NCBI GenBank assembly: GCA_017962445.1
Contig: JAGCVI010000018.1
Coordinates: 111,159-175,158 of the forward strand
Direction: 5' to 3'
Source of the DNA: Bacteroidales bacterium
GTDB lineage: Bacteria > Bacteroidota > Bacteroidia > Bacteroidales > P3
Length of the DNA stretch: 64,000 bases
Shown: piece after piece, positions 1 to 64,000 of the stretch
Position numbering within the stretch: the stretch's first letter is position 1
How the letters are laid out: each line of letters opens with the position of its first letter
Made by a program: the position numbers and the translations under genes
Notes under the pieces: generated by a model
Databases searched by the model: none
Seen by the model: the letters and a program-made list of their open reading frames with translations, nothing else
Told to the model about the DNA's origin: nothing

Positions 1-616
1 TGCTGCCGACGACGTCCGACTTGCCGTCCACAGCCAAGCCGAAATCGAGAAGGATATAGGTGCCGTCACTGCGGCGCATGATATTGCCGGTGTGTATGTC
101 GTTGTGGACAACGCGATACTTTTCTATCAAACGACGCTCCACCTCGGGAGTTATCAGTGCCGAGCCGTCGTCGGCATCCTCGAGGCTGTCGCTCTCGCGG
201 TCGTAGCACACCTTGTAGATGTCGTGATGGCAGTAAGCCAATGCTGATCCTATTTCGCGGAGCATACGCAAAGTCTCGTCGATGGGCACCTTGCCGTCGT
301 ATTGCTCTATCAGCTTACGAAGGTCAACGCCGTCGACCCAGTCCATCTCAACAAAGGCGCGACCTGCCACATGACGAGGCTGGTACACTCGCACAATGTT
401 TGTATGGCAGCCGTTGCCAAGCCTCAGCAGCACACGGCATTCGTGCAGGAAGTTCTGAAAAATCTTGTCGCTCTCCTTCTCCACATGGGCGTTGAGCACA
501 CGGATAGCACGGATATAGCCATATTTCAAGCTCTTGGCCTTGTATACGGTGGCATACCCGCCCTCGCCGAGCTCTTTCAGAAGAAGATATTCATCACCTA
601 ATTTATCGTATTGCAT
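1..616 (-). CDS. Ser/Thr protein kinase-like protein, N-terminal part (cut by window edge)
   Basis: This is the first ~205 codons of a Hanks-type kinase that continues beyond the left edge. It starts with ATG at 614-616 and reads MQYDKLGDEY, glycine-rich loop GEGGYATVY, HND catalytic loop (VVHNDIHTGN) and DFG (LLDFGLA) just before the edge. It is nearly identical, in both protein and DNA, to the complete kinase at 6946-8307, so it is a recent duplicate. As in that copy, the beta-3 ATP-anchoring lysine is arginine (RAIRVL). It lies directly downstream of the FGE-fold gene at 713-1897, matching the kinase/FGE neighbourhood of the complete copy. The kinase fold is certain. Whether it is catalytically active is not. 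Confidence 0.9.
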   Translation of the reverse strand, partial: MQYDKLGDEYLLLKELGEGGYATVYKAKSLKYGYIRAIRVLNAHVEKESDKIFQNFLHECRVLLRLGNGCHTNIVRVYQPRHVAGRAFVEMDWVDGVDLRKLIEQYDGKVPIDETLRMLREIGSALAYCHHDIYKVCYDRESDSLEDADDGSALITPEVERRLIEKYRVVHNDIHTGNIMRRSDGTYILLDFGLAVDGKSDVVGS

Positions 617-643
617 AAGAACTTTTTTATTTCATGTTAACTC

Positions 644-746
644 GTAACGGCTCGGCTCCGCTTCTCGCCGTTTACAAGCCTTCTCTGTTAGGTTTCTCCC
701 TTTTGACATAAACTACTGGACAAGGACCAGGCGGAAGCCCAAGTAG
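644..746. repeat. 103-bp direct repeat, copy 1 (3' end of FGE-fold gene plus downstream hairpin)
   Basis: This stretch is identical to 5819-5921. It covers the last nine codons of the FGE-fold gene ending at 713 and about 70 bp downstream, including the GC-rich inverted repeat GTAACGGC...GCCGTTTAC. Compared with copy 2, the outer left arm of the hairpin (GAGAAGGCTT) is missing here. Identity stops abruptly at the variable block of the gene. Confidence 0.9.
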
Positions 747-1897
747 CTGCCGCGGTACGATGCGAGGATGAAGTCGCGACTCGACACACGGCAGCCCCTC
801 GCGTAGTAGTCCCAGCTCCCGCCACGAATCACACGGTACGAGCCAGAATCGCCATAGTGTTTAGGATCGCGCTCCGCTGAACTGCCGTAGTGGTACCATG
901 CATCCGAGCACCACTCCCAGACGTTGCCGCTCATGTCGTACAACCCGAGTTCGTTGGCTTTCTTGGTTTTTACCGGATGTGTCTTATCTCCGCTGTTGTC
1001 CCAATACCATGCCACATCGTCTCTCGTATTGCTGCCACTGTACTTGTAGCCATTGCTCTTGCTGCCACCACGCGCCGCATACTCCCACTCCGCCTCGGTC
1101 GGCAACTGGAATGTGCGACCTGTCTTGCGGTTCAACTCGCTAATGAATGTCTGCACATCGTCCCAACTGACATTCTCAACCGGCAAATCATCACCCTTGT
1201 AATAGCTCGGATTATAGCCCATCACAGCCTTCCACAACGCCTGCGTCACCTCCGTCTCACCAATGCTGTAGCTGCTCAACGTCACCTGATGCGCCGGCTT
1301 CTCATAACTCCAACAATCACTTCCCTGTTCGCCGGTGCACCCCATGGTGAAGGTGCCGCCCTCGACATAGACCATCTTGAAACTGACACCGTTGACTGTA
1401 ATGGTCTGGTCCTTACTCGCTGGAGAACTAGATGTACTACCTTTCTGCACTGGTTGATTTGGGGGCTTTACATCTTCTGCACTAGACGCTGTAGTTGTAT
1501 TGTTTGGTATTTCATCATTACTTTTTTTACCACTTTGATTTTTACCATCTTTTTTTGTAGAAGGCTTATTTGTGTCAGATGCTTGCTTGCTATTATCCTG
1601 TTTAGCTTGTTGGTTTTGCTTATTCTTCTGATTATTACTTGTTGTACCAGTTGTTGATGTCTTTGTTTTTTTGCGCTCAGCTATCTTCAGTTCGATATTC
1701 TTGTCGCGTGAACATTTACGTTCGCCTAAATAAGTATTGTTATAGAAAGTCTCCACTTGTTTGTAGTTGCCTTCTTTCCATGCTTGTTCCATATTTTTCT
1801 TGGCTCTGTTGCACCAGTCGTCCTGCGCCTGCAACGGCATCACAAGCACACAAAGAGTAAACAGCAGAACACTATGAATCAATGTATTTATCCTCAT
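713..1897 (-). CDS. Exported FGE/SUMF1-fold protein (paralog A)
   Basis: A 394-residue protein with a signal peptide ending near LQAQ. A ~50-residue Cys-containing N-terminal module follows (pattern C-x2-AKxNMExA...FY...C-x-RDKxxELKI), then a ~90-residue low-complexity Ser/Thr/Lys/Asn/Gln linker, and a C-terminal FGE-sulfatase/SUMF1 domain (MVYVEGGTFTMGC, ETEVTQALWKAVMG, LPTEAEWEYAARGG, GNVWEWC, RGGSW, LGFRLVL). I do not see the catalytic Cys pair of true FGE, so a ligand-binding or structural role is more likely than sulfatase maturation. The ATG at 1895-1897 is preferred over an in-frame TTG at 1909, because MRINTLIHSVLL is the natural signal-peptide start. The C-terminal loop region (743-838) is strongly diverged from its sister at 5888-6859. 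Confidence 0.88.
   Translation of the reverse strand: MRINTLIHSVLLFTLCVLVMPLQAQDDWCNRAKKNMEQAWKEGNYKQVETFYNNTYLGERKCSRDKNIELKIAERKKTKTSTTGTTSNNQKNKQNQQAKQDNSKQASDTNKPSTKKDGKNQSGKKSNDEIPNNTTTASSAEDVKPPNQPVQKGSTSSSPASKDQTITVNGVSFKMVYVEGGTFTMGCTGEQGSDCWSYEKPAHQVTLSSYSIGETEVTQALWKAVMGYNPSYYKGDDLPVENVSWDDVQTFISELNRKTGRTFQLPTEAEWEYAARGGSKSNGYKYSGSNTRDDVAWYWDNSGDKTHPVKTKKANELGLYDMSGNVWEWCSDAWYHYGSSAERDPKHYGDSGSYRVIRGGSWDYYARGCRVSSRDFILASYRGSYLGFRLVLVQ
743..838 (-). other. Putative hypervariable region of paralog A (DGR variable-region-like)
   Basis: This block covers the codons from the X in GS-X-RV-X-RGGSW to the end of the loop before LGFRLVL. Compared with paralog E it differs at most loop codons, while the 103 bp downstream are identical. 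Several substituted codons keep a pyrimidine third base: TAC/CGC, ATT/TAT, GAC/CTC, TAC/GAC, TAC/AGC, GGC/TTC, AGT/TTT. That is the pattern left by adenine-directed mutagenesis of AAC/AAT template codons. No template repeat or reverse transcriptase was found in the window, so this remains an inference. Confidence 0.5.
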
Positions 1898-1918
1898 AAC
1901 ATATATCAATTATAAATG

Positions 1919-1949
1919 CAAAATTACAAAGAAATTATTGAATAACAAA
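1919..1949 (-). promoter_or_regulatory. Bacteroidota-type promoter for FGE paralog A
   Basis: Read on the minus strand this is TTTG (1946-1949), 19 nt, then TAATTTTG (1919-1926), which fits the -33/-7 consensus TTTG-N~19-TAnnTTTG. It lies just upstream of the ATG at 1897, so the leader would be short. Confidence 0.5.
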
Positions 1950-1973
1950 CCTTTCATGCAAAAACAAAATATA

Positions 1974-2023
1974 AATTTGTGGATTTCTCCTGTTTTTAAC
2001 GAAAAAAATTTGTGGATTTCCCC
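1974..2023 (-). repeat. Tandem upstream box GGAGAAATCCACAAATT (two copies)
   Basis: On the plus strand, AATTTGTGGATTTCTCC occurs at 1974-1990 and a near copy (AATTTGTGGATTTCCCC) at 2007-2023, a 33-bp spacing. A third copy (AAATGTGGATTTCTCC) sits at 5755-5770, at the same distance upstream of paralog D. The flanking sequence is also related, so the promoter regions of A and D were duplicated together. The box may be an operator or simply retained ancestry. Confidence 0.55.
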
Positions 2024-2176
2024 TTTTATTCCACTAAAAACAATGACTATCTGCACTTTACAGAAACATTCCATTAAAGGTTTCCTTTGGCAACTTCTAT
2101 TTATTGTCCATAGGGCAATTCTTTTAATAGCAGAAAACACCACACCATTCACCCTAAAAGAACATTTCATGCTTTT

Positions 2177-2253
2177 GCCCTTTCTGGACGTGATAATTTG
2201 GCTTTCAACACCCAGGGCGATGCCCTGGGCTGGGTAATTAAGCCCTTTCTGGA
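2177..2253. repeat. REP-like element: perfect 8-bp inverted repeat flanked by direct repeats
   Basis: CCCAGGGC-GAT-GCCCTGGG at 2211-2229 is a perfect hairpin. It is bracketed by two copies of GCCCTTTCTGGA at 2177-2188 and 2242-2253. It lies in the gap between paralogs A and B, and the rest of the gap (about 1950-2341) has no gene. It looks like a small palindromic repeat element. Only this one copy was noticed in the window. Confidence 0.45.
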
Positions 2254-2341
2254 AGTTTTTTTATAAACAAAACCTAATCAGTCACTTAAAAAATCCCTAC
2301 GAAATAACCATTTCCACAAAACAATTTCTGGGAAATGCAGA

Positions 2342-3202
2342 CTACTGGACAAGCACCAGGCGGAAGCCCAAGTCGAAGTCATAGGTTAAATCCTTGCAGC
2401 TTGCGCGATACGACACACGACAATTACTTGGGTAATGGCCCCAACTTCCTCCACGAGTCACATGATATGAGTCAAAATAAGGATTGCGTTTTGCAGAACT
2501 GTCATAGCTGTACCAAACATCTTCACACCACTCCCATACGTTGCCGCTCATATCATAAATACCAAGTTCGTTGGCTTTTTTTGTTTTTACAGGTTGTGAA
2601 TGTGTTCCATGTTCAATATTGCGATTATACCATGCCACCTCGCCTATTTCATTGCTGCCGCTGTACTTGTATTCCTTGCTCTTGTTTCCACCCCGGGCAG
2701 CATACTCCCACTCCGCCTCGGTTGGCAACCTGAATGTGCGGCCCGTCATGCGGTTCAACTCACGGATAAACCTCTGCACATCAATCCAACTGACACAGTA
2801 GGCAGGAATATTGTCACCGAGGCCATAAATCGTATTCCAACCATGACCATCTATCGGCACACTCCCCATCACCGCCTTCCACAACGCCTGCGTCACCTCC
2901 GTCTCGCCGATACTATAGCTGCTCACTGTCACCTGATGCGTCGGCTTCTCATCTTTTATACAATCTCCACCCTGCTCTGAGGTACATCCCATTGTGAAGG
3001 TGCCGCCTTCGACATAAATCATCTTGAAACTGACACCGTTGACAGTAATGGTTTGTTCTCTCTTTATTTGCGCTGTTTCATTGTTTTTCTCAACTTCACT
3101 GTTTTTGTTTGCATTACTGCCTGTCAGTCGCCATATCATAAATATAGCACCAGCGAGAACCAAAAAAGACAGAACACTATAAATCAATACATTTCTTTTC
3201 AT
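2342..3202 (-). CDS. Membrane-anchored FGE/SUMF1-fold protein (paralog B)
   Basis: A 286-residue protein starting with an ATG at 3200-3202. The N-terminus MKRNVLIYSVLSF...IFMIWRL is a single transmembrane segment or uncleaved signal. It lacks the Cys-containing N-terminal module of the other four paralogs and passes through a short charged linker into the FGE domain (MIYVEGGTFTMGC, ETEVTQALWKAVMG, LPTEAEWEYAARGG, GNVWEWC, RGGSW, LGFRLVLVQ). Variable-position codons here are CAT, ACT, GGC, CAT, TAC and TAT, again ending in C or T. Function is unknown; it probably displays a C-type-lectin-like domain in the periplasm. Confidence 0.87.
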   Translation of the reverse strand: MKRNVLIYSVLSFLVLAGAIFMIWRLTGSNANKNSEVEKNNETAQIKREQTITVNGVSFKMIYVEGGTFTMGCTSEQGGDCIKDEKPTHQVTVSSYSIGETEVTQALWKAVMGSVPIDGHGWNTIYGLGDNIPAYCVSWIDVQRFIRELNRMTGRTFRLPTEAEWEYAARGGNKSKEYKYSGSNEIGEVAWYNRNIEHGTHSQPVKTKKANELGIYDMSGNVWEWCEDVWYSYDSSAKRNPYFDSYHVTRGGSWGHYPSNCRVSYRASCKDLTYDFDLGFRLVLVQ

Positions 3203-3222
3203 AACTTCTTTATTTTAGATTG

Positions 3223-3230
3223 CAAATATA
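3223..3230 (-). promoter_or_regulatory. -7 box for FGE paralog B
   Basis: TATATTTG on the minus strand, 20 bp upstream of the start codon at 3202. No clear -33 TTTG is seen. Confidence 0.4.
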
Positions 3231-3278
3231 CAAAAAACACATGCTTAAACCATTCGAAAAATAGTTTTTTATACTACT

Positions 3279-4541
3279 TTACCATTGCTTTATATTAATA
3301 TCCTCTTTGTACCAAGACCTAATATGCTTGTACAAGGCTTCTGCAGCTGTCTTACTTGCTGCACTACCCATGCTGACATAGTATAGACCATCACGATTGA
3401 TAATATAAGAATCGCAACCACTTGCTTTAAGTTCTCTACATAATTGATCTGCATTTCCCTTATTTGCAAACACCCCCGCTATAATATCAAATCCTTGTTT
3501 CGATTCAGAAACAATTTTGCTTAAAACAGGACTATTTTTCCCGTTTTTTTCATTTCCAACTTCAAGAACCAGGCGGAAGCCCATGCCATCATAACAGAAC
3601 GACTGCTCGAAATTGTCACGATTCGACACACGGCAACTCCTCGACTTATAGTTCCAGCTTCCGCCACGACGCACACGGCCCGAGCCATAAGAAGGTCCCT
3701 GGGGATTAGTTTGACTTGCATTGTCATAGACTTCATACATATCATAGCACCATTCCCATACGTTGCCGCTCATGTCGTACAGCCCAAGCTCGTTAGCTTT
3801 CTTGGTTTTTACTGGATGCGTTTTCCCCTCACTGTTTTCTTTATACCATGCAACCTCGTCAATTACATTACTGCCGCTATACTTGTAGCCTTGACTCTTG
3901 CTGCCGCCACGTGCCGCATACTCCCACTCCGCCTCGGTGGGCAGGCGGAAAGTGAGACCTGTCTGGCGGTTCAACTCCCGGATAAACCTCTGCACATCGT
4001 CCCAACTGACCTTGTAGGCAGGATAGTTTTTGCCGCGACCGTATTCTTTTGTCCAGCCATCCTTATATGTTGGCTCACTTCCCATCACCGCCCGCCACAA
4101 TGCTTGCGTAACCTCTGTCTCGCCTATACTGTAGCTGCTCAGTGTCACCTTATGTGCCGGCTTTTCGTCATCATCATAATCTCCCTCCTGCTCCGAGGTG
4201 CAGCCCATCGTAAAGGTGCCGCCCTCAACATAGACCATCTTGAAACTAACGCCGTTGACGGTAATGGTCTGGTCTTTGCCAGTGGGCTGTGTGGGTGTTG
4301 TCGGCTTTGGTTTTGGTTTGGGTGTATTATCCTTACCACAATTGGCTATCTTCAATTCAATTTTCTTGTCGCGTGGACAATTATATTCCTTTAAATATAT
4401 GGAATTATAGAAGGATTCGACTTGCTTGCAATTGCCTACTTTCAACGCTTCCACCATGTTGTTCTTGGCATTGTTGCAGTCCTGCGCTCGCATCGGTACA
4501 AAAACAAAAACTATTATTATTAGAACCAGCAGATTTTTCAT
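3279..4541 (-). CDS. Exported FGE/SUMF1-fold protein with C-terminal SPOR-like domain (paralog C)
   Basis: A 420-residue protein from the ATG at 4539-4541 (an in-frame TTG lies at 4568). It has a signal peptide (MKNLLVLIIIVFVF...MRAQ), the Cys-containing N-terminal module, a KPKPKP/TPTQPT linker, the FGE domain up to MGFRLVLEV, and then an extra ~75 residues that none of the other paralogs have. That tail (GFDIIAGVF, ADQLCRELKASGCDSYII, YYVSMGSAASKTAAEALYKHI) resembles a SPOR domain, which binds denuded peptidoglycan glycan strands at division septa. This fits the cell-wall synthase at the head of the cluster. The 5' half is nearly identical in DNA to paralog E. Confidence 0.87.
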   Translation of the reverse strand: MKNLLVLIIIVFVFVPMRAQDCNNAKNNMVEALKVGNCKQVESFYNSIYLKEYNCPRDKKIELKIANCGKDNTPKPKPKPTTPTQPTGKDQTITVNGVSFKMVYVEGGTFTMGCTSEQEGDYDDDEKPAHKVTLSSYSIGETEVTQALWRAVMGSEPTYKDGWTKEYGRGKNYPAYKVSWDDVQRFIRELNRQTGLTFRLPTEAEWEYAARGGSKSQGYKYSGSNVIDEVAWYKENSEGKTHPVKTKKANELGLYDMSGNVWEWCYDMYEVYDNASQTNPQGPSYGSGRVRRGGSWNYKSRSCRVSNRDNFEQSFCYDGMGFRLVLEVGNEKNGKNSPVLSKIVSESKQGFDIIAGVFANKGNADQLCRELKASGCDSYIINRDGLYYVSMGSAASKTAAEALYKHIRSWYKEDINIKQW

Positions 4542-4674
4542 TATGATGATTTTTCTACTAATTATCAAACATACAGAAGTTATTAAATATCAAAGATTAA
4601 AAACCTTTATTTCAATCAATTAAATAAAAAAAATCAACAACCATGTTTTCTTTTAAAATCATTATTAAAAATCA

Positions 4675-5673
4675 TTATTGGTCAAGTACCAAGCGAAAGC
4701 CTAAGGAGTGGGAACCTTTTTCTTCACTTTCACCTCTATCATACCTTCGATTGCGATACGACACACGACATTTTTCTGCTTCACAATCCCAGCAACCACC
4801 ACGCACCACGTAGTCGTAGCTATATTTTTTATAGCCTTCTGGATTTGTCACTTGATAGCTTGAGTATTCTACATACACATCATTGCACCATTCTGCCACA
4901 TTACCACTCATATCGTATAAACCAAGTTCGTTTGCTTTCTTGCTTTTGACAGGACTTGTTTTTCCTGGACTATTGTTCCAATACCACGCCACTTCATTGA
5001 TATCATTACTGCCACTATACTTATTTCCTTCACTATTTTTGCCGCCTCGTGCAGCATACTCCCATTCTGCCTCGGTAGGCAAACGAAACTTGAGTCCTGT
5101 CTTTTCATTAAGTTTTCTGATAAACTGTGAAATATCATAACGATTGATATAATAGACAGGGTAATCGTCACCAAGACCATATCCTACCGTCCATCTATAC
5201 GGTTTACTTTCCATCACTTCACACCATAATGCCTGGGTTACTTCCGTCTCACCTATATAGTAGCCACTCAACATCACTCCGTGTGATGGTTTTTCATCAT
5301 CATTACAATCATTACCTTGCTCAGAAGTACAACCCATAGTGAAGGCACCACCTTCAACGTATACCATCGTAAAACTAACCTTGTTTACTTTGATAGTACG
5401 GCTTTTTGGCGAAGGTTGAGGTTGATCTTCTATTTTAGATTCTCTGCATTTGTTAATTTTTAATTCAAGGTTTTTATCTCGAGGACACTTGTACTCATTT
5501 AAATATATTGAATAGTAAAATTTTTTTACTTGCATGCAGTTGCCCCCGTTCAAAGCCTCCTCCATGTTGTTCTTGGCATTGTTACACTTGTCGTTCTGCG
5601 CTTGCAGCGGCAATACAGCCACCGCAAGGAACACAAGAAGCAGAACACTATGAATCAATGTATTTCTCTTCAT
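4675..5673 (-). CDS. Exported FGE/SUMF1-fold protein (paralog D)
   Basis: A 332-residue protein with signal peptide (MKRNTLIHSVLLLVFLAV...LQAQ), the Cys-containing N-terminal module (CNNAKNNMEEAL...CPRDKNLELKINKC), a short Pro/Ser linker and an FGE domain. It is the most divergent of the five: RGGCW instead of RGGSW, AEWC instead of WEWC, a longer loop before LGFRLVLDQ, and an A/G-rich variable region (DCEAEK). It does not show the NNC/NNT codon pattern of paralogs A and E, apart from TAT at the position before the conserved Arg. Function unknown. Confidence 0.86.
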   Translation of the reverse strand: MKRNTLIHSVLLLVFLAVAVLPLQAQNDKCNNAKNNMEEALNGGNCMQVKKFYYSIYLNEYKCPRDKNLELKINKCRESKIEDQPQPSPKSRTIKVNKVSFTMVYVEGGAFTMGCTSEQGNDCNDDEKPSHGVMLSGYYIGETEVTQALWCEVMESKPYRWTVGYGLGDDYPVYYINRYDISQFIRKLNEKTGLKFRLPTEAEWEYAARGGKNSEGNKYSGSNDINEVAWYWNNSPGKTSPVKSKKANELGLYDMSGNVAEWCNDVYVEYSSYQVTNPEGYKKYSYDYVVRGGCWDCEAEKCRVSYRNRRYDRGESEEKGSHSLGFRLVLDQ

Positions 5674-5694
5674 AAAAACAATTTATTAAGATTG

Positions 5695-5724
5695 CAAATA
5701 TACTCAAAAATATTGAATCACAAA
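5695..5724 (-). promoter_or_regulatory. Bacteroidota-type promoter for FGE paralog D
   Basis: Minus-strand TTTG (5721-5724), 18 nt, then TATATTTG (5695-5702), about 20 bp before the ATG at 5673. The GGAGAAATCCACA box (5755-5770) lies just upstream. Confidence 0.5.
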
Positions 5725-5807
5725 TCCTTCTTGCGAGAATAATCCTGACAAAAAAAATGTGGATTTCTCCATTTTCTCCCAATGAATTTGCATTATCGTT
5801 TTTTTCC

Positions 5808-5860
5808 GAGAAGGCTTAGTAACGGCTCGGCTCCGCTTCTCGCCGTTTACAAGCCTTCTC
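5808..5860 (-). other. Long hairpin downstream of FGE paralog E
   Basis: GAGAAGGCTT (5808-5817) pairs perfectly with AAGCCTTCTC (5851-5860), enclosing a second stem GTAACGGC/GCCGTTTAC. It starts 27 bp after the stop codon at 5888. On the minus strand it is followed by A residues, not a T run, so it is not a standard intrinsic terminator. A cruciform just downstream of the variable region is a known feature of DGR targets such as that of Bordetella phage BPP-1, which makes the position notable. Confidence 0.6.
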
Positions 5861-5921
5861 TGTTAGGTTTCTCCCTTTTGACATAAACTACTGGACAAGG
5901 ACCAGGCGGAAGCCCAAGTAG
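5819..5921. repeat. 103-bp direct repeat, copy 2
   Basis: Identical to 644-746. It includes the last nine codons of paralog E, its 3' flank and the inner part of the hairpin. Confidence 0.9.
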
Positions 5922-6859
5922 GAGCCGCGGGGCAGGGGCAAGGCGAAGTCGTCGCTGCGAAACGACACACGGCAGAACCAAGCGCTGTCGAGCCAGCTTC
6001 CGCCACGATACACACGGCGCGAGCCAGTAGAAGGACCCTTAGGATTGGTCTGGCTTGCACTGCCATAACTGCCGTACCAGTCTTCACACCATTCATACAC
6101 GTTGCCGCTCATGTCGTATAGTCCAAGTTCGTTGGGCTTCTTGGTCTTTACCGGTTGTGTCTTTTTTCCGCTGATGTCCCAATACCATGCCACATCTCCT
6201 ATCGTATTGCTGCCACTGTACTTGTAGCCACGGCTCTTGTTGCCGCCCCGTGCAGCGTACTCCCACTCCGCCTCGGTAGGCAACCGAAACGTGCGCCCCG
6301 TCTTGCGATTCAGCTCGCTAATGAATGTCTGCACATCGTCCCAACTGACATTCTCAACCGGCAAATAATCTCCCTTGTAATAGCTCGGATTATAGCCCAT
6401 CACAGCCTTCCACAACGCCTGCGTCACCTCCGTCTCACCTATGCTGTAGCTGCTCAACGTCACCTGATGCGCCGGTTTTTCATCATAATCACATCCTCCC
6501 TGCTCCGAGGTGCAGCCCATCGTGAACGTACCTCCCTCAACATAAACCATCTTGAAACTAACGCCGTTGACAGTTATGGTCTGGTCCTTGCTCGTGGGCT
6601 GTGTGGGTGGTGTCGGCTTTGGCTTTGGTTTGGGTGTATTATCCTTACCACAATTGGCTATCTTCAATTCAATGTTCTTGTCGCGTGGACACTTATATTC
6701 CTTTAAATATATGGAATTATAGAAGGATTCGACTTGCTTGCAGTTGCCCACTTTCAATGCCTCCTCCATGTTGTTCTTGGCATTGTTACACTTGTCGTTC
6801 TGCGCCCGCAATGGCAGAATAGCAACAATCATTATTACTGTAATCAATAATTTCTTCAT
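5888..6859 (-). CDS. Exported FGE/SUMF1-fold protein (paralog E)
   Basis: A 323-residue protein starting at the ATG at 6857-6859, with signal peptide MKKLLITVIMIVAILPLRAQ, the Cys-containing N-terminal module, a KPKPKPTPPTQPT linker and an FGE domain. Its 5' two-thirds match paralog C almost base for base, while its 3' half and 3' flank match paralog A, so it is a mosaic. The C-terminal block reads like a diversified DGR variable protein (NPKGPSTGS-R-RV-Y-RGGSW-LDS-A-WF-CRVS-F-R). It lies 86 bp downstream of the complete kinase with no promoter visible between, so it is probably co-transcribed. Confidence 0.88.
   Translation of the reverse strand: MKKLLITVIMIVAILPLRAQNDKCNNAKNNMEEALKVGNCKQVESFYNSIYLKEYKCPRDKNIELKIANCGKDNTPKPKPKPTPPTQPTSKDQTITVNGVSFKMVYVEGGTFTMGCTSEQGGCDYDEKPAHQVTLSSYSIGETEVTQALWKAVMGYNPSYYKGDYLPVENVSWDDVQTFISELNRKTGRTFRLPTEAEWEYAARGGNKSRGYKYSGSNTIGDVAWYWDISGKKTQPVKTKKPNELGLYDMSGNVYEWCEDWYGSYGSASQTNPKGPSTGSRRVYRGGSWLDSAWFCRVSFRSDDFALPLPRGSYLGFRLVLVQ
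5918..6019 (-). other. Putative hypervariable region of paralog E (DGR variable-region-like)
   Basis: The homologous block to 743-838. Codons at the variable positions are CGC, TAT, CTC, GAC, AGC, TTC and TTT, interleaved with invariant GGSW and CRVS codons. It is two codons longer than in A between the flanking Arg codons, so indels occurred besides substitutions. Confidence 0.5.
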
Positions 6860-6945
6860 GTAGTTTTTTTTTGAATATGCAGATTCCTATATAACACTGT
6901 TTTATTATCATTTCTAAACTGGTGAGCAGAGACCCTTTAGCCACA

Positions 6946-8307
6946 TCATTTCCATGCTGTGCGGTTCCCGTTGGCAGGTGGATTGCTCCTCCTCTTCAAC
7001 ATGTCGAGTTCTCTCTGCAGTATACTAATTTTGCTTTTCAGGTTGATGACACTTTCGGTCAACACATTGACACGATCGTTTTTTTCCTTGAGCGCCACAA
7101 GCAATTCAGACTCTTTGGCTTTTGATTTTTTCAACTGCGAGAACAGGTCTTCGAGATTTCTTGTAAGAGCCCTCTTGTCCTTTTCCAATCTTACTATCCT
7201 TTTCTTCAAGTCATTCAATTCATCTATTGTGGATGGTGAGACAATCGTATCTGGCTTATGGACAGGAACTGTGACAGGGGCAACAGCAGGTGCAGGTTCA
7301 TGGACAGGAACTGTGACAGGGGCGACAACAGATGCGGGAACCTGTGAGGCTTGCTTCATATTGCCAAGCACTTCCTGATACAGCTCGTAGCCATCGGCGT
7401 AGCGGTCGGCAGGATTTTTAGCGAGGCAACGCATGGTCATATCGACAAGCCACTTAGGAGCGTCGTCGCGGTGTATGACTGGTGGCTGGTCATCGCGATG
7501 GGCCTTGAAGACACGGAATATTTCTTCGTCGGACAACACTTTGGCATCGCTGCGTACCGGGAACGGCGGCCTGCCTGTCAACATGGCGTAGAGTACACAT
7601 CCGAAGCTGTAGATGTCGTCCTGCGGTGTGGGGTCAAGACCCTTTGACCGCTCCGGCGACTTGAACTCGATGGCGCCCTGCTTCTTGCGGCTGCTTCCCA
7701 CCACATCGGTATTGCCGTCCACTGCCAAGCCGAAATCGAGAAGTATATAGGTGCCATCGCTGCGACGCATGATATTGCCTGTGTGTATGTCGTTGTGGAT
7801 AACACGATACTTTTCTATCAAACAGCGCTCCACTTCTGAAGTTATCAGCGGCGAGCCGTCGTCGGCATCGTCAAGGTTGTCACTCTCGCGGTCGTAGCAC
7901 ACCTTGTAGATGTCGTGGTGACAGTAAGCCAATGCTGAGCCTATTTCGCGGAGCATACGCAGGGTCTCGTCGATAGGGACCTTGCCTCCGTATTGCTCTA
8001 TCAGCTTGCGAAGGTCGATGCCGTCGACCCAGTCCATCTCGACAAATGCGCGACCCGCCACATGACGAGGCTGGTACATTCTGACGATATTGTTGTGGCA
8101 GCCGTTGCCGAGGCGCAGCAACAAACGGCACTCATGCAGGAAGCTCTGATAAATCTTGTCGCTCTCCTTCTCCACATGGGCGTTGAGCACACGGATGGCA
8201 CGAATGTAGCCGTACTTGACGTTCTTTGCCTTGTACACCGTAGCATAACCGCCCTCGCCAAGCTCTTTCAGCAGAAGATATTCGTCGCCTAATTTATCGT
8301 ATTGCAT
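6946..8307 (-). CDS. Cytoplasmic Ser/Thr protein kinase-like protein with C-terminal coiled coil
   Basis: A 453-residue Hanks-type kinase. Seen in order: glycine loop GEGGYATVY (17-25), HND catalytic loop (171-173, with the base D173), DFG (191-193), SPE in place of APE (217-219), and an insertion around 138-165. The ATP-anchoring Lys of VAIK is Arg39 (RAIRVL), with the helix-C Glu probably E59. A Pro/Val linker with two APVTVPVH repeats (~330-350) precedes a coiled coil (~362-440). No transmembrane segment or PASTA domain is present. It lies 48 bp downstream of the SEDS-PBP fusion and upstream of the FGE gene, suggesting cell-wall-linked signalling. Activity with Arg39 is uncertain. Confidence 0.92.
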   Translation of the reverse strand: MQYDKLGDEYLLLKELGEGGYATVYKAKNVKYGYIRAIRVLNAHVEKESDKIYQSFLHECRLLLRLGNGCHNNIVRMYQPRHVAGRAFVEMDWVDGIDLRKLIEQYGGKVPIDETLRMLREIGSALAYCHHDIYKVCYDRESDNLDDADDGSPLITSEVERCLIEKYRVIHNDIHTGNIMRRSDGTYILLDFGLAVDGNTDVVGSSRKKQGAIEFKSPERSKGLDPTPQDDIYSFGCVLYAMLTGRPPFPVRSDAKVLSDEEIFRVFKAHRDDQPPVIHRDDAPKWLVDMTMRCLAKNPADRYADGYELYQEVLGNMKQASQVPASVVAPVTVPVHEPAPAVAPVTVPVHKPDTIVSPSTIDELNDLKKRIVRLEKDKRALTRNLEDLFSQLKKSKAKESELLVALKEKNDRVNVLTESVINLKSKISILQRELDMLKRRSNPPANGNRTAWK

Positions 8308-8355
8308 AACCTTATTTTTTCATTATACCATAGCAACTACACAATACCATCAATT

Positions 8356-11300
8356 TCATTGTTTATAGTATTCCAATTCTCTAAGCACTTTCAATACCGC
8401 ATCGCGACTGAACGCCATTGCCAGTCCCGAGCCTTCGTCGTTCAGACGTTCCATGCGAACAGCCACAGCCAAAGAATGCTTTTCGTTGTAGCCAGGCACA
8501 TTACATCCGTCAACATAGAAGATAAACCAGCCGTCGTTTATTTTCCGACCCTTGACAAGATCACGTTCAGGCGTACCTGTCTTGCCACCGACAGCATCGT
8601 CAGAGATGGCATTAACCGAAACACCGTTTTCTTTGTTACCATGCAGCGACATAGTATGCATATAGCCTTTCAAAAGAGATGCCTCTTTGCTACCGACAAT
8701 AGGTATACCCTCTTCGTATGGGTCGTTAAGGCAGAAACGAGTCTTAGGCATCACACCGCCGTTGGCAACCACCGACACCACACGCGCCATGCTGAGCGGA
8801 GTAGCAGAGAGCGTTCCCTGTCCCCATGCCCACATCCATTCTCTCTTACCCAAGGATTCTGGCTTGATGTCACGTGTGGACATATACTTCTTGTATTCGG
8901 CAATGCCGACACTATGTTTTTCGCTGACTATACCTTTCCAAAAAGAGCGTCTTCTACCGAGCATAGGCGAGTAACGGAAAAAGTAGGGCGTTATGCTTTC
9001 TATCTTGTCATCATATCCAAGCATGACTCCAACAGAAGCATAGATGCTGTCGAGATTGGAATAGAGGTCCAGTTGGTTCATCAGGTTGACGAAATAGCAG
9101 TTGGAAGAATATGCTATTGCACGTTCCATGGTTACGACACCTTGAGGCTCTTTGATTATTCCGTTTTTCACTTCGATATACTCTTTATCGTACATCTTAT
9201 ATTTATTTTCAGATGCCTTCAATCCATATTTCTGAAGGCCCGCCAAGGCTGTCATCACCTTGGCTGTTGAGCCTGGCATGGTGGGATAGACAAGACCAAG
9301 GTCTCGGTCAGTGTAGGCATGTCTCAAATTCTTGTCCTTGTAAAAGTTTTCATCGGAGTGAAGGCGTACGGTATCCTTGTTTACAGGAGGGTAGACGGCC
9401 GAGGCCAGCATGTCGCCTCTCTCGGCGTCAAGCACCACAACCGAAACACGCAGCAGGTTCTTGTTTTTGTATATATTCTTATTTTCCCTTTGGATATAGT
9501 CAATTATTTCATCCTGCAAACGGCATTGCAGTTTGGCATCGAGTGTCAGATAAAGATCCTGAGGATTGATGAATCGCGATTTGCGGTTGTTGACTTTTTC
9601 TATCCTGCCGCTGCGACGACCTGCTTTCAGGAGTGGCAGCAAGGCGCTGTAGTCGCGCAGCACCACCTGTTCTGAATAGAGTTCGACAGGAGGCTGGTAG
9701 CGGTCGGCGACGTAGCGACTGGACATCACATCGATTTTCACAGGTTTGGTGTGGGCGCTGTCGGCATAGAGCACATTGTCGAAGCCTCGCAGATAAGACA
9801 TGTGCTGCCATTCGGCCATATAGCCAAGATTGGTTGACGAGACGGCAGTGCCAGGATTGGCATCGCCCACCATAAACAACAGGCGGTCGCCCAAGGGATA
9901 GTAGCGACGTGTGCGGTGGGAACGCAAATTCTGCAATTCCTGTTCGCTGACACCCATTTCGACATAATTCTTGTAATTGATACTGTCGAGCGTGCTTGTG
10001 GCCAGCAGTATGCCGTTGCGGTCGTAGATATTGCCAGCCTGCAAAGCCCACTGGATATCGTTGATACGAGGATTGTACTGCACCAAGTTTTCGCCAGTCA
10101 CCGAAGTGACATACAAAGGCCGTATCAACGTGTCGTTGCGCTTGAACACCATGGTGCGGACAAAGACAAAAAGCACAAACATCGAAAGGGCAAACCATGC
10201 CAAGCGCGTCACCGCCACCGGAGCGCCATAGGGGCGGAATAGGTTGTCGGCGGCACGGTCGGCGGCATTGTCTTCGCGTGGGGCGAAGGTGTGCGCCTCG
10301 ACACTGAGCACAAGTCCGAAAGCCATCAGTGTCATTATCATGCTCACACGCCCGTAGCTCAAAAGCGGCACAGCGACGCCAGTCAACGGGATGACACCAG
10401 TACTGCCAAGTGCTATGACAGTGAACTGCACGGCAGTGACAACAGCGATGCCGAGACAAACAAAGAAGGCGAAATGGTTGCGAGAGCGGTAGCCCACAGC
10501 AACGGTATGGTGAAGTATTGCCAGAAGCAGCATCACGACAACAAGCAGTCCAAGCCAGCCCATCTGTTCGCCAAGGCTGGAAAGCACCATGTCGGTATGG
10601 AACGCAGGGATATAATTCGGCGAGCCATTACCGAAACCCTGTCCAAACAAGCCCCCCGAGGCAAGACCCCAGAGGCCTTCGGCCACCTGGCTGTTGGCCA
10701 CGGGATGGAGATCGGCACCGTCGAGGCCAAGCTCGCCCCACGGATTGGAACACATGTCGCTGCGCATGGCGAAACGCTCGCCGATGCTGCCCGGCAAGTT
10801 ACGGGCGAAGACAAAGACAGAGATGACGGCGTTGGCCATCATAGGCGACTCGATAATCTGACGTTTGGTGACAACCCACCATATAATCCACAACACAAAC
10901 CACAAGATTGCAAAGAGGCCTGCAGAATAGACCTTGCCGCCGATCCACACGACAAGCAGAAATGAGAGCACACCGACAAAAAGAAGGAAGATGTCGCTCC
11001 TTATAGCACTCGACATAAAGCTACGCTCAGCACCACCCCAACTGCCTTTAGACTTGATGACAGAATAGATGACTATGAACGAGAAAAGGAGCACAAGGCC
11101 AGGTCCCATATCGCCCAAAACAAGGTATATCAACAACATGCAGAACAAGGCAATGAAAATGCCCGACACATGACGTAGCTTGTTCCAAGTAAGGGAGATA
11201 TTACCCTCGGAGGAATAGCCGACAAGGCTGTCTGCCTTGCGGCAGAACCACGCCGACATGAAGAACACTATCAGGTACTTGGCTATCTCGCTCGGCTGGA

Positions 11301-12600
11301 ATGTCAGCGGACCGATTTTAAGATTGACTCCCATGCCGCCGACACTGCGTCCCAGAGGTGAGAACAGCAGGAGTGTGAGCAGCAAAGCTATCAAATAATA
11401 ACCCAGGCCTTTGCTTTTGAGCATTGTGCCGACACGGTCGAACCACGGGCTGCGGAAGAACATCTTCAAATCGACGAACTGCAGCACCGCCATGGCAACA
11501 ACACCAGCGACAACACCTTTTAGATAGTCGACAGCTATAAGATTGTCGACCAACGGGTCGTTGAACGAAAACATGCCAAGCAGACCGATGCCCGTAACAC
11601 CCATGAAAGCCGCCACAGGCCAGTAGACAGCCTCCTTGCGGCGACGCAGCCACATCACACCGCACAAAGCGAACCAGCTTACGAGGAACAGCACCGCCGA
11701 CCTCGAGACAAGCCCTTTCCACTGGTTCGGAGTGCGAAGGGTGAAAGAGTGGTCGTCGCGGATGACACGAAGTGTGGCATCGTCGAAGATGGAAACACGC
11801 AACGGCTGCTGATGGAATGTAAAATGCAGATTGCCATAGCTCTTTTTGAAAAACGACATCAACCGGTCTTTCAAACCCGACGGAGCGTTAGCTGTACGTC
11901 CCAATGTGCCACCGGTGGTGCCTTGCGAACGACCGTACTCATAGCCTTCACGCACAGGCAACACGCTGTAAGAGGCCGCAGTGTCGAGCCCCACAAACGA
12001 GGCCTCGCCCTGGGCGGACGTTATGGCGATGGCGACGACAGTGCTTTGCGGCAAAGCGTTGGAATCGAAGGTGTGCAGGCAAAGGTTGACCGATACACCT
12101 GCAACGGCAGCGTCCTTATCCATGACACGCACAGAGATGCTTCCATTGCCCGATGCCAGATTGACCTTCGAAGATGAGTCGCACAAAACCGAGTCGGATA
12201 TGAAATCGAAGTCCGAAACGACACTCCTCGCCTTGCTGGCCATAGCAGTGAGTTTGCTACGATTACTATCCAGCCCTTCCAATATTGAAACCGGCAGCTT
12301 CCAGCTGTTCATCCGAAGGCTGTAGAGTGACGCCAAATCGCGGCCGGGGCCTTTTAAAGAATCGGAAAGGAATTTCGCCACAAGCCTGGCATCGGCAGTG
12401 TCGGAAAAATAATTCCTGTTGAGCAGAACACTCTCAATGTCACGTGCCTCGACATTGCGGTCCAGATTGACAGAGAGGTAACTTTTATAGTCCTCCTCAA
12501 CATCTGAGAAATCAGCACGATAGGCACGAACCAACCTGGCGCACAGCAAAATGAAGCATACGGTGACTATCAGTATTGAGAACTTGCGCAGAATTTTCAT
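8356..12600 (-). CDS. SEDS (RodA/FtsW) - class B PBP fusion, peptidoglycan polymerase/transpeptidase
   Basis: A 1414-residue protein. The N-terminus has one transmembrane helix (about 7-26) and a ~270-residue extracytoplasmic region of unknown type, with an Ig/carboxypeptidase-regulatory-like stretch near 150-210. Residues ~300-770 are a multi-pass SEDS glycosyltransferase, with the motif HTDMVLSSLGEQMGWLG holding the likely catalytic D670, and PLTGVAVPLLSYGRVS. The C-terminal half is a class B PBP: GNIYDRNGILLA, SxxK motif STAK (Ser1111, Lys1114), SxN (S1165-N1167) and KTGT (1340-1343). SEDS and bPBP are normally separate partners, so this one chain would polymerise and cross-link glycan. 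The kinase gene follows, as in actinobacterial rodA-pbpA-pknAB loci. Confidence 0.93.
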   Translation of the reverse strand: MKILRKFSILIVTVCFILLCARLVRAYRADFSDVEEDYKSYLSVNLDRNVEARDIESVLLNRNYFSDTADARLVAKFLSDSLKGPGRDLASLYSLRMNSWKLPVSILEGLDSNRSKLTAMASKARSVVSDFDFISDSVLCDSSSKVNLASGNGSISVRVMDKDAAVAGVSVNLCLHTFDSNALPQSTVVAIAITSAQGEASFVGLDTAASYSVLPVREGYEYGRSQGTTGGTLGRTANAPSGLKDRLMSFFKKSYGNLHFTFHQQPLRVSIFDDATLRVIRDDHSFTLRTPNQWKGLVSRSAVLFLVSWFALCGVMWLRRRKEAVYWPVAAFMGVTGIGLLGMFSFNDPLVDNLIAVDYLKGVVAGVVAMAVLQFVDLKMFFRSPWFDRVGTMLKSKGLGYYLIALLLTLLLFSPLGRSVGGMGVNLKIGPLTFQPSEIAKYLIVFFMSAWFCRKADSLVGYSSEGNISLTWNKLRHVSGIFIALFCMLLIYLVLGDMGPGLVLLFSFIVIYSVIKSKGSWGGAERSFMSSAIRSDIFLLFVGVLSFLLVVWIGGKVYSAGLFAILWFVLWIIWWVVTKRQIIESPMMANAVISVFVFARNLPGSIGERFAMRSDMCSNPWGELGLDGADLHPVANSQVAEGLWGLASGGLFGQGFGNGSPNYIPAFHTDMVLSSLGEQMGWLGLLVVVMLLLAILHHTVAVGYRSRNHFAFFVCLGIAVVTAVQFTVIALGSTGVIPLTGVAVPLLSYGRVSMIMTLMAFGLVLSVEAHTFAPREDNAADRAADNLFRPYGAPVAVTRLAWFALSMFVLFVFVRTMVFKRNDTLIRPLYVTSVTGENLVQYNPRINDIQWALQAGNIYDRNGILLATSTLDSINYKNYVEMGVSEQELQNLRSHRTRRYYPLGDRLLFMVGDANPGTAVSSTNLGYMAEWQHMSYLRGFDNVLYADSAHTKPVKIDVMSSRYVADRYQPPVELYSEQVVLRDYSALLPLLKAGRRSGRIEKVNNRKSRFINPQDLYLTLDAKLQCRLQDEIIDYIQRENKNIYKNKNLLRVSVVVLDAERGDMLASAVYPPVNKDTVRLHSDENFYKDKNLRHAYTDRDLGLVYPTMPGSTAKVMTALAGLQKYGLKASENKYKMYDKEYIEVKNGIIKEPQGVVTMERAIAYSSNCYFVNLMNQLDLYSNLDSIYASVGVMLGYDDKIESITPYFFRYSPMLGRRRSFWKGIVSEKHSVGIAEYKKYMSTRDIKPESLGKREWMWAWGQGTLSATPLSMARVVSVVANGGVMPKTRFCLNDPYEEGIPIVGSKEASLLKGYMHTMSLHGNKENGVSVNAISDDAVGGKTGTPERDLVKGRKINDGWFIFYVDGCNVPGYNEKHSLAVAVRMERLNDEGSGLAMAFSRDAVLKVLRELEYYKQ

Positions 12601-12620
12601 ATATTATTCAATTTGAGGTG

Positions 12621-12628
12621 CAAAAGTA
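12621..12628 (-). promoter_or_regulatory. -7 box for the SEDS-PBP / kinase / FGE transcription unit
   Basis: TACTTTTG on the minus strand, about 20 bp upstream of the start codon at 12600. The -33 element is not clear. Confidence 0.4.
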
Positions 12629-12840
12629 CACATTTTTTTATAAATGGTTACATTAAATATTATTGCATTATATAAAAGTCGCTGTAACAGCAATTTGCAG
12701 ACAAAGACAACCTTGATTGGCGTCGTAATCATCTGAACTTGAAACGATATTCCTTAAAAAATAAAGGTTACATAACACAATAATATGAAGGCTTGTGAGT
12801 TATCAGTGATAATTATATCAGAAACAACAAAAATCAAATA

Positions 12841-13821
12841 ATGATGAAAAAGCTATTTGCCTTAGTACTTCTGGGAGTAATCACAATGATTGCCGTGCCT
12901 GCCGAGGCGCAGACACCTCAGGAGAAATTCATGAAATACAAAACCGCCGCCGAACAGGGCGATCCCTACTATCAATACGTGCTTGCCCAGTGCTACGAGT
13001 TCGGAACTGGAGTGGAGAAGAACATGGATCTGGCCGTGAAATGGTATACGAAAGCCGCCGAGAATGGCGATGTCGACGCCCAATACGACCTTGCTTTTTT
13101 ATACTACGACGGATACGGAGTGGAACAGAACTCAACGAAGGCATTTGAATGGTTTATGAAAGCCTCCCTACAGGGCGACCCTGATGCACAATACTATCTT
13201 GCCGAATGCTACATGTATGGCGAGGGCGTTGAACAGGACAAAGCCAAGGCTATAGAATGGCTGACACGATCCGCAGCGCTAGACTCGAAATATTCTCAAT
13301 TCGAACTTGGCTACTGCTACTATTTCGGAAAAGAAGTGACCAAAGACTACAACAAAGCATTCAATTTGTTCCTGAAATCAGCCGAACAAGATTATGACGA
13401 GGCTCAGTACTATCTCGGAGCATGCTACTATTACGGGAATGGCGTGGCAAAAAACTACACCAAAGCCTTCGAATGGTTCATGAAAGCCGCCGAACAAGGC
13501 CATGTCGAATCTATGTATGAAGTTGCGATATGCTATGAAGACGGGGAAGGCGTGGCAAAAGACCAGGTAAAAGCCGTCGAATGGTACACCAAGGCCGCAA
13601 AGCTAGGATATGCCTCTGCACAAAATAACCTCGGGTGGTGCTACAAAAATGGCCTCGGTGTGGCCAAGGACCTGACCAAGGCTGTGGAATTGTTCACCAA
13701 GGCCGCCAACAACGGAGACACCCTAGCCATGAAGAATCTGGCCGACTGCTATGAAAACGGCGAGGGCGTGGCCAAAGACCTCGAAAAAGCCAGATACTGG
13801 AGAAACAAAGCCAATGAATAG
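12841..13821 (+). CDS. Exported Sel1-like repeat protein
   Basis: A 326-residue protein with a signal peptide (MMKKLFALVLLGVITMIAV...AEAQ) followed by eight consecutive ~36-residue Sel1-like repeats (consensus AEQGDxxAQYxLAxCYxxGxGVxKDxxKAxEWxxKA), filling the rest of the chain. Such alpha-solenoids mediate protein-protein contacts, and in bacteria are often exported scaffolds or envelope-stress sensors. Repeat 4 is the least regular (GKEVTKDY). It is divergent from the SEDS-PBP operon across a 240-bp gap. A specific partner cannot be named. Confidence 0.9.
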   Translation: MMKKLFALVLLGVITMIAVPAEAQTPQEKFMKYKTAAEQGDPYYQYVLAQCYEFGTGVEKNMDLAVKWYTKAAENGDVDAQYDLAFLYYDGYGVEQNSTKAFEWFMKASLQGDPDAQYYLAECYMYGEGVEQDKAKAIEWLTRSAALDSKYSQFELGYCYYFGKEVTKDYNKAFNLFLKSAEQDYDEAQYYLGACYYYGNGVAKNYTKAFEWFMKAAEQGHVESMYEVAICYEDGEGVAKDQVKAVEWYTKAAKLGYASAQNNLGWCYKNGLGVAKDLTKAVELFTKAANNGDTLAMKNLADCYENGEGVAKDLEKARYWRNKANE

Positions 13822-13859
13822 CAACCAACGCAACATCATCACAGTTTCTCAAAAATACG

Positions 13860-13867
13860 TAACTTTG
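13860..13867 (+). promoter_or_regulatory. -7 box for the MORN-repeat protein gene
   Basis: TAACTTTG, 27 bp upstream of the ATG at 13895, fits the Bacteroidota -7 consensus. Confidence 0.45.
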
Positions 13868-13894
13868 CAAACTAAAACGATATAAGCAAGCATT

Positions 13895-14914
13895 ATGAAA
13901 TTTAGACTTATCGTACTGATTCTTTTGTGCTTGGGATTCACCTGCAACGCACAGAACAAAAGAGACAACATGGGTCGCCGCCAAGGCAAATGGATTAAGA
14001 CCGACAAAGACGGAAGCCGCATCTTTGAAGGCGAATTCAAAGACGACAAGGAAATCGGAGTCTTCAACTACTACTACCCCGACGGAACCCTTAAAATCCG
14101 CAACACCTATACCATCCCCGGCCGCTACTGCCGCCACGAGGCTTACGACAGACAAGGTCACCTGCTGGCCACCGGCTTCTTCGACCAGAAGAACCGCGAC
14201 AGCGTGTGGCATTTCTATAACGAACAGGGGCGACTGGTTAAAACCGCCGGCTACCGCATGGGCATCAAGCAGGGTGCACATATAATCTTCACTGCCACGG
14301 GCGACACAGCCGAGATCTCGAATTGGGACGACAACCGCCGCCACGGCCGCTGGTGGAAACGCATTGGCGAAAAAGGCTGGATTTCCGGAAAATACATCAA
14401 CGGCCTGATGCAGGGCAAGCTGGTTGAATATGCCGACAACGGACAGAAAGTGCGCGAAGGCAACTACAAGGACGGCATGAAAGACGGCAAATACCAGTAC
14501 TTCGAGAACGGCAGCGTCACCGTGGACGAGACATGGCAGACCGGTACGCTCACAGACCGCAAGATAAGGATTAACGTCAACAACAGCATCCGCATGCAGT
14601 CGGTGTTCGGCATAGCCTATTTCCTCCCCAAGGGCAGCAACGGCACCATTGTTTTTCTCAACGACGGCAGCAAACTGATGTGCAGCGACCAGTTTGAAAC
14701 CATCAACGAACGTGTGGGCCGCGACCTCTTCGTTATCGTCGACCGCAACAGCCGCCTGATGGCAAACATCGGCAACATCATCGACATAGTCCCCGACGAC
14801 GACGGCAGGCCGACACTCGAGCTCGAGCCTAAGCCGCCATTCGAAATCTTCCCCGACGACGACTGCATAAAACTGGTCAAGTCATTGAAACGCTTAGACG
14901 AGCTGGATGAATAA
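13895..14914 (+). CDS. Exported MORN-type repeat protein (YwqK-like)
   Basis: A 339-residue protein with a signal peptide ending around TCNAQ. Repeats of the MORN variant type follow (RRQGKWIKTDKDGSRIFEGEF, KEIGVFNYYYPDGTLK, RHGRWWKRIGEKGWISGKY, MQGKLVEYADNGQKVREGNY, MKDGKYQYFENGSV). The last ~120 residues have no repeat, and carry a possible protease- or pepsin-like stretch (NGTIVFLNDGSKLM) that I cannot assign. Relatives are often annotated as toxin-antitoxin YwqK family antitoxin, but that name is not functional evidence. It is a probable cell-surface or periplasmic protein. Confidence 0.85.
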   Translation: MKFRLIVLILLCLGFTCNAQNKRDNMGRRQGKWIKTDKDGSRIFEGEFKDDKEIGVFNYYYPDGTLKIRNTYTIPGRYCRHEAYDRQGHLLATGFFDQKNRDSVWHFYNEQGRLVKTAGYRMGIKQGAHIIFTATGDTAEISNWDDNRRHGRWWKRIGEKGWISGKYINGLMQGKLVEYADNGQKVREGNYKDGMKDGKYQYFENGSVTVDETWQTGTLTDRKIRINVNNSIRMQSVFGIAYFLPKGSNGTIVFLNDGSKLMCSDQFETINERVGRDLFVIVDRNSRLMANIGNIIDIVPDDDGRPTLELEPKPPFEIFPDDDCIKLVKSLKRLDELDE

Positions 14915-14984
14915 GCAATGAATGTATGACACCTGTCATGGCAATGAGTACCTTAGATTGTTTCTCTGTTCCGATTACGGAATA

Positions 14985-15093
14985 CAATAAAAAAGTAAGG
15001 ACGTTTCCACAACGTCCTTACTCACATTAAACACTATTACAAAATCCAAATTATTTCTTATTAAGCATTCAATCGATTTTCATCTCTTGAATT
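14985..15093 (-). ncRNA. Candidate small RNA with own promoter and intrinsic terminator
   Basis: On the minus strand a full promoter (TTTG at 15127-15130, 19 nt, TATTTTTG at 15100-15107) is followed about 80 nt later by a perfect 11-bp hairpin, GTAAGGACGTT/AACGTCCTTAC (14995-15021), with a 5-nt loop and then six Ts (14989-14994). No gene on that strand lies between. Only two tiny ATG-initiated frames of five or fewer codons occur inside. This predicts an RNA of about 105 nt. It lies tail-to-tail with the MORN-repeat gene. No family was recognised. Confidence 0.45.
14995..15021 (-). terminator. Intrinsic terminator of the candidate small RNA
   Basis: A perfect 11-bp stem, 5-nt loop, then six Ts on the minus strand. 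On the plus strand there is no T run after the stem, so it is oriented for the minus strand. Confidence 0.6.
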
Positions 15094-15099
15094 CGAAAG

Positions 15100-15130
15100 C
15101 AAAAATACAACATTTTTTCAAACCGACAAA
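15100..15130 (-). promoter_or_regulatory. Promoter of the candidate small RNA
   Basis: TTTG-N19-TATTTTTG on the minus strand, one of the best matches to the -33/-7 consensus in the window, with no protein gene to serve. The rest of the 14915-15282 gap is A/T-rich and featureless. Confidence 0.5.
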
Positions 15131-15282
15131 ATTTTTTTTCATTTTTTCTCGTACAAAAAGACAAAAATTCACAATATCAACAAAATAAACAATAGATTTT
15201 TTTATTAACAGGAGCAAAATATCAGTTACGATTTAGACGTTTGACGAGAAAAAAAGTGAAAAAAAAACAAATATAACACGCA

Positions 15283-16569
15283 GTGAAACGAATAGCGATA
15301 CATACTTTGGGGTGCAAACTCAACTATGCAGAGAGCTCCGACCTGCAACGGAAATTTGTTGAGAGGGGCTGGACCGCCGTCGATTTCGACAGTACGGCCG
15401 ACCTGTACGTAATCAACACCTGCACCGTCACTGCCATAGCAGAGAAGAAATGCCGCAACGCCATACGTCAGGCAGTGTCGGCAAACGCCAACGCAATTGT
15501 CGCTGTCATAGGCTGTTTCGCTCAAAACGCAGCCAACGAGATTACCAAGATTGACGGCGTGGACATCATTCTCGGCAATGACAGAAAACACGAGCTGTAC
15601 AAATATGTGGAGCTGATGATGGCCGGCGACAAGACCCCAGGTCATTCCCCCGAAGAGCCAAAAGCGTTCGAACTGTCATATTCACATGCCGACCGCACAC
15701 GCACATTCTTCAAGGTACAGGACGGTTGCGACTACTTCTGCACATACTGCGCCATACCTTTCGCAAGAGGCCGTTCACGCAGCGCGACAATAAACGATAC
15801 CGTCGCCATGGCAAAAGAGATTGCCGCATCGGGAGCCAAGGAGGTAGTCCTGACCGGTGTGAACACAGGCACCTTCGGAAAGCAACACGGCGAGAGTTTT
15901 CTTGGACTGATAAAAGAGCTGGACAAAATAGACGGCATCGAGCGTTACCGCATCTCAAGCATAGAACCGAACCTTCTGACCGACGAAATATTGGAGTTTG
16001 TGGCGAAGTCCCGACATTTCCTGCCCCATTTCCATATACCGTTACAGGCCGGCAGCGACAAAGTGCTGTCAATGATGCACCGACGCTACAACACCGCATT
16101 CTACGCATCGCTGCTTGCCAAGATAAAGACGCTGATGCCCGATGCCTGCATAGCCGCCGACATTATGGCCGGGTTCAACGGCGAGACCGACGAAGAATTC
16201 GACAAAGTATTGGAATTCATTGAATCGCTCCCGATCTCCTATCTGCACGTCTTCACTTTCAGCGAGAGGCCCAACACCGCCGCGCTGCGCATGGAAGGCC
16301 GCATTGACATTCATCACCGCCGCGAACACAGCCGCATACTGCAAACGGTGTCGGACAGGAAAAAACAGGAGTTTTACATGCAAAACCAAGGAACCGTGCG
16401 ACCAGTGCTGTGGGAGAGCGACGTGAAAGACGGCATGATGTACGGCTTCACCGACAACTACATACGTGTCCGCCGTCCGCACAATCCATCGCTGGTGAAC
16501 ACCATAACCGATTTCACACTCACAACATTCATCCCCGACGACGAAGTGTTCGAAGGGAATGAGAATTGA
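15283..16569 (+). CDS. mtaB: tRNA t6A37 methylthiotransferase MtaB
   Basis: A 428-residue radical SAM methylthiotransferase that converts t6A37 to ms2t6A in ANN-decoding tRNAs. The N-terminal UPF0004 cluster cysteines are C11 (GCKLNYAES), C47 and C78, and the radical SAM cluster cysteines are C149, C153 and C156 (GCDYFCTYCAIPFARGRSRS). A TRAM-like C-terminus follows. The GCKLN signature and length fit MtaB rather than MiaB or RimO. The start is GTG at 15283, immediately before KRIAIHTLGCK, and no better in-frame ATG exists. The upstream region is A/T-rich without a clear promoter. Confidence 0.93.
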   Translation: MKRIAIHTLGCKLNYAESSDLQRKFVERGWTAVDFDSTADLYVINTCTVTAIAEKKCRNAIRQAVSANANAIVAVIGCFAQNAANEITKIDGVDIILGNDRKHELYKYVELMMAGDKTPGHSPEEPKAFELSYSHADRTRTFFKVQDGCDYFCTYCAIPFARGRSRSATINDTVAMAKEIAASGAKEVVLTGVNTGTFGKQHGESFLGLIKELDKIDGIERYRISSIEPNLLTDEILEFVAKSRHFLPHFHIPLQAGSDKVLSMMHRRYNTAFYASLLAKIKTLMPDACIAADIMAGFNGETDEEFDKVLEFIESLPISYLHVFTFSERPNTAALRMEGRIDIHHRREHSRILQTVSDRKKQEFYMQNQGTVRPVLWESDVKDGMMYGFTDNYIRVRRPHNPSLVNTITDFTLTTFIPDDEVFEGNEN

Positions 16570-16671
16570 GAAGCCAAACAGAGACACGTTGTCCATAGTC
16601 TTCGTTTCTTACAATTAACCATTTGTTAAAAAAAAGTATTCATCTCATTAATAAAGATTTCTTTTTTTTTG

Positions 16672-16679
16672 TATTTTTG
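16672..16679 (+). promoter_or_regulatory. -7 box for the PurF-like gene
   Basis: TATTTTTG, 52 bp upstream of the ATG at 16732, within an A/T-rich leader. Confidence 0.45.
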
Positions 16680-16731
16680 CAGTTTTAATTAACCAATATA
16701 TACAATTTATCATCTTTAAAAACAAAAAATT

Positions 16732-18174
16732 ATGAGCGGACTATTTGGAGTTGTCACCAAAAATCCATGTGCCACCGACCTTTTCTACGGCACCGATTAC
16801 CATTCACACCTCGGCACACGCCGCGCAGGTCTAAGCACAATCAACAACGGTGCCATGCACCTCAACATCCACAACATCCAGAACTCTTATTTCAGGACCA
16901 AGTTCAGCGAGGACCTTCATGAGATGGAAGGAAACATGGGTATTGGCGTCATCAGCGACACTGACGCACAGCCAATTGCCGTGAACTCGCACCTCGGACG
17001 CTTCTCAGTATGCACAGTGAGTAAAATCAACAACATCGATGAGCTCGAGAAAATGTGCCTCGAACAGCGTCAGCAGTTTACCGAACTGAGCATGGGCGGC
17101 ACCAACCCCACTGAACTTACTGCATTGCTTATCACCCAAGGCAAGGATTTCGCCGATGGAATACGCAATGTCTACCGTCATGTAAAAGGCAGTGTGACAA
17201 TGCTTATCCTCACTCCTCAGGGTATCATCGCCGCACGCGACTATCTGGGACGCACACCGCTGGTCATCGGCCGTCGCGGCACCGACTACGCAGTCGCTTC
17301 AGAGAGCCATTCCTACATCAACCTTGGATTCCAGACAATCAGATATGTCGGACCCGGCGAAGCTGTACTCATCTCCCCCAACGGTCTAACACAGCTCATA
17401 GAGCCTTCTAAGAAAATGCAGATCTGCTCATTCCTTTGGATTTACTACGGCTACCCCATAGCTCAATACGAAGACATCAACGCTGAAGAGGTGCGCTACC
17501 AACTCGGCCTTGCAATGGGAAAGAACGACGACGTGGACGCAGACTACGTCTCGGCAATCCCCGACTCGGGAATCGGTATGGCACTCGGATACTCTGCTGG
17601 AAAAGGCATACCCTACAAACGCGGCGTTCTGAAGTACACCCCCACATGGTCACGCAGTTTCATGCCTGTAAACCAAGAATCGCGTAACCTCGTGGCCAAG
17701 ATGAAACTCATCCCGAGTTCAAAGATGCTTGAAGGCAAGGACGTTGTGTTCTGCGACGACTCCATTGTACGCGGAACCCAACTACGCGACCAGGTGAAGA
17801 TGCTCTACGGTGCAGGTGTGAAACATGTGCATATCCGCATCAGCTGCCCGCCGCTAATCCACGGCTGCACATACATCAACTTCTCGGCATCGAAGACCGA
17901 CATGGAATTGATTGCACGCCGTTGCATAGAAGAGCTTGAAGGCGGCGAAATCCGCAACCTCGAAGCCTATCGCGACAGCACCAGCAAGGAATATGCCGCA
18001 ATGGTTGAGAAGATCCGTGTACATGTCGGTGTCGACACCCTGAAATTCAACAGCCTTGAGACTGTATGCGATGCCATTGGCCTGCCCAAGGAACAGGTTT
18101 GCACGCATTGCTTCGACGGCTCTAGCTACGACATCGGCAAATTCAATTTCGACCAACTTACAATGGATATGTAA
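16732..18174 (+). CDS. PurF-like amidophosphoribosyltransferase homolog lacking the N-terminal Cys nucleophile
   Basis: A 480-residue protein with the PurF layout: an N-terminal Ntn-hydrolase glutaminase-type domain (~1-230), then a type I phosphoribosyltransferase domain with the PRPP loop VVFCDDSIVRGTQL (~337-350). True PurF exposes a Cys nucleophile at its N-terminus (MCG... or after a propeptide). Here the start is MSGLFGVV, with Ser at that place and the next Cys only at residue 13, so glutamine hydrolysis as in PurF is unlikely. It may use ammonia, or have a different role. Genuine PurF would be encoded elsewhere. An exported coiled-coil protein starts 8 bp downstream. Confidence 0.85.
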   Translation: MSGLFGVVTKNPCATDLFYGTDYHSHLGTRRAGLSTINNGAMHLNIHNIQNSYFRTKFSEDLHEMEGNMGIGVISDTDAQPIAVNSHLGRFSVCTVSKINNIDELEKMCLEQRQQFTELSMGGTNPTELTALLITQGKDFADGIRNVYRHVKGSVTMLILTPQGIIAARDYLGRTPLVIGRRGTDYAVASESHSYINLGFQTIRYVGPGEAVLISPNGLTQLIEPSKKMQICSFLWIYYGYPIAQYEDINAEEVRYQLGLAMGKNDDVDADYVSAIPDSGIGMALGYSAGKGIPYKRGVLKYTPTWSRSFMPVNQESRNLVAKMKLIPSSKMLEGKDVVFCDDSIVRGTQLRDQVKMLYGAGVKHVHIRISCPPLIHGCTYINFSASKTDMELIARRCIEELEGGEIRNLEAYRDSTSKEYAAMVEKIRVHVGVDTLKFNSLETVCDAIGLPKEQVCTHCFDGSSYDIGKFNFDQLTMDM

Positions 18175-18182
18175 TCAATTAG

Positions 18183-20036
18183 ATGTCAGTCAAGAACATA
18201 CTTCTTTTCATGATAATGGCTCTTACCGCCACCGCTCAGGCTCAAATCAAGCCTGATGGTGGCGGTAATGGCAATCAGGAGGGTGGCCGCTACCACGCAC
18301 GCGACTTCTGTTCCACCTATCTGGTGGACCAGCGTGTCATGGACAGCGTCGCCAATCTAACGATTATCATGGACAGCCTGCAGGGAGTACAGCCCAACGC
18401 CTACCCCCTGATGGGTCAATGGTGCCGGCAACAGCGTGCCCGTATGTCTCGCATGATAAACAGCCTGACAAACGACTACACCTGGGACGGCGACATGGTA
18501 TGGATTGACTCGACACACTGTATTGTCGACGCAAGAGAATACATAACACGGCTTCAAACAATGATGCCAACAATGCTGGCAGAAGCCGAGAAATACGAAA
18601 GACTGGAACAGGAACGCATCGAGGCCGAACGCATAGCTGCCGAAGAGAGAGCCCGCGCCGAAGCGCTGCGGATACAGCGCGAGAAAGACCTCCGGCTCGA
18701 AGCTATGAAGGACAGCATCAAAGACCTGCACAAGACCATTACAAGCATCTGCGATGCACGCGGTGTGACCGACAAAGCGCGTATCAAAGAGTTGAAAGAC
18801 CTGTTCTACGCCTACCTGGCGGTATACAACCGCTACGACCTGACAAGCAACAAGACCGACAACGCAAGGTTCTCCCAACTTGACGAATTGATAGCATTCC
18901 AGCAGGAAATGGCCGACAGCGTGCTTGGCAGCAATTCGTACCTGCAACGGATTAACGATTTCGGTACCACACTGAAAGCCCGAGCCGGCAAAAACCACAC
19001 CGAAGTCAACCGTTCATACGTCAAGGTTTTCAAGCACAACCAAGTGCCAATCACCTTCAAGAGCATCGCCGAGTATCGCGAATACGTGGGACAGTTGCGC
19101 AACATAATGGATGTGCAGCAAAGCTACCTTAAAGCCATAGAACTCCGCGAGACAATATCACAGAACAGCAACACCATCCAGCACCAGTGCAGCAAAAAAC
19201 ACCGCGATGTCTACGCCGCATATAAAGAAGTGCTTGACGAGATGAACCTTGTGCCTGCCTATACGAGCCTTGCCGAAAGCCGGAAATTCATCGACAGGCT
19301 GAACGACTTCATCAATCTGCAACACGCCTACGACGATGCCATAAAGCGCGTCGATGCCATAGAGTCTCGTGGCGACTCTATAATATTGATATGTGGCAAA
19401 GGACTGCACGACATAGCCCTGGCATACAAAAACCTGATAGCATCGACAGACCTTGTACCGCGTTTCATCAACATGGCCAGTGCCGAGAGCTACAACGCAC
19501 GACTCGACGAATTCGAACGAGTGCAGCAACACTACATTACCGTTGTAGGGATGCGGAAAGAAATCGACAGCCACCGCTCACGCATAATGGAAGCCAAAGG
19601 CACTCCGCGAGCAGTGACATCAGGCTATAAACAGATTGAGAAAAGCACAAACTTCACACCTTTCTTCAGCACCAACGAGACTGGACAGATATTCATTGCC
19701 TCGCTAAATAAATTCATGGCAATACAAGACTTGTTTTCGGAGGTGATTGAGGAAAACAGCCGCATAGAAGCGACAACCAAACAACTGAAAATTGCCTTCA
19801 AGAACTATAACGGCATCCAACGAGCCTACAACAAACTTATGGATTACTGCAAGAAAGAGATTGTAATCCTCGGCGAAAACGACCTGAACAACTACAAGAA
19901 CTATCTCGATGACATAGAAGCCCTGCAGAAGAAATTCACCGACATAGCAGATTCGATGGAGAAAGACGACTACAACCACCGTCTGAAAAAAGAAAGAGAC
20001 ATCGAAAAGATAAAGCTTATCATGGGAATCAGATAA
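18183..20036 (+). CDS. Exported coiled-coil protein of unknown function
   Basis: A 617-residue protein with a signal peptide (MSVKNILLFMIMALTATAQAQ), a Gly-rich stretch (KPDGGGNGNQEGG), then long helical, heptad-like segments rich in Glu, Arg, Lys and Asn. These include a strongly charged segment near 140-180 (AEKYERLEQERIEAERIAAE) and three loosely repeated ~95-residue helical units ending in patterns such as YREYVGQLRNIM, SRKFIDRLNDFINLQ and SYNARLDEFERVQ. No enzymatic motif is seen. It follows the PurF-like gene after 8 bp and may be co-transcribed. I do not recognise the family. Confidence 0.8.
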   Translation: MSVKNILLFMIMALTATAQAQIKPDGGGNGNQEGGRYHARDFCSTYLVDQRVMDSVANLTIIMDSLQGVQPNAYPLMGQWCRQQRARMSRMINSLTNDYTWDGDMVWIDSTHCIVDAREYITRLQTMMPTMLAEAEKYERLEQERIEAERIAAEERARAEALRIQREKDLRLEAMKDSIKDLHKTITSICDARGVTDKARIKELKDLFYAYLAVYNRYDLTSNKTDNARFSQLDELIAFQQEMADSVLGSNSYLQRINDFGTTLKARAGKNHTEVNRSYVKVFKHNQVPITFKSIAEYREYVGQLRNIMDVQQSYLKAIELRETISQNSNTIQHQCSKKHRDVYAAYKEVLDEMNLVPAYTSLAESRKFIDRLNDFINLQHAYDDAIKRVDAIESRGDSIILICGKGLHDIALAYKNLIASTDLVPRFINMASAESYNARLDEFERVQQHYITVVGMRKEIDSHRSRIMEAKGTPRAVTSGYKQIEKSTNFTPFFSTNETGQIFIASLNKFMAIQDLFSEVIEENSRIEATTKQLKIAFKNYNGIQRAYNKLMDYCKKEIVILGENDLNNYKNYLDDIEALQKKFTDIADSMEKDDYNHRLKKERDIEKIKLIMGIR

Positions 20037-20116
20037 AGCATAGTAGACAAACACCTCATTCGAGATTCCCAAATGTTAAATTATTTAATTTTTACAATAA
20101 TTTAATAAAAAAAACG

Positions 20117-20124
20117 TATCTTTG
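20117..20124 (+). promoter_or_regulatory. -7 box for the small beta-barrel gene
   Basis: TATCTTTG in an A/T-rich leader about 98 bp upstream of the ATG at 20222. Confidence 0.45.
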
Positions 20125-20221
20125 CAAAAGGATAACGTTTAAGACCATTATGGTCAAACAGACAATATAAACTATAAATCAAGAAATTAAATTATTATTA
20201 ACCAACTAAAATTAATCGTTT

Positions 20222-20692
20222 ATGAAGAAATTATTCTTAGTTATCGCAGCCGTTTTCGCAATGGCAGCAACAGCAAACGCACAGGACAATGCACTTGGTG
20301 TACGTGTTGGTGGCGGTCAGGGCTACGGCGCTGAACTCTCATGGCAGCATGGTCTCGGTGGCAACCGCCTCGAATTTGACCTTGGCTGGGGTAGCGGCGA
20401 CCATCACACCGACTTCAGTCTGTCTGGTATCTATCAGTGGACCGGTGACATCGGAAGCGGCTTCGGCTGGTACGCCGGTGTTGGCGCACGCATTTGCTAC
20501 TGGAGCTGGGAAGCTGGTCACGACAGTGACAGCGACATCGCTCTTGCTCTTGCAGGCCAGGCTGGTATCGAGTACAAATTCGATGCAATTCCTATTCAGC
20601 TATCACTCGACATCCGTCCGTGCTTCTTCCTCATCCCCGAAACAGAATTCCACTGGGGTGACATTGCACTCGGCATACGCTACTGCTTCTAA
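20222..20692 (+). CDS. Small outer-membrane beta-barrel protein
   Basis: A 156-residue protein with signal peptide (MKKLFLVIAAVFAMAATANAQ) and alternating amphipathic strands separated by short Gly/Asp turns (ALGVRVGGGQGYGAELSWQH, RLEFDLGWGS, FGWYAGVGARICYW, ALAGQAGIEYKF, IALGIRYCF). It ends in an aromatic residue, as outer-membrane barrels do. Its size suggests an eight-stranded barrel. The long leader and the strong terminator right after it indicate a monocistronic gene. Function unknown. Confidence 0.85.
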   Translation: MKKLFLVIAAVFAMAATANAQDNALGVRVGGGQGYGAELSWQHGLGGNRLEFDLGWGSGDHHTDFSLSGIYQWTGDIGSGFGWYAGVGARICYWSWEAGHDSDSDIALALAGQAGIEYKFDAIPIQLSLDIRPCFFLIPETEFHWGDIALGIRYCF

Positions 20693-20710
20693 TAAAGCAA
20701 TAACACAAAT

Positions 20711-20743
20711 AAAAAAGCCTGCGCGTCGCGCAGGCTTTTTTTT
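20711..20743. terminator. Bidirectional intrinsic terminator
   Basis: A perfect 10-bp GC-rich stem (AGCCTGCGCG/CGCGCAGGCT, 20716-20736) flanked by A6 on the left and T8 on the right. It serves both the beta-barrel gene and the convergent pta. Confidence 0.9.
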
Positions 20744-20758
20744 GTCATTAGATGAACC

Positions 20759-21766
20759 TTATTTCTTGGCGGCAGCCTGTGTGGCGGTGATGGCCACAAC
20801 ATTGACCACATCCTCGACCGAGCAGCCGCGGCTGAGGTCGTTGATTGGGGCGGCCATGCCCTGCATGACGGGGCCAATAGCCTCAGCACCAGCCAAACGC
20901 TGGACCAGCTTGTAGCAGATGTTGCCACTCTGAAGGTCGGGGAAGACAAGCACGTTAGCCTTGCCAGCAATGTCGCTGCCAGGAGCCTTGGAGGCACCGA
21001 CTTTGGGAACGATGGCAGCATCAGCCTGCAGTTCGCCGTCGAGTCTGACGGTCGGGTCGAGCTGATGGGCAACCTTGGTAGCCTCGATAACCTTGTCGAC
21101 AAGTTCGTGCTTTGCGCTGCCCTTTGTCGAGAAGCTGAGGATTGCCACGCGGGGCTCCTCAAAGCCAGCAATAGCCTTGGCGGTCTGAGCCGAAACAACG
21201 GCAATCTGACCCAATTCCTCGGCTGTCGGGCACGGGGTGGCGGCACAATCGGCAAAGACCATCAGACCATCCTCGCCATAAGTCTTGTCTTTCAACACCA
21301 TAATGAAAGCACCGCTGACCACGCTGACGCCCGGTAAAGTCTTAACAACCTGGAAGGCAGGACGCAGCACATCGCCAGTGGCGTTGCGGGCACCGGCAAC
21401 TTCGCCGTCGGCATCGCCGTTCTTGATAAGAAGAGTGGCAAGATAGAGCGGATCCTCGACCAGGCGCATAGCCTCGTCCATCTGCATGCCCTTCTTCTTG
21501 CGGATCTCGCACAGCATCTCAGCATAAAACTGTTTCTTGGCATGAGTTACAGGGTCGATAATGGTGGCCTTGTCAATGTTTGTCAAGCCCCACTGCGAAG
21601 CAAGACCTTTGATTTCTTGTTCGTTACCAAGCAGAATCAGACGGGCAATACCTTCTTTTAAGATGATATCAGCCGCCTTGAGGGTTCTTTCCTCGGTACC
21701 TTCGGCCAAGACAATGCACTTGTTGGCTTCTTTCGCCTTGGCTCTGATTTGTTCCATTAATGTCAT
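20759..21766 (-). CDS. pta: Phosphate acetyltransferase
   Basis: A 335-residue Pta of the short form that consists of only the PTA_PTB domain. It interconverts acetyl-CoA and acetyl phosphate for acetate production and ATP gain. The N-terminus MTLMEQIRAKAKEANKCIVLAEGTEERTLKAADII is typical of the family, as are the internal PLYLATLLI, GDVLRPAFQVVKTLPG and DGELQADAAIVP stretches. Acetate kinase is not adjacent in this window. The gene is divergent from glyS with its own promoter and shares a terminator with the upstream barrel gene. Confidence 0.95.
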   Translation of the reverse strand: MTLMEQIRAKAKEANKCIVLAEGTEERTLKAADIILKEGIARLILLGNEQEIKGLASQWGLTNIDKATIIDPVTHAKKQFYAEMLCEIRKKKGMQMDEAMRLVEDPLYLATLLIKNGDADGEVAGARNATGDVLRPAFQVVKTLPGVSVVSGAFIMVLKDKTYGEDGLMVFADCAATPCPTAEELGQIAVVSAQTAKAIAGFEEPRVAILSFSTKGSAKHELVDKVIEATKVAHQLDPTVRLDGELQADAAIVPKVGASKAPGSDIAGKANVLVFPDLQSGNICYKLVQRLAGAEAIGPVMQGMAAPINDLSRGCSVEDVVNVVAITATQAAAKK

Positions 21767-21836
21767 AGTCAGTATGTAGTTTTAAAGTTTTGTATTCCTA
21801 TCGGTTAATAATGAAGACTATATTTATAAGGAAATA

Positions 21837-21868
21837 CAAAAATACAAATTAATCGCAATCCAAGCAAA
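21837..21868 (-). promoter_or_regulatory. Promoter of pta
   Basis: Minus-strand TTTG (21865-21868), 20 nt, TATTTTTG (21837-21844), about 70 bp before the start codon at 21766. It overlaps the divergent glyS promoter region. Confidence 0.5.
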
Positions 21869-21876
21869 AAAAATCG

Positions 21877-21884
21877 TAATTTTG
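21877..21884 (+). promoter_or_regulatory. -7 box for glyS
   Basis: TAATTTTG, 36 bp upstream of the ATG at 21921. Confidence 0.45.
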
Positions 21885-21920
21885 TGATTCACTTCTGAAA
21901 TAGTAAAACAACAATATATT

Positions 21921-23435
21921 ATGGCAAATCAAGAAGATATGTTCAAAAAAGTCGTTTCCCACGCAAAGGAATACGGCTTCATTTTCCCTTCGAGCGAGAT
22001 TTATGACGGCCTCGGTGCCGTATACGACTACGGCCAACTGGGCACCGAACTGAAAAACAACATAAAACAATACTGGTGGAAAGCGATGGTCCAGATGCAT
22101 GAAAACATCGTCGGCATCGACAGCGCAATATTCATGCACCCACGCATCTGGAAAGCCTCCGGCCATGTCGACGCTTTCAACGATCCTCTGATTGACAACA
22201 AGGACTCAAAGAAACGCTACCGCTCCGATGTCCTAATCGAGGACCATATAGCCAAAATCGAGGAAAAGATTGAAAAAGAATGTGAGAAGGCTCACAAACG
22301 TTTCGGCGATGCCTTCGACCGCCAGCAGTTTGTCACCACCAACGCCCGCGTTCTGGAACACCAGAAACAGATTGATGAAATCCACGCCAAATATGCAGAG
22401 CTGATGAACGCCAACGACCTGGCAGGCCTCAAGCAACTCATCCTCGACCTTGGAATAGTCTGCCCCGTCAGCGGCACACGCAACTGGACCGATGTGCGTC
22501 AGTTCAACCTGATGTTCGCCACCAAGATGGGCAGCGTCATCGACGACAGCGACACCTTATATCTGCGTCCTGAGACAGCACAGGGAATCTTTGTCAACTT
22601 CCTCAACGTGCAGAAGAGCGGACGTATGAAGATTCCTTTCGGCATTGCCCAGATAGGCAAGGCTTTCCGCAACGAGATTGTCGCTCGCCAGTTCATCTTC
22701 CGCATGCGTGAGTTCGAACAGATGGAGATGCAGTTCTTTGTGCGCCCCGGAACCGAACTCGAATGGTTCAAGCATTGGAAAGAAGAGCGCCTGCAATGGC
22801 ACCTCTCGCTCGGCATACCGGCAGAGAACTACCGCTACCACGATCACGAGAAGCTGGCACACTACGCCAACGCAGCCACCGATATCGAATTCAAGTTCCC
22901 ATTCGGTTTCAAGGAACTCGAAGGTATACACAGCCGCACCGATTTCGACCTCAGCCGTCACAGCGAATTCAGCGGCAAGAAGCTGCAGTACTTCGACAGC
23001 GAACTCAACGAGAGCTACACTCCATACGTCATCGAGACCTCTATCGGTGTGGACCGCACATTCCTGGCTATTTTCAGCCACGGACTGAAAGACGAGACCC
23101 TCGAAGACGGCTCGGTACGTACCGTGCTCAGCCTGCCGCGCAAGCTGGCTCCATACAAAGCCGCCGTGCTACCGCTGGTGAAGAAAGATGGTCTGCCTGA
23201 GAAAGCGCGCGAAATACAACACCTGCTGATGCCCGACATGATGGTTCAGTACGACGAAAAGGATGCCATCGGCCGCCGCTACCGCCGCCAGGATGCAATC
23301 GGCACCCCATTCTGCATCACAGTCGACAATGATACCCTCAGCGACAACGCCGTCACCGTCCGTGACCGCGACACGATGAAACAGGAACGCATCAGCATTG
23401 AGCAACTGCCGACATTCCTCAAGAGCAATCTCTAA
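21921..23435 (+). CDS. glyS: Glycine--tRNA ligase (dimeric type)
   Basis: A 504-residue class II aminoacyl-tRNA synthetase of the alpha2 type that charges tRNA-Gly. Seen are the N-terminal DMFKKVVSHAKEYGFIFPSSEIYDG, motif 2-like FRNEIVARQFIFRMREFEQMEMQFF, motif 3-like IETSIGVDRTFLAI, and a C-terminal anticodon-binding domain (LAPYKAAVLPLVKKDGLPEKA). Length is normal. A strong hairpin terminator follows. The gene is convergent with lplA. Confidence 0.96.
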   Translation: MANQEDMFKKVVSHAKEYGFIFPSSEIYDGLGAVYDYGQLGTELKNNIKQYWWKAMVQMHENIVGIDSAIFMHPRIWKASGHVDAFNDPLIDNKDSKKRYRSDVLIEDHIAKIEEKIEKECEKAHKRFGDAFDRQQFVTTNARVLEHQKQIDEIHAKYAELMNANDLAGLKQLILDLGIVCPVSGTRNWTDVRQFNLMFATKMGSVIDDSDTLYLRPETAQGIFVNFLNVQKSGRMKIPFGIAQIGKAFRNEIVARQFIFRMREFEQMEMQFFVRPGTELEWFKHWKEERLQWHLSLGIPAENYRYHDHEKLAHYANAATDIEFKFPFGFKELEGIHSRTDFDLSRHSEFSGKKLQYFDSELNESYTPYVIETSIGVDRTFLAIFSHGLKDETLEDGSVRTVLSLPRKLAPYKAAVLPLVKKDGLPEKAREIQHLLMPDMMVQYDEKDAIGRRYRRQDAIGTPFCITVDNDTLSDNAVTVRDRDTMKQERISIEQLPTFLKSNL

Positions 23436-23455
23436 TAATAGAAATACAAGACTGT

Positions 23456-23490
23456 GAAGCGAGGTCCATTTGAATGGGCCTCGCTTCTTT
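23456..23490. terminator. Terminator between glyS and lplA
   Basis: GAAGCGAGG (23456-23464) pairs with CCTCGCTTC (23479-23487), extended by TCCA/TGGG, followed by T residues. It serves glyS and probably also the convergent lplA. Confidence 0.85.
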
Positions 23491-23491
23491 A

Positions 23492-24445
23492 TTAGTTATA
23501 AACGAGGGAGAAAATATCCTTCAAAACAGGATTATCACTTTGTGGCGCGACACTGGTTGTAGCTCCAATCAGCATACGACGGGCATCGTCAAGGGCGGAG
23601 AGGTCGAGGGCATCGGAGGCAATCTGTACATCGGTGATAACGTCTTGCGCTTCATCGACAGTTAGGGCAATCTCCACCCCTCCCCAATCAAACTGGCCAC
23701 TACGCTGTGCAGTAAATGTGCGCCAGCGACCATATTTCCACTCGTCGGAAGCAAAAACGTCGTGAAGTGCGCGAACTTCAGGGCACTTCATTATTTCAGC
23801 AAAATTCAAATATTCATAATTACCAGAATATTCCGACGTGAAAGCTTCACACAGGCGCGGTGTCAAACTCTCGGCTGTTATTTCTGGATTCAATTCTGAA
23901 AGATTCACAACACGGCTTCGCACCGAAGCGACACCATGTTTTTGCAGTTTGGCAGGCTTGGGTCGCAAATAACGCTGTAGGTCGTCCATATTGCCCTTTA
24001 TCAACAGCGTGCCATGGTGCAAATCATTGACACGTCCTTTGGAGAAAGCGTTGCCGGAAAACTTACGTCCTTCCGCCAGGATGTCATTACGTCCGCTTAG
24101 TTCTGTATGCAGTCCGAAACTCTCGACAGCGCGCTGAATCACCGAGAACTGGCGAGTCAGATTGTATTGTTCCTTTGGAACGATGAACGAGAAATTGATA
24201 TTGCCATCGTCATGGTATACGGCACCTCCGCCCGTCTTGCGACGCATAAGAAAGCCTCCTTCAGACTCCAAAGTCTCAACGTTGCATTCGCTGAAAGGAT
24301 TTTGGTTCTGGCCTATGACCACAGTGCGGCGGTTTCGCCAAAGATAGAAAGTCACAGACCGAGAGTTACCCAATAGATAATTCTCAACAGCGATATTCCA
24401 ATAAGGATTGGTCTGGTCGCTTATCAACAGATTCATAGGATACAT
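23492..24445 (-). CDS. lplA: Lipoate--protein ligase A
   Basis: A 317-residue enzyme that activates free lipoate with ATP and attaches it to lipoyl domains of 2-oxoacid dehydrogenases or GcvH. Diagnostic motifs are the RRKTGGGAVYHD substrate loop, GRNDILAEGRKFSGNAF and the HHGTLLIKGNMDDL segment. A C-terminal accessory domain follows. It begins immediately after the stop of the porQ-like gene (24446), so the two are translationally adjacent in one operon. A second in-frame ATG lies at 24436. Confidence 0.94.
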   Translation of the reverse strand: MYPMNLLISDQTNPYWNIAVENYLLGNSRSVTFYLWRNRRTVVIGQNQNPFSECNVETLESEGGFLMRRKTGGGAVYHDDGNINFSFIVPKEQYNLTRQFSVIQRAVESFGLHTELSGRNDILAEGRKFSGNAFSKGRVNDLHHGTLLIKGNMDDLQRYLRPKPAKLQKHGVASVRSRVVNLSELNPEITAESLTPRLCEAFTSEYSGNYEYLNFAEIMKCPEVRALHDVFASDEWKYGRWRTFTAQRSGQFDWGGVEIALTVDEAQDVITDVQIASDALDLSALDDARRMLIGATTSVAPQSDNPVLKDIFSLVYN

Positions 24446-25531
24446 TTATAACTTGAGTGAAAGTGACAGGAAATTCGGGGCCTGTCCCAGATGGTAGTTA
24501 CGACGGGCAAACGAGAACTCAAATTTCTTGGTTCGAAGGCCAAATCCGTACGAAAAGCCACTAAAATTAATGTTTGTGCGATCGTCAGCCGACATTTCCG
24601 CATTCTGGCGATAGCGGTAACCCAGTCGAACAAAGAACACCCTCTTGATATCAACCTCGACGCCGACAGCCGCATGCCGTGCAACCTCATCCAAGACATT
24701 CGACAGGCCGTCGTACCAAGGCTTGGCTATAGGCATGCCAGTATATGGGTCGACTTCATTTTCCGGGCTGAGCGGGTCGTCGTAAGCCAAGTTCCAGCGA
24801 GTCAACTTGTCCATTGTAAAGAAGAGTCGGAATGGAGCCTTGTCGGCCTTATAAGAAAGCGATGCCGACAAATCGAAAGGCAGGCTCTCAGCAGTGCCGT
24901 CGAAGGTTGCAACCTGCGCACCAATATTGCGAGCCTGAATGGTGGCAGCAAAGCGCTTGCTGTCCGACACATAACTTCCAGCGACATTCAATGCAAAAGC
25001 CCACGCCGTGTAACTCTCATATTGCGAACGGATGGGCATAAACGACGCCCCGATAGAAAAATTCGAGTCGACATTCAAACCCCACGCAACAGAAAGGGCA
25101 ATGTCGGATGCAGTGAAATCGCCCTGAGGCATTTCTGTATCGTCATAACCCTCGAAGGTGCCATATCCATTGTAACGCAAACCGAAAAGGAAAGTTCCTA
25201 GTCCCTTGAAATCATATCCACAAGCCACAGAGGCAAAATTACTGCCAGAGAACATACCCACGTAGTTAACAGCCAGTTTTCTGTTGTAGCTTTCCGAGAT
25301 GAGTGACGGGTTGTCAATTCCGACCTGTATATCACCAGGTGTGTAAACCGACAGGTAATTTCCACCTAAAGCCGCCGTACGGGCCGACGATGGCATCTGC
25401 AACAGCGACAGCGTGTTGAGACCAGCCACCTGGGCACGAAGAGAATTGACAAATGATAATTGAATAATGAAAAATATGGCGCATAACATTATACGCCATA
25501 ATTTCATACCTTTTATACTTTTACCAATCAT
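24446..25531 (-). CDS. porQ: Type IX secretion system PorQ-like outer-membrane protein
   Basis: A 361-residue protein with a signal peptide (...FFIIQLSFVNSLRAQ) and a beta-barrel of the PorV/PorQ/FadL-like kind. The opening segment LNTLSLLQMPSSARTAALGGNYLSVY and later INFSGFSYGFGLRTKKFEFSFAR are typical of PorQ, which, with PorU, PorV and PorZ, forms the attachment complex that processes T9SS cargo. An alternative start is ATG at 25507 (MKLWRIML). It sits in a probable kamA - WG-repeat - porQ - lplA operon. A T9SS cargo and a PorE-like protein occur further along the window. Confidence 0.8.
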   Translation of the reverse strand: MIGKSIKGMKLWRIMLCAIFFIIQLSFVNSLRAQVAGLNTLSLLQMPSSARTAALGGNYLSVYTPGDIQVGIDNPSLISESYNRKLAVNYVGMFSGSNFASVACGYDFKGLGTFLFGLRYNGYGTFEGYDDTEMPQGDFTASDIALSVAWGLNVDSNFSIGASFMPIRSQYESYTAWAFALNVAGSYVSDSKRFAATIQARNIGAQVATFDGTAESLPFDLSASLSYKADKAPFRLFFTMDKLTRWNLAYDDPLSPENEVDPYTGMPIAKPWYDGLSNVLDEVARHAAVGVEVDIKRVFFVRLGYRYRQNAEMSADDRTNINFSGFSYGFGLRTKKFEFSFARRNYHLGQAPNFLSLSLKL

Positions 25532-25548
25532 CGATTCTCAACAATCAA

Positions 25549-26049
25549 TTAATTGTTCCAGACTTCTTTACCGTCGTTCGAAAGATATCCGCTACGCATT
25601 TTCTTGCCGTCGCGGACACGAATGATGTATTTCCCGTTAAGAATCAAGACCTCGTCATATTTAAAGTCAGTCACAAACTTGCCCTGTACATCAATGAAGG
25701 CCCATTTGCCTTTGCGGCGCAAAGCAGCGTAATAGACAGAGTACTTATTCTTACGGTAATCGATTTCACAAACGGCGGCATCGTAGGCGATATCGGTAAG
25801 TTGTTCACCGCTAACGCCTACGAAACCCCATTTGCCGCCCTCCGAAACAGGATACATGCCTCCGTTTGTTTCGTACAGCACTGCATCGTAACGAGGACGA
25901 ATAGCCCAGTCGTTGCTTTTGTCGACATAGCCCCACTTGCCATTCTCAGAACGGCACGGATAGTACATAGGATAGATCTCCTGAGCACTGAGGCCGCCCA
26001 ACGAAAAGAATGCAACGGCAATAATGGGTATCAGCTTTTTCAACGACAT
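25549..26049 (-). CDS. Exported WG-repeat protein
   Basis: A 166-residue protein with a signal peptide (MSLKKLIPIIAVAFFSLGGLSAQ) and three WG beta-leaflet repeats (KWGYVDKSNDWAIRPRYDAV, KWGFVGVSGEQLTDIAYDAA, KWAFIDVQGKFVTDFKYDEV). WG repeats form beta-hairpin arrays of unknown specific function. It lies 12 bp downstream of kamA and 17 bp upstream of the porQ-like gene, so it is almost certainly in the same transcript. Confidence 0.87.
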   Translation of the reverse strand: MSLKKLIPIIAVAFFSLGGLSAQEIYPMYYPCRSENGKWGYVDKSNDWAIRPRYDAVLYETNGGMYPVSEGGKWGFVGVSGEQLTDIAYDAAVCEIDYRKNKYSVYYAALRRKGKWAFIDVQGKFVTDFKYDEVLILNGKYIIRVRDGKKMRSGYLSNDGKEVWNN

Positions 26050-26061
26050 AGGGAAATAAAA

Positions 26062-27312
26062 TTATTTTTTCTTGTTACGTTCGTGGCGCATCAGGTGGCT
26101 GGGTTCGAGAGCCATGCGGTCGGTCTCGAGCAGGCTGGCCACACCCTCGTCCACACGGCGTTTCTCCTCGCATGCAGGGCAATGGCACTCCTCGTGGTAC
26201 TCACGCGGCTCGGTGTAGGTGGTGATGACACCCTCGAAGTTGCGGAGAATAACCTTGTCGGGGCTCTGCGATATGACGTACTGAGGCATGACGGGGGTCT
26301 TGCCGCCACCACCGGGAGCGTCGACAACGAAAGTGGGAACTGCATAACCACTCGTATGGCCACGCAGGTTCTCTATAATCTCAATACCCTTGCTGACCGG
26401 GGTACGGAAATGCTCAAGGCCCATGCTCAGGTCGCACTGGTAGATGTAGTACGGACGCACACGGTTGCGAACCAGTTCGTGCATCAGTTTCTTCATAACA
26501 TGGACACAGTCATTCACGCCGCGCAGCAGCACGGTCTGATTGCCCAGAGGAATACCTGCATTTGCCAGACGGGCAAGTGCCTGTTCAGCCTCAGGTGTGA
26601 ACTCGTTGGGATGGTTGAAGTGTGTGTTGAGCCAGATGGGATGGTATTTCTTCAACATATCGCACAGCTCGGGAGTGATACGCTGTGGGCAAACCACAGG
26701 GGTACGGCTGCCGATACGGACGATCTCCACATGCGGGATGGCACGAAGGCGCTGGATGATGTATTCCAGTTTCTTGTCGCTGACCATCAGGGCATCGCCG
26801 CCGCTGAGCAGCACATCGCGTACCTGAGGGGTCTTCTCAATATAAGCCAGGCACTTCTCGATGCGCTCACTGGGACTTTCGTCATCCTTCTGACCGGCAA
26901 AACGGCGACGAGTGCAGTGACGACAGTACATGGAGCACATGTCGGTGATAAGGAACAGCACGCGGTCCGGATAGCGGTGAGTAAGACCAGGAGCGGGCGA
27001 ATCCTCGTCCTCGTGCAGCGGGTCGTTAAGGTCGGCAGGAGCGATGTTGCACTCTGCACCCTGCGGTATGGCCTGACGACGGATAGGGTCGAACGGGTCG
27101 TTAGGGTCGATAAGACTCAGATAATAAGGGGTAATAGCCATACGGAACTTGGCGAGAGCCTTTTTGATACCCTCGGCCTCTTCTGCCGAAAAGGTAAAAT
27201 ACTGGCTGAGTTGTTCGTATGTTTCAATACGGTTTTTCACTTGCCATTTCCAATCGTTCCACTGCTCGTCGCTGACGTTGGGGAACAGTTCTTTTCTGCG
27301 ATTGACTTTCAT
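26062..27312 (-). CDS. kamA: L-lysine 2,3-aminomutase
   Basis: A 416-residue radical SAM, PLP-dependent enzyme that moves the alpha-amino group of lysine to give beta-lysine, the first step of lysine fermentation. The radical SAM cysteines are C126, C130 and C133 (DMCSMYCRHCTRRRFAG). The family-typical SGGDALM, GSRTPVVCPQRIT, the PLP-lysine region (DAPGGGGKTPVMPQY) and the C-terminal metal-binding tail with HCPACEEKRRVDEG are all present. A good promoter lies upstream. Its pathway partner kdd is the next gene upstream. Confidence 0.96.
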   Translation of the reverse strand: MKVNRRKELFPNVSDEQWNDWKWQVKNRIETYEQLSQYFTFSAEEAEGIKKALAKFRMAITPYYLSLIDPNDPFDPIRRQAIPQGAECNIAPADLNDPLHEDEDSPAPGLTHRYPDRVLFLITDMCSMYCRHCTRRRFAGQKDDESPSERIEKCLAYIEKTPQVRDVLLSGGDALMVSDKKLEYIIQRLRAIPHVEIVRIGSRTPVVCPQRITPELCDMLKKYHPIWLNTHFNHPNEFTPEAEQALARLANAGIPLGNQTVLLRGVNDCVHVMKKLMHELVRNRVRPYYIYQCDLSMGLEHFRTPVSKGIEIIENLRGHTSGYAVPTFVVDAPGGGGKTPVMPQYVISQSPDKVILRNFEGVITTYTEPREYHEECHCPACEEKRRVDEGVASLLETDRMALEPSHLMRHERNKKK

Positions 27313-27392
27313 AATTGTATTATATATTTTTTATCTATTATTCAACAACATAACCCCTATTGTAGACATAATTGTCCACAATATAGATGTTG

Positions 27393-27423
27393 CAAAGATA
27401 CAAAAAACGAGCGGAACGACAAA
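27393..27423 (-). promoter_or_regulatory. Promoter of the kamA operon
   Basis: Minus-strand TTTG (27420-27423), 19 nt, TATCTTTG (27393-27400), about 80 bp before the kamA start. The rest of the gap 27313-27615 holds only this and the kdd terminator. Confidence 0.55.
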
Positions 27424-27539
27424 AAATAATTTAGACGCGCACGGAAATCACTATTTCATGTCCGGTAGGTTTGCGTTAAAGAAATAATCTCCGTCGCTGC
27501 ACACTCTATGATATTTACAACGAATTAATGATATAAAAG

Positions 27540-27572
27540 AATCCGCAGGAGGGTCTCCCCTGCCTGCGGATT
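27540..27572 (-). terminator. Terminator of kdd
   Basis: AATCCGCAGG pairs with CCTGCGGATT around an 14-nt loop, followed on the minus strand by CTTTTATAT. It lies 44 bp after the kdd stop. Confidence 0.75.
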
Positions 27573-27615
27573 AAAATGGTGTCGAGTCGGTCAGGTCTAA
27601 CTGACTTGTCTGACA

Positions 27616-28689
27616 CTATGCGTAGAGTTCTTCGAAGATCTTGCGCAGTTTCGGGCTTTCGCGGAGCTCCTGGAGAGTGAACTCGGCGTGGCCTTTGGTG
27701 TAGCCGTTGCCCATAATCATGTTCACATCGCTTCCTATACCTTCGGCACCGAGAGAAGCCTTGGTGAAGCTGGTGGCCATGCTGAAGAAGTAGACAACAC
27801 CGTCGTCCTTGGTAATGAGGATAGCGGTCATTTCCTGATCGGGAACGTTGACGCAGTTGATGGTAACATCGGCCATCTTGCCGCCGGTGAGACGCTCAAC
27901 CAATTCGTAAACCTGAACAGGAGTCATACCTGCAGCGCTCTCGACGATGTCGCAGAAGCCGAGGTCCTTGATACGCTGAGTGCTCTTGGGGCTGTTGGCG
28001 ATACCGATAACCTTACCAGTCACACCAACGCGTTTCTTGGCCTCATAGCAGCAGAGCATACCGCTCTTGCCACCAGCACCGAGGATAACGACAGTCTGAC
28101 CATAGTGGCAGAGCTTGGCGGTCTGTGCAGGAGCACCAGCCACATCGAGTGCACTAAGGGCGAGTTTTTCGGGCATATCATCGGGAATCTTGGCGTAGAT
28201 ACCGCTTTCGAAAAGGATAGCCTTGCCCTTGATGTCGACCTGGTCGATTTCAGGACGGATTTCGCCGAACGAGTCGATGCGGAGAGGAGTCAGTGAGAGG
28301 GAAACGAGGGTAGCAATGCGGTCGCCTTCTTTCAGGTCGATCTTGCCCTTGAGAGCATCGCCGATTTTCTCGACTTTGCCAAGGAGCATACCACCAGAAC
28401 CGGTACGACGATTGCGGTGTTTGCCCTGCAGCTCGACATTGAGGAGCATTTCTTTCTTAACCTCTTCGAGGATTTTCTCCTTACTTGCACCTTCACCAGC
28501 CTGTTCTTTGGCATAGTTCATGATATCGGTGAAAGAAGCGGAGTCGACATTGAGGGTCTGGACATCGATAAGGATTTCGTTGTCATAAAGAACGTCCATG
28601 TTGTTATCAATCTTGTTTGCCGGCTGCGGGAGAACGCCCTTCGGCTCGAGTACACGGTGAACACCGTATTTGTTACCTTTTGGTTGCAT
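27616..28689 (-). CDS. kdd: L-erythro-3,5-diaminohexanoate dehydrogenase
   Basis: A 357-residue NAD(P)-dependent dehydrogenase of the lysine fermentation pathway, oxidatively deaminating 3,5-diaminohexanoate to 5-amino-3-oxohexanoate. The N-terminus MQPKGNKYGVHRVLEPKGVLPQPA is characteristic, and the Rossmann segment VVILGAGGKSGMLCCYEAKKR is clear. It stands next to kamA but with its own promoter and terminator. The other pathway genes (kamD/kamE, kce, kal) are not in this window. Confidence 0.93.
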   Translation of the reverse strand: MQPKGNKYGVHRVLEPKGVLPQPANKIDNNMDVLYDNEILIDVQTLNVDSASFTDIMNYAKEQAGEGASKEKILEEVKKEMLLNVELQGKHRNRRTGSGGMLLGKVEKIGDALKGKIDLKEGDRIATLVSLSLTPLRIDSFGEIRPEIDQVDIKGKAILFESGIYAKIPDDMPEKLALSALDVAGAPAQTAKLCHYGQTVVILGAGGKSGMLCCYEAKKRVGVTGKVIGIANSPKSTQRIKDLGFCDIVESAAGMTPVQVYELVERLTGGKMADVTINCVNVPDQEMTAILITKDDGVVYFFSMATSFTKASLGAEGIGSDVNMIMGNGYTKGHAEFTLQELRESPKLRKIFEELYA

Positions 28690-28753
28690 AATTTTAAATT
28701 ATTAATTTGATTATTAAATATTTATTAGTTACATTCGATTTAAAACGAACTTT

Positions 28754-28785
28754 CAAAATTAGCAAATTTATCGTAAACTGACAAA
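28754..28785 (-). promoter_or_regulatory. Promoter of kdd
   Basis: Minus-strand TTTG (28782-28785), 20 nt, TAATTTTG (28754-28761), 65 bp before the start codon. Confidence 0.4.
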
Positions 28786-28820
28786 TTTTTTTCAGCTACA
28801 GAAGCGAAAAGAGAAGAATG

Positions 28821-29339
28821 TCACTTGTTTTCATTGTCGTTTTGATGCTGGCCGACAATTCCTTTCAGATGGTCGAGGAGAGCGTTACAGCCAAGTTCAA
28901 TGTCGCTCCATGCCGTCTCAAAATCGCGAGTATACCATGGGTCAGCCACATCGCGTGACAGGGGGGTGCCATCAGCGTCATACACGAAGTCAAGCAGACG
29001 GTGCAGCCGCGAGTCGGCATGATGACGAAGTATTTTCTCGACACCGCCGATATTTTCCGTGTCCATTACAATGACATAGTCACTGTCGAGGTACATCTGC
29101 CGTGTCATTTGCTGTGCCACCTTGTCACGACAGCCTATGCCGTGAGTGGCGAGCATACGCTTGGCCAACGGATATACTGGATTGCCAATCTCCTCTCTGC
29201 TTGTGGCAGCCGAAGAGACAGAGATGCATTCCGACAGACCGGCTCGTTCAACCATTCTACGGAAGATGTATTCTGCCATAGGACTGCGGCAAATATTGCC
29301 ATGACACACAAAAAGAACCACCAGTTTTTTTGTTTCCAT
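28821..29339 (-). CDS. Low-molecular-weight protein tyrosine phosphatase
   Basis: A 172-residue phosphatase with the CX5R loop C12-HGNIC-R18 in VLFVCHGNICRSPMAEYIF, and the general acid Asp in DVADPWYTRDFE. It removes phosphate from tyrosine residues, and in bacteria is often paired with capsule or exopolysaccharide tyrosine kinases. No such kinase gene is adjacent here. Slightly longer than usual (~155 residues) because of a polar C-terminal tail. Confidence 0.94.
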   Translation of the reverse strand: METKKLVVLFVCHGNICRSPMAEYIFRRMVERAGLSECISVSSAATSREEIGNPVYPLAKRMLATHGIGCRDKVAQQMTRQMYLDSDYVIVMDTENIGGVEKILRHHADSRLHRLLDFVYDADGTPLSRDVADPWYTRDFETAWSDIELGCNALLDHLKGIVGQHQNDNENK

Positions 29340-29425
29340 AGTTCGCTATTTATTATCAGTTCAGTAGTTTAGATATAGACAAAGGGTCGTCTGGTGAATC
29401 AGGCTTGTCAACCCTAAAAGTTTTG

Positions 29426-29433
29426 CAAAGATA
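29426..29433 (-). promoter_or_regulatory. -7 box for the LMW tyrosine phosphatase
   Basis: TATCTTTG on the minus strand, 87 bp before the ATG at 29339. Confidence 0.4.
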
Positions 29434-29486
29434 CAAAAAAAATGAGAAAGAGAAAATAAAATGCAGTTTTTATTGTTATATCACAC

Positions 29487-29873
29487 GTGACAAACAAGAA
29501 TAACTTAAAGCATACTATAATCACTGTCATATTGATAGGTGCCGTGGCGTGGGCTCTCATCTTCCTGCTTACACGTGGCCGGACGGGAAAACTCATACTC
29601 GGCACGTGGGTAGTCGACACCGCAGGTGTTGAAAGCGGGTTCCAGTGCGGCAAGGACGGTATAGCGGCATCGGTGAACGACAAGAAACATCAGTATTCAT
29701 CGTGGGAACTTGACGGCGACAACCTCATCTTGAAAGGAAAGCTTTTTGTCAGGAACGACAACGAATATCGTGTTCACAGCATGGCAGACACACTGACGAT
29801 CAAGGACCTCACGAAAGAAGAACTGACCGTGGAGCATCACGGCAATACCATAAAATACAGAAAGACACGATAG
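29487..29873 (+). CDS. Small membrane-anchored lipocalin-like protein
   Basis: A 128-residue protein beginning with GTG at 29487. It has one N-terminal transmembrane segment (about 8-27, HTIITVILIGAVAWALIFLL), then a beta-rich domain starting ILGTWVVDTAG and containing SWELDGDNLILKG, DTLTIKDLTKEELTVEH. The opening GTW and repeated strand-turn pattern resemble small lipocalin-like proteins of Bacteroidota, which is a weak resemblance. Function unknown. The GWxTD gene follows. Confidence 0.7.
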   Translation: MTNKNNLKHTIITVILIGAVAWALIFLLTRGRTGKLILGTWVVDTAGVESGFQCGKDGIAASVNDKKHQYSSWELDGDNLILKGKLFVRNDNEYRVHSMADTLTIKDLTKEELTVEHHGNTIKYRKTR

Positions 29874-29960
29874 CTCTGAAAAAATCATTTTTTCAACAGC
29901 ACACAATATCCAACTCCCTTCCGCGTTTATTATTAATTGAACGTAATTAAAAAACAAACC

Positions 29961-31514
29961 ATGAAACGAATAATATTTCTTTTCATTGCCATTGCCATCA
30001 GCATGTCGTCAATGGCTGCAAACACAAAGAAGCCTGGCGACAACGACAAACACCTGACAGCAATATTCTCATATGCAACCTTCTTCCATCCCGATGCAGG
30101 TTCATACCTTGAAACCTACGTCTACTTCGACGCCTGGAGCCTCAACTTCGTCAAGAGCGGCAACAAATACCAAGCCACCATCGAGATGCTGATTACCGTC
30201 AGCAAAGGTGATTCTTTAGAGGTAGTGAAGAAATACGAGCTCAACAGTCCCAAAATCGACTCTCCCGACAAAGACAAGTTCAATTTCATCGACATGCAGC
30301 GTCTGTCTATTCCCAACGGCATCCACGACCTGCGCATAACACTGCATGACAAGAACAGCAGCGACGAGGTCACTGTTATCGAGCAGCAGCTTGCCGTATA
30401 CTACGACATGAAGCGCACAGCACTTTCAAGCGTGCAGATGATGTCTAACGTCAAGCCGACCACTACGCCCAACATAATGTCGCGCAACGGATACGACATG
30501 GAGCCCTATGTCTCCGATTTCCTCCCCGAGGAGGTTGAAAGCATCAACTACTACTACGAACTATACAACGTCAACACCGAGACTCGCGACGACTACGTCT
30601 ATGCCTTCGCCTACATCGAAACCCAGGAAACAGGCAAAGTGCTCGAATCGACCCAGTCGGCCCAGAGATTAGAGAACTCGTCGCTCATTCCCGTATTCGG
30701 CACAATTGATATCAAGATGGTGCCCTCAGGAAACTACAACCTAGTGGTTGAAATCCGGAACCGCCACAACGACAAGCTTCTGTACCGTCGCCTGCCGTTC
30801 ATGCGCAGTAACCCAAAGAAAATTGAAGACACCGACATGATGCCTGTGTCAAGCACCTTCGCTGGCCAGATCAACGACGAAACCAAACTTAACGACTATA
30901 TCGAGGGCCTTGCACCTATTGCCAACGAAGTCGAACGCCGCGACATATACGATCTTATCAGAAAACCGGGAATCGAAGAGAAACAGATATTCCTATATAA
31001 GTTCTGGACACGCCGCGAAGGGCTGAACGCCGAAAGCGCATGGGTTGAATACCGCGACAGGATCGACTACGTGAACGCTAATTTCGGATGGATAAACACA
31101 AAGGGAATCCAGACCGACCGCGGACGTGTGTATCTGAAATACGGACCGCCTGACTTTGTGCGCGACGAGAAGAACTTCGTGTCGTCACTCCACATCGGCA
31201 GCGGCGTCAACGTACACACTATCGGCTCGAACGAGAGATTCCAAGTGAAAGATCTCGATAGCCCCCGCACTGAATCGCAAGGCCAGATATTCTATCTCCC
31301 CTACCAGTTGTGGCGCTACAACAACATCCCCGGCGACGACATAAACCGTTGTTTCATTTTCTGGGATGAGTTCCGTAATGGCCTCTACAAATTGCTCAAC
31401 TCCAACGCCAAAGGCGAGGTTCGCGAAGCCAAGTGGGAACAACGCCTCAGCCAGCAGCAGCTGAACGAGGATATGATAGGTGAGGTCGGCGAGCAATTCG
31501 AACGCGGCTATTGA
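29961..31514 (+). CDS. Exported GWxTD domain protein
   Basis: A 517-residue protein from the ATG at 29961 (MKRIIFLFIAIAISMSSMAA, a signal peptide); an upstream in-frame TTG at 29937 is less likely. The C-terminal third has the GWxTD signature, here FGWINTKGIQTDRGRVYLKYGPPD, followed by PYQLWRY and a WEQRLSQQQ tail. The family is widespread in Bacteroidota and Acidobacteria and has no established function. The following acyltransferase overlaps its end, so the two may be translationally coupled and share an envelope role. Confidence 0.88.
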   Translation: MKRIIFLFIAIAISMSSMAANTKKPGDNDKHLTAIFSYATFFHPDAGSYLETYVYFDAWSLNFVKSGNKYQATIEMLITVSKGDSLEVVKKYELNSPKIDSPDKDKFNFIDMQRLSIPNGIHDLRITLHDKNSSDEVTVIEQQLAVYYDMKRTALSSVQMMSNVKPTTTPNIMSRNGYDMEPYVSDFLPEEVESINYYYELYNVNTETRDDYVYAFAYIETQETGKVLESTQSAQRLENSSLIPVFGTIDIKMVPSGNYNLVVEIRNRHNDKLLYRRLPFMRSNPKKIEDTDMMPVSSTFAGQINDETKLNDYIEGLAPIANEVERRDIYDLIRKPGIEEKQIFLYKFWTRREGLNAESAWVEYRDRIDYVNANFGWINTKGIQTDRGRVYLKYGPPDFVRDEKNFVSSLHIGSGVNVHTIGSNERFQVKDLDSPRTESQGQIFYLPYQLWRYNNIPGDDINRCFIFWDEFRNGLYKLLNSNAKGEVREAKWEQRLSQQQLNEDMIGEVGEQFERGY

Positions 31515-32436
31515 AAAGAACACAACCCCTGACCACAACGTGTACAACATCCTTCTACTTTTCGCATACCTCCCGTTATGGCTGCACTATTGTTTTGCAA
31601 CATTGTTGTGGCCGGTGGTGTACTATCTGTTCCGCTATCGCGTGAAGGTGGTGCGGACAAACCTTGAGCACAGTTTCCCAAACATGGGGAAAAAAGAGCT
31701 CCGCAAACTGGAAAGGCAATACTACCGCCACATGATGGATCTCCTCGCCGAGGGACTGTACAACTTACGTGCACCCATACATCGCGTGGCGCGTCACTAC
31801 CATTTTGAGAACGCTTATATCTTAGAGCCATATTATGCAGCCAACCGCAGCGTGGTGCTGATGTCGGCACACTACAACAACTGGGAATACATGATAACCT
31901 CGCTCGACCGTCGTATCAGCCACCACGGTATAGGAGTGGGCAAACCGCTCGACAATAAAAGATTCGGACGATTTATCACAGCCCGCCGCGCACGCTATGG
32001 CACCGAGATTGTCGACCAGACCGATGTGCGCCAAACCATGGCCTTCTACGACCAGTGGCATGTGCCGGTGGCATACATGATGCTCTCAGACCAGTCGCCA
32101 AGCAACCCGCACCGCAGCTACTGGACCAACTTCCTAAACCAAGACACCGCCTTCCTTTTCGGTGCAGAGCATTTCGCCAAGAAATACGACATGCCTGTGT
32201 TCTTATACGATGTAAAGAAAACAAGCCGCGGCATGTACACTGTCCATTTTGAACTGCTCACCGACAAACCCCAGGAGCTTCCCGACGGAGAAATCACACA
32301 ACGATATGCCTGCCATCTTGAAACAATGATACAACAGGAACCGCAATACTGGCTGTGGAGCCACCGCCGCTGGAAACTGACCCGCACGGGACGAATACTG
32401 AAAGATGGCACATTCAAACCAATCAAAAAGAAATAA
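31480..32436 (+). CDS. LpxL/HtrB-type lysophospholipid (lipid A) acyltransferase
   Basis: A 318-residue protein with an N-terminal membrane helix (VYNILLLFAYLPLWLHYCFATLLW) and the acyltransferase motif HYNNWE (H-x4-E; usually HX4D/E). The later stretches TDVRQTMAFY, SDQSP and YWLWSHRRWK match the late acyltransferase family that adds secondary acyl chains to lipid A. The start is uncertain: GTG at 31480 overlaps the previous gene by 35 bp, while GTG at 31540 puts the helix directly at the N-terminus and is equally plausible. The glycosyltransferase gene follows after 3 bp. Confidence 0.9.
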   Translation: MRSASNSNAAIEKNTTPDHNVYNILLLFAYLPLWLHYCFATLLWPVVYYLFRYRVKVVRTNLEHSFPNMGKKELRKLERQYYRHMMDLLAEGLYNLRAPIHRVARHYHFENAYILEPYYAANRSVVLMSAHYNNWEYMITSLDRRISHHGIGVGKPLDNKRFGRFITARRARYGTEIVDQTDVRQTMAFYDQWHVPVAYMMLSDQSPSNPHRSYWTNFLNQDTAFLFGAEHFAKKYDMPVFLYDVKKTSRGMYTVHFELLTDKPQELPDGEITQRYACHLETMIQQEPQYWLWSHRRWKLTRTGRILKDGTFKPIKKK

Positions 32437-32439
32437 GAG

Positions 32440-33444
32440 ATGAAAACCGCAGTAGTCATACTAAACTGGAACGGACGTCACATGCTGGAGCGCTTCCTGC
32501 CATCCGTCACCGCCAACACGACAGGCGATGCCGAGGTCATAATCGCTGACAACGGCTCGACAGATGACAGTCTGATATTTCTGAAAGAGCACTACCCCAC
32601 CCTTCGTATCCTACCTTTTGACAAAAACTACGGTTTTGCCGAAGGCTACAACAAGGCCTTTGAACAAATCGACGCAGAATACTATGTACTTCTAAACGAC
32701 GACGTGGAGGTGACTCCGCATTGGAACGAGACCGTCGTAGAGATGATGGAACGTGAAACCAACATAGCCATCGCACAACCCAAATTGTTGATGTATGACC
32801 AGCGCGACACCTTCGAATACGCAGGCGGTGCCGGTGGTTTTATAGATAAATACGGCTATCCTTTCTGTCGTGGCCGCATCTTCAGCACCCTCGAGCAGGA
32901 CAAAGGACAGTACGACGACCAACGCGAAATCTTCTGGGCTTCCGGAGCCGCGATGTTCGTCAAGGCCAGCGTATGGAAAGAAATGGGTGGCCTCGACGGC
33001 GACTTCTTCGCACACATGGAAGAGATTGACTTCTGCTGGCGATGCAAAAACAAAGGCTATAAAGTAATGTACTGCCCCGACGCTGTGGTCTACCACGTGG
33101 GTGGCGGTACCCTGCCAAAGAGCTCGCCGTTCAAGACACAGCTAAATTTCCGCAACAATCTGTCGATGCTTTACAAGAACCTGCCAGACAGACGCCGATG
33201 CCGTGTTCTGGCCTTGCGGATTGTCCTCGACTGGGTGGCCGCGACGTCGTTCCTGCTGAAAGGCAATCTCGGCGAATTCCGCGCTGTCTTCAAAGCCCAC
33301 AAAGAATACCGCCAATGGAAACCCGCACTGAAAGCCAAGCGCGCCGCCATAGAGCCAGGCGATGTCAGCTGCATATATAATGGCAAGCTGCTGCTCGACT
33401 ACCACCTCCGCGGCAAAAAAAGGTTTTCACAACTGGGGATATAA
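32440..33444 (+). CDS. Glycosyltransferase family 2
   Basis: A 334-residue GT-A type enzyme. It starts MKTAVVILNWNGRHMLERFLPS, and has the nucleotide-binding IIADNGSTDDS, the DxD-like metal site LNDDVEV, the acceptor-side EEIDFCWRCKNKGYKV and YHVGGGTLPKS, and a C-terminal helical tail. Rhamnosyl- and other surface-polysaccharide transferases have this layout; the sugar cannot be deduced. It follows the lipid A-type acyltransferase by 3 bp, so the pair likely acts on lipopolysaccharide. Confidence 0.9.
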   Translation: MKTAVVILNWNGRHMLERFLPSVTANTTGDAEVIIADNGSTDDSLIFLKEHYPTLRILPFDKNYGFAEGYNKAFEQIDAEYYVLLNDDVEVTPHWNETVVEMMERETNIAIAQPKLLMYDQRDTFEYAGGAGGFIDKYGYPFCRGRIFSTLEQDKGQYDDQREIFWASGAAMFVKASVWKEMGGLDGDFFAHMEEIDFCWRCKNKGYKVMYCPDAVVYHVGGGTLPKSSPFKTQLNFRNNLSMLYKNLPDRRRCRVLALRIVLDWVAATSFLLKGNLGEFRAVFKAHKEYRQWKPALKAKRAAIEPGDVSCIYNGKLLLDYHLRGKKRFSQLGI

Positions 33445-33503
33445 TGTTATTCAAAAATAATAAAACAGATGCAATTTTATCAAATTGTTGACGTTATAAA
33501 AAT

Positions 33504-33818
33504 ATGGACAGAGCAGAAAAACTACATAAGCTATCGTTGAAGGCACAAAGCATTCTACCCAAAGACGGTGAAGCATGGCTTTTCGGATCGCAAGCCCGAG
33601 GGACAGCCAACAGCGAGTCGGACTGGGATGTTCTAATACTGCTCGACAAAGACAAAATAGCCCTTGACGATTACGATTCCTATGCTTATCCATTTATTGA
33701 ATTGGGATGGGACATCGATGCCACTGTGATTCCGATTCTGTACACAAAATTAAATTGGGAGAAAAGCAGTTTCACTCCTTTTTACAAAAATGTAATGAAC
33801 GATAGAATACGACTATGA
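33504..33818 (+). CDS. MNT-type nucleotidyltransferase (HEPN/MNT pair)
   Basis: A 104-residue minimal nucleotidyltransferase with WLFGSQARGTANSESDWDVLILL, containing the GSxxRG and SDxD metal-binding signatures and a later Asp in DIDATVI. Its stop overlaps the start of the HEPN gene (ATGA, 33815-33818). Such MNT/HEPN pairs act as toxin-antitoxin modules, in which the MNT protein adenylylates or otherwise neutralises the HEPN partner. The lower GC content than its neighbours suggests acquisition. Confidence 0.88.
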   Translation: MDRAEKLHKLSLKAQSILPKDGEAWLFGSQARGTANSESDWDVLILLDKDKIALDDYDSYAYPFIELGWDIDATVIPILYTKLNWEKSSFTPFYKNVMNDRIRL

Positions 33819-34219
33819 GCCTATCTGACGACGAAAGGAACGCATTAGTTGCGTATAGACTTGAGAAAGCTAATCGCACATATAAGCAAGCTGTTGATTC
33901 AGTACCACTTGGTTATTGGGAAATGACAGCTAACCGGCTTTATTATTCAGCATACTACGCAGTGTCAGCCTTGTTATTAAACAAAGGCTTCACTGTTCAA
34001 ACACATAATGGCATAATCCAAATGCTTGGGCTCCATCTTATTAAGCCCGGCCTATTGGACAAATCCTATGGAACACTTTACGGAAAACTATTTTCAATGC
34101 GTCAAACAGGAGACTATGGAGACACCTTCGAACTCGAAGAAGATGATGTGTTACCGCTTGTCGAACCAACAAAGAATCTAATTAACACTATATCTAAATT
34201 ACTGAAAAACAATAAATAA
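33815..34219 (+). CDS. HEPN domain protein (HEPN/MNT pair)
   Basis: A 134-residue all-helical protein of the UPF0332/HEPN type (YRLEKANRTYKQAV, ANRLYYSAYYAVSALLLNKGF, THNGIIQMLGLHLI, LFSMRQTGDYGD). The C-terminal R-x4-Y/D pattern is like that of UPF0332 members, and a classical R-x4-6-H RNase motif is not obvious, so toxicity is not assured. Translationally coupled to the MNT gene. Ends 24 bp before gltX. Confidence 0.85.
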   Translation: MSLSDDERNALVAYRLEKANRTYKQAVDSVPLGYWEMTANRLYYSAYYAVSALLLNKGFTVQTHNGIIQMLGLHLIKPGLLDKSYGTLYGKLFSMRQTGDYGDTFELEEDDVLPLVEPTKNLINTISKLLKNNK

Positions 34220-34243
34220 ATTTATAAAAATAACATTTTCTAA

Positions 34244-35785
34244 ATGTCACAAGAAGTAAGAGTACGTTTTGCGCCAAGCCCGACGGGACCGCTACATATC
34301 GGCGGTGTGCGCACAGCTTTATACAACTATCTTTTCGCACGTCAGAACGGCGGCAAGATGATATTGAGAATCGAAGACACCGACCAGACTCGCTTTGTGC
34401 CCGGTGCCGAGGATTATATTATCGAGGCCCTCACATGGCTGGGCATCAAGTTCGACGAAGGTGTACATATCGGAGGCCCCTACGGTCCCTACCGCCAGAG
34501 CGACCGCAAACCCATGTACAAGGAGTATGCCGACCAGCTGCTTCGTGACGGCTGGGCATATTACGCTTTCGACAAACCCGAGGAACTAGAAGCCAAACGC
34601 AAAGAATACGAAGCTCAGAAAAAAACCTTCCAGTACGACTGCAACACACGTAGCCAGATGCAGAACAGTCTGAGCATGACTGCCGACGAGGTACAGCGCC
34701 GACTGGACAGCGGCGAACCCTACGTGGTACGCTTCAAATTCCCCGCAGACACCGAAATCACCGTCCACGACCTTATCCGCGGCGATGTAACGATGAACAG
34801 CAACCTGCTGGACGACAAAGTCCTGTTTAAAAGCGACGGCATGCCGACTTACCACCTCGCCAATATCGTCGACGACCACACCATGAAGATAAGCCACGTA
34901 ATCCGCGGCGAAGAGTGGCTGCCCTCCGCCCCGCTCCACGTAATGCTCTACAAGGCTTTCGGCTGGGAAGAGTCAATGCCGCAGTTTGCCCACCTGCCTC
35001 TGCTGCTGAAACCCGAAGGTAATGGTAAACTCAGCAAGCGCGACGGCGACAGGCTTGGATTCCCTGTCTTCCCTCTCGACTGGCACGACCCGAAGAGCGG
35101 CGAGCTGAGCAGCGGATACCGCGAACGCGGATATTTCCCTGAGGCTGTGGTCAACATCCTTGCACTGCTGGGTTGGAACCCTGGAACAGAACAAGAGATA
35201 CTATCGATGGACGAGCTTATCAAGCTGTTCAACATCAGCCACATCAGCAAGAGCGGCGCGAAATTCAACGTCGAGAAAGCCAAGTGGTTCAACCATGAAT
35301 ACATGCAGATGCGCAGCGACGAAGAGGTGGCCGACATGTTCCAGCCAATCCTTGACGAACACGGCGTGAAAGCCGACCGCGAATACGTGGTGAAAGTGTG
35401 CGGAATGATGAAAGAGCGCATCAGTTTCATCAGCGAGATGTGGGACACCACCAGCTACTTCTTTGTGGCGCCAACAGAATACGACCCCGCAGCCATCAAG
35501 AAACGTTGGAAACCCGGTATGACCAAGCATATGGCCAAAGTAATCGAGATTCTCAACACCGTACCATTCGAATATGAAGCCATCCACAAGGCACTGCTTG
35601 ACGACTATATTGTCGGTAACCAGCTGAATATGGGACAGGTGATGAACTCGCTGCGTCTATCCGTCGTCGGCAAGACCGTCGGACCCGACATGCTGACTCT
35701 CATCATGATGCTTGGCAAAGACGAGACCATACGCCGCGTACAACGCGCCATCGACACCATAGGTGAAATAAATCAACCTGAATAA
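34244..35785 (+). CDS. gltX: Glutamate--tRNA ligase
   Basis: A 513-residue class I synthetase that charges tRNA-Glu. The HIGH motif is in [24 protein letters not shown] and the KMSKS equivalent in [20 protein letters not shown]. The all-helical anticodon-binding domain is at the C-terminus. Length is normal for Bacteroidota. It sits close behind the HEPN/MNT pair but belongs to the core genome. Confidence 0.96.
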
Positions 35786-35836
35786 CATTAACATTAAATT
35801 CAGACAGAGGCAAAAGCCAAGTCAACATTTAAAGTC

Positions 35837-36637
35837 ATGCAAATAATTCAAAAAATGGAAGATAACAACAAATTAGACGAAACAACCGTCACCTTTGAAG
35901 CCAGTGAGGAGGCAACAAACTCCACTCCGGTGCAGAACGTTCCTGAACCCACAGAACAAAAATGCAAATGCAAGAAAGAGAAGAAATGCAAATGCAACTG
36001 CATGTGCATCATCAACTGCATCTTGATAATCGGACTCATACTGATATACATTCTCCACTTCACAGGCATCGGTGCCAAAGGCGGTAGCAACCAAGATTCT
36101 ACTGTAAGCCTCGTGAACAAAGATGCAAAGCCCCCGCTGAATGAAACTGTAGGAGAGCTGAAGATTGCATACGTGAACACCGACACCCTTATGGCCAAAT
36201 ACCAATACGCCATAGATTTGAAAAAAAGAGTCGAGCAGGCTACAAACAAACAGGAATCTTTTGCCCGTCAAGAAGAACAATTCCAGGCCGACTACCAGAA
36301 CTATCTCCAGACAGGCGAGAAGCTCAGCTACGCCCAACAGCAAGAGAAAGAACGCGAGCTGAAAGAGCGTTACGAGAAACTTGTGAAGCTCGAAAAGCAA
36401 TATGCCAACAGCATGATGCAGGAACAGAAAAACCTTAATGACGAGAGCGAGAAGATGACTCAGGCCGTGTACGACTTTATTCGCGATTACAATGCACAGA
36501 ATCATGAGTATCATCTCATTCTGGCACGCTCGTTCAACAGCAGTCCAATCCTCTACGGAGACGTACGCATGGACATCACCGACGAGATTGTGAAAGGCCT
36601 CAACGAGGATTACGCTCGCAAAAAAGCCAACAAATAG
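35837..36637 (+). CDS. Membrane-anchored OmpH/Skp-like coiled-coil protein with Cys/Lys-rich juxtamembrane segment
   Basis: A 266-residue protein. An acidic N-terminal stretch runs into KCKCKKEKKCKCNCMC (~42-57), then a single transmembrane helix (~60-76) and an OmpH/Skp-like domain (ELKIAYVNTDTLMAKYQYA, long helical hairpin of Glu/Gln/Lys, terminal beta-strand segment DVRMDITDEIVKGLN). Skp holds unfolded outer-membrane proteins. Here the chaperone-like part would face the periplasm from an inner-membrane anchor. The start may instead be the ATG at 35855 (MEDNNKLDE). A perfect terminator follows. Confidence 0.88.
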   Translation: MQIIQKMEDNNKLDETTVTFEASEEATNSTPVQNVPEPTEQKCKCKKEKKCKCNCMCIINCILIIGLILIYILHFTGIGAKGGSNQDSTVSLVNKDAKPPLNETVGELKIAYVNTDTLMAKYQYAIDLKKRVEQATNKQESFARQEEQFQADYQNYLQTGEKLSYAQQQEKERELKERYEKLVKLEKQYANSMMQEQKNLNDESEKMTQAVYDFIRDYNAQNHEYHLILARSFNSSPILYGDVRMDITDEIVKGLNEDYARKKANK

Positions 36638-36650
36638 AATCTGACAAACA

Positions 36651-36697
36651 GAAATAGAAAAGGCTGTACACATTGAATGTACAGCCTTTTCTATTTC
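36651..36697. terminator. Bidirectional terminator with a 20-bp perfect stem
   Basis: GAAATAGAAAAGGCTGTACA (36651-36670) pairs perfectly with 36678-36697 around a 7-nt loop. It ends the OmpH-like gene and the convergent barrel gene. Confidence 0.9.
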
Positions 36698-36714
36698 TTA
36701 TACCTGTTTCAAGC

Positions 36715-37482
36715 CTACTTGTTGATCGGCAACTGGTATCCAACGCTGAGCATGATAGCCTGGTTGGTACCTGTGTAAGCGTTGCGATCTTCCTGAGTGG
36801 TTGTGGTCGTACCAGTGTTCTGATTGTTATATACAACGCCATTAAGCACGTCGTCCCTCTTCATGAGAGCAACAAAACCATGATCCAGGAAAAGGTCGAA
36901 GGTGAAATTGTGCCACTGGTAGCCGACACCAAGGACGAAGCCCACATCTATGCGGCGCATGTGCTTGAACGAACTGCGGTCGTCTCTGTTGCCAGTGATA
37001 TAGGTGTCATAGTTGTTGGAAGTCTGCGGCATGCCAGGTGTCACCTTGCGGTCCCAAAGGCGGCCGAAGAGACCCACATTGATCGTAGGACCGAGGTAGA
37101 AACTCAGAAAATTACCAGCAGGAAGCTGAGGAATCTCATATTTATAGCCCGCCAGTATTGGAATCTGTGCATACCAGTTGTGATAGAAACCCTGGCGTAT
37201 TGAACTCATGTTGACCCACACCTGTTCGAAATTGGTGCCGCGGCGCACAAAGTTGAAACCAAATTGCAGGTAGATGTTCTCCGACCAAGGATTCTTCCAT
37301 TCGGTGAACATATAGTCGACATAGCCGCCGAGATTGATGCCGAGAATCGGCGAATGGGTCAGGAGATCGTCCGACACATAAGAGGCTCCACCACCCACAC
37401 GTGCACCATAGCGAACAAACTGCGCCTGTGCCGAAACATGCAACAATACAGCAAAAGCCAAAAGGGTTAAAATCTTCTTCAT
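36715..37482 (-). CDS. Outer-membrane beta-barrel protein (PorT/OMP_b-brl type)
   Basis: A 255-residue protein from the ATG at 37480-37482 (MKKILTLLAFAVLLHVSAQAQ, signal peptide). Amphipathic strands with aromatic girdles follow: FVRYGARVGGGASYVSDD, GINLGGYVDYMF, IYLQFGFNFVRRGTNF, FLSFYLGPTINVGLF, ALMKRDDVLNGVVY, IMLSVGYQLPIN. This is the common Bacteroidota outer-membrane barrel family. Specific function unknown. It shares a terminator with the OmpH-like gene. Confidence 0.85.
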   Translation of the reverse strand: MKKILTLLAFAVLLHVSAQAQFVRYGARVGGGASYVSDDLLTHSPILGINLGGYVDYMFTEWKNPWSENIYLQFGFNFVRRGTNFEQVWVNMSSIRQGFYHNWYAQIPILAGYKYEIPQLPAGNFLSFYLGPTINVGLFGRLWDRKVTPGMPQTSNNYDTYITGNRDDRSSFKHMRRIDVGFVLGVGYQWHNFTFDLFLDHGFVALMKRDDVLNGVVYNNQNTGTTTTTQEDRNAYTGTNQAIMLSVGYQLPINK

Positions 37483-37542
37483 TTGATATACTTTATTAAT
37501 ACACAAACTTTTGGACTATTATTAGCCCAAATTAAGATGGTA

Positions 37543-37550
37543 CAAAGATA
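37543..37550 (-). promoter_or_regulatory. -7 box for the outer-membrane barrel gene
   Basis: TATCTTTG on the minus strand, 61 bp upstream of the start at 37482. Confidence 0.4.
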
Positions 37551-37630
37551 CAAAAAATCCCGAACAAATCGGGATTTTTTGTAAAAATTATGTTTATTTG
37601 AACTTTGTCTTACAAAAGATTCGTGCAATT

Positions 37631-39868
37631 TTACAGCTTCCTCATTATAAAATCCGTCATCAGCTTGTAAAGGTTCAAACGGGTGTTGCCGCCGTAAATG
37701 CTGTGGTTCTTGTTGGGATAGACACGCAATTCAAACTGTTTGTCGGCTTTCTCGAGGGCGGTGATGAGATCGAGTGCATTCTGGAAATGGACATTGTCAT
37801 CACCAGTGCCATGCACGAGCAGGTAGTTGCCCTTCAGACGGTCGGCGAAGTTGATGGGCGAGTTGTTGTCGTAGCCGTCGGGATTCTCCTGCGGACGCTG
37901 CAGGAAACGCTCGGTATAGATATTGTCATAGTAACGCCATGTGGTAACCGGAGCCACAGCAATGGCACTCTTGAACACGTCGTTGCCCTTCAGGATGCAG
38001 AGCGACGACAAATATCCGCCAAAACTCCATCCAAAAATACCGATGCGATTCTCATCGATCCAAGTTTTCTTGCCAAACCACTTGGCCGCTTCAATGGCGT
38101 CGATACACTCGTAATGTCCAAGGTTGCGATAGGTCATTTTCTTGAACTCGGCTCCACGTCCGCCAGTACCGCGTCCGTCAAAGCAAGCGACGACATATCC
38201 CTTCTGCGCAAGCATACGGAACCAGTTGTAATCGCTGTAGCCATAGCTGTTAGTCACCTGCTGGTTGCCGGGGCCACCATACACATAAAAGAAAAGCGGG
38301 TACTGCTTGTTTTCGTCAAAATCGGCCGGCTTGATTATATAATAGTTCAGTTCAACGCCTTCCGAAGTCTTCAGTGTACCGAACTCTTTCTTTTCGGCAC
38401 CGTACTGCGACAATCTGGTATTCAGCTGTGCATTATCCTGCAAAACCTTGACAAGTTTTCCGCCGGCATCGTGCAGAGTGTAACGAGGAGCCTTGTTGGC
38501 ACTGCTGAAGGTGCAGATGTAGTATTTGCAGCCCTCGCTGAACGTGGCATTGTAGGTTCCGAGGATATATTTGTCATCCTTAATTCCATCCTCACCGTAG
38601 CCGGCGTTGATCTTGTTCTTGGCATCATAATTAAGGCAAACCTTCTTCTTGCCTTTGAAATCGATAACATACAAGTCGGTGTTGATTGGACTGCTTTCAT
38701 GGCTGCGGAAATAAATCTTCTGGTTTTTCTCGTCGATGCCGCAGATGTCCACAACATCATAATCTCCACTAGTCACTTGGCGGATGAGTTTGCCATCCAT
38801 ACCGTATAGATATATGTGGTTGAAACCGTCCTTCTCGCTTGTGATGATAAACGATTTGCCGTCGTTGAGGAATTTCCAGGTCTCGGGCACCTCAACGTAA
38901 GCCTTGTCTTCCTCAGTGTAGAGGGGTCTGATCTTACCCGTTGTGGCATTGGCTGTCAAAAGTTCCATACGGTTCTGGAGACGGTTCATACGCATGAACG
39001 AAAGAACATTGGGGTCCTTGGTCCACTGCATGCGTGGCAGATACTGGTCATTCTCGCTGCCTGTATTGAGACGCATGGACTTACCATCCTCAAGATTGTA
39101 TATGTATATATCAACCACCGAGTTATCCTCGCCAGCCTTCGGGTATTTGTAGTTGTAGTTTTCAGGGTAAAGCTCACCCCAAGTCTGCATAGTGAACTCC
39201 TTGACATTGCTTTCGTCGAAACGGTAGTAGGCAATGCGTTTGCTGTCGGGACTCCAATAGAAACCCTGCGTGATAGCGAACTCCTCTTCATAGACCCAGT
39301 CGGTAGTACCGTTAATAATGGCGTTCACACGTCCATCCGAAGTAATACGATGCTCTGTCTGCGAATCCAAATCCATGTAGAACAAGTCATTGTCACGCAC
39401 ATATGCCACCTTGGTACCGTCGGGAGAGAGGGTCGTCAGCCTCTGCTTGCCTGCTTTAGATATCTTGGTAAAGCTGGCATCGGCGACATCGTAGATATAG
39501 TAGTCCGACACACCACTATGGCGATAGATGGGTTCAAAACCACTGCTGAGCAAAATTTTCTGCTCATCGGCGGAAAACTCATACGATTCAATTGGAGGCA
39601 GCGGCTTGGCCTTCTTGTTCATCTCAGAACCTTTGAACATACACACCATCGATTCCTTCTCGCCAGTCTTGTACGAGTATTTCTCTATACCAGATGACGT
39701 CAAAACACAATAGTGTTCACCATCGTTCATTGAACGTATGGACTGAATACCACGGGGATAAAAAGCGCCTTTAGCCCATATATCCTCCAAAGTTATTTGT
39801 TTTGTGGACTGAGCCACAACGCCGCCCATTGCAGCGAAAAGAGAAAGCAACAATACTATACGTTTCAT
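37631..39868 (-). CDS. Dipeptidyl peptidase IV (S9B serine peptidase)
   Basis: A 745-residue exported enzyme (signal peptide MKRIVLLLSLFAAMGGVVAQ) that cuts X-Pro or X-Ala dipeptides from peptide N-termini. The N-terminal ~480 residues form the beta-propeller, including the dipeptide-anchoring double Glu in DWVYEEEFAI. The C-terminal alpha/beta-hydrolase has the nucleophile Ser615 in GIFGWSFGGY, Asp691 in GTGDDNVHF and His722 in NKNHSIYGG. It supports peptide use by an amino-acid-fermenting bacterium. A consensus promoter lies upstream. Confidence 0.95.
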   Translation of the reverse strand: MKRIVLLLSLFAAMGGVVAQSTKQITLEDIWAKGAFYPRGIQSIRSMNDGEHYCVLTSSGIEKYSYKTGEKESMVCMFKGSEMNKKAKPLPPIESYEFSADEQKILLSSGFEPIYRHSGVSDYYIYDVADASFTKISKAGKQRLTTLSPDGTKVAYVRDNDLFYMDLDSQTEHRITSDGRVNAIINGTTDWVYEEEFAITQGFYWSPDSKRIAYYRFDESNVKEFTMQTWGELYPENYNYKYPKAGEDNSVVDIYIYNLEDGKSMRLNTGSENDQYLPRMQWTKDPNVLSFMRMNRLQNRMELLTANATTGKIRPLYTEEDKAYVEVPETWKFLNDGKSFIITSEKDGFNHIYLYGMDGKLIRQVTSGDYDVVDICGIDEKNQKIYFRSHESSPINTDLYVIDFKGKKKVCLNYDAKNKINAGYGEDGIKDDKYILGTYNATFSEGCKYYICTFSSANKAPRYTLHDAGGKLVKVLQDNAQLNTRLSQYGAEKKEFGTLKTSEGVELNYYIIKPADFDENKQYPLFFYVYGGPGNQQVTNSYGYSDYNWFRMLAQKGYVVACFDGRGTGGRGAEFKKMTYRNLGHYECIDAIEAAKWFGKKTWIDENRIGIFGWSFGGYLSSLCILKGNDVFKSAIAVAPVTTWRYYDNIYTERFLQRPQENPDGYDNNSPINFADRLKGNYLLVHGTGDDNVHFQNALDLITALEKADKQFELRVYPNKNHSIYGGNTRLNLYKLMTDFIMRKL

Positions 39869-39970
39869 ATTTCTTATATTATTATTTATTACAAAACCAA
39901 ACCGCCACCAAGTAGCAAAGCTGTTTTAAATCAGTAAATTCCACAGCACTATAATTCGATCATCTCAATG

Positions 39971-40001
39971 CAAATTTACAAAAACCGACCGATATTGCAA
40001 A
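39971..40001 (-). promoter_or_regulatory. Promoter of the DPP IV gene
   Basis: Minus-strand TTTG (39998-40001), 19 nt, TAAATTTG (39971-39978), about 103 bp before the start codon. Confidence 0.5.
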
Positions 40002-40085
40002 GCCTGCCTGTTATTTTGTTTTGAAATAGTGAAATAAAAAAACAGAATCAGCGTTTCTTTTAGTAAAAAAGATACATCTATTTCA

Positions 40086-42011
40086 ATGAATATCCGCCAA
40101 ATAGTAATAGCATTCTTTCTTCTTGCCGCTGGCACAACCGTCGGGCAGAACTACACAAGCAGCAACAAAAAAGCCATTAAACTGTTCGAGAAAGGGCAGA
40201 CTGCACTCTACCAGTCGCGCGGCGACGAGGCGGTGCAAAGTTTCAAAGAGGCGTTGGAGGCAGACCCGCAATTCATAGAGTGCCATATCATGCTGGCCGA
40301 ATGGTTTCTCGACACCCGACGCGAAGCGGATGCCAAAAGTTACTATCGCAATGCTGTGGAAATCAATCCCGAATTTTTCACACTCGCATGGCTGCAACTC
40401 GGCGAATTGGAGTTGAAAGATGGAAATCACGACCAAGCCATTAGCGACTACGAGATGTTCCTGAAACTCGACAAAAAGAACATCGACAGACACGATGCAG
40501 CCAAGCACGGAATAGAATGTGCCAAGTTCCGCAAGAAGGAGCTGTCCAATCCACGGCCTTTCAACCCTCAAAATCTAGGCAACACCATCAACACAACCAA
40601 TGAAGAGTACCTGCCGGCACTGACTGTCGACGGTCAGACACTTATCTTTACCCGTCGTTTTCCGCGCAAAGCGACAACCACAGCCAACACATCGGAAGAA
40701 GAAGATTTCTATATCAGCACATTGCAAGACGGCAAATGGACCACAGCGATACGCATGCCCGAGCCGGTGAACAGCAACGATAACGAAGGCGCACAGTGCA
40801 TTTCTCAGGATGGAAGAATCATGTTCTTCACCGCATGCGGACGACCCGATGGCGGCGGCCGATGCGACATCTATATGTGTGTCCGCCGCGGCGACAAATG
40901 GGGCAAGCCGCGCAACCTCGGTCCCATTGTCAACAGCGGCGCATGGGAGTCGCAGCCCTCGTTCTCCATCGACGGAAAGACGCTCTACTTTGTCAGCGAC
41001 CGTAAAGGCGGCTATGGCGGCATGGACATCTGGAAGACAACGTTTGTCGACGGCAAATGGAGCACACCCGAGAATCTCGGTCCAAACGTCAACACGGAAG
41101 GCAACGAGATGTCGCCTTTCATTCACTATGACGATCAGACACTCTATTTCACCTCCGACGGCCATATAGGCATGGGCGGCATGGACATCTTCGCCACACG
41201 TCGTGAAAAGGACGGCAGCTGGGCAAAGCCTCAAAACCTCGGCTATCCCATCAACACCTCTGGCGACGAAAGCAACCTGATAGTCAGTGCCGACGCCCGC
41301 ACAGCGATTTACTCGTCCGACCGTCAGGGCGGTTACGGTAAACAGGATTTATACACCTTTCAATTGCCTGTCGAAGCCAGACCCGTCGTAACAGCCTGTA
41401 TGAAAGGCACTATAACCAATGCCAAGACCGGCGAAAAGATTGCAGCTGACATCAAGGTCATTGAACTTGCAACAGGCAACGTCGTAGCCAACACATCTTC
41501 CGACAAAACAGACGGACAATACATTGTAAGCTTGCCAGCCAACAACAATTATGCTCTTCACGTCACCGCCGACGGATTCCTGTTCTATTCACAGAACGAG
41601 AACTGGGAGCAGACATCGGAAGCCGACTGGCAACCACGCCAAGTTGACATTGCCCTCCATCCTATCGAGGCAGGAGAGCGCATTGCCCTCCGCAACGTGT
41701 TTTTCGAGACAGGACGATACCAACTGCTCGACAACTCACGTACCGAACTCGACAAAGTGGTGGAGCTTATGAAAAACAACCCGTCGCTGCGCATAGAACT
41801 GGGCGGGCATACCGACAACGTGGGTCAGCCTGCCGACAACATGAAGCTGTCACAGCAACGAGCCAAGGCCGTATACGAATATCTTGTATCAAAAGGAATT
41901 GAAGCCAGCCGACTGACATTCAAAGGCTATGGCGACACAATGCCCGTAGCCACGAACGACACAGATGAAGGTCGGGCAACAAACAGAAGAACAGAACTGA
42001 AGATATTATAA
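40086..42011 (+). CDS. PorE-like TPR / beta-propeller / OmpA-family protein
   Basis: A 641-residue protein with signal peptide (MNIRQIVIAFFLLAAGTTVGQ) and no lipobox. TPR-like helices occupy ~25-145, PD40/WD40-like propeller repeats ~165-430 (YLPALTVDGQTLIFTRR, ESQPSFSIDGKTLYFVSDRKGGYGGMDIW, and three more), a carboxypeptidase-regulatory-like fold ~433-525, and a C-terminal OmpA peptidoglycan-binding domain (ELGGHTDNVGQ, RATNRRTEL). This order is that of PorE, which links the type IX secretion machine to peptidoglycan. Known PorE is a lipoprotein, so this may be a paralog. It is followed 13 bp later by a sirtuin gene. Confidence 0.85.
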   Translation: MNIRQIVIAFFLLAAGTTVGQNYTSSNKKAIKLFEKGQTALYQSRGDEAVQSFKEALEADPQFIECHIMLAEWFLDTRREADAKSYYRNAVEINPEFFTLAWLQLGELELKDGNHDQAISDYEMFLKLDKKNIDRHDAAKHGIECAKFRKKELSNPRPFNPQNLGNTINTTNEEYLPALTVDGQTLIFTRRFPRKATTTANTSEEEDFYISTLQDGKWTTAIRMPEPVNSNDNEGAQCISQDGRIMFFTACGRPDGGGRCDIYMCVRRGDKWGKPRNLGPIVNSGAWESQPSFSIDGKTLYFVSDRKGGYGGMDIWKTTFVDGKWSTPENLGPNVNTEGNEMSPFIHYDDQTLYFTSDGHIGMGGMDIFATRREKDGSWAKPQNLGYPINTSGDESNLIVSADARTAIYSSDRQGGYGKQDLYTFQLPVEARPVVTACMKGTITNAKTGEKIAADIKVIELATGNVVANTSSDKTDGQYIVSLPANNNYALHVTADGFLFYSQNENWEQTSEADWQPRQVDIALHPIEAGERIALRNVFFETGRYQLLDNSRTELDKVVELMKNNPSLRIELGGHTDNVGQPADNMKLSQQRAKAVYEYLVSKGIEASRLTFKGYGDTMPVATNDTDEGRATNRRTELKIL

Positions 42012-42024
42012 AACATTCAAATAT

Positions 42025-42708
42025 ATGAAAAAGGTAGTTATTTTGACAGGTGCAGGCATCAGTGCCGAAAGCGGCATAAGCACCTTCCGCGACAGCGACG
42101 GCCTGTGGGAACAGTACCGTGTTGAAGACGTGGCAACTTACGACGCATATCTGCGCAACCCGGCATTGGTACTTGATTTCTACAACCAACGTCGCCGCCA
42201 GCTTTTTCAAGTAAAGCCCAACGAAGGCCACAAACAGCTGGTTAGGTTGGAACAATACTACGACGTACAGATAATCACGCAAAACATCGACAATCTTCAT
42301 GAACAAGCAGGCTCCAGCAACGTGCTTCATCTCCACGGCGAGCTCACCAAGGCTCGCAGCGACCGCGACGACAACCTGATTGTAGACATCGGAGACCGCG
42401 ACATCAACATTGGCGACAAGGCACCCGACGGTGCACAGCTGCGACCGCATATCGTATGGTTTGGCGAGGCCGTTCCCAACATTGAACCAGCTGCTGCCAT
42501 GTGCGAGAAATGCGACTATTTCGTTGTCGTCGGCACATCGATGAACGTATATCCGGCTGCCGGACTCATACACTATGTGCCACACAGCAGCCCATGCTAC
42601 CTCGTCGACCCGAAAGCCGTGCCGATTTCACGCAACATAAAGATATTCCAAGAGAAGGCAGGCACCGGCGTGAAAAAGGTAGTGGACGAACTGATAGCGA
42701 TGGCTTGA
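42025..42708 (+). CDS. cobB: NAD-dependent protein deacylase (sirtuin, Zn-site-less type)
   Basis: A 227-residue sirtuin that removes acyl groups from lysines using NAD+. The NAD-binding GAGISAESGISTFRDSDGLW, the ITQNIDNLHEQAG and the catalytic His in VLHLHGEL are all seen. The zinc-binding CxxC pairs of classical sirtuins are absent between HGELTKARSDRDDN and LRPHIVWFGEAVP. That is typical of Bacteroidota members. It follows the PorE-like gene by 13 bp. Confidence 0.92.
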   Translation: MKKVVILTGAGISAESGISTFRDSDGLWEQYRVEDVATYDAYLRNPALVLDFYNQRRRQLFQVKPNEGHKQLVRLEQYYDVQIITQNIDNLHEQAGSSNVLHLHGELTKARSDRDDNLIVDIGDRDINIGDKAPDGAQLRPHIVWFGEAVPNIEPAAAMCEKCDYFVVVGTSMNVYPAAGLIHYVPHSSPCYLVDPKAVPISRNIKIFQEKAGTGVKKVVDELIAMA

Positions 42709-42747
42709 AAAAAAAAGATTTCAAGAAAACAGAATGCAAAAAAAGTG

Positions 42748-42755
42748 TATTTTTG
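42748..42755 (+). promoter_or_regulatory. -7 box for the T9SS cargo gene
   Basis: TATTTTTG, 27 bp upstream of the ATG at 42782. Confidence 0.45.
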
Positions 42756-42781
42756 CAGACGAAAATAAATAAAGTAATATT

Positions 42782-43486
42782 ATGAAAAAATTATTATTTG
42801 CCACATTATTAATAGGTTTGGCAGTTGTTGCCAACGCTCAGCAATTATCGATTTCCTATCAGGGCAACAATGTTTCTGAGACCGACACGATACAGGTGAA
42901 AGCCACCGGCGACGAGCTGCAGCTTATGCCTCATTTCACAAACAACCAGTCGCAAAACATCACTGCACGTATTCTCGTGGAGAAACTTAGCACCACCGAG
43001 ACAGAGGTCATGTCGGTATGCACAGGCATGCTCTGCATGTCGGGCTACCAGTCCGCCCCATTCACAATCAACGGCAATTCAACCTACGAAGACACTCATA
43101 TTGACTTCCTCGTCCCGACCGATGCTGTACCTGGACTGTTCAAGGTTACCGTGTACGACACCCTTCACACCTTGATTCAGGCAAGTTTCTATGCTATGGT
43201 CTACAACACCAACACCACCCTTGGCATAGCCGAGGCTGGCACAGCAACTGTCACTGCATACCCCAACCCAGCGACAAGCATTGCCAACATAGCATACGCC
43301 ATGAGTGACGGCAACGGCACGCTGACGCTTTACAACCCGATGGGAGCAGCAGTGCGCGAGATAGCACTCAACGACTGCGAAGGCACCGTTCAGCTCAACG
43401 TTTCAGACCTGCCCGCCGGCGTGTACATGTACACAATCCGCAGCGGACGCAACCGTGTTGCAACAAAGAAACTTATTGTAAAATAA
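42782..43486 (+). CDS. Secreted protein with C-terminal type IX sorting domain
   Basis: A 234-residue protein with signal peptide (MKKLLFATLLIGLAVVANAQ), an Ig-like beta domain (~20-145) and a type A T9SS C-terminal sorting domain from about residue 158: TVTAYPNPATSIANIAYAM, LTLYNPMGAAVREIAL, VSDLPAGVYMYTIRSG and the terminal KKLIVK. It is therefore exported across the outer membrane by the type IX system and probably anchored at the surface. Its small size recalls signalling cargo such as PorA of Porphyromonas gingivalis, but that is only a suggestion. Confidence 0.88.
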   Translation: MKKLLFATLLIGLAVVANAQQLSISYQGNNVSETDTIQVKATGDELQLMPHFTNNQSQNITARILVEKLSTTETEVMSVCTGMLCMSGYQSAPFTINGNSTYEDTHIDFLVPTDAVPGLFKVTVYDTLHTLIQASFYAMVYNTNTTLGIAEAGTATVTAYPNPATSIANIAYAMSDGNGTLTLYNPMGAAVREIALNDCEGTVQLNVSDLPAGVYMYTIRSGRNRVATKKLIVK

Positions 43487-43531
43487 AGATTTAAGGCAGT
43501 ATTATAATCAAATACTGACAACCATACCCCT

Positions 43532-43564
43532 AAAAAGAGATGCCAAACGGCATCTCTTTTTTTA
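43532..43564 (+). terminator. Terminator of the T9SS cargo gene
   Basis: AAAGAGATGCC/GGCATCTCTTT around AAAC, followed by seven Ts. Confidence 0.88.
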
Positions 43565-43733
43565 TATTAACACAATACTAATCTGAATGTCAAAGAAATT
43601 TGATTTTTTGTTGATAATTATAATAGAACCCTGTATGAAATCAATCAATCTTATCAGTATTTTAGCAAATTGATTGACGACCTGACAACAGTCTATAACT
43701 TTTTGTTTTTGTGCAATAAAAAATCTTTTCACC

Positions 43734-46493
43734 ATGAAAGGCAATGACCTATTTTTAGATTTCGGCGATATGCCGTCACCTTCAGCCCCGAAGGGCAAGG
43801 TTAACACTAAGTCTTCAAAAACCGACAAGGCATTGCCGGTCAACGAACTGCACAACAAAAAGCAGGTCACTGACACCGTTGTCACGCCTCAACCCGCCAA
43901 AAAAACATCAAAAGCTGAAGAGCAAAAGAAAGCACCCACAAGCACACCAACCATGAACAACGACACTGAGAAATACATCCAGTACATGCCCGATGAGATC
44001 ATGAAGTCATCGATGGAATTCTTCCACGGCGACGAACTTGCAGCCAATGTCTGGATGAACAAGTACGCACTGCGCGACGGCAACAAAATCTATGAACTGA
44101 ACCCTGACATGATGCATCACCGTCTGGCTTCGGAATTCGCACGCATCGAGCAGAAATACCCGAACCCGATGAGCGAAGAGGAGATCTACGGTCTGCTCAA
44201 GGATTTCCGCTACATCATTCCACAGGGCAGCCCAATGTCAGGCATCGGAAACAACTTCCAAATCGTGTCACTTTCGAATTGTTTCGTCATCGGCAACAGC
44301 GGCAACAGCGACTCGTATGGCGGCATCATGAAAATAGACCAGGAGCAGGTACAGCTGATGAAACGCCGCGGCGGCGTGGGCCACGACCTGAGCCACATAC
44401 GCCCTGGCGGCAGCCCTGTGAAAAACAGCGCGCTGACATCGACAGGCATCGTGCCTTTCATGGAACGCTACTCCAACACCACTCGCGAAGTGGCACAAGG
44501 AGGTCGCCGCGGAGCCTTGATGCTGTCGATATCCATCAAGCACCCCGATGCAGAAAACTTCATTGACGCCAAACTGGAACAGGGGAAAATCACTGGAGCC
44601 AACGTATCTGTCAAGATTACCGACGAGTTCATGCAATGCGTCATGGACGGGAAACCTTTCGTGCAACAGTACCCGATTGACAGTGACAACCCAATCTTCA
44701 CAAAAGAAATCGACGCTCGCGCACTGTGGAACAAAATCATATCAAACGCATGGTCAAGCGCTGAGCCTGGCGTCCTTTTCTGGGACACCATAATCCGCGA
44801 ATCGGTGCCCGACTGCTATGCCGACTTCGGTTTCCGCACCGTGAGCACCAACCCATGCGGCGAGATACCGCTCTGCCCCTACGACAGCTGCCGTCTGCTG
44901 GCAATAAACCTGTACAGCTATGTCGACAACCCATTCACACCGCAAGCTTCGTTCAATTTCGACCTCTTCAAGAAACATGTAACGATGGCTCAGCGTCTTA
45001 TGGACGACCTTATCGACTTGGAGCTTGAGAAGGTGGAGAAAATCATTAACAAAATCGAGACCGACCCTGAAAACGAGGAAATCAAGGGAGTGGAACGCAA
45101 CCTGTGGCTCAACATCAAGATGAAATGCCTTGAAGGCCGCCGCACCGGATTCGGTATCACGGCAGAAGGCGACATGCTTGCCGCCATGGGACTGCGCTAC
45201 GGCACCGACGAGGCCACCGACTTCGCCGTCAATGTTCAGCGCACACTGGCATGCAGCGCCTACGGTTCGTCGGTAACCATGGCCAAGGAGCGCGGCTGCT
45301 TCCCCATCTACGACGCCAATCGCGAGAAACTCAACCCGTTCATCCAACGTCTGGCAGAAGCCGACCCCGAGATGTACACCGAGATGCTGACCCACGGCCG
45401 CCGCAACATAGCCCTGCTGACCATTGCCCCGACCGGAACCGTGAGCATCTGTACCCAGACCACATCTGGCATCGAACCCGTGTTCCTCGTTTCCTACAAA
45501 CGTCGCAAGAAAATCAACCCCAACGACAAAGACACCTCCAAACACAAAATCGTCCAGGACCAGAGCGGCGACTATTTCGAGGAATACAATGTCTTCCATC
45601 CCAAATTCATCGAATGGCTCAAAATCAACAACTACAACGTGGACGAGGTCATGGCCATGAACGACAAAGACTTGAACAAAGTCATCGAAAAATCGCCATA
45701 CTACAAAGCCACCTCGGCAGACATCGACTGGGTCAACAAAGTCAAGATGCAGGGAGCCATCCAGAAATGGGTCGACCACTCAATCAGCGTCACCGTCAAC
45801 ATACCGAAAGAGACCACCAAGGAAATCGTCCGCGAGATATACGAAACAGCATGGCGTTCGGGCTGCAAAGGCTGCACCATCTATCGTGACGGTTCGCGCC
45901 ATGGCGTTCTGGTGTCAAACGACGAGAAAAGCAATCCCCAGTTCGGCGAAACCCGCGCTCCCAAGCGTCCCAAGAAACTCGATGCCGAGATTGTCCGTTT
46001 CAAGAACAACAAAGAGGACTGGATTGCAGTTGTCGGAATGTACGAAGGCCGTCCCTACGAGATTTTCACTGGCAAAGCCGCAAGCTTTATGCTGCCCGCA
46101 TGGGTTGACAAAGGATGGGTCATACGCACCAAGGAGCAGGGCGACGAGCATGCACGATACGACTTCCAGTTCCTCGACCCGGACGGATACAAAGTCACCA
46201 TCGAAGGCCTGTCCCGTATGTTCAATCAGGAATACTGGAACTACGCCAAGCTTATTTCTGGAATACTGCGTCACGGAATGCCTATACCGAATGTCGTTGA
46301 CCTGATCACTGCCCTAAACTTCGATGTCGACACCATCACCACCTGGAAAAACGGCGTGGCACGTGCTTTGCGCCGCTACATCAAGGATGGCACCGCAACC
46401 GATGAGGTATGTCCCGACTGCAAACAGAAGACCGTTGTCTATAGTGGAGGATGCAAGCACTGCACCAACTGCGGATGGAGTAAATGCAGCTAA
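43734..46493 (+). CDS. nrdJ: Adenosylcobalamin-dependent (class II) ribonucleotide reductase
   Basis: A 919-residue enzyme that makes deoxyribonucleotides with a B12 radical. Seen are a ~75-residue low-complexity N-terminus (Lys/Pro/Thr), the first active-site Cys in IVSLSNCFVIGNSG, GGVGHDLSHIRPGGSPV, the STNPCGEIPLCPYDSCRL radical-site region, IAPTGTVS, and the C-terminal redox/zinc tail CPDCKQK...GGCKHCTNCGWSKCS. The typical finger-loop Cys residues are all present. No cobalamin riboswitch is recognisable upstream. Strong terminator follows. Confidence 0.95.
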   Translation: MKGNDLFLDFGDMPSPSAPKGKVNTKSSKTDKALPVNELHNKKQVTDTVVTPQPAKKTSKAEEQKKAPTSTPTMNNDTEKYIQYMPDEIMKSSMEFFHGDELAANVWMNKYALRDGNKIYELNPDMMHHRLASEFARIEQKYPNPMSEEEIYGLLKDFRYIIPQGSPMSGIGNNFQIVSLSNCFVIGNSGNSDSYGGIMKIDQEQVQLMKRRGGVGHDLSHIRPGGSPVKNSALTSTGIVPFMERYSNTTREVAQGGRRGALMLSISIKHPDAENFIDAKLEQGKITGANVSVKITDEFMQCVMDGKPFVQQYPIDSDNPIFTKEIDARALWNKIISNAWSSAEPGVLFWDTIIRESVPDCYADFGFRTVSTNPCGEIPLCPYDSCRLLAINLYSYVDNPFTPQASFNFDLFKKHVTMAQRLMDDLIDLELEKVEKIINKIETDPENEEIKGVERNLWLNIKMKCLEGRRTGFGITAEGDMLAAMGLRYGTDEATDFAVNVQRTLACSAYGSSVTMAKERGCFPIYDANREKLNPFIQRLAEADPEMYTEMLTHGRRNIALLTIAPTGTVSICTQTTSGIEPVFLVSYKRRKKINPNDKDTSKHKIVQDQSGDYFEEYNVFHPKFIEWLKINNYNVDEVMAMNDKDLNKVIEKSPYYKATSADIDWVNKVKMQGAIQKWVDHSISVTVNIPKETTKEIVREIYETAWRSGCKGCTIYRDGSRHGVLVSNDEKSNPQFGETRAPKRPKKLDAEIVRFKNNKEDWIAVVGMYEGRPYEIFTGKAASFMLPAWVDKGWVIRTKEQGDEHARYDFQFLDPDGYKVTIEGLSRMFNQEYWNYAKLISGILRHGMPIPNVVDLITALNFDVDTITTWKNGVARALRRYIKDGTATDEVCPDCKQKTVVYSGGCKHCTNCGWSKCS

Positions 46494-46576
46494 AGCATCA
46501 TAAAAAAACAGTCCGATTTGTAGCAAAACGAACTCTCCTCAAGTATGGACATCTAATATTTTAAGGAATCCATAAT

Positions 46577-46620
46577 AAAAAGACACCTGACAGAACATAC
46601 TGTTCATCAGGTGTTTTTAT
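46577..46620 (+). terminator. Terminator of the class II RNR gene
   Basis: ACACCTGA/TCAGGTGT (46583-46590 and 46606-46613) with an inner GAACA/TGTTC stem, flanked by A and T runs. Confidence 0.85.
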
Positions 46621-46650
46621 TATATTATTATAAAAAACGGAAACAACATT

Positions 46651-46680
46651 TTTGCATTTTAAGATTTTTTAGTAATTTTG
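46651..46680 (+). promoter_or_regulatory. Promoter of the acyl-CoA synthetase gene
   Basis: TTTG (46651-46654), 18 nt, TAATTTTG (46673-46680), 31 bp before the ATG at 46712. Confidence 0.55.
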
Positions 46681-46711
46681 CAAAATTAAATTAATTTAAT
46701 AGAACAATATT

Positions 46712-48496
46712 ATGCAGGAACCGACAAGATTATTCGATTTGCTACAATGGCGAAAGGAACTCCATCCTGAACGTCCCGTGTTTAAGTACAAAGAAAACGG
46801 AGAATGGAAAGACCATTACATCGACGAATATATCGAGAAATCCAACCTCATCAGCTATGCATTGATGCATCTTGGAGTGCGCAAAGGAGAGAATATCGGT
46901 CTCATATCTGCAGGAAGGCCTGAATGGAACTATGTCGACTTCGGTGTGCAGCAGACCGGTGCAGTGCTATTGCCTATCTACCCGACCATCAGCGAAGAGG
47001 ACTACCAATACATACTCAACGACGCTCAGGTCAGACTTCTCGTGGTCGAGACACCGTCACTATACAATAAAATCAGCAACATACGCGAAAAGCTGCCACA
47101 TCTGGAGAATCTATGCACAATAGTACCGATGGAGGGAGTCAAATCGCTGAACGACATCTATGAAGTTGGTCGTCGCTACCTGTCCGAACATCCCGAAGCA
47201 CCGCAGAAGCTGCAGGAAATGAAGGATGCCTTAACCACCGACGATGTCTGCACGCTCATCTATACCTCAGGCACCACCGGAACACCCAAAGGAGTGATGC
47301 TAGCACACAGAGGACTTATCATGAACGTCCAGGAGATCAAGCACAGTCCGTCACCGACATGGACCAGAGCCCTCTCCTGGCTGCCGATGTGCCACATCTA
47401 CGAACGCATGATGGGCTATCTATACCAGTGGCTTTGTTTTGAAATCGCCTACGCCGAAAGCATTGCAAAAGTAGGCGACAACTGCAAGGAACTCAGTCCT
47501 CACATGCTGGCTTGCGTACCGAGATTCATCGAAAAGGTTTACGACAAGATATTCCGCAAAGGCGAGAAGATGACCGGCATCAAGAAGAAAATCTTCAACT
47601 GGGCCCTTGACCTGGCATTCCGTTATGACCTTGACGAGAGCAAGCTCAGCCTGTGGTACAAGACACAGAAATTCATCGCCGACAAACTAGTATACAAAGA
47701 AATACGCGAAGGAATGGGAGGCCAACTGGGCATGTTGGTCAGCGGCGGTGCCACCATCCAGCCTCGACTGACAAGATTCTTCTCCTGCGTGGGACTCAAT
47801 CTCTACGAGGGCTATGGCATAACCGAATGCTCGCCGCTTATTGCCGTCACCAACAGCAATAAAAAAGGACGCAAGATCGGTTCCGTAGGCTTTGCCATGC
47901 GCGAAATCGAGGTACGTATCGATCCTCAGACCAACGAGATACAATGTCGTGGAGGCAATGTAATGAAGGGATACTACAACCAGCCCGAACTCACCGCCGA
48001 AGCCATTGACAGCGAAGGTTGGTTCCACACAGGCGATACCGGATACTTCGACGCAGACGGATACCTCTTCATCACAGGAAGAACCAAGAGCATGTTCAAG
48101 ACATCGATGGGCAAATTCATAAATCCAGAGGTGATTGAAGAGAAGATGAAGCAGTCGCCTTTCATCCTCGACATGATGGTTGTCGGTGCAGAGCAGAAAT
48201 TTGCAGCCGCGGTTATAGCTCCGGATTTCGACATGCTGAAAGACTGGTGCGTACGCCACGACGTAACAGCCACAACGAAAGAGGAAATGATAGCCAACAA
48301 GACCGTTATTTCACGCTACCAAAGAGTCATCGACAAATACAACGCAGAACTCGGTGTAACGGAGCAAGTCAAACGATTTGTCCTGGTAGCCGATACATGG
48401 AGCGAGGCAAACAAATTTCTTACCCCGACGCAGAAACTGATACGACGCAATGTTGCAGCAGCCTACAAAGAACAGATTAACTCAATGTATAAATAA
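46712..48496 (+). CDS. Long-chain fatty acid--CoA ligase (AMP-forming)
   Basis: A 594-residue adenylate-forming enzyme that activates fatty acids with ATP and CoA. The P-loop TLIYTSGTTGTPKG (~183-197), YEGYGITECSP, WFHTGDTGYFDADGYLFITGR, and the C-terminal catalytic Lys region (PTQKLIRRN) are present. Length matches the FAA1/long-chain group. It is monocistronic, with its own promoter and terminator. Confidence 0.93.
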   Translation: MQEPTRLFDLLQWRKELHPERPVFKYKENGEWKDHYIDEYIEKSNLISYALMHLGVRKGENIGLISAGRPEWNYVDFGVQQTGAVLLPIYPTISEEDYQYILNDAQVRLLVVETPSLYNKISNIREKLPHLENLCTIVPMEGVKSLNDIYEVGRRYLSEHPEAPQKLQEMKDALTTDDVCTLIYTSGTTGTPKGVMLAHRGLIMNVQEIKHSPSPTWTRALSWLPMCHIYERMMGYLYQWLCFEIAYAESIAKVGDNCKELSPHMLACVPRFIEKVYDKIFRKGEKMTGIKKKIFNWALDLAFRYDLDESKLSLWYKTQKFIADKLVYKEIREGMGGQLGMLVSGGATIQPRLTRFFSCVGLNLYEGYGITECSPLIAVTNSNKKGRKIGSVGFAMREIEVRIDPQTNEIQCRGGNVMKGYYNQPELTAEAIDSEGWFHTGDTGYFDADGYLFITGRTKSMFKTSMGKFINPEVIEEKMKQSPFILDMMVVGAEQKFAAAVIAPDFDMLKDWCVRHDVTATTKEEMIANKTVISRYQRVIDKYNAELGVTEQVKRFVLVADTWSEANKFLTPTQKLIRRNVAAAYKEQINSMYK

Positions 48497-48514
48497 TAAT
48501 GCTAAATGCATATA

Positions 48515-48552
48515 AAAAGAAAGCAGGTCTGAAATAGACCTGTTTTCTTTTT
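48515..48552 (+). terminator. Terminator of the acyl-CoA synthetase gene
   Basis: AAAGAAAGCAGGTCT/AGACCTGTTTTCTTT hairpin around GAAAT, followed by T residues. The remaining gap to 48870 is A/T-rich and holds only a -7 box. Confidence 0.85.
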
Positions 48553-48779
48553 ATCTTTTTCAGCAAAGACAGGAAATATACTGTAGGCGTTTATTCAACC
48601 AAAGTGATTTACTTATGCTTCTTCGTTTACTTGTTATTGCAATCCAAAACTTCTCACAAAAAGGCTGTGCTTATTGCATTTAAATACAGAGTGCCTTTCA
48701 GACAAGAGAAATACTCTTAATTCAGTACTCCCCAACAAAGGGTGGGCAAAACATTTCAGATTAGAAAAAAAAATTTTCG

Positions 48780-48787
48780 TATTTTTG
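48780..48787 (+). promoter_or_regulatory. -7 box for the rhodanese lipoprotein gene
   Basis: TATTTTTG, 84 bp upstream of the ATG at 48871. Confidence 0.4.
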
Positions 48788-48870
48788 CCATACATATATG
48801 TATATGTAAATTATGTTAATAACATGAAAACAAAAGCATTGAAATGAGAATACCCAATGCTATATAATAA

Positions 48871-49251
48871 ATGATTATGAAACGAATACTTATTATGACA
48901 ATGTTTACTGCTTTGTTCTTTGGGTGCGGGAATGGGAAGAGTAATAATTTGATAAAGACTGTGGGTGTGGAGGAATTTGCCTCCATCATCGCGCAGGAGG
49001 ATGTCCGACTTATCGATGTGCGGACACCAAAGGAGTATGCTGAAGGTCACATCGCCGGGGCGGAAAATATTGACGTGAAGGCCGATGATTTCGCAGAACG
49101 CATCAAAGATATCAAGGGCACGGTAGCCGTATACTGTCGCGGTGGCAAGCGCAGCCTCAAAGCTGCCGAAAAATTTGCCTCACAAGGTTGCACTGCGTAC
49201 AACCTCGACGGCGGCATCCACGCCTGGCAGAAGGCAGGAAAGTCCCATTAG
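48871..49251 (+). CDS. Rhodanese-like lipoprotein
   Basis: A 126-residue protein with a lipoprotein signal (MIMKRILIMTMFTALFFGC, lipobox FFGC) and a single rhodanese domain: VRLIDVRTPKEYAEGHIAGAENID, active-site loop CRGGKRS and YNLDGGIHAWQKAG. It would transfer sulfane sulfur or sense thiols in the periplasm. The start could be the second ATG at 48877. The gene marks the left border of the redox-rich accessory region and is followed 86 bp later by an NAD(P)-binding protein. Confidence 0.9.
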   Translation: MIMKRILIMTMFTALFFGCGNGKSNNLIKTVGVEEFASIIAQEDVRLIDVRTPKEYAEGHIAGAENIDVKADDFAERIKDIKGTVAVYCRGGKRSLKAAEKFASQGCTAYNLDGGIHAWQKAGKSH

Positions 49252-49337
49252 GCGGAACCAATGTGACCGGCATTCCTGCACAACTGTAAGGAATCGATAT
49301 CAGAATCATGAATTATGAATAAATCCACCAACACATT

Positions 49338-49973
49338 ATGAAAATCATACTGACAGGAGCCACGGGCTTTGTAGGTGAAGGTGTTCTGCTGGAATGCCTC
49401 AACGACATAAGGGTTGACAAGGTGCTGAGCATCAGCCGCCGGCCGTGTGGCCACCAACATCCGAAACTAGAGGAATATCTGGTCGGTGACATGATGGTGC
49501 TGTCGGAGAACGACGAGCGGCTACAAGGCTACGATGCCCTTTTCTTCTGCGCAGGCATCAGTAGCGTGGGCATGAGCGAGGAGGAATATCGTCCCATCTC
49601 CTATGACATTCCCATGCATCTCGCCAAAATCCTATCACAGAAAGAGAAGACAACCTACATCTTTGTGAGCGGAGCTGGAACAGGCAGCAGCGCCCAGATG
49701 TGGGGCAAAGTGAAGCGACAGACAGAGAATGAACTCCAACAGCTGGGCTTCAAGCAAGTCTTCAACTTCCGTCCAGCTTTGATGAAGCCGCTGAAAGGGC
49801 AGCTGCATATCAAGAAGATGGACAAATTTCTGGGATGGATGTTCCCGCTGGCAAAACTAATAGGAGGAGGCAACACCTTGTCGCAGGTGGGGCAAGCCAT
49901 GCTCAACGCCACAGAAAAAGGCTACAAACGGCCGACAATAAAAGTCAAGGACATCAACATCCTCACTAGATAG
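49338..49973 (+). CDS. NAD(P)-binding SDR/epimerase-like protein
   Basis: A 211-residue Rossmann-fold protein with MKIILTGATGFVGEGVLLECL (GxxGxxG), LFFCAGISSVGMSEEEY and TYIFVSGAGTGSS; the short C-terminal part resembles atypical SDRs. The usual YxxxK is replaced by a MWGKVKRQTENEL segment. Substrate unknown. Its 3' end overlaps that of the convergent AraC-family gene by 8 bp. Confidence 0.87.
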   Translation: MKIILTGATGFVGEGVLLECLNDIRVDKVLSISRRPCGHQHPKLEEYLVGDMMVLSENDERLQGYDALFFCAGISSVGMSEEEYRPISYDIPMHLAKILSQKEKTTYIFVSGAGTGSSAQMWGKVKRQTENELQQLGFKQVFNFRPALMKPLKGQLHIKKMDKFLGWMFPLAKLIGGGNTLSQVGQAMLNATEKGYKRPTIKVKDINILTR

Positions 49974-50829
49974 CACCACTTTGCCCCTTCTGGAACTCAC
50001 GGGGTGTAAGACCGGTTTCACGTTTGAAGAAGCGGGTGAAGGAGGGCGGATTCTCAAAGCCCAACTGGTCGGATATGACGGCGATAGGCTGGCCGCTGTG
50101 GCGCAGCATTACCTTGGCTTGTAGCACAGTGTGGGCGTTGATCAGCTGCATCACCGTCTGGCCGCTTTGCTGGCGGACGACGGAGGAGAGGTGGTTTGGT
50201 GTGACACACAGACGGTCGGCATAGGCACCCACACTGCGCATCGAGGAATCGCTCTCGGACATCAGGTCGAAAAAGCGCTGCATCAGCTGCTCGGCAGCGG
50301 CAGGGGCTTCGATAGGACTGCTGGCATCGGCTTGGTCGGCAAGGCTATGCAGGTCAGAAAGCAAGGCAGACAGTAGGGCATCGAGGGTCGAAGGCTGGCA
50401 TGTTGGGCTGTTTGTCACCTGCCACAAAAGGGAAAAATAGCCTTCGATGCGTGGCATATCCAGTTCTTCCACATTTACCTTTGTCCACCGCTTGAACGGC
50501 ACGGGGATGCCACCGAAGGTGACAATCCGCGCGTTGTAGTCGGCCGACAACTCGAGTACTTCCATATAGAAGTTCTCGGGAATGACGAGTGCCATCCTCT
50601 TTGACACGCGGCAGGGCTGCATATTCAATCGCAGGTAAGCCGATCCCTCGGTAACCAGTAATACACGCCCTAAAGGAATATACAATAGGTCGCCAATACC
50701 TGTGGTAGCGACTAAACGCTCCCGAATTCCCTCTACGTTGCGGATAATTGCAAAGTTTCCGTGCACGGCGATATACTCGCTGTTGATAGCAAATGGTATT
50801 ATGTCCGAAATATTTAGCTGACGTTTCAT
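49966..50829 (-). CDS. AraC-family transcriptional regulator
   Basis: A 287-residue regulator with a cupin-like N-terminal sensor domain and two C-terminal helix-turn-helix motifs (YADRLCVTPNHLSSVVRQQSG and ISDQLGFENPPSFTRFFKRETGLTPREF). The ATG at 50829 (MKRQLNISDII) is preferred over an in-frame ATG at 50868, because it follows a -7 box at 50847. It is divergent from the HXXEE membrane protein gene at 50994, which is its most likely target. Confidence 0.92.
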   Translation of the reverse strand: MKRQLNISDIIPFAINSEYIAVHGNFAIIRNVEGIRERLVATTGIGDLLYIPLGRVLLVTEGSAYLRLNMQPCRVSKRMALVIPENFYMEVLELSADYNARIVTFGGIPVPFKRWTKVNVEELDMPRIEGYFSLLWQVTNSPTCQPSTLDALLSALLSDLHSLADQADASSPIEAPAAAEQLMQRFFDLMSESDSSMRSVGAYADRLCVTPNHLSSVVRQQSGQTVMQLINAHTVLQAKVMLRHSGQPIAVISDQLGFENPPSFTRFFKRETGLTPREFQKGQSGAI

Positions 50830-50846
50830 TACATTGTTTTTGACAG

Positions 50847-50854
50847 CAAAGATA
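50847..50854 (-). promoter_or_regulatory. -7 box of the AraC-family gene
   Basis: TATCTTTG on the minus strand, 18 bp upstream of the start at 50829. It lies in the divergent promoter region shared with the gene at 50994. Confidence 0.45.
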
Positions 50855-50930
50855 CACAATAATTTCACAATTCGTAGAAAAAGGTAATTTCTACCCTCGT
50901 TGGGGTAACAACCACGCGGGGGAATGGTGG

Positions 50931-50938
50931 TAATTTTG
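50931..50938 (+). promoter_or_regulatory. -7 box of the HXXEE gene
   Basis: TAATTTTG, 55 bp upstream of the ATG at 50994, divergent from the AraC-family gene. Confidence 0.45.
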
Positions 50939-50993
50939 CAGCCAGAAAGTTACAAGAAAAAAAAATCAATATAAACCTAAAAACAAAACAATT

Positions 50994-51605
50994 ATGACAA
51001 AATTTATAAAACACTACGCACTGGAAATCTACACCGTAATTACCATGCTGCTGATTGTACTGGTGGCCATCTGCATGGGAGAACTTTCTGTCGTGCAGAA
51101 GTTTGTGGTCTTTCTAACGTTCCTTTTTATCCTGCACGAATGGGAGGAGGGACACTATCCCGGTGGTTTCCTTGACCTCATCTCAGAGATGACGCAGACA
51201 CATCCCGACGACGAGACAAAACGCGCCAGCCGCCTGGCCACCAGCGTCTTCCTGTGGGTCTTCTCGATAGTGCCGTTCTTCTATCACGACTGCGCCCTAG
51301 TGGTGATGACGCTTGCTACCTTCGGCATTTTCGAAGGCATGGTACACATGCTTGGTGTGCGCATCTTCCGCACGAAGAAATTCTATACACCAGGCATGGT
51401 AACCGCCGAGATAGAGCTGGTGACCAGCATCCTGCTCATCGTCTATCTCGCTGTCAATCAAATGGGATCTTGGTATGACTACGTCTTCGGACCGATAATC
51501 TATTTTCCCTGCTTCATGTGCCTGCAAAAGACGCTCACCATGATGGTCGGCATCCACTACAGCGACATGCCGAAACTCATCAAAGCACAGTTGAAAAAGA
51601 AATAA
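50994..51605 (+). CDS. HXXEE-domain integral membrane protein
   Basis: A 203-residue protein with about five membrane helices. The HEWEE motif occurs in FLFILHEWEEGHYPGGF, giving the family its name, and conserved His residues occur in SIVPFFYHDCALV and GMVHMLGVRIF. The membrane-embedded His/Glu residues suggest a metal-dependent activity, but none is established. It is divergent from the AraC-family regulator and ends in a strong terminator. Confidence 0.87.
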   Translation: MTKFIKHYALEIYTVITMLLIVLVAICMGELSVVQKFVVFLTFLFILHEWEEGHYPGGFLDLISEMTQTHPDDETKRASRLATSVFLWVFSIVPFFYHDCALVVMTLATFGIFEGMVHMLGVRIFRTKKFYTPGMVTAEIELVTSILLIVYLAVNQMGSWYDYVFGPIIYFPCFMCLQKTLTMMVGIHYSDMPKLIKAQLKKK

Positions 51606-51645
51606 GCCTGCCCAGAACGCTTTCGTCTCGATAATGCAGGGTAAT

Positions 51646-51686
51646 AAAAACTCCGAAATCTGCAGTCCTGGCTTCGGAGTTTTTTC
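51646..51686 (+). terminator. Terminator of the HXXEE gene
   Basis: AAAACTCCGAA/TTCGGAGTTTT with a loop, then T6. A terminator with the same outer stem sequence occurs at 62728-62770. Confidence 0.85.
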
Positions 51687-51687
51687 A

Positions 51688-51695
51688 TAACTTTG
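51688..51695 (+). promoter_or_regulatory. -7 box for the UbiA-family gene
   Basis: TAACTTTG directly after the terminator, 41 bp before the ATG at 51737. Confidence 0.45.
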
Positions 51696-51736
51696 CACAA
51701 GTATTGCATTTTTCGCAAGATGCATAATAGAGTGAA

Positions 51737-52639
51737 ATGACGAAACATACGTTATCTGAATGGGTGGCCACCACCCGCTATTGGTCGTTTCCGGTGTCGA
51801 CGATGCCCCTTGTCGTCACCTTTGCCTATCTGTTTGCACAGGGGATGGTGCCCTCCGGCTGGATGCCGTGGTTGATTCTCATGCTGTCGCTGCTGGGCGT
51901 TGTTCTGCTGCACTCGGCGGGCAACCTGCTGAGCGACTGGGCTGACTACCGTAGCGGGGTGGACAGCAAGGAAGCTTTCGCCATTCCCAATCTGGTGTTC
52001 GGCAAATTCCAGCCAAAGGAATACCTGACGTTGAGCCTCGTGTTGGGCGCACTGGGTGCTGCCATAGGTATCATCATCGCCGCACTGAGCGGCATCGGTG
52101 TACTGATGGTCGGCATCGTCGCCGTAGTGCTGACGGTCCTCTATTCCTTCCTGAAATACCATGCGCTGGGCGACCTTGACATCTTTATTATCTTCGGTGT
52201 ACTGACTGTCTTAGGGTTGGCTTATGCTGTCACCGGTGCCTGGTGTACCGATGCGCTGGTGCTCTCGCTGCCCATCGGCATCATCACCGTCTCGGTGCTG
52301 CACGCCAACAACACCTACGATATTCCGTCGGACGGTGCCGCGGGCATCAAAACCTTCGCGATGGTTATCGGCGAGAAGGCGTCGGCCGTGCTTTACAGCT
52401 GCTATATGGTGTTGCCGTTCCTGTGCGCCATCGCGGCTGTGGTGGCGGGCTTGCTGCCACCGCTGTCGCTGGTGTGTCTGTTGGCAGGTGTGAAGGCCTA
52501 CCGTAACTTCAAACAGGCCGCCGGCTATAAATCTGTTGGCCGTGAAGCCATGAAGATGCTTGACCTCAACTCCGCACAGCTGCAACTCCAGTTCTCGCTG
52601 CTGCTGGCCGTTGGCCTCTTTATCTCCTATTGGCTATGA
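51737..52639 (+). CDS. UbiA-family prenyltransferase (MenA-like)
   Basis: A 300-residue membrane protein with about nine helices and two Asp-rich prenyl-diphosphate/metal-binding motifs: NLLSDWADYRSG and NNTYDIPSDGAAGIKT. MenA attaches a polyprenyl chain to 1,4-dihydroxy-2-naphthoate in menaquinone synthesis. The motif spacing fits, but other quinone-, heme- or lipid-prenylating members cannot be excluded, and no other men genes are near. It overlaps the next gene by ATGA. Confidence 0.87.
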   Translation: MTKHTLSEWVATTRYWSFPVSTMPLVVTFAYLFAQGMVPSGWMPWLILMLSLLGVVLLHSAGNLLSDWADYRSGVDSKEAFAIPNLVFGKFQPKEYLTLSLVLGALGAAIGIIIAALSGIGVLMVGIVAVVLTVLYSFLKYHALGDLDIFIIFGVLTVLGLAYAVTGAWCTDALVLSLPIGIITVSVLHANNTYDIPSDGAAGIKTFAMVIGEKASAVLYSCYMVLPFLCAIAAVVAGLLPPLSLVCLLAGVKAYRNFKQAAGYKSVGREAMKMLDLNSAQLQLQFSLLLAVGLFISYWL

Positions 52640-53295
52640 AGAATCCGAAAATCCGACTAACTATCGCCATTCTTACTGCCGCTGTTCTCTGGTTCCTGAT
52701 GTTCAGCCCTTGGACAGCCGGAAAACTCAACTTCTGGCTAGAGATGTCGTGTGCTGCCGTGGTACTCACCACACTGACGCTGGCCTTCACGCCCGACAGA
52801 AAAGCACTTTTTCATATAGAGAAGCCGCTGATGCAGGTCACTGCAGGCTTCGGCATCGCCCTCATGCTGTGGGGCGTGTTCTGGGTTGGCGACCGCCTCT
52901 CCTCGCTGATGTTCGACTTCGCCCGTCCAGAAGTGGATGCTGTTTATGCCATGAAGACAGGCCTGCCATCAGGCGTAATCGCCATGCTACTGCTCCTCGT
53001 CATTGGCCCCGCCGAAGAGCTTTTTTGGCGCGGATATGTGCAACGGATGCTTGAAACGATAACAAAAACAAAGAGTGGCGGACGGAACCACCGCCGTGAT
53101 TGGGCCTTTGTGCTGACCTCGCTGGTGTATGCCTCGGTGCACATCTGGTCGTTCAACTTTATGCTGGTGATGGCGGCCCTAGTGGCGGGAGCCGTGTGGA
53201 GCTTCCTCTACCGGCTCAACCCCAAACTGCTCCCTGCCCTCGTCATCAGCCACGCCCTCTGGGACGCCCTGGTGTTTGTCATCATGCCGATATAG
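52636..53295 (+). CDS. CPBP-family intramembrane metalloprotease
   Basis: A 219-residue multi-pass protein from the ATG at 52636, overlapping the UbiA-family stop. The catalytic EExxxR is E127-E128-LFW-R132 in IGPAEELFWRGYVQRM, with further motifs containing H (YASVHIWSFN and LVISHALWDALV). CPBP proteases include CAAX prenyl endopeptidases and bacteriocin-processing or immunity proteins. Coupling to a prenyltransferase gene is interesting but does not define a substrate. Confidence 0.92.
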   Translation: MKNPKIRLTIAILTAAVLWFLMFSPWTAGKLNFWLEMSCAAVVLTTLTLAFTPDRKALFHIEKPLMQVTAGFGIALMLWGVFWVGDRLSSLMFDFARPEVDAVYAMKTGLPSGVIAMLLLLVIGPAEELFWRGYVQRMLETITKTKSGGRNHRRDWAFVLTSLVYASVHIWSFNFMLVMAALVAGAVWSFLYRLNPKLLPALVISHALWDALVFVIMPI

Positions 53296-53308
53296 CACCA
53301 GCTTACCA

Positions 53309-54187
53309 TCACCTACTTTTCCTGTATGTCTTGGGACTTTGGCCTTTGAGACGGGTGAAAAATTTGGAGAAGGATGCTTGGTCGGCAAAATGTAAGCGGT
53401 CAGCGATGGAAGCAATGGGCATGTGGGTGGTTTGCAGCAACCACAGAGCTTCCATCAGCAACATCTGATTGATGTAATCCATCACCGTGCGCCCAGTGAT
53501 TTGGCGCACGATGCGTGAGAGGTGGGTAGTGGTGATGCAGAGTTCGGAAGCGTAGAAACCGATGTCACGATGCTCCAGGAAGTGTACTGGTAATAGTCGC
53601 ATAAAGCCTATGAATAATTCTGTGGTGCGACCGCCATGATGATTGGAGACGACATAACGTTCCTGCATGTCGCTCATATCGAGGAGGAAAATGGTATAAA
53701 GGTTGCGCAACACCTCGATGCGGAAACGATGAGACGAGAACTGGTTTTCGGTTATTTCACGCATGCGGGTGGCCAGTCGGCTCCGGTGGCTTTCCGGCAC
53801 ATGTATCACCGGTTCACCCCATTCAGCGATAGGAAGGTAGGAGGTGCGGATAATGTCGCGCACAGCAGGTATTTCAAACGTCATTGCTTCATCGGCAATC
53901 AGGCAGATGCCGCGATAATCCTCCGAGCCACTGACGATGGAGATCTGGAATCCGGGCGAATAGAGGTATATGTCACCATCCTTGAGCGTCAGTTCCCGTC
54001 CGTTATACAGTACCTTCAACCAGCCTTGTTCTACCAGCGTGTAGCTGTAGGCGGCCATCGTGTCCTGCATGTTGTTAGTGAGGAACGTATTTTCAAGGTT
54101 TGTCTCGATGCAATAGATTTCATAAAGATCGTCCTTGCCTAAGTCTGTTCCAGCCACCAGGTGCACTATGTCGTTCAGGTTATACAT
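53309..54187 (-). CDS. AraC-family transcriptional regulator
   Basis: A 292-residue regulator: an N-terminal cupin-like sensor (LVEQGWLKVLYNGRELTLKDGDIYLYSPGFQ) and the C-terminal double HTH (GFYASELCITTTHLSRIVRQITG and SIADRLHFADQASFSKFFTRLKGQSPKTYRK). It is convergent with the CPBP gene and divergent from the ferritin-like gene at 54495, which begins the redox operon and is the likely target. Confidence 0.92.
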   Translation of the reverse strand: MYNLNDIVHLVAGTDLGKDDLYEIYCIETNLENTFLTNNMQDTMAAYSYTLVEQGWLKVLYNGRELTLKDGDIYLYSPGFQISIVSGSEDYRGICLIADEAMTFEIPAVRDIIRTSYLPIAEWGEPVIHVPESHRSRLATRMREITENQFSSHRFRIEVLRNLYTIFLLDMSDMQERYVVSNHHGGRTTELFIGFMRLLPVHFLEHRDIGFYASELCITTTHLSRIVRQITGRTVMDYINQMLLMEALWLLQTTHMPIASIADRLHFADQASFSKFFTRLKGQSPKTYRKSR

Positions 54188-54258
54188 TGTCAGTTAATGT
54201 TTGTTACTTCGTGTTTAGCCGTTTCGCTGTTAATGCTTACTCATCAACATTCACTTTG

Positions 54259-54266
54259 CAAAGATA
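54259..54266 (-). promoter_or_regulatory. -7 box of the second AraC-family gene
   Basis: TATCTTTG on the minus strand, 72 bp upstream of the start at 54187. Confidence 0.4.
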
Positions 54267-54340
54267 CGAAAAAAATAGAAATGTTCGTTTAAAACAAATA
54301 ATGGTTCATCTAAGTATTTATTTATCTTGCAGATTATTAA

Positions 54341-54348
54341 TACCTTTG
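54341..54348 (+). promoter_or_regulatory. -7 box of the redox operon
   Basis: TACCTTTG on the plus strand with a ~147-bp leader before the ATG at 54495. The 307-bp gap between the divergent AraC and ferritin-like genes holds just the two promoters and A/T-rich DNA. Confidence 0.45.
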
Positions 54349-54494
54349 CAGTTTTAAAAATTATTCAATTAATAGAGCAATAGTTTGAAATCTAATTATT
54401 AACGTTTCGTAAAGCGAACACAGAACCAAACTTGTTTGAGTTATGTTGAAGCATAGAAACGTCAACGCAAGTTAAAAACAAAAACAATATAATT

Positions 54495-54956
54495 ATGACA
54501 AAAGAAGAAGCATTGAAGATGTTCGCCCAATTTGGTGCGGCATGGTTTGGAAACAGCAAACAGCATTTCGCCTTCTCAGCCTACTGCCGTCTGAATGGTT
54601 GGAACAAGTTGGCAGACAAGTGGAAAGAAGAAGCTGAGGAGGAATGGGACGAGGCCGAAGAGGTGCTCAACCGCCTGGTGGAGCTCGGCTGCAAGCCCGC
54701 CGACCTGCAAGAAGCCATGAAGACCATGGAGTTTCCCTTCTACGACGACCCGAAGCAGCAGATCGAGTCTGACTACAATCCCGAAGCCGTCAAGATGATG
54801 AGTGAGATGGCTGCCGCCTTCGCCGACGACTACCCCACACAGAAACTCATCTTCAAGTGGATTGACGGCGAGAAAGACCACATGGACTGGGAGAAGCAGT
54901 ATCTCAACTACATCGACAAGTTGGGTTACGAGAATTTCCTCATTGAGATGATGTAG
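54495..54956 (+). CDS. Ferritin-like domain protein (bacterioferritin-like)
   Basis: A 153-residue all-helical protein. The order of helices and the ending GEKDHMDWEKQYLNYIDKLG resemble bacterioferritin (ExxH ligand pair followed by a short fifth helix). The first Glu ligand and first ExxH pair are altered (KEEAEEEWDEAEEVL), so a complete diiron site is not guaranteed. It may store iron, bind metal or act in peroxide defence. It leads a tight series with a radical SAM enzyme (14 bp later) and a flavodoxin. Confidence 0.72.
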   Translation: MTKEEALKMFAQFGAAWFGNSKQHFAFSAYCRLNGWNKLADKWKEEAEEEWDEAEEVLNRLVELGCKPADLQEAMKTMEFPFYDDPKQQIESDYNPEAVKMMSEMAAAFADDYPTQKLIFKWIDGEKDHMDWEKQYLNYIDKLGYENFLIEMM

Positions 54957-54970
54957 ACCCCTGCCAACTG

Positions 54971-56113
54971 ATGAGCGAGATTAATCTGCAAAGCTACATG
55001 AGCGACGCCATACGTCGCATCATGGCCAAAGCCTACCGCAATATCCTCAGCAATCCGCTGCAGGCAAAGGCCGTATGGCGGCTACAACAGACTTTTCAAA
55101 GATCTGAAAAACGTCGAGCCATAGTGAAAGATAAGGAAGGGGTGGAGGTCCCCCCCTTCCTTATCTGCTCTATTGCCACTACCTGCAACCTGCATTGCAA
55201 AGGCTGCTACGCACGCGCCAATGGCATAGCGGCTGATGGAGACCGAAGTGGAGCCAATGGTTCCCAAGCTGATGGCCAGGAGACACAGAAAGCCACCCTC
55301 TCGCCCGACCAATGGAAAGCCATCTTCGAGGAGGCCGCCTCGCTGGGAATCAACTTTGCCCTACTGGCCGGTGGCGAGCCGATGATGCGCCGCGACATTC
55401 TAGAGCGCGTGGCGGAAGTGGAGGATATGATTTTCCCCATCTTTACCAACGGCACCCTCATCGGGCCATCGTACATAGAGTTCCTCAAACGGCACGTCAA
55501 CATGATTCCCGTCATCAGCATCGAAGGCCTGGAGCGTTCGACCGACGAACGACGCGGCAAAGGGATGTACCAACGGGCCATGCTGTCGATGGAGATGCTG
55601 CAAGATGCCAAACTCTTCTTCGGTACCAGCATCACCGTCACCACGGAGAACTTCGACCTCGTCACTTCGGATACCTTTGTCGACAACCTGCACGAACGGG
55701 GCTGCAAGATTATCTTCTATGTGGAATATGTGCCCACCGAGCCGGGTACCGAGCACCTGGCCTTTGGCGACGCAGAGATTGCCAGGATGGAGGCCGTACA
55801 GCTGCATCAGCTAGAATGCTACAAGGATATGATTATTCTCTCCTTCCCCGGCGACGAGAAGTTCATGGGCGGTTGCCTGGCGGCAGGACGAGGATTCTTC
55901 CACATCGGCCCCGACGGCAGTGCCGAGCCATGTCCATTCTCTCCTTTCAGCGACAGTAGTGTCATCGAACTGGGAATAAAAGGGGCTCTTGCCTCTCCCC
56001 TTTTCCGCAAACTGCGCGAGGTACATCTGGTAGGCGGAGAACACACGGGCGGCTGTGCCCTCTTCGAACACCGCGAAGAGGTGGAAGCGATGCTGCAGTC
56101 AGTTAAGAGTTAA
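54971..56113 (+). CDS. Radical SAM protein with SPASM-like C-terminus
   Basis: A 380-residue enzyme with the cluster cysteines C72, C76 and C79 in SIATTCNLHCKGCYARANG and a later LLAGGEPMMRRDIL. The C-terminal region has further cysteines (GGCLAAGRG, EPCPFSPFSD, GGCALFEH) as in auxiliary-cluster SPASM/twitch proteins. Between the cluster and the next conserved element is an ADG/ANG-rich insertion (~86-105). Substrate unknown. A 13-bp perfect inverted repeat with a C7 run (55130-55165) lies in the codons just before the cysteine motif. Confidence 0.9.
   Translation: MSEINLQSYMSDAIRRIMAKAYRNILSNPLQAKAVWRLQQTFQRSEKRRAIVKDKEGVEVPPFLICSIATTCNLHCKGCYARANGIAADGDRSGANGSQADGQETQKATLSPDQWKAIFEEAASLGINFALLAGGEPMMRRDILERVAEVEDMIFPIFTNGTLIGPSYIEFLKRHVNMIPVISIEGLERSTDERRGKGMYQRAMLSMEMLQDAKLFFGTSITVTTENFDLVTSDTFVDNLHERGCKIIFYVEYVPTEPGTEHLAFGDAEIARMEAVQLHQLECYKDMIILSFPGDEKFMGGCLAAGRGFFHIGPDGSAEPCPFSPFSDSSVIELGIKGALASPLFRKLREVHLVGGEHTGGCALFEHREEVEAMLQSVKS
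55130..55165. repeat. Perfect inverted repeat with C7 tract inside the radical SAM gene
   Basis: GATAAGGAAGGGG pairs perfectly with CCCCTTCCTTATC (13 bp, ~10-nt loop). The right arm includes seven consecutive Cs (55150-55156), encoding Val-Pro-Pro-Phe just ahead of the radical SAM motif. Confidence 0.8.
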
Positions 56114-56133
56114 AAGATAAAAGTTAAGAATAT

Positions 56134-56541
56134 ATGAACGCAATACGTTATTATAGCAAGTTTGGTCATTCCAAACAGATGGCAGAAGCCATCGAAGAGA
56201 TTGTCGGTGCGAAGGCCGCCACCGTAGCCGAGCCGTTAAATGAACCCGTGGAAACGCTTGTCCTTGGTGCCGGCGTATTCCTGGGCAAGGTGAATGGTGC
56301 CGTGATGGATTTCATCAACACCCTTACACCCGATAAAGTAAAATGTGTCGTCCTATTTGGCTCGTGCGCTATCATAGAGTCGCCAGTGCCGCAGATGCGC
56401 AAAGTCTTGGAAACTCGTGGCATCAAGGTCTGCGACAAGTCATTCACCTGCAAAGGCTCCATGGGTCCTGTCCACAGAGGCCATCCCAATGCACAGGACA
56501 TCGATGCCTTCCGCCAGTTTATCCGCAATTGTCAAGAATGA
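56134..56541 (+). CDS. Flavodoxin-domain protein
   Basis: A 135-residue cytoplasmic flavodoxin-like protein (MNAIRYYSKFGHSKQMAEAI, with the FMN phosphate loop YSKFGHSKQ, and LVLGAGVFLGKVNG). Flavodoxins can reduce radical SAM clusters, which suits its position right after the radical SAM gene. It resembles the short flavodoxin family also used in menaquinone-dependent protoporphyrinogen oxidation (HemG), but is shorter. Its stop overlaps the next start by ATGA. Confidence 0.88.
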   Translation: MNAIRYYSKFGHSKQMAEAIEEIVGAKAATVAEPLNEPVETLVLGAGVFLGKVNGAVMDFINTLTPDKVKCVVLFGSCAIIESPVPQMRKVLETRGIKVCDKSFTCKGSMGPVHRGHPNAQDIDAFRQFIRNCQE

Positions 56542-56831
56542 ACTTTTACGGACTGATTATCGGTGCTGCCACATTCCTGTGCATCGGAGCTTTCCACCCA
56601 TTGGTTATCAAGGCGGAGTATCACTGGGGAGTAGGCTGCTGGTGGCTGTTCCTGCTGCTGGGGCTGGGATGCATAGCAGGGTCGCTATTTGTGGCCAACG
56701 ACATCCTTTCCACCTTGCTTGGCGTGGTGGCTTTTTCAAGCCTATGGTCCATCCTTGAACTCTTCAAGCAGCGCAAACGGGTGGAGAAAGGCTGGTTCCC
56801 CCGCAATCCCCACAGAGACCCTATGAAATAA
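56538..56831 (+). CDS. Small membrane protein, DUF4491-like
   Basis: A 97-residue protein from the ATG at 56538, overlapping the flavodoxin stop. It begins MNFYGLIIGAATFLCIGAFHPLVIKAEYHWG and has three predicted helices, ending in KQRKRVEKGWFPRNPHR. The opening and the WFPRNP ending are those of the DUF4491 family, which has no known function. Likely a partner of the flavodoxin in the membrane. Confidence 0.85.
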   Translation: MNFYGLIIGAATFLCIGAFHPLVIKAEYHWGVGCWWLFLLLGLGCIAGSLFVANDILSTLLGVVAFSSLWSILELFKQRKRVEKGWFPRNPHRDPMK

Positions 56832-56853
56832 TTAATCAAAAAATAATTCTATC

Positions 56854-57417
56854 ATGAGACATCCACTATTCTTTACGCTGGTAGCGGCCTTTCTGACACT
56901 TAACGTTGCCTGCGACAAAAATGACAAATCAGAACCCGAACCCATTCCCGTGCAAGACAACATCTATCAGTTTAAGGTACTTGACGGGCAAGGTGACAGC
57001 GTGTCGTTGGCCACATATCAAGGCCAGGTTTTGCTGGTGGTCAACACCGCAACACAATGTAGCTATACCACACAGTATACAGATCTTGAAAACCTCTACG
57101 AGGAGTATCGCGACCAGGGCTTTACCATCCTTGACTTCCCCTGCAACCAGTTTGGCGGGCAAGCCCCCGGCGACTACAACGACATCCACGACTTCTGCAC
57201 AACCACTTACAACATCACATTCCCGCAGTTTGCCAAGATAGATGTCAATGGTGCCAATGCCTCGCCACTCTACAAATGGCTCAAGGAGAAGAAGCCTGGC
57301 AACATACAATGGAACTTCACCAAGTTCCTCATCGACCGTGAAGGCAATGTGCTGAGACGTTTCGAACCCAACACCAGCATGGCAGTGGTGAGGAACGCTG
57401 TCAGAAACCAGCTTTAA
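56854..57417 (+). CDS. Glutathione peroxidase-like lipoprotein
   Basis: A 187-residue thioredoxin-fold peroxidase with a lipoprotein signal (MRHPLFFTLVAAFLTLNVAC, lipobox NVAC). The peroxidatic Cys is in VNTATQCSYTTQYTDLE, the conserved Gln/Asn region in ILDFPCNQFGGQAPG and the Trp in NIQWNFTKFLIDREG. These enzymes usually take electrons from thioredoxin rather than glutathione in bacteria, and this one would act outside the inner membrane. It is the first of two GPx genes. Confidence 0.92.
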   Translation: MRHPLFFTLVAAFLTLNVACDKNDKSEPEPIPVQDNIYQFKVLDGQGDSVSLATYQGQVLLVVNTATQCSYTTQYTDLENLYEEYRDQGFTILDFPCNQFGGQAPGDYNDIHDFCTTTYNITFPQFAKIDVNGANASPLYKWLKEKKPGNIQWNFTKFLIDREGNVLRRFEPNTSMAVVRNAVRNQL

Positions 57418-57506
57418 CCCCAATTAGGACTTGCGGGAAAAGTCGGGTGAACGCGACTGTAGCGAACTATGTTTCTAATTCTGAATAACAAAACAATAAG
57501 AACACC

Positions 57507-58448
57507 ATGGAAATCAAAGCAGTAAAATTCAGAACCGATGGTTTTTACACCCAGCCTTTTGTCTTCGGTGGCGAAGAGGGTATGGACAAGTTTGACAAGA
57601 ATATCCGCTACCGCGGAAGCCTGCAGAACTACCTTATCGACACTGGCACAGAGGTGATACTGGTCGACACAGGCATACCCGCCGGCACTCCTGAAGAGGT
57701 GCCAGACGATAACTCGCCACTCTTTACAGGCAAGGACATCTGCAGTTATATGGAGGCTTTCGCCGCCCTCGGCTACAAGCCCGAGCAGGTAACCAAGATA
57801 CTGCTAACCCACAAACACAGCGACCACAGCGGTGAACTGCGTTCGTTCCCCAACGCCAAGATTTTCGTGGGTGCTGACGAGACAGCTGCTGCCGAGTTGC
57901 AAGGACTGGATAATATCGTCCCCGTACAGTTCACCGATGGGGCATACTATAATTTCCCCGCCAGCCAGACAATTGTCCCCGGTGTACACTTCATCAAGGC
58001 CAAAGGCCACACCAATGGCAACAGTATTGTCGTGGTAGAGAACGACGGTCTCTTCTATATGCTCCACGGCGACATCACCTACGTCGACGAGGCATTGTAC
58101 GAGGACAAACTGTCTGTGGTGTTCGAAGACCTCCCTGCCGCACGAGAGACGCAGAACAGCATCCGCGAGTTCGTCCGCAACCACCCCACCGTGTATTGCG
58201 GCACCCACACCCCGCAGGGCTATGAGAATCTGGAAACCAAACGCGTGATGGACCTCGACAATCCCATGCCCACGGTGCTAGCCGAGGTAGACTTCAATAA
58301 GCATCAAGCCTCTGGCAAATACGTATGCTCCATCTGCGGCTATGTCTACGACCCCGCCGAGCATGACGGCATCGCCTTTGAAGACCTCCCAGAAGATTGG
58401 AAATGCCCCCGCTGCAAACAGGGCAAAGAGAAGTTCAACAAAGCCTAA
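57507..58448 (+). CDS. Metallo-beta-lactamase-fold hydrolase fused to rubredoxin
   Basis: A 313-residue protein with an N-terminal MBL domain (metal site [13 protein letters not shown] at ~100-112; later GHTNGNS and [11 protein letters not shown]) and a C-terminal rubredoxin domain (~270-313) with [15 protein letters not shown] and [11 protein letters not shown]. The HxHxDH signature is the zinc-hydrolase type, not the HxExD site of flavodiiron proteins. The rubredoxin would shuttle electrons, so the fusion points to redox chemistry or O2/NO defence. The DUF454 gene starts immediately after its stop. Confidence 0.92.
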
Positions 58449-58823
58449 GTGAAGCGCCTGGTTCTAATAAGCTTGGGGTTGCTCTGTGTAGGGCTTGGAA
58501 TATTGGGTGTGGTGGTACCAGGTTTGCCCACCACACCTTTCCTGTTGTTGGCCTCGTGGCTATTCTACCGTTCCTCAACACGGCTGCAGGAATGGCTTTT
58601 GCAGTCGTGGCTAGGTGGCTATATCCGAAGTTACCACCGTCGCGGCGGAATGACCATCGCACAGAAGGCCGGAGCCATAGGCATCATGGTGACAATGGTG
58701 TTACTTTCTACCTTTGTCTTTATTCCGGCAGGTTCCGTGGCTCGCATAATTGTACCCGTAGCCGGTGGCATAGGTGTCCTGACCGTCGCCTTTGCGGTTC
58801 CCAACGCAAAAAACAAAGAATAA
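58449..58823 (+). CDS. DUF454 (YbaN-like) small membrane protein
   Basis: A 124-residue protein with three membrane helices. It starts with GTG directly after the previous stop (MKRLVLISLGLLCVGLGILGVVVPGLPTTPFLLLASWLF). This segment and WLGGYIRSYHRRGGMTIAQKAG are typical of DUF454/YbaN. Function unknown. Translationally coupled to the MBL-rubredoxin gene. Confidence 0.9.
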   Translation: MKRLVLISLGLLCVGLGILGVVVPGLPTTPFLLLASWLFYRSSTRLQEWLLQSWLGGYIRSYHRRGGMTIAQKAGAIGIMVTMVLLSTFVFIPAGSVARIIVPVAGGIGVLTVAFAVPNAKNKE

Positions 58824-58878
58824 AGAAAACAATTATTATTTTTTATTTACGTTATTTTCAAATATCAAACACGTCACA

Positions 58879-59481
58879 ATGAAAAGATTGGCATTATTCA
58901 TTATCTCAGCCACCATGATGCTGGGAGCGTCAGCACAAAGCATCTATGACATTCCAGTGAACAACGTGTCGGGCAAAGAGACTACCCTCGCCGACTACAA
59001 GGGTAAGGTGCTACTCATCGTCAACACCGCCACCGAGTGTGGCTTCACACCTCAGTACAAGGAGTTGGAGTCGCTCTATGAGGCCTACCGCGACCAAGGG
59101 TTAGAAATCCTCGACTTTCCTTGCAATCAGTTTGGTGGCCAGGCTCCCGGTTCCATCGAGGAAATTCATGAGTTCTGCTCTGCAAACTTCAACATCCAGT
59201 TTCCTCTCTTCGACAAAGTGGAGGTCAATGGTGAGAATGCGGCACCGCTGTTCGTATACCTGAAGTCGCAGCAGGGCTTCGCAGGCTTCGACCTCGAAGA
59301 CCGTCTGGGCAAACTGCTTGACAATATGATGCGCAAGCAAGATCCCGACTACGACAAGAACCCCGACATCAAGTGGAATTTCACCAAGTTCCTCGTCAGT
59401 CGCGACGGCAAAGTGCTGAAACGCTACGAACCCACTGCCAAGATGTCCGTCATCGAGGCCGACGTTAAGGAAGCGTTGTGA
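58879..59481 (+). CDS. Exported glutathione peroxidase-like protein
   Basis: A 200-residue protein from the ATG at 58879 with signal peptide MKRLALFIISATMMLGASAQ. It has the peroxidatic Cys in VNTATECGFTPQYKELESL, then LDFPCNQFGGQAPG and KWNFTKFLVSRDGKVLKRYEP. Compared with the lipoprotein paralog at 56854, the domain is slightly longer by an insertion near GFDLEDRLGKLLDNMM. Two exported GPx proteins in one region point to peroxide defence outside the inner membrane. Confidence 0.92.
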   Translation: MKRLALFIISATMMLGASAQSIYDIPVNNVSGKETTLADYKGKVLLIVNTATECGFTPQYKELESLYEAYRDQGLEILDFPCNQFGGQAPGSIEEIHEFCSANFNIQFPLFDKVEVNGENAAPLFVYLKSQQGFAGFDLEDRLGKLLDNMMRKQDPDYDKNPDIKWNFTKFLVSRDGKVLKRYEPTAKMSVIEADVKEAL

Positions 59482-59619
59482 CATGATGACGGCAGCCGGG
59501 AGGATGGTGATGCCGATGAGCATGCTACTCCCCACAGCTGCTATGGAAACATGATCTTGATGAGCGTGGAGTATTCTTTTGCCTTTAAAACATTAACCTT
59601 TAACCTTTACTAAGGCAAT

Positions 59620-60465
59620 ATGAAGTATTATATTGTTGACGCATTCACAGACAAACCCTTCGGGGGCAATCCTGCCGGAGTGGTTTTGCTGGAGGGCAAT
59701 ACCTATCCCGACGAGAATTTGATGTTAAAGATCGCAGCTGAGTTTCGTTACAGCGAGACGGCATTCGTGCAACAGAATGGCAGGGATGAGTTCACCATCA
59801 GGTATTTCACGCCGTGCTCCGAAGTGGAACTCTGCGGCCACGCAACCATTGCGTCATTCTTCGTCCTGAAGCACATGGGGCTCCCTGACGGGCAATACCG
59901 AGGCCATACAAATGCGGGACTGCTCTCCATTGTGGTCGGAGAAAAGGTAATGATGCAGATGGCGAAGCCCCGTATTGTCGCCACGTTAGGAGCTGAGGAT
60001 ATTGAGGAAGTTTATCGCTCCGTGGGAGCAAATCCCACAGAAATCCATCCTCAGGTGGTTTATTCCGGGTTGCCAGACATCATGCTACCCATCGCCACCC
60101 TCGCGGAACTGCAATCGTTGCAGCCCGATATGGAGGCAGTCACGGCAGTGACGCGGAGACTCGATGCGGTGAGCGTTCACGCTTTTGTCTGTAGTGGTGA
60201 TGAATATACCGCCCATGTGCGCGACTTCGCTCCGCTCTACGGTGTGCCAGAGGAGTCGGCTACAGGAACCGCAAATGCAGCCTTGACATATTACCTCGTG
60301 CAGAACGGTTTCGTCGGAGCGCCTGCCGAATGTCGTTTCCTGCAGGGCGAGGCCATGGGGCGTCCCTCCGTGGTGGCCACCAGAATGGAATCAGAAGCAA
60401 CAATATATGTCGGCGGAACAGCCGCCATAGTTGCCGAAGGAACACTGTCCCCTCGTCTCATATAG
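59620..60465 (+). CDS. PhzF-family isomerase/epimerase-like protein
   Basis: A 281-residue protein of the PhzF superfamily with a diaminopimelate-epimerase-like double fold: YYIVDAFTDKPFGGNPAGVVLL at the N-terminus, FRYSETAFVQ, YFTPCSEVELCGHATIAS and PEESATGTANAALTYYLVQN in the second half. The catalytic Glu of PhzF (in SETAFV) is present. Substrate unknown; the phenazine name is historical. Confidence 0.92.
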   Translation: MKYYIVDAFTDKPFGGNPAGVVLLEGNTYPDENLMLKIAAEFRYSETAFVQQNGRDEFTIRYFTPCSEVELCGHATIASFFVLKHMGLPDGQYRGHTNAGLLSIVVGEKVMMQMAKPRIVATLGAEDIEEVYRSVGANPTEIHPQVVYSGLPDIMLPIATLAELQSLQPDMEAVTAVTRRLDAVSVHAFVCSGDEYTAHVRDFAPLYGVPEESATGTANAALTYYLVQNGFVGAPAECRFLQGEAMGRPSVVATRMESEATIYVGGTAAIVAEGTLSPRLI

Positions 60466-60566
60466 CCCTAAACAGGCGATTGTGGTGACAGATTGTGAAA
60501 AACTTGAAGACACAATAGAAAATCACTAAGAATAGTAAACATTGAATCCTCTCGAAATATAGATTA

Positions 60567-61520
60567 ATGATGAAAAAGATGAACATCCCCTTAATCGGCT
60601 CTCTACTACTGCTTTCGTTAGTGGTCTGTCCGATTCTTTATTTCAAATTGGGTCCGGCACTTAATGTATTGCAAATAGAGACCCTGAAAACGATAGGCAT
60701 CATAGCAGGATGCAGTGCCTTCATTTGTTTCGTGTTGGGTGAAATCACCCACAACAACAGCCAGGTGGACAAGATTTGGAGCATCCTGCCATTCGTCTAT
60801 TGCTGGATCATCGCCGTCAATGGTGGGATGAATCCGCGACTGGTGGTGATGGCTGTCTTGGCGACACTCTGGGGCATTCGCCTTACCTTCAATTTTGCCA
60901 GAAAGGGCGCTTACAAGCTCAAATTCTGGGAGGGTGAGGAGGACTACCGCTGGCAAGTGCTACGCTCGACGGCGCCGTTCAACAAAAAATGGGTGTGGCT
61001 GGTGTTCGACTTGTTTTTCATCTCCCTTTACCAGAATGCGCTTATTCTCATGTTGACCTTCCCGGCATTGGTGAGCATGGACTCAACGCTACCCTTTGGT
61101 TGGGTCGACGGTGTCGCTGCCCTCCTGATGTTCGCCTTCATCGTTTACGAGACCGTGGCCGACGAGCAACAATGGAAGTTCCAATGCAAGAAGTGGACGA
61201 TGATCAAGGAGGGAAAGAAGTTGGAAGAACTCCCTGCCCCCTACAACAAAGGTTTCAACGCCAATGGATTATGGAAAGTAAGCCGTCATCCGAACTATTT
61301 GGCCGAACAATCCATCTGGGTTAGTCTATACATTTTCTCCATCGGAGCGGGTATAGGCATCGTCAACTGGAGCATGATAGGGGCGCTCCTTTTGATAGTG
61401 TTGTTTCTTGGAAGCACCAGCCTGGCTGAAGAAATCAGCAGTGGCAAATATCCGGAATACGCTGATTACTGCAAGAAAGTGAATAAGTATTTCCCTTTAT
61501 CACGAATAAGCCATAAATAA
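60567..61520 (+). CDS. DUF1295 / steroid 5-alpha-reductase-like membrane protein
   Basis: A 317-residue protein with about seven membrane helices. The C-terminal part has KVSRHPNYLAEQSIWVSLYIF and the ending KYPEYADYCKKVNKYFPL, which are conserved in the 5-alpha-reductase/DUF1295 family that reduces double bonds in lipids. The start may also be the ATG at 60570 or 60579. It precedes the AraC relic with no operon partner. Confidence 0.9.
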   Translation: MMKKMNIPLIGSLLLLSLVVCPILYFKLGPALNVLQIETLKTIGIIAGCSAFICFVLGEITHNNSQVDKIWSILPFVYCWIIAVNGGMNPRLVVMAVLATLWGIRLTFNFARKGAYKLKFWEGEEDYRWQVLRSTAPFNKKWVWLVFDLFFISLYQNALILMLTFPALVSMDSTLPFGWVDGVAALLMFAFIVYETVADEQQWKFQCKKWTMIKEGKKLEELPAPYNKGFNANGLWKVSRHPNYLAEQSIWVSLYIFSIGAGIGIVNWSMIGALLLIVLFLGSTSLAEEISSGKYPEYADYCKKVNKYFPLSRISHK

Positions 61521-61621
61521 TCTATAGGTCAGCTCAGACCGTCCAGTATAGATAACAAAACAAGAGGCACCTCTCCACAACCGTCGGCAACGCCACAGGT
61601 AAGTCGGCCTCGCACAGGCTT

Positions 61622-61794
61622 GAGCATAGCGTGGTACTATAGGCCAAACAGCAACTGAGACCCAGCACCCTCACCGTCAGTCAGATCGCTGATGCACTAC
61701 ATTTCGCCAACCAGAGCATTTCAGAACTTACTTCAAGCATGCCACAGATCAAAGTCTCAAAGTATACCGCAAGGACAGACGAAGGAAAAACTAA
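61622..61794 (+). pseudogene. Relic of an AraC-family regulator (C-terminal HTH)
   Basis: Reading 61622-61710 in one frame gives EHSVVL-stop-AKQQLRPSTLTVSQIADALHFANQS (stop TAG at 61640-61642). Shifting the frame by one base near 61717 gives FRTYFKHATDQSLKVYRKDRRRKN-stop, ending at 61794. Together they make the second HTH and C-terminus of an AraC regulator with one stop and one frameshift. Nothing upstream in 61521-61621 restores a start. Confidence 0.72.
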
Positions 61795-62086
61795 AAAACA
61801 AGTTGCTTTAGTAGTGCCTCGCAGGATGATGAGCGAAAAGAGAAAATAATTGTTCGTGCAAGGCAATATCTTCGGGATGATTTCGTTATTTATACGGATG
61901 TTTGCTCAACAAGTTCGCGGGGTACACCAGTTTAGGCTCGGCATTTTGAACCTTATTCTCCGCTACTCTATCGAAAGCTTCACCGGAGCATGCTTCACAT
62001 CCGCCCTCGATTTGCACTGGTGTGCCGCTGGCTCTGCTGACAACGATATCAAAACAGGAACTACTAATTTTTTATCTTTTTATACC
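61795..62086. other. Gap without recognised gene
   Basis: Between the AraC relic and the lipoprotein gene, the DNA keeps an open plus-strand frame from 61850. Its translation looks like no protein and has no conserved motif, so I read it as noncoding or decayed DNA. Confidence 0.5.
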
Positions 62087-62647
62087 ATGAAAAAACTATT
62101 TTCAATTCTGATGGTCGCTTTTGCGATGACTACCATGGTCGCTTGCGACAAAGACAACGACAACGACGGTGACGGCGACGAAATGAACATCGCCGACAAC
62201 ACACTAGTATACGACGGTGTGACCTACACATTCTCTGATGTTATGGTTGATTATCGCCACAGCGAAATGACGCTGGTGTCAGCCTTTTCCGGCGACCCTC
62301 AAGACGCTGAGTTGATAGTTGATCATATCCACATCACACCCAATGTATGGAATCGCGACTTCGACCTCACCGACCAGAGCCAGTGGCCTGATGATGTGGC
62401 GGTATACCTGATTCTCAATGGTGCAATTGATATGCAATTTGAGGGATGGGTCAATGTCGGCAGAAATATGGGTGGACATCTCGACGGCGTAGAATACGAG
62501 GGTGAGTCCATTTTCACCAGCGGCACCTATCGTGTCTCGGGCAACAACGACGGTACGCCCATCACTATCACCGTCAACGGCAAGCTGAAAAACGGCAAGA
62601 CGCTCCAAATGAAAATCGTATCCGACAACTACGACATTAACAAATAA
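62087..62647 (+). CDS. Lipoprotein of unknown function
   Basis: A 186-residue protein starting at the ATG at 62087, with lipoprotein signal MKKLFSILMVAFAMTTMVAC (lipobox MVAC), an Asp-rich spacer (DKDNDNDGDGDE) and a beta-rich domain (LVYDGVTYTFSDVMVDYRHSE, DHIHITPNVWNRDFDL, TSGTYRVSGNN). Such Asp/Asn-rich spacers are common in Bacteroidota surface lipoproteins. No family was recognised. Confidence 0.82.
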   Translation: MKKLFSILMVAFAMTTMVACDKDNDNDGDGDEMNIADNTLVYDGVTYTFSDVMVDYRHSEMTLVSAFSGDPQDAELIVDHIHITPNVWNRDFDLTDQSQWPDDVAVYLILNGAIDMQFEGWVNVGRNMGGHLDGVEYEGESIFTSGTYRVSGNNDGTPITITVNGKLKNGKTLQMKIVSDNYDINK

Positions 62648-62727
62648 TTATAGAATAGCATCTCAAACAATCCTATAATTATTACACGAGCATTATTTGA
62701 ACCGTAAAAGACCCGCATAATGTAAAA

Positions 62728-62770
62728 AATAAACTCCGAGATGTGCAAATGCCGTTTCGGAGTTTATTTG
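62728..62770 (+). terminator. Terminator downstream of the lipoprotein gene
   Basis: AAACTCCGA/TCGGAGTTT hairpin (62731-62739 and 62757-62765), weakly T-rich after it. Its outer stem matches the terminator at 51646-51686. Confidence 0.65.
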
Positions 62771-62778
62771 TACTTTTG
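62771..62778 (+). promoter_or_regulatory. -7 box of the flavodoxin lipoprotein gene
   Basis: TACTTTTG, immediately after the terminator and 36 bp before the ATG at 62815. Confidence 0.45.
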
Positions 62779-62814
62779 CATATCTTAAACAATAAGATAT
62801 AAATACAGAAGTAT

Positions 62815-63342
62815 ATGAAAATAAAATCATTATTATTAATCGTAGTCTTCGCACTGCTCGCCGCAGGATTCACCTCCTGCTCGGCACAAAACAACAGAAA
62901 GGAGAACAAAGAAATGAAAAAGACACTGGTAGTTTATTTCTCGGCCACAGGCACCACCAAGGCCGCTGCACAACGGTTGGCGAAAGAACACAACGCCGAC
63001 CTTTACGAAATTACCCCTGAGATAGCATACACCGCCGCCGACCTCAACTGGCGCGACAAGAGCTCGCGCTCCACGCTGGAGATGAAAGACCGCTCGTCGC
63101 GTCCCGCCATCAAGGGCCGCTGCGAGAACATCGCCGACTACGACACCGTCTGGATCGGCTTCCCCGTTTGGTGGTACACCGCCCCCACCATTGTCAATAC
63201 CTTCATTGAGGCTCACGACTTGAGAGGCAAGGTGCTCAACGTTTTCGCCACCAGCGGCGGCAGCGGTGTGGAAGGTTCGGCCGGCGACCTCAAGAAGGCC
63301 TATCCGCAATACAAATGGGGTGAAAGCCGTCTGATGAACTAA
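62815..63342 (+). CDS. Flavodoxin-like lipoprotein
   Basis: A 175-residue protein with a lipoprotein signal (LLLIVVFALLAAGFTSC, lipobox FTSC). A flavodoxin domain starts at LVVYFSATGTTKAAAQRLA (FMN phosphate loop SATGTTK) and includes VWIGFPVWWYTAPTIVNTF and VFATSGGSGVEGSAGDLK. Most flavodoxins are cytoplasmic, so an exported, lipid-anchored one would work in the periplasm or at the outer surface. The acetyltransferase gene follows after 3 bp. Confidence 0.9.
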   Translation: MKIKSLLLIVVFALLAAGFTSCSAQNNRKENKEMKKTLVVYFSATGTTKAAAQRLAKEHNADLYEITPEIAYTAADLNWRDKSSRSTLEMKDRSSRPAIKGRCENIADYDTVWIGFPVWWYTAPTIVNTFIEAHDLRGKVLNVFATSGGSGVEGSAGDLKKAYPQYKWGESRLMN

Positions 63343-63345
63343 CTC

Positions 63346-63975
63346 ATGAAAGGGAAAGAATACGTCGGCAGCGATGAACTTTATGCCGACGTGCAGCGCA
63401 CCATGCGACTCTGCGCCGAGATGAACAGCGGCTACCATACGGAAGCAGAGGTGCGTGACTGCCTGCGCGAGATAACCCGCAGCGAGGTGCCCGACACCGT
63501 GCGTGTCTTCACACCCCTCAACATCAACTATGGTCCCGGCGTACGCTTCGGCGACGACTGCTTCCTCAACTTCGGCTGCACACTGCTAGCCATCGGCGGC
63601 ATCACCATCGGCGACGGCGCCTTCATCGGACCCCACTGTGTGCTGGCCACCGAATATCACCCTGAGGACCCCGCCACGCGCCACACGCTGCTTACCAAGC
63701 CCATCGTCATTGGCCAGCATGTAACCATCATGCCAGGCGTTCATATTGGCGACGGAGCCATTATCGGAGCCAACACGGTTGTTGCCTCCGACATTCCTCC
63801 ATACGCTGTTGCCGTGGGAAATCCTTGCCGAGTAGTCAAGATGCGTTTCGATGACGAGTTCATCGCCTATCTGTTGAAGTTGAAATGGTGGGATTGGGAC
63901 ATAGAGAAGATTGAGGCCAATTTCGAGGCCCTGTCAAGTAATGATTTGTCATTAATCAAAAAGATAAAAATATGA
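63346..63975 (+). CDS. Sugar O-acetyltransferase (maltose/galactoside acetyltransferase type)
   Basis: A 209-residue left-handed beta-helix acetyltransferase that transfers an acetyl group from acetyl-CoA to a sugar hydroxyl. It has the Mac N-terminal helix (MKGKEYVGSDELYADVQRTM), hexapeptide repeats (GVRFGDDCFLNFGC, ITIGDGAFIGPHC, VTIMPGVHIGDGAIIGANTVV), the loop with catalytic His in VLATEYHPED, and the ending VAVGNPCRVVKM. The C-terminal extension is longer than usual. Its stop overlaps the next start by ATGA. Confidence 0.93.
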   Translation: MKGKEYVGSDELYADVQRTMRLCAEMNSGYHTEAEVRDCLREITRSEVPDTVRVFTPLNINYGPGVRFGDDCFLNFGCTLLAIGGITIGDGAFIGPHCVLATEYHPEDPATRHTLLTKPIVIGQHVTIMPGVHIGDGAIIGANTVVASDIPPYAVAVGNPCRVVKMRFDDEFIAYLLKLKWWDWDIEKIEANFEALSSNDLSLIKKIKI

Positions 63976-64000
63976 AGAGAGTAATCGTTATATCAACCAG
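63972..64000 (+). CDS. Start of a gene cut by the window edge (possibly FMN-reductase/flavodoxin family)
   Basis: The ATG at 63972 overlaps the acetyltransferase stop. Only MKRVIVISTS is visible. This beginning is common in NADPH-dependent FMN reductase-type proteins and would suit the redox context, but nine to ten residues cannot settle it. Confidence 0.4.

Follow-up and report, generated by a model that had tools for sequence, protein, structure and literature searches.

Diversity-generating retroelements (DGRs) are bacterial machines known to scramble binding sites deliberately. In the available text of PMC4891356, the TvpA-type DGR of Treponema denticola acts on several targets of the FGE/C-type-lectin fold, remote ones included, its complete cassettes contain an HRDC accessory, and isolates are described that hold target genes without reverse transcriptase (RT) and template (TR), orphan targets being a kind already known from this species. 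Cyanobacteria possess dispersed CLec-only and Ser/Thr-kinase-CLec paralogues that were matched to one DGR template (PMC7517822, in the part consulted), while the DGRs of Thiohalocapsa PB-PSB1, according to the portion seen of PMC10907252, combine trans diversification with loci whose RT or TR is disrupted or missing, and with demonstrated population variation. BPP-1-type DGRs carry a short hairpin/cruciform after the variable region (VR), as stated in the accessible part of PMC3240598.

The genes analyzed here, from a gut-type bacterium of a Bacteroidales genus, resemble the Treponema system in their fold and in comprising several probable targets, remote ones among them, and differ in including an FGE-kinase fusion among the targets. 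With the cyanobacterial proteins they share the kinase fusion architecture and the dispersal of paralogues, whereas the phylum is another one, the fusion has a hydrophobic stretch between its domains, and the genome's own template was not found. Trans diversification, as proposed here, and a missing RT and TR are features in common with the Thiohalocapsa DGRs, whose population variation was observed, while the present analysis covers one genome. Cassettes of the same genus have FGE targets and templates with N at the same codons, but unite HRDC gene, RT and template, none of which was found in the genome under study. Two of the genes (A and E) and a third on another contig (F) are very probably targets of one FGE-type DGR.

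A row of FGE-fold genes and its neighbouring kinases

The window, which is the whole 64,000-nucleotide stretch of DNA analyzed, holds five tandem minus-strand genes, A (713..1897), B (2342..3202), C (3279..4538), D (4675..5673) and E (5888..6859), all of which match PF03781 (FGE-sulfatase, Pfam) with E values of 3.4e-44 to 4e-51 (1.9e-49 for A), bearing out the FGE fold assigned to these paralogues by the first-pass annotation. A and E begin with signal-peptide-like N termini, B appears from its sequence to be membrane-anchored, C carries a C-terminal SPOR domain that comes after the variable region (Pfam), and D is a diverged copy. Among solved structures, E has its best relative in the DGR protein TvpA (2y3c, E 4.2e-45), and the alignment of the two runs through the variable region of E (5903..6019, minus strand). 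That region comprises 39 codons, two more than the 37 scored in A (728..838, minus strand). The row is sensor-like, a C-type-lectin/FGE fold being combined with a variable region toward the 3' end of the genes.

A Ser/Thr protein kinase gene with a putative role in the same locus lies upstream (6946..8307, minus strand; Pkinase 6.9e-36), and the 5' part of a second one lies downstream (1..616, minus strand), its remainder extending beyond the window (whole gene L018:6183-7790, Pkinase 1.1e-34); the two flanking genes are 88% identical over 300 nt. The FGE proteins are probably C-type-lectin-fold ligand binders located outside the cytoplasm, and those of the window are perhaps coupled to Ser/Thr kinases by neighbourhood. 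Gene F, on contig C35, is a kinase-FGE fusion in which the ligand-binder domain would be coupled directly to a Ser/Thr kinase. The stretch between the kinase and FGE domains of F is hydrophobic, as read from its sequence.

The codon after RV is ATT, ACT, CGT and TAT in A, B, C and E, and the codon after CRVS is AGT, TAT, AAT and TTT in the same order, with TAT in D, exactly as reported before. The set of variable positions described for A, B, C and E does not extend to D, where GTG follows V and where five additional codons (42 in total) and several purine-ending codons are present. Also exact is the 103-bp identity claimed for A and E: positions 644..746 and 5819..5921 (no strand assigned) coincide throughout, covering the final 34 bp of either gene and 69 bp of intergenic DNA. 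A conserved 3' segment (TTGGGC...CAGTAGTTT), situated on the minus strand at 710..742 in A and 5885..5917 in E, is a candidate homing site, IMH-like in A; it is nearly identical in A, E, F and gene G and resembles the VR ends of relatives. In the cassettes of genomes G028 and G033, and in one of the two VRs of G106, TAGTTT stands at the VR end versus TAGCTT in their own template. The VR of E is followed by an inverted repeat of 19 nt, imperfect and interrupted by a 15-nt spacer; no inverted repeat of 7 nt or more was found after the VRs of A, F and G, and a BPP-1-like hairpin with a short 4-nt loop is absent after the window VRs and the relatives' VRs examined.

Genus templates and the third-base fingerprint

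FGE-targeting DGRs consisting of HRDC gene, RT and template were identified in 5 of 120 same-genus genomes (G008, G028, G032, G033 and G106), which also give the five best RT matches among the 120 (E 1e-156 to 2e-148). The genus template reads ...RGGSWNNNA[RK]NCRV.NRNNN..., with N at the variable positions of the window genes, and in all five templates the mask codons defined below are AAY and CRV[AST] is followed by AAT. The template third base is kept at 13/13 codons in each of the four scorable cassette VRs, and the two VRs of G106 vary at positions 1-2 while third bases and framework are fixed. Two cassette targets remained unscored, one because its end is out of frame (G008) and the other because it extends beyond its contig (G033). 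At E<=1e-30, at least 118 of the 120 genomes have FGE-domain homologues of E, a count that takes in the conserved control orthologues. By motif, 79 unique regions were extracted from part of the genus FGE matches (among the matches listed), and 67 of them were tabulated as 5 templates, 44 VRs and 18 controls; FGE copies without the motif, such as all four of L108, are uncounted. The 18 control orthologues are nearly invariant across the variable stretch, and a 13/13 match also occurs in two targets, from G100 and G051, genomes other than the window's and those with cassettes. The label 'RT-' in this tabulation denotes genomes without an FGE-type cassette only, not without any RT: G051 has another DGR on its contig C13 (L058), and G025, G078 and G100 give other RT-like matches, some of them weak.

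The mask was built from the codons that read AAY in templates of the genus and comprises 30 first and second bases and 15 third bases. The strict third-base test, conditioned on the amino acid, used 13 mask codons and excluded the codon after RV because only one of the five genus templates has AAT there, another having AAC and the other three a leucine codon; a version with 14 codons, counting T after RV as template-like, was also run, and the figures below come from the 13-codon version. The 37-codon tables contain neither E, with its 39 codons, nor D, with 42, and D was left out of the third-base test owing to its length. With the amino acids given, A carries the template third base at 13/13 strict codons (7.5 expected, p 4.8e-4), F at 13/13 (7.4 expected, p 4.7e-4) and E at all 9 testable codons (4.8 expected, p 1.7e-3). 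No significant match was obtained for B (9/13, p 0.36), C (7/13, p 0.72), G (9/13) or the control paralogue H (6/13), for which 6.6-7.9 of 13 were expected.

Between A and E, 22/30 first and second bases of the mask differ versus 44/368 in the gene body (p 5e-13), and between C and E 27/30 versus 48/368 (p 8.5e-19). Such an excess at positions 1-2 alone is no proof of a DGR, because the conserved control H gives it too, whichever gene it is paired with (p 4.7e-3 to 5e-7). The discriminating signal is third-base constancy, and it holds for A, E and F. A and F differ at 22/30 first and second bases of the mask and at 0/15 third bases, versus 78/184 third bases in the gene body; their framework differs at 5/54 bases and the gene body as a whole at 144/552 (26%). 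Taking the relatives' templates as proxy, variation in A, E and F is confined to template adenines. Across genomes, 32 of 879 pairs show a mask third-base difference <= 0.08, an agreement that is no proof of a common template, since AAC/AAT codons are used by all templates of this type; the claim of a common template within the window's genome is therefore carried by the framework common to its targets, which in A, E and F spans two contigs.

The statement of the first-pass annotation that these genes are present or past DGR targets has good support in the case of A and E, from their third bases and the same-genus AAY templates, and in that of F as well, whereas B and C are not significant and D does not fit the pattern. 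B, C and G were probably targets at an earlier time and have since drifted; the patterns of B, a possible target, and C, an ambiguous one, are compatible with this without reaching significance.

Machinery in the window's genome and competing explanations

In the assembled 80% of the window's own genome, RT profile A1 found no match at E<=10, although at E<=0.001 the same profile gave matches in 29 of the 120 genomes of the genus, and the HRDC gene of G106 used as query likewise found none at E<=10; HRDC is the accessory in these relatives, and Avd in other DGRs. The FGE-type template pattern is absent from this 80% complete genome and occurs once in each of five others, and a relative's real template, compared with the genome, retrieved only F, A, C and E plus four short weak matches. 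The DGR RT and template that had been predicted to be found in this genome are thus missing from its assembled part, but relatives do have both.

Two other sources were considered and rejected. The retron-type RT on contig C5, the only RT found in the genome, disagrees with a DGR RT both in its best families (RT-Protease_XI in PADLOC, with retron/TIR RTs below the curated cut-offs of NCBIfam) and in its motif, GAPTSP versus GNLTSQ or GSLTSQ in DGR RTs. Other genus DGRs (L053-L058) form real TR/VR pairs, with templates of the GWFAALLGG kind or similar that contain no FGE motif, and L059 showed no TR/VR pair.

On the best reading, a trans-acting DGR that is unassembled or lost has A, E and F as its targets, remote or orphaned. 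One FGE-type DGR acting in trans would have written all three: its RT would copy a template expected to resemble approximately NRVNRGGSWNNNARNCRVSNRNNNNASNRNNNLGFRL, misreading adenines at random, and the cDNA would replace the 3' end of each target at the conserved segment around the stop codon, so that about 15 codons would be rewritten with third bases and framework unchanged. RT and template would either lie in the fifth of the genome that is not assembled or have been lost.

Loss, a sub-case of this explanation in which a recent system has disappeared and left A, E and F as fossils that no longer diversify, is given a little less than an even chance. It agrees with the failure to find RT, template and HRDC gene in the assembled 80%, and with published targets without RT/TR (PMC4891356, in its available part). 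Within the genus, FGE-type targets of G025 and G051 adjoin RT fragments and an HRDC gene, whole or fragmentary, and the template-pattern search found no FGE-type template in either genome; these apparent remnants beside intact variable regions suggest that DGR loss occurs in the genus. However, one fifth of the genome is missing from the assembly, cassettes may escape assembly (contigs shorter than 17 kb carry three of the five found in the genus), the own-genome loci examined gave no DGR remnant, and the still perfect pattern of A, E and F argues for recent writing.

Generation of the variation by recombination among paralogues, through gene conversion or cassette shuffling, is improbable. 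The exact 103-bp tract does cross the gene end, and the last masked codons are alike in A and E (GGC AGC TAC / GGC TCC TAC), yet A and F agree in framework and third bases while most of their masked first and second bases differ, which argues against plain conversion, since this would copy all three positions together; recombination may act in addition to the DGR. Slightly less probable still is ordinary paralogue divergence, with positively selected surface loops and C-rich codon bias in place of a DGR: it accords with the excess over the body in every pair with H, with the prevalence of cytosine over the other bases at third positions of local genes (0.40) and with the missing third-base signal in B, C and D, but the amino-acid-conditioned test rules out codon bias alone for A, E and F, their A-F third bases diverge in the body and not in the mask, the control orthologues are nearly invariant here, and relatives' real templates carry N at the same codons.

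Significance for DGR surveys and surface sensing

Third-base constancy, together with a relative's template, can reveal DGR targets even where no RT or template has been assembled. RT-anchored surveys probably undercount such targets, because homologues of E occur in nearly every genus genome, the template pattern occurs in only 5/120, and the G100 and G051 targets match fully. For diversified receptors, the kinase fusion of F suggests a role in signalling that can be tested. As a tentative and rather unlikely extension, the surface-sensing repertoire of these Bacteroidales may be one in which a single trans-acting DGR diversifies, at separate loci, several secreted FGE receptors together with a kinase-FGE receptor, and in which, after a loss of the DGR that has apparently been repeated in the genus, orphan variable regions would persist, to be inherited and reshuffled by paralogue recombination of the kind that the tract shared by A and E may record.

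FGE-fold genes in the window and elsewhere in the genome

Five genes with an FGE-sulfatase domain, all on the minus strand, form a tandem row in the window: A (713-1897), B (2342-3202), C (3279-4538), D (4675-5673), and E (5888-6859), flanked on both sides by Ser/Thr kinase genes with a common 300-nt stretch of 88% identity. The 103-bp identity between A and E described in the first-pass annotation is exact (644-746 = 5819-5921), and the tract takes in 69 bp of intergenic DNA. The variable codons tabulated there stand as stated, but gene D is off-pattern. Gene C carries a SPOR domain (1.4e-7; 3279-3560, minus strand) beyond its variable region (VR), which is therefore internal, unlike those of the other paralogues. 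Also on the minus strand, a single 1414-aa frame (8356-12600) combines FtsW/RodA/SpoVE (4.4e-36) and penicillin-binding transpeptidase (6e-20) domains and is a predicted cell-wall polymerase-transpeptidase fusion.

The genome from which the window comes (G000:C2:111159-175158; 2.04 Mb, 38 contigs, 80% complete) contains 12 FGE matches, two of them within one open frame. Contig C35 carries genes F and G, both fused to a protein kinase domain, which is full in F (PF00069, E 3.5e-45); that of G (L014:4840-6159, G000:C35), which adjoins the full fusion F, is a fragment below cut-off. Gene H, on contig C31, served as the control, its orthologue group being nearly invariant in the VR stretch (18 genes tabulated).

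Diversity-generating retroelements of the genus

Among 120 same-genus genomes, the reverse transcriptase (RT) Brt of BPP-1 as query matched in 22 (E<=1e-5), and a profile of five RTs from diversity-generating retroelements (DGRs) of the genus plus Brt matched in 29 (E<=0.001, weak matches counted). An FGE-type template (TR) pattern occurs in five, and the five top RT matches (E 1e-156 to 2e-148) come from these same genomes. In all five cassettes, an HRDC gene, the RT, and the template follow in this order on one strand (Pfam HRDC checked for G106), and the templates read NRV[LN]RGGSWNNNA[RK]NCRV[AST]NRNNN[TA]P[SDG]NRNNN[NL]G[FL]R[VL]. Template adenines face 93-100% of TR/VR mismatches in these genomes, in a listing selected for bias, since a pair was listed only if it had five or more mismatches and its bias exceeded 0.7. 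A version of the pattern with serine ahead of the N codon recovered 26 stretches from a collection of one genome per species; going by title, nearly all are Bacteroidota and one is Chitinispirillales. A looser pattern recovered one viral contig.

In G028, the RT open frame (L048, G028:C16, 9344-10471) reads on in frame through the template, which could therefore be translated as the RT C terminus. A second DGR type of the genus (L053-L058, in G048, G088, G093, G043, G070, and G051) has templates of the form GWFAALLGG...ARLY or similar and non-FGE targets. A single 1692-aa frame of G003 (L108, G003:C41:64500-70891) has a repeat-rich N-terminal half and then four FGE domains, all of them with VR-like ends.

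Third bases in the variable regions

The mask comprises the codons that are AAY in the relatives' templates, together with two codons that carry caveats: the codon after RV is AAT in one, AAC in one, and leucine in three of the five genus templates, and codon 24, which encodes threonine or alanine in those templates, was included on account of its variation among the window genes. When both are counted, A and F differ at 22 of 30 first and second bases and at 0 of 15 third bases; outside the mask, they differ at 5 of 54 bases in the VR framework and 144 of 552 in the gene body. The corresponding mask counts are 22/30 and 1/15 for A-E, and 21/30 and 1/15 for E-F.

A strict test, with both caveat codons out, was conditioned on local codon usage and on the amino acids that the codons encode. 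A and F carry the third base of the template at 13/13 codons (p 4.8e-4 and 4.7e-4, respectively) and E, counted as far as its length difference, at 9/9 (p 1.7e-3), whereas B (9/13), C (7/13), G (9/13), and control H (6/13) were not significant. Across the genus, 44 VR-type genes were tabulated, of which eight score 13/13: A, F, all four scorable cassette VRs (one in G028, two in G106, one in G032), and genes of G100 and G051. Genes of G025, G064, and G078 score 12/13, and further copies in cassette genomes are lower (0.85 for L110 of G106, 0.77 for L089 of G032). Mask third bases are free of differences in only 2 of 24 within-genome pairs, A-F (p 3.8e-4) and the two G106 cassette VRs (p 5.3e-6); one G010 pair differs at 1 of 14.

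Proposed rewriting in trans, and apparent loss of the retroelement in relatives

The first-pass annotation had proposed that the genes are or were DGR targets, with a DGR RT and a template to be sought in the genome; in the 80% assembled, neither was found. Over this assembly, neither Brt nor the profile (E<=10) detected a DGR RT, the pattern search gave no template, and there was no match to an HRDC accessory; the closest real template matched F, A, C, E, and four stretches of 15-21 bases, none a template, and the 3' end of A matched FGE genes and 14-17-base stretches only. The sole RT there is retron-type (L001, G000:C5:23118-26729), followed by a DnaB-like/RecA-type ATPase gene.

Two relatives hold apparent remnants that suggest loss, although assembly error may account for either. 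In G025, two FGE targets are accompanied by an HRDC gene (PF00570) and then by a short RT match of 124 residues, with no FGE-type template found. In G051, whose target scores 13/13, a 58-residue HRDC match begins about 130 bases after the target, followed in a different frame by an RT-like fragment, ANHYLSQFDHWVKELLQVS, recognised by eye. Among the loci covered around the G100 and G078 targets and in the window's genome, there was no comparable match to an RT or HRDC gene. At the G025 locus (L197, G025:C44:5000-20000), a caspase-domain gene (10082-10807; PF00656, 6.9e-19) lies beside the FGE targets, a kinase, the HRDC gene, and the RT fragment, a neighbourhood resembling those of published conflict systems.

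Because the framework is common to genes on two contigs, the best reading is that A, E, and F were all rewritten in trans by one FGE-type DGR working from a single template, the conserved 3' segment being its candidate homing site. In addition to the action of the DGR, A and E may have recombined with each other, as their common 103-bp tract and the similarity of their last masked codons suggest. The alignment of E with TvpA runs through the variable region of E, and the hypervariable side chains of TvpA lie on its outer surface (PMC4891356). As read from sequence only, the N termini are signal-peptide-like in A, C, D, and E and membrane-anchor-like in B, and a hydrophobic stretch separates the kinase and FGE domains of F; these features would place the variable face outside the cytoplasm.

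Published accounts describe T. denticola isolates with targets but no RT and TR, the complete cassettes having an HRDC accessory (PMC4891356), DGRs of Thiohalocapsa with trans activity and with disrupted loci (PMC10907252), remote cyanobacterial targets with kinase-CLec architecture (PMC7517822), inactivated DGRs and DGRs with multiple VRs (PMC3521204), a link between FGE domains and DGRs in conflict systems (PMC7159879), a global DGR survey (PMC8144416), and a hairpin at the homing site (PMC3240598). The literature found for DGRs together with rumen and Bacteroidales held nothing on such genes by title or abstract start. Orphan or remote DGR targets are thus an already known kind, of which this gene set looks like a new example within the literature searched.
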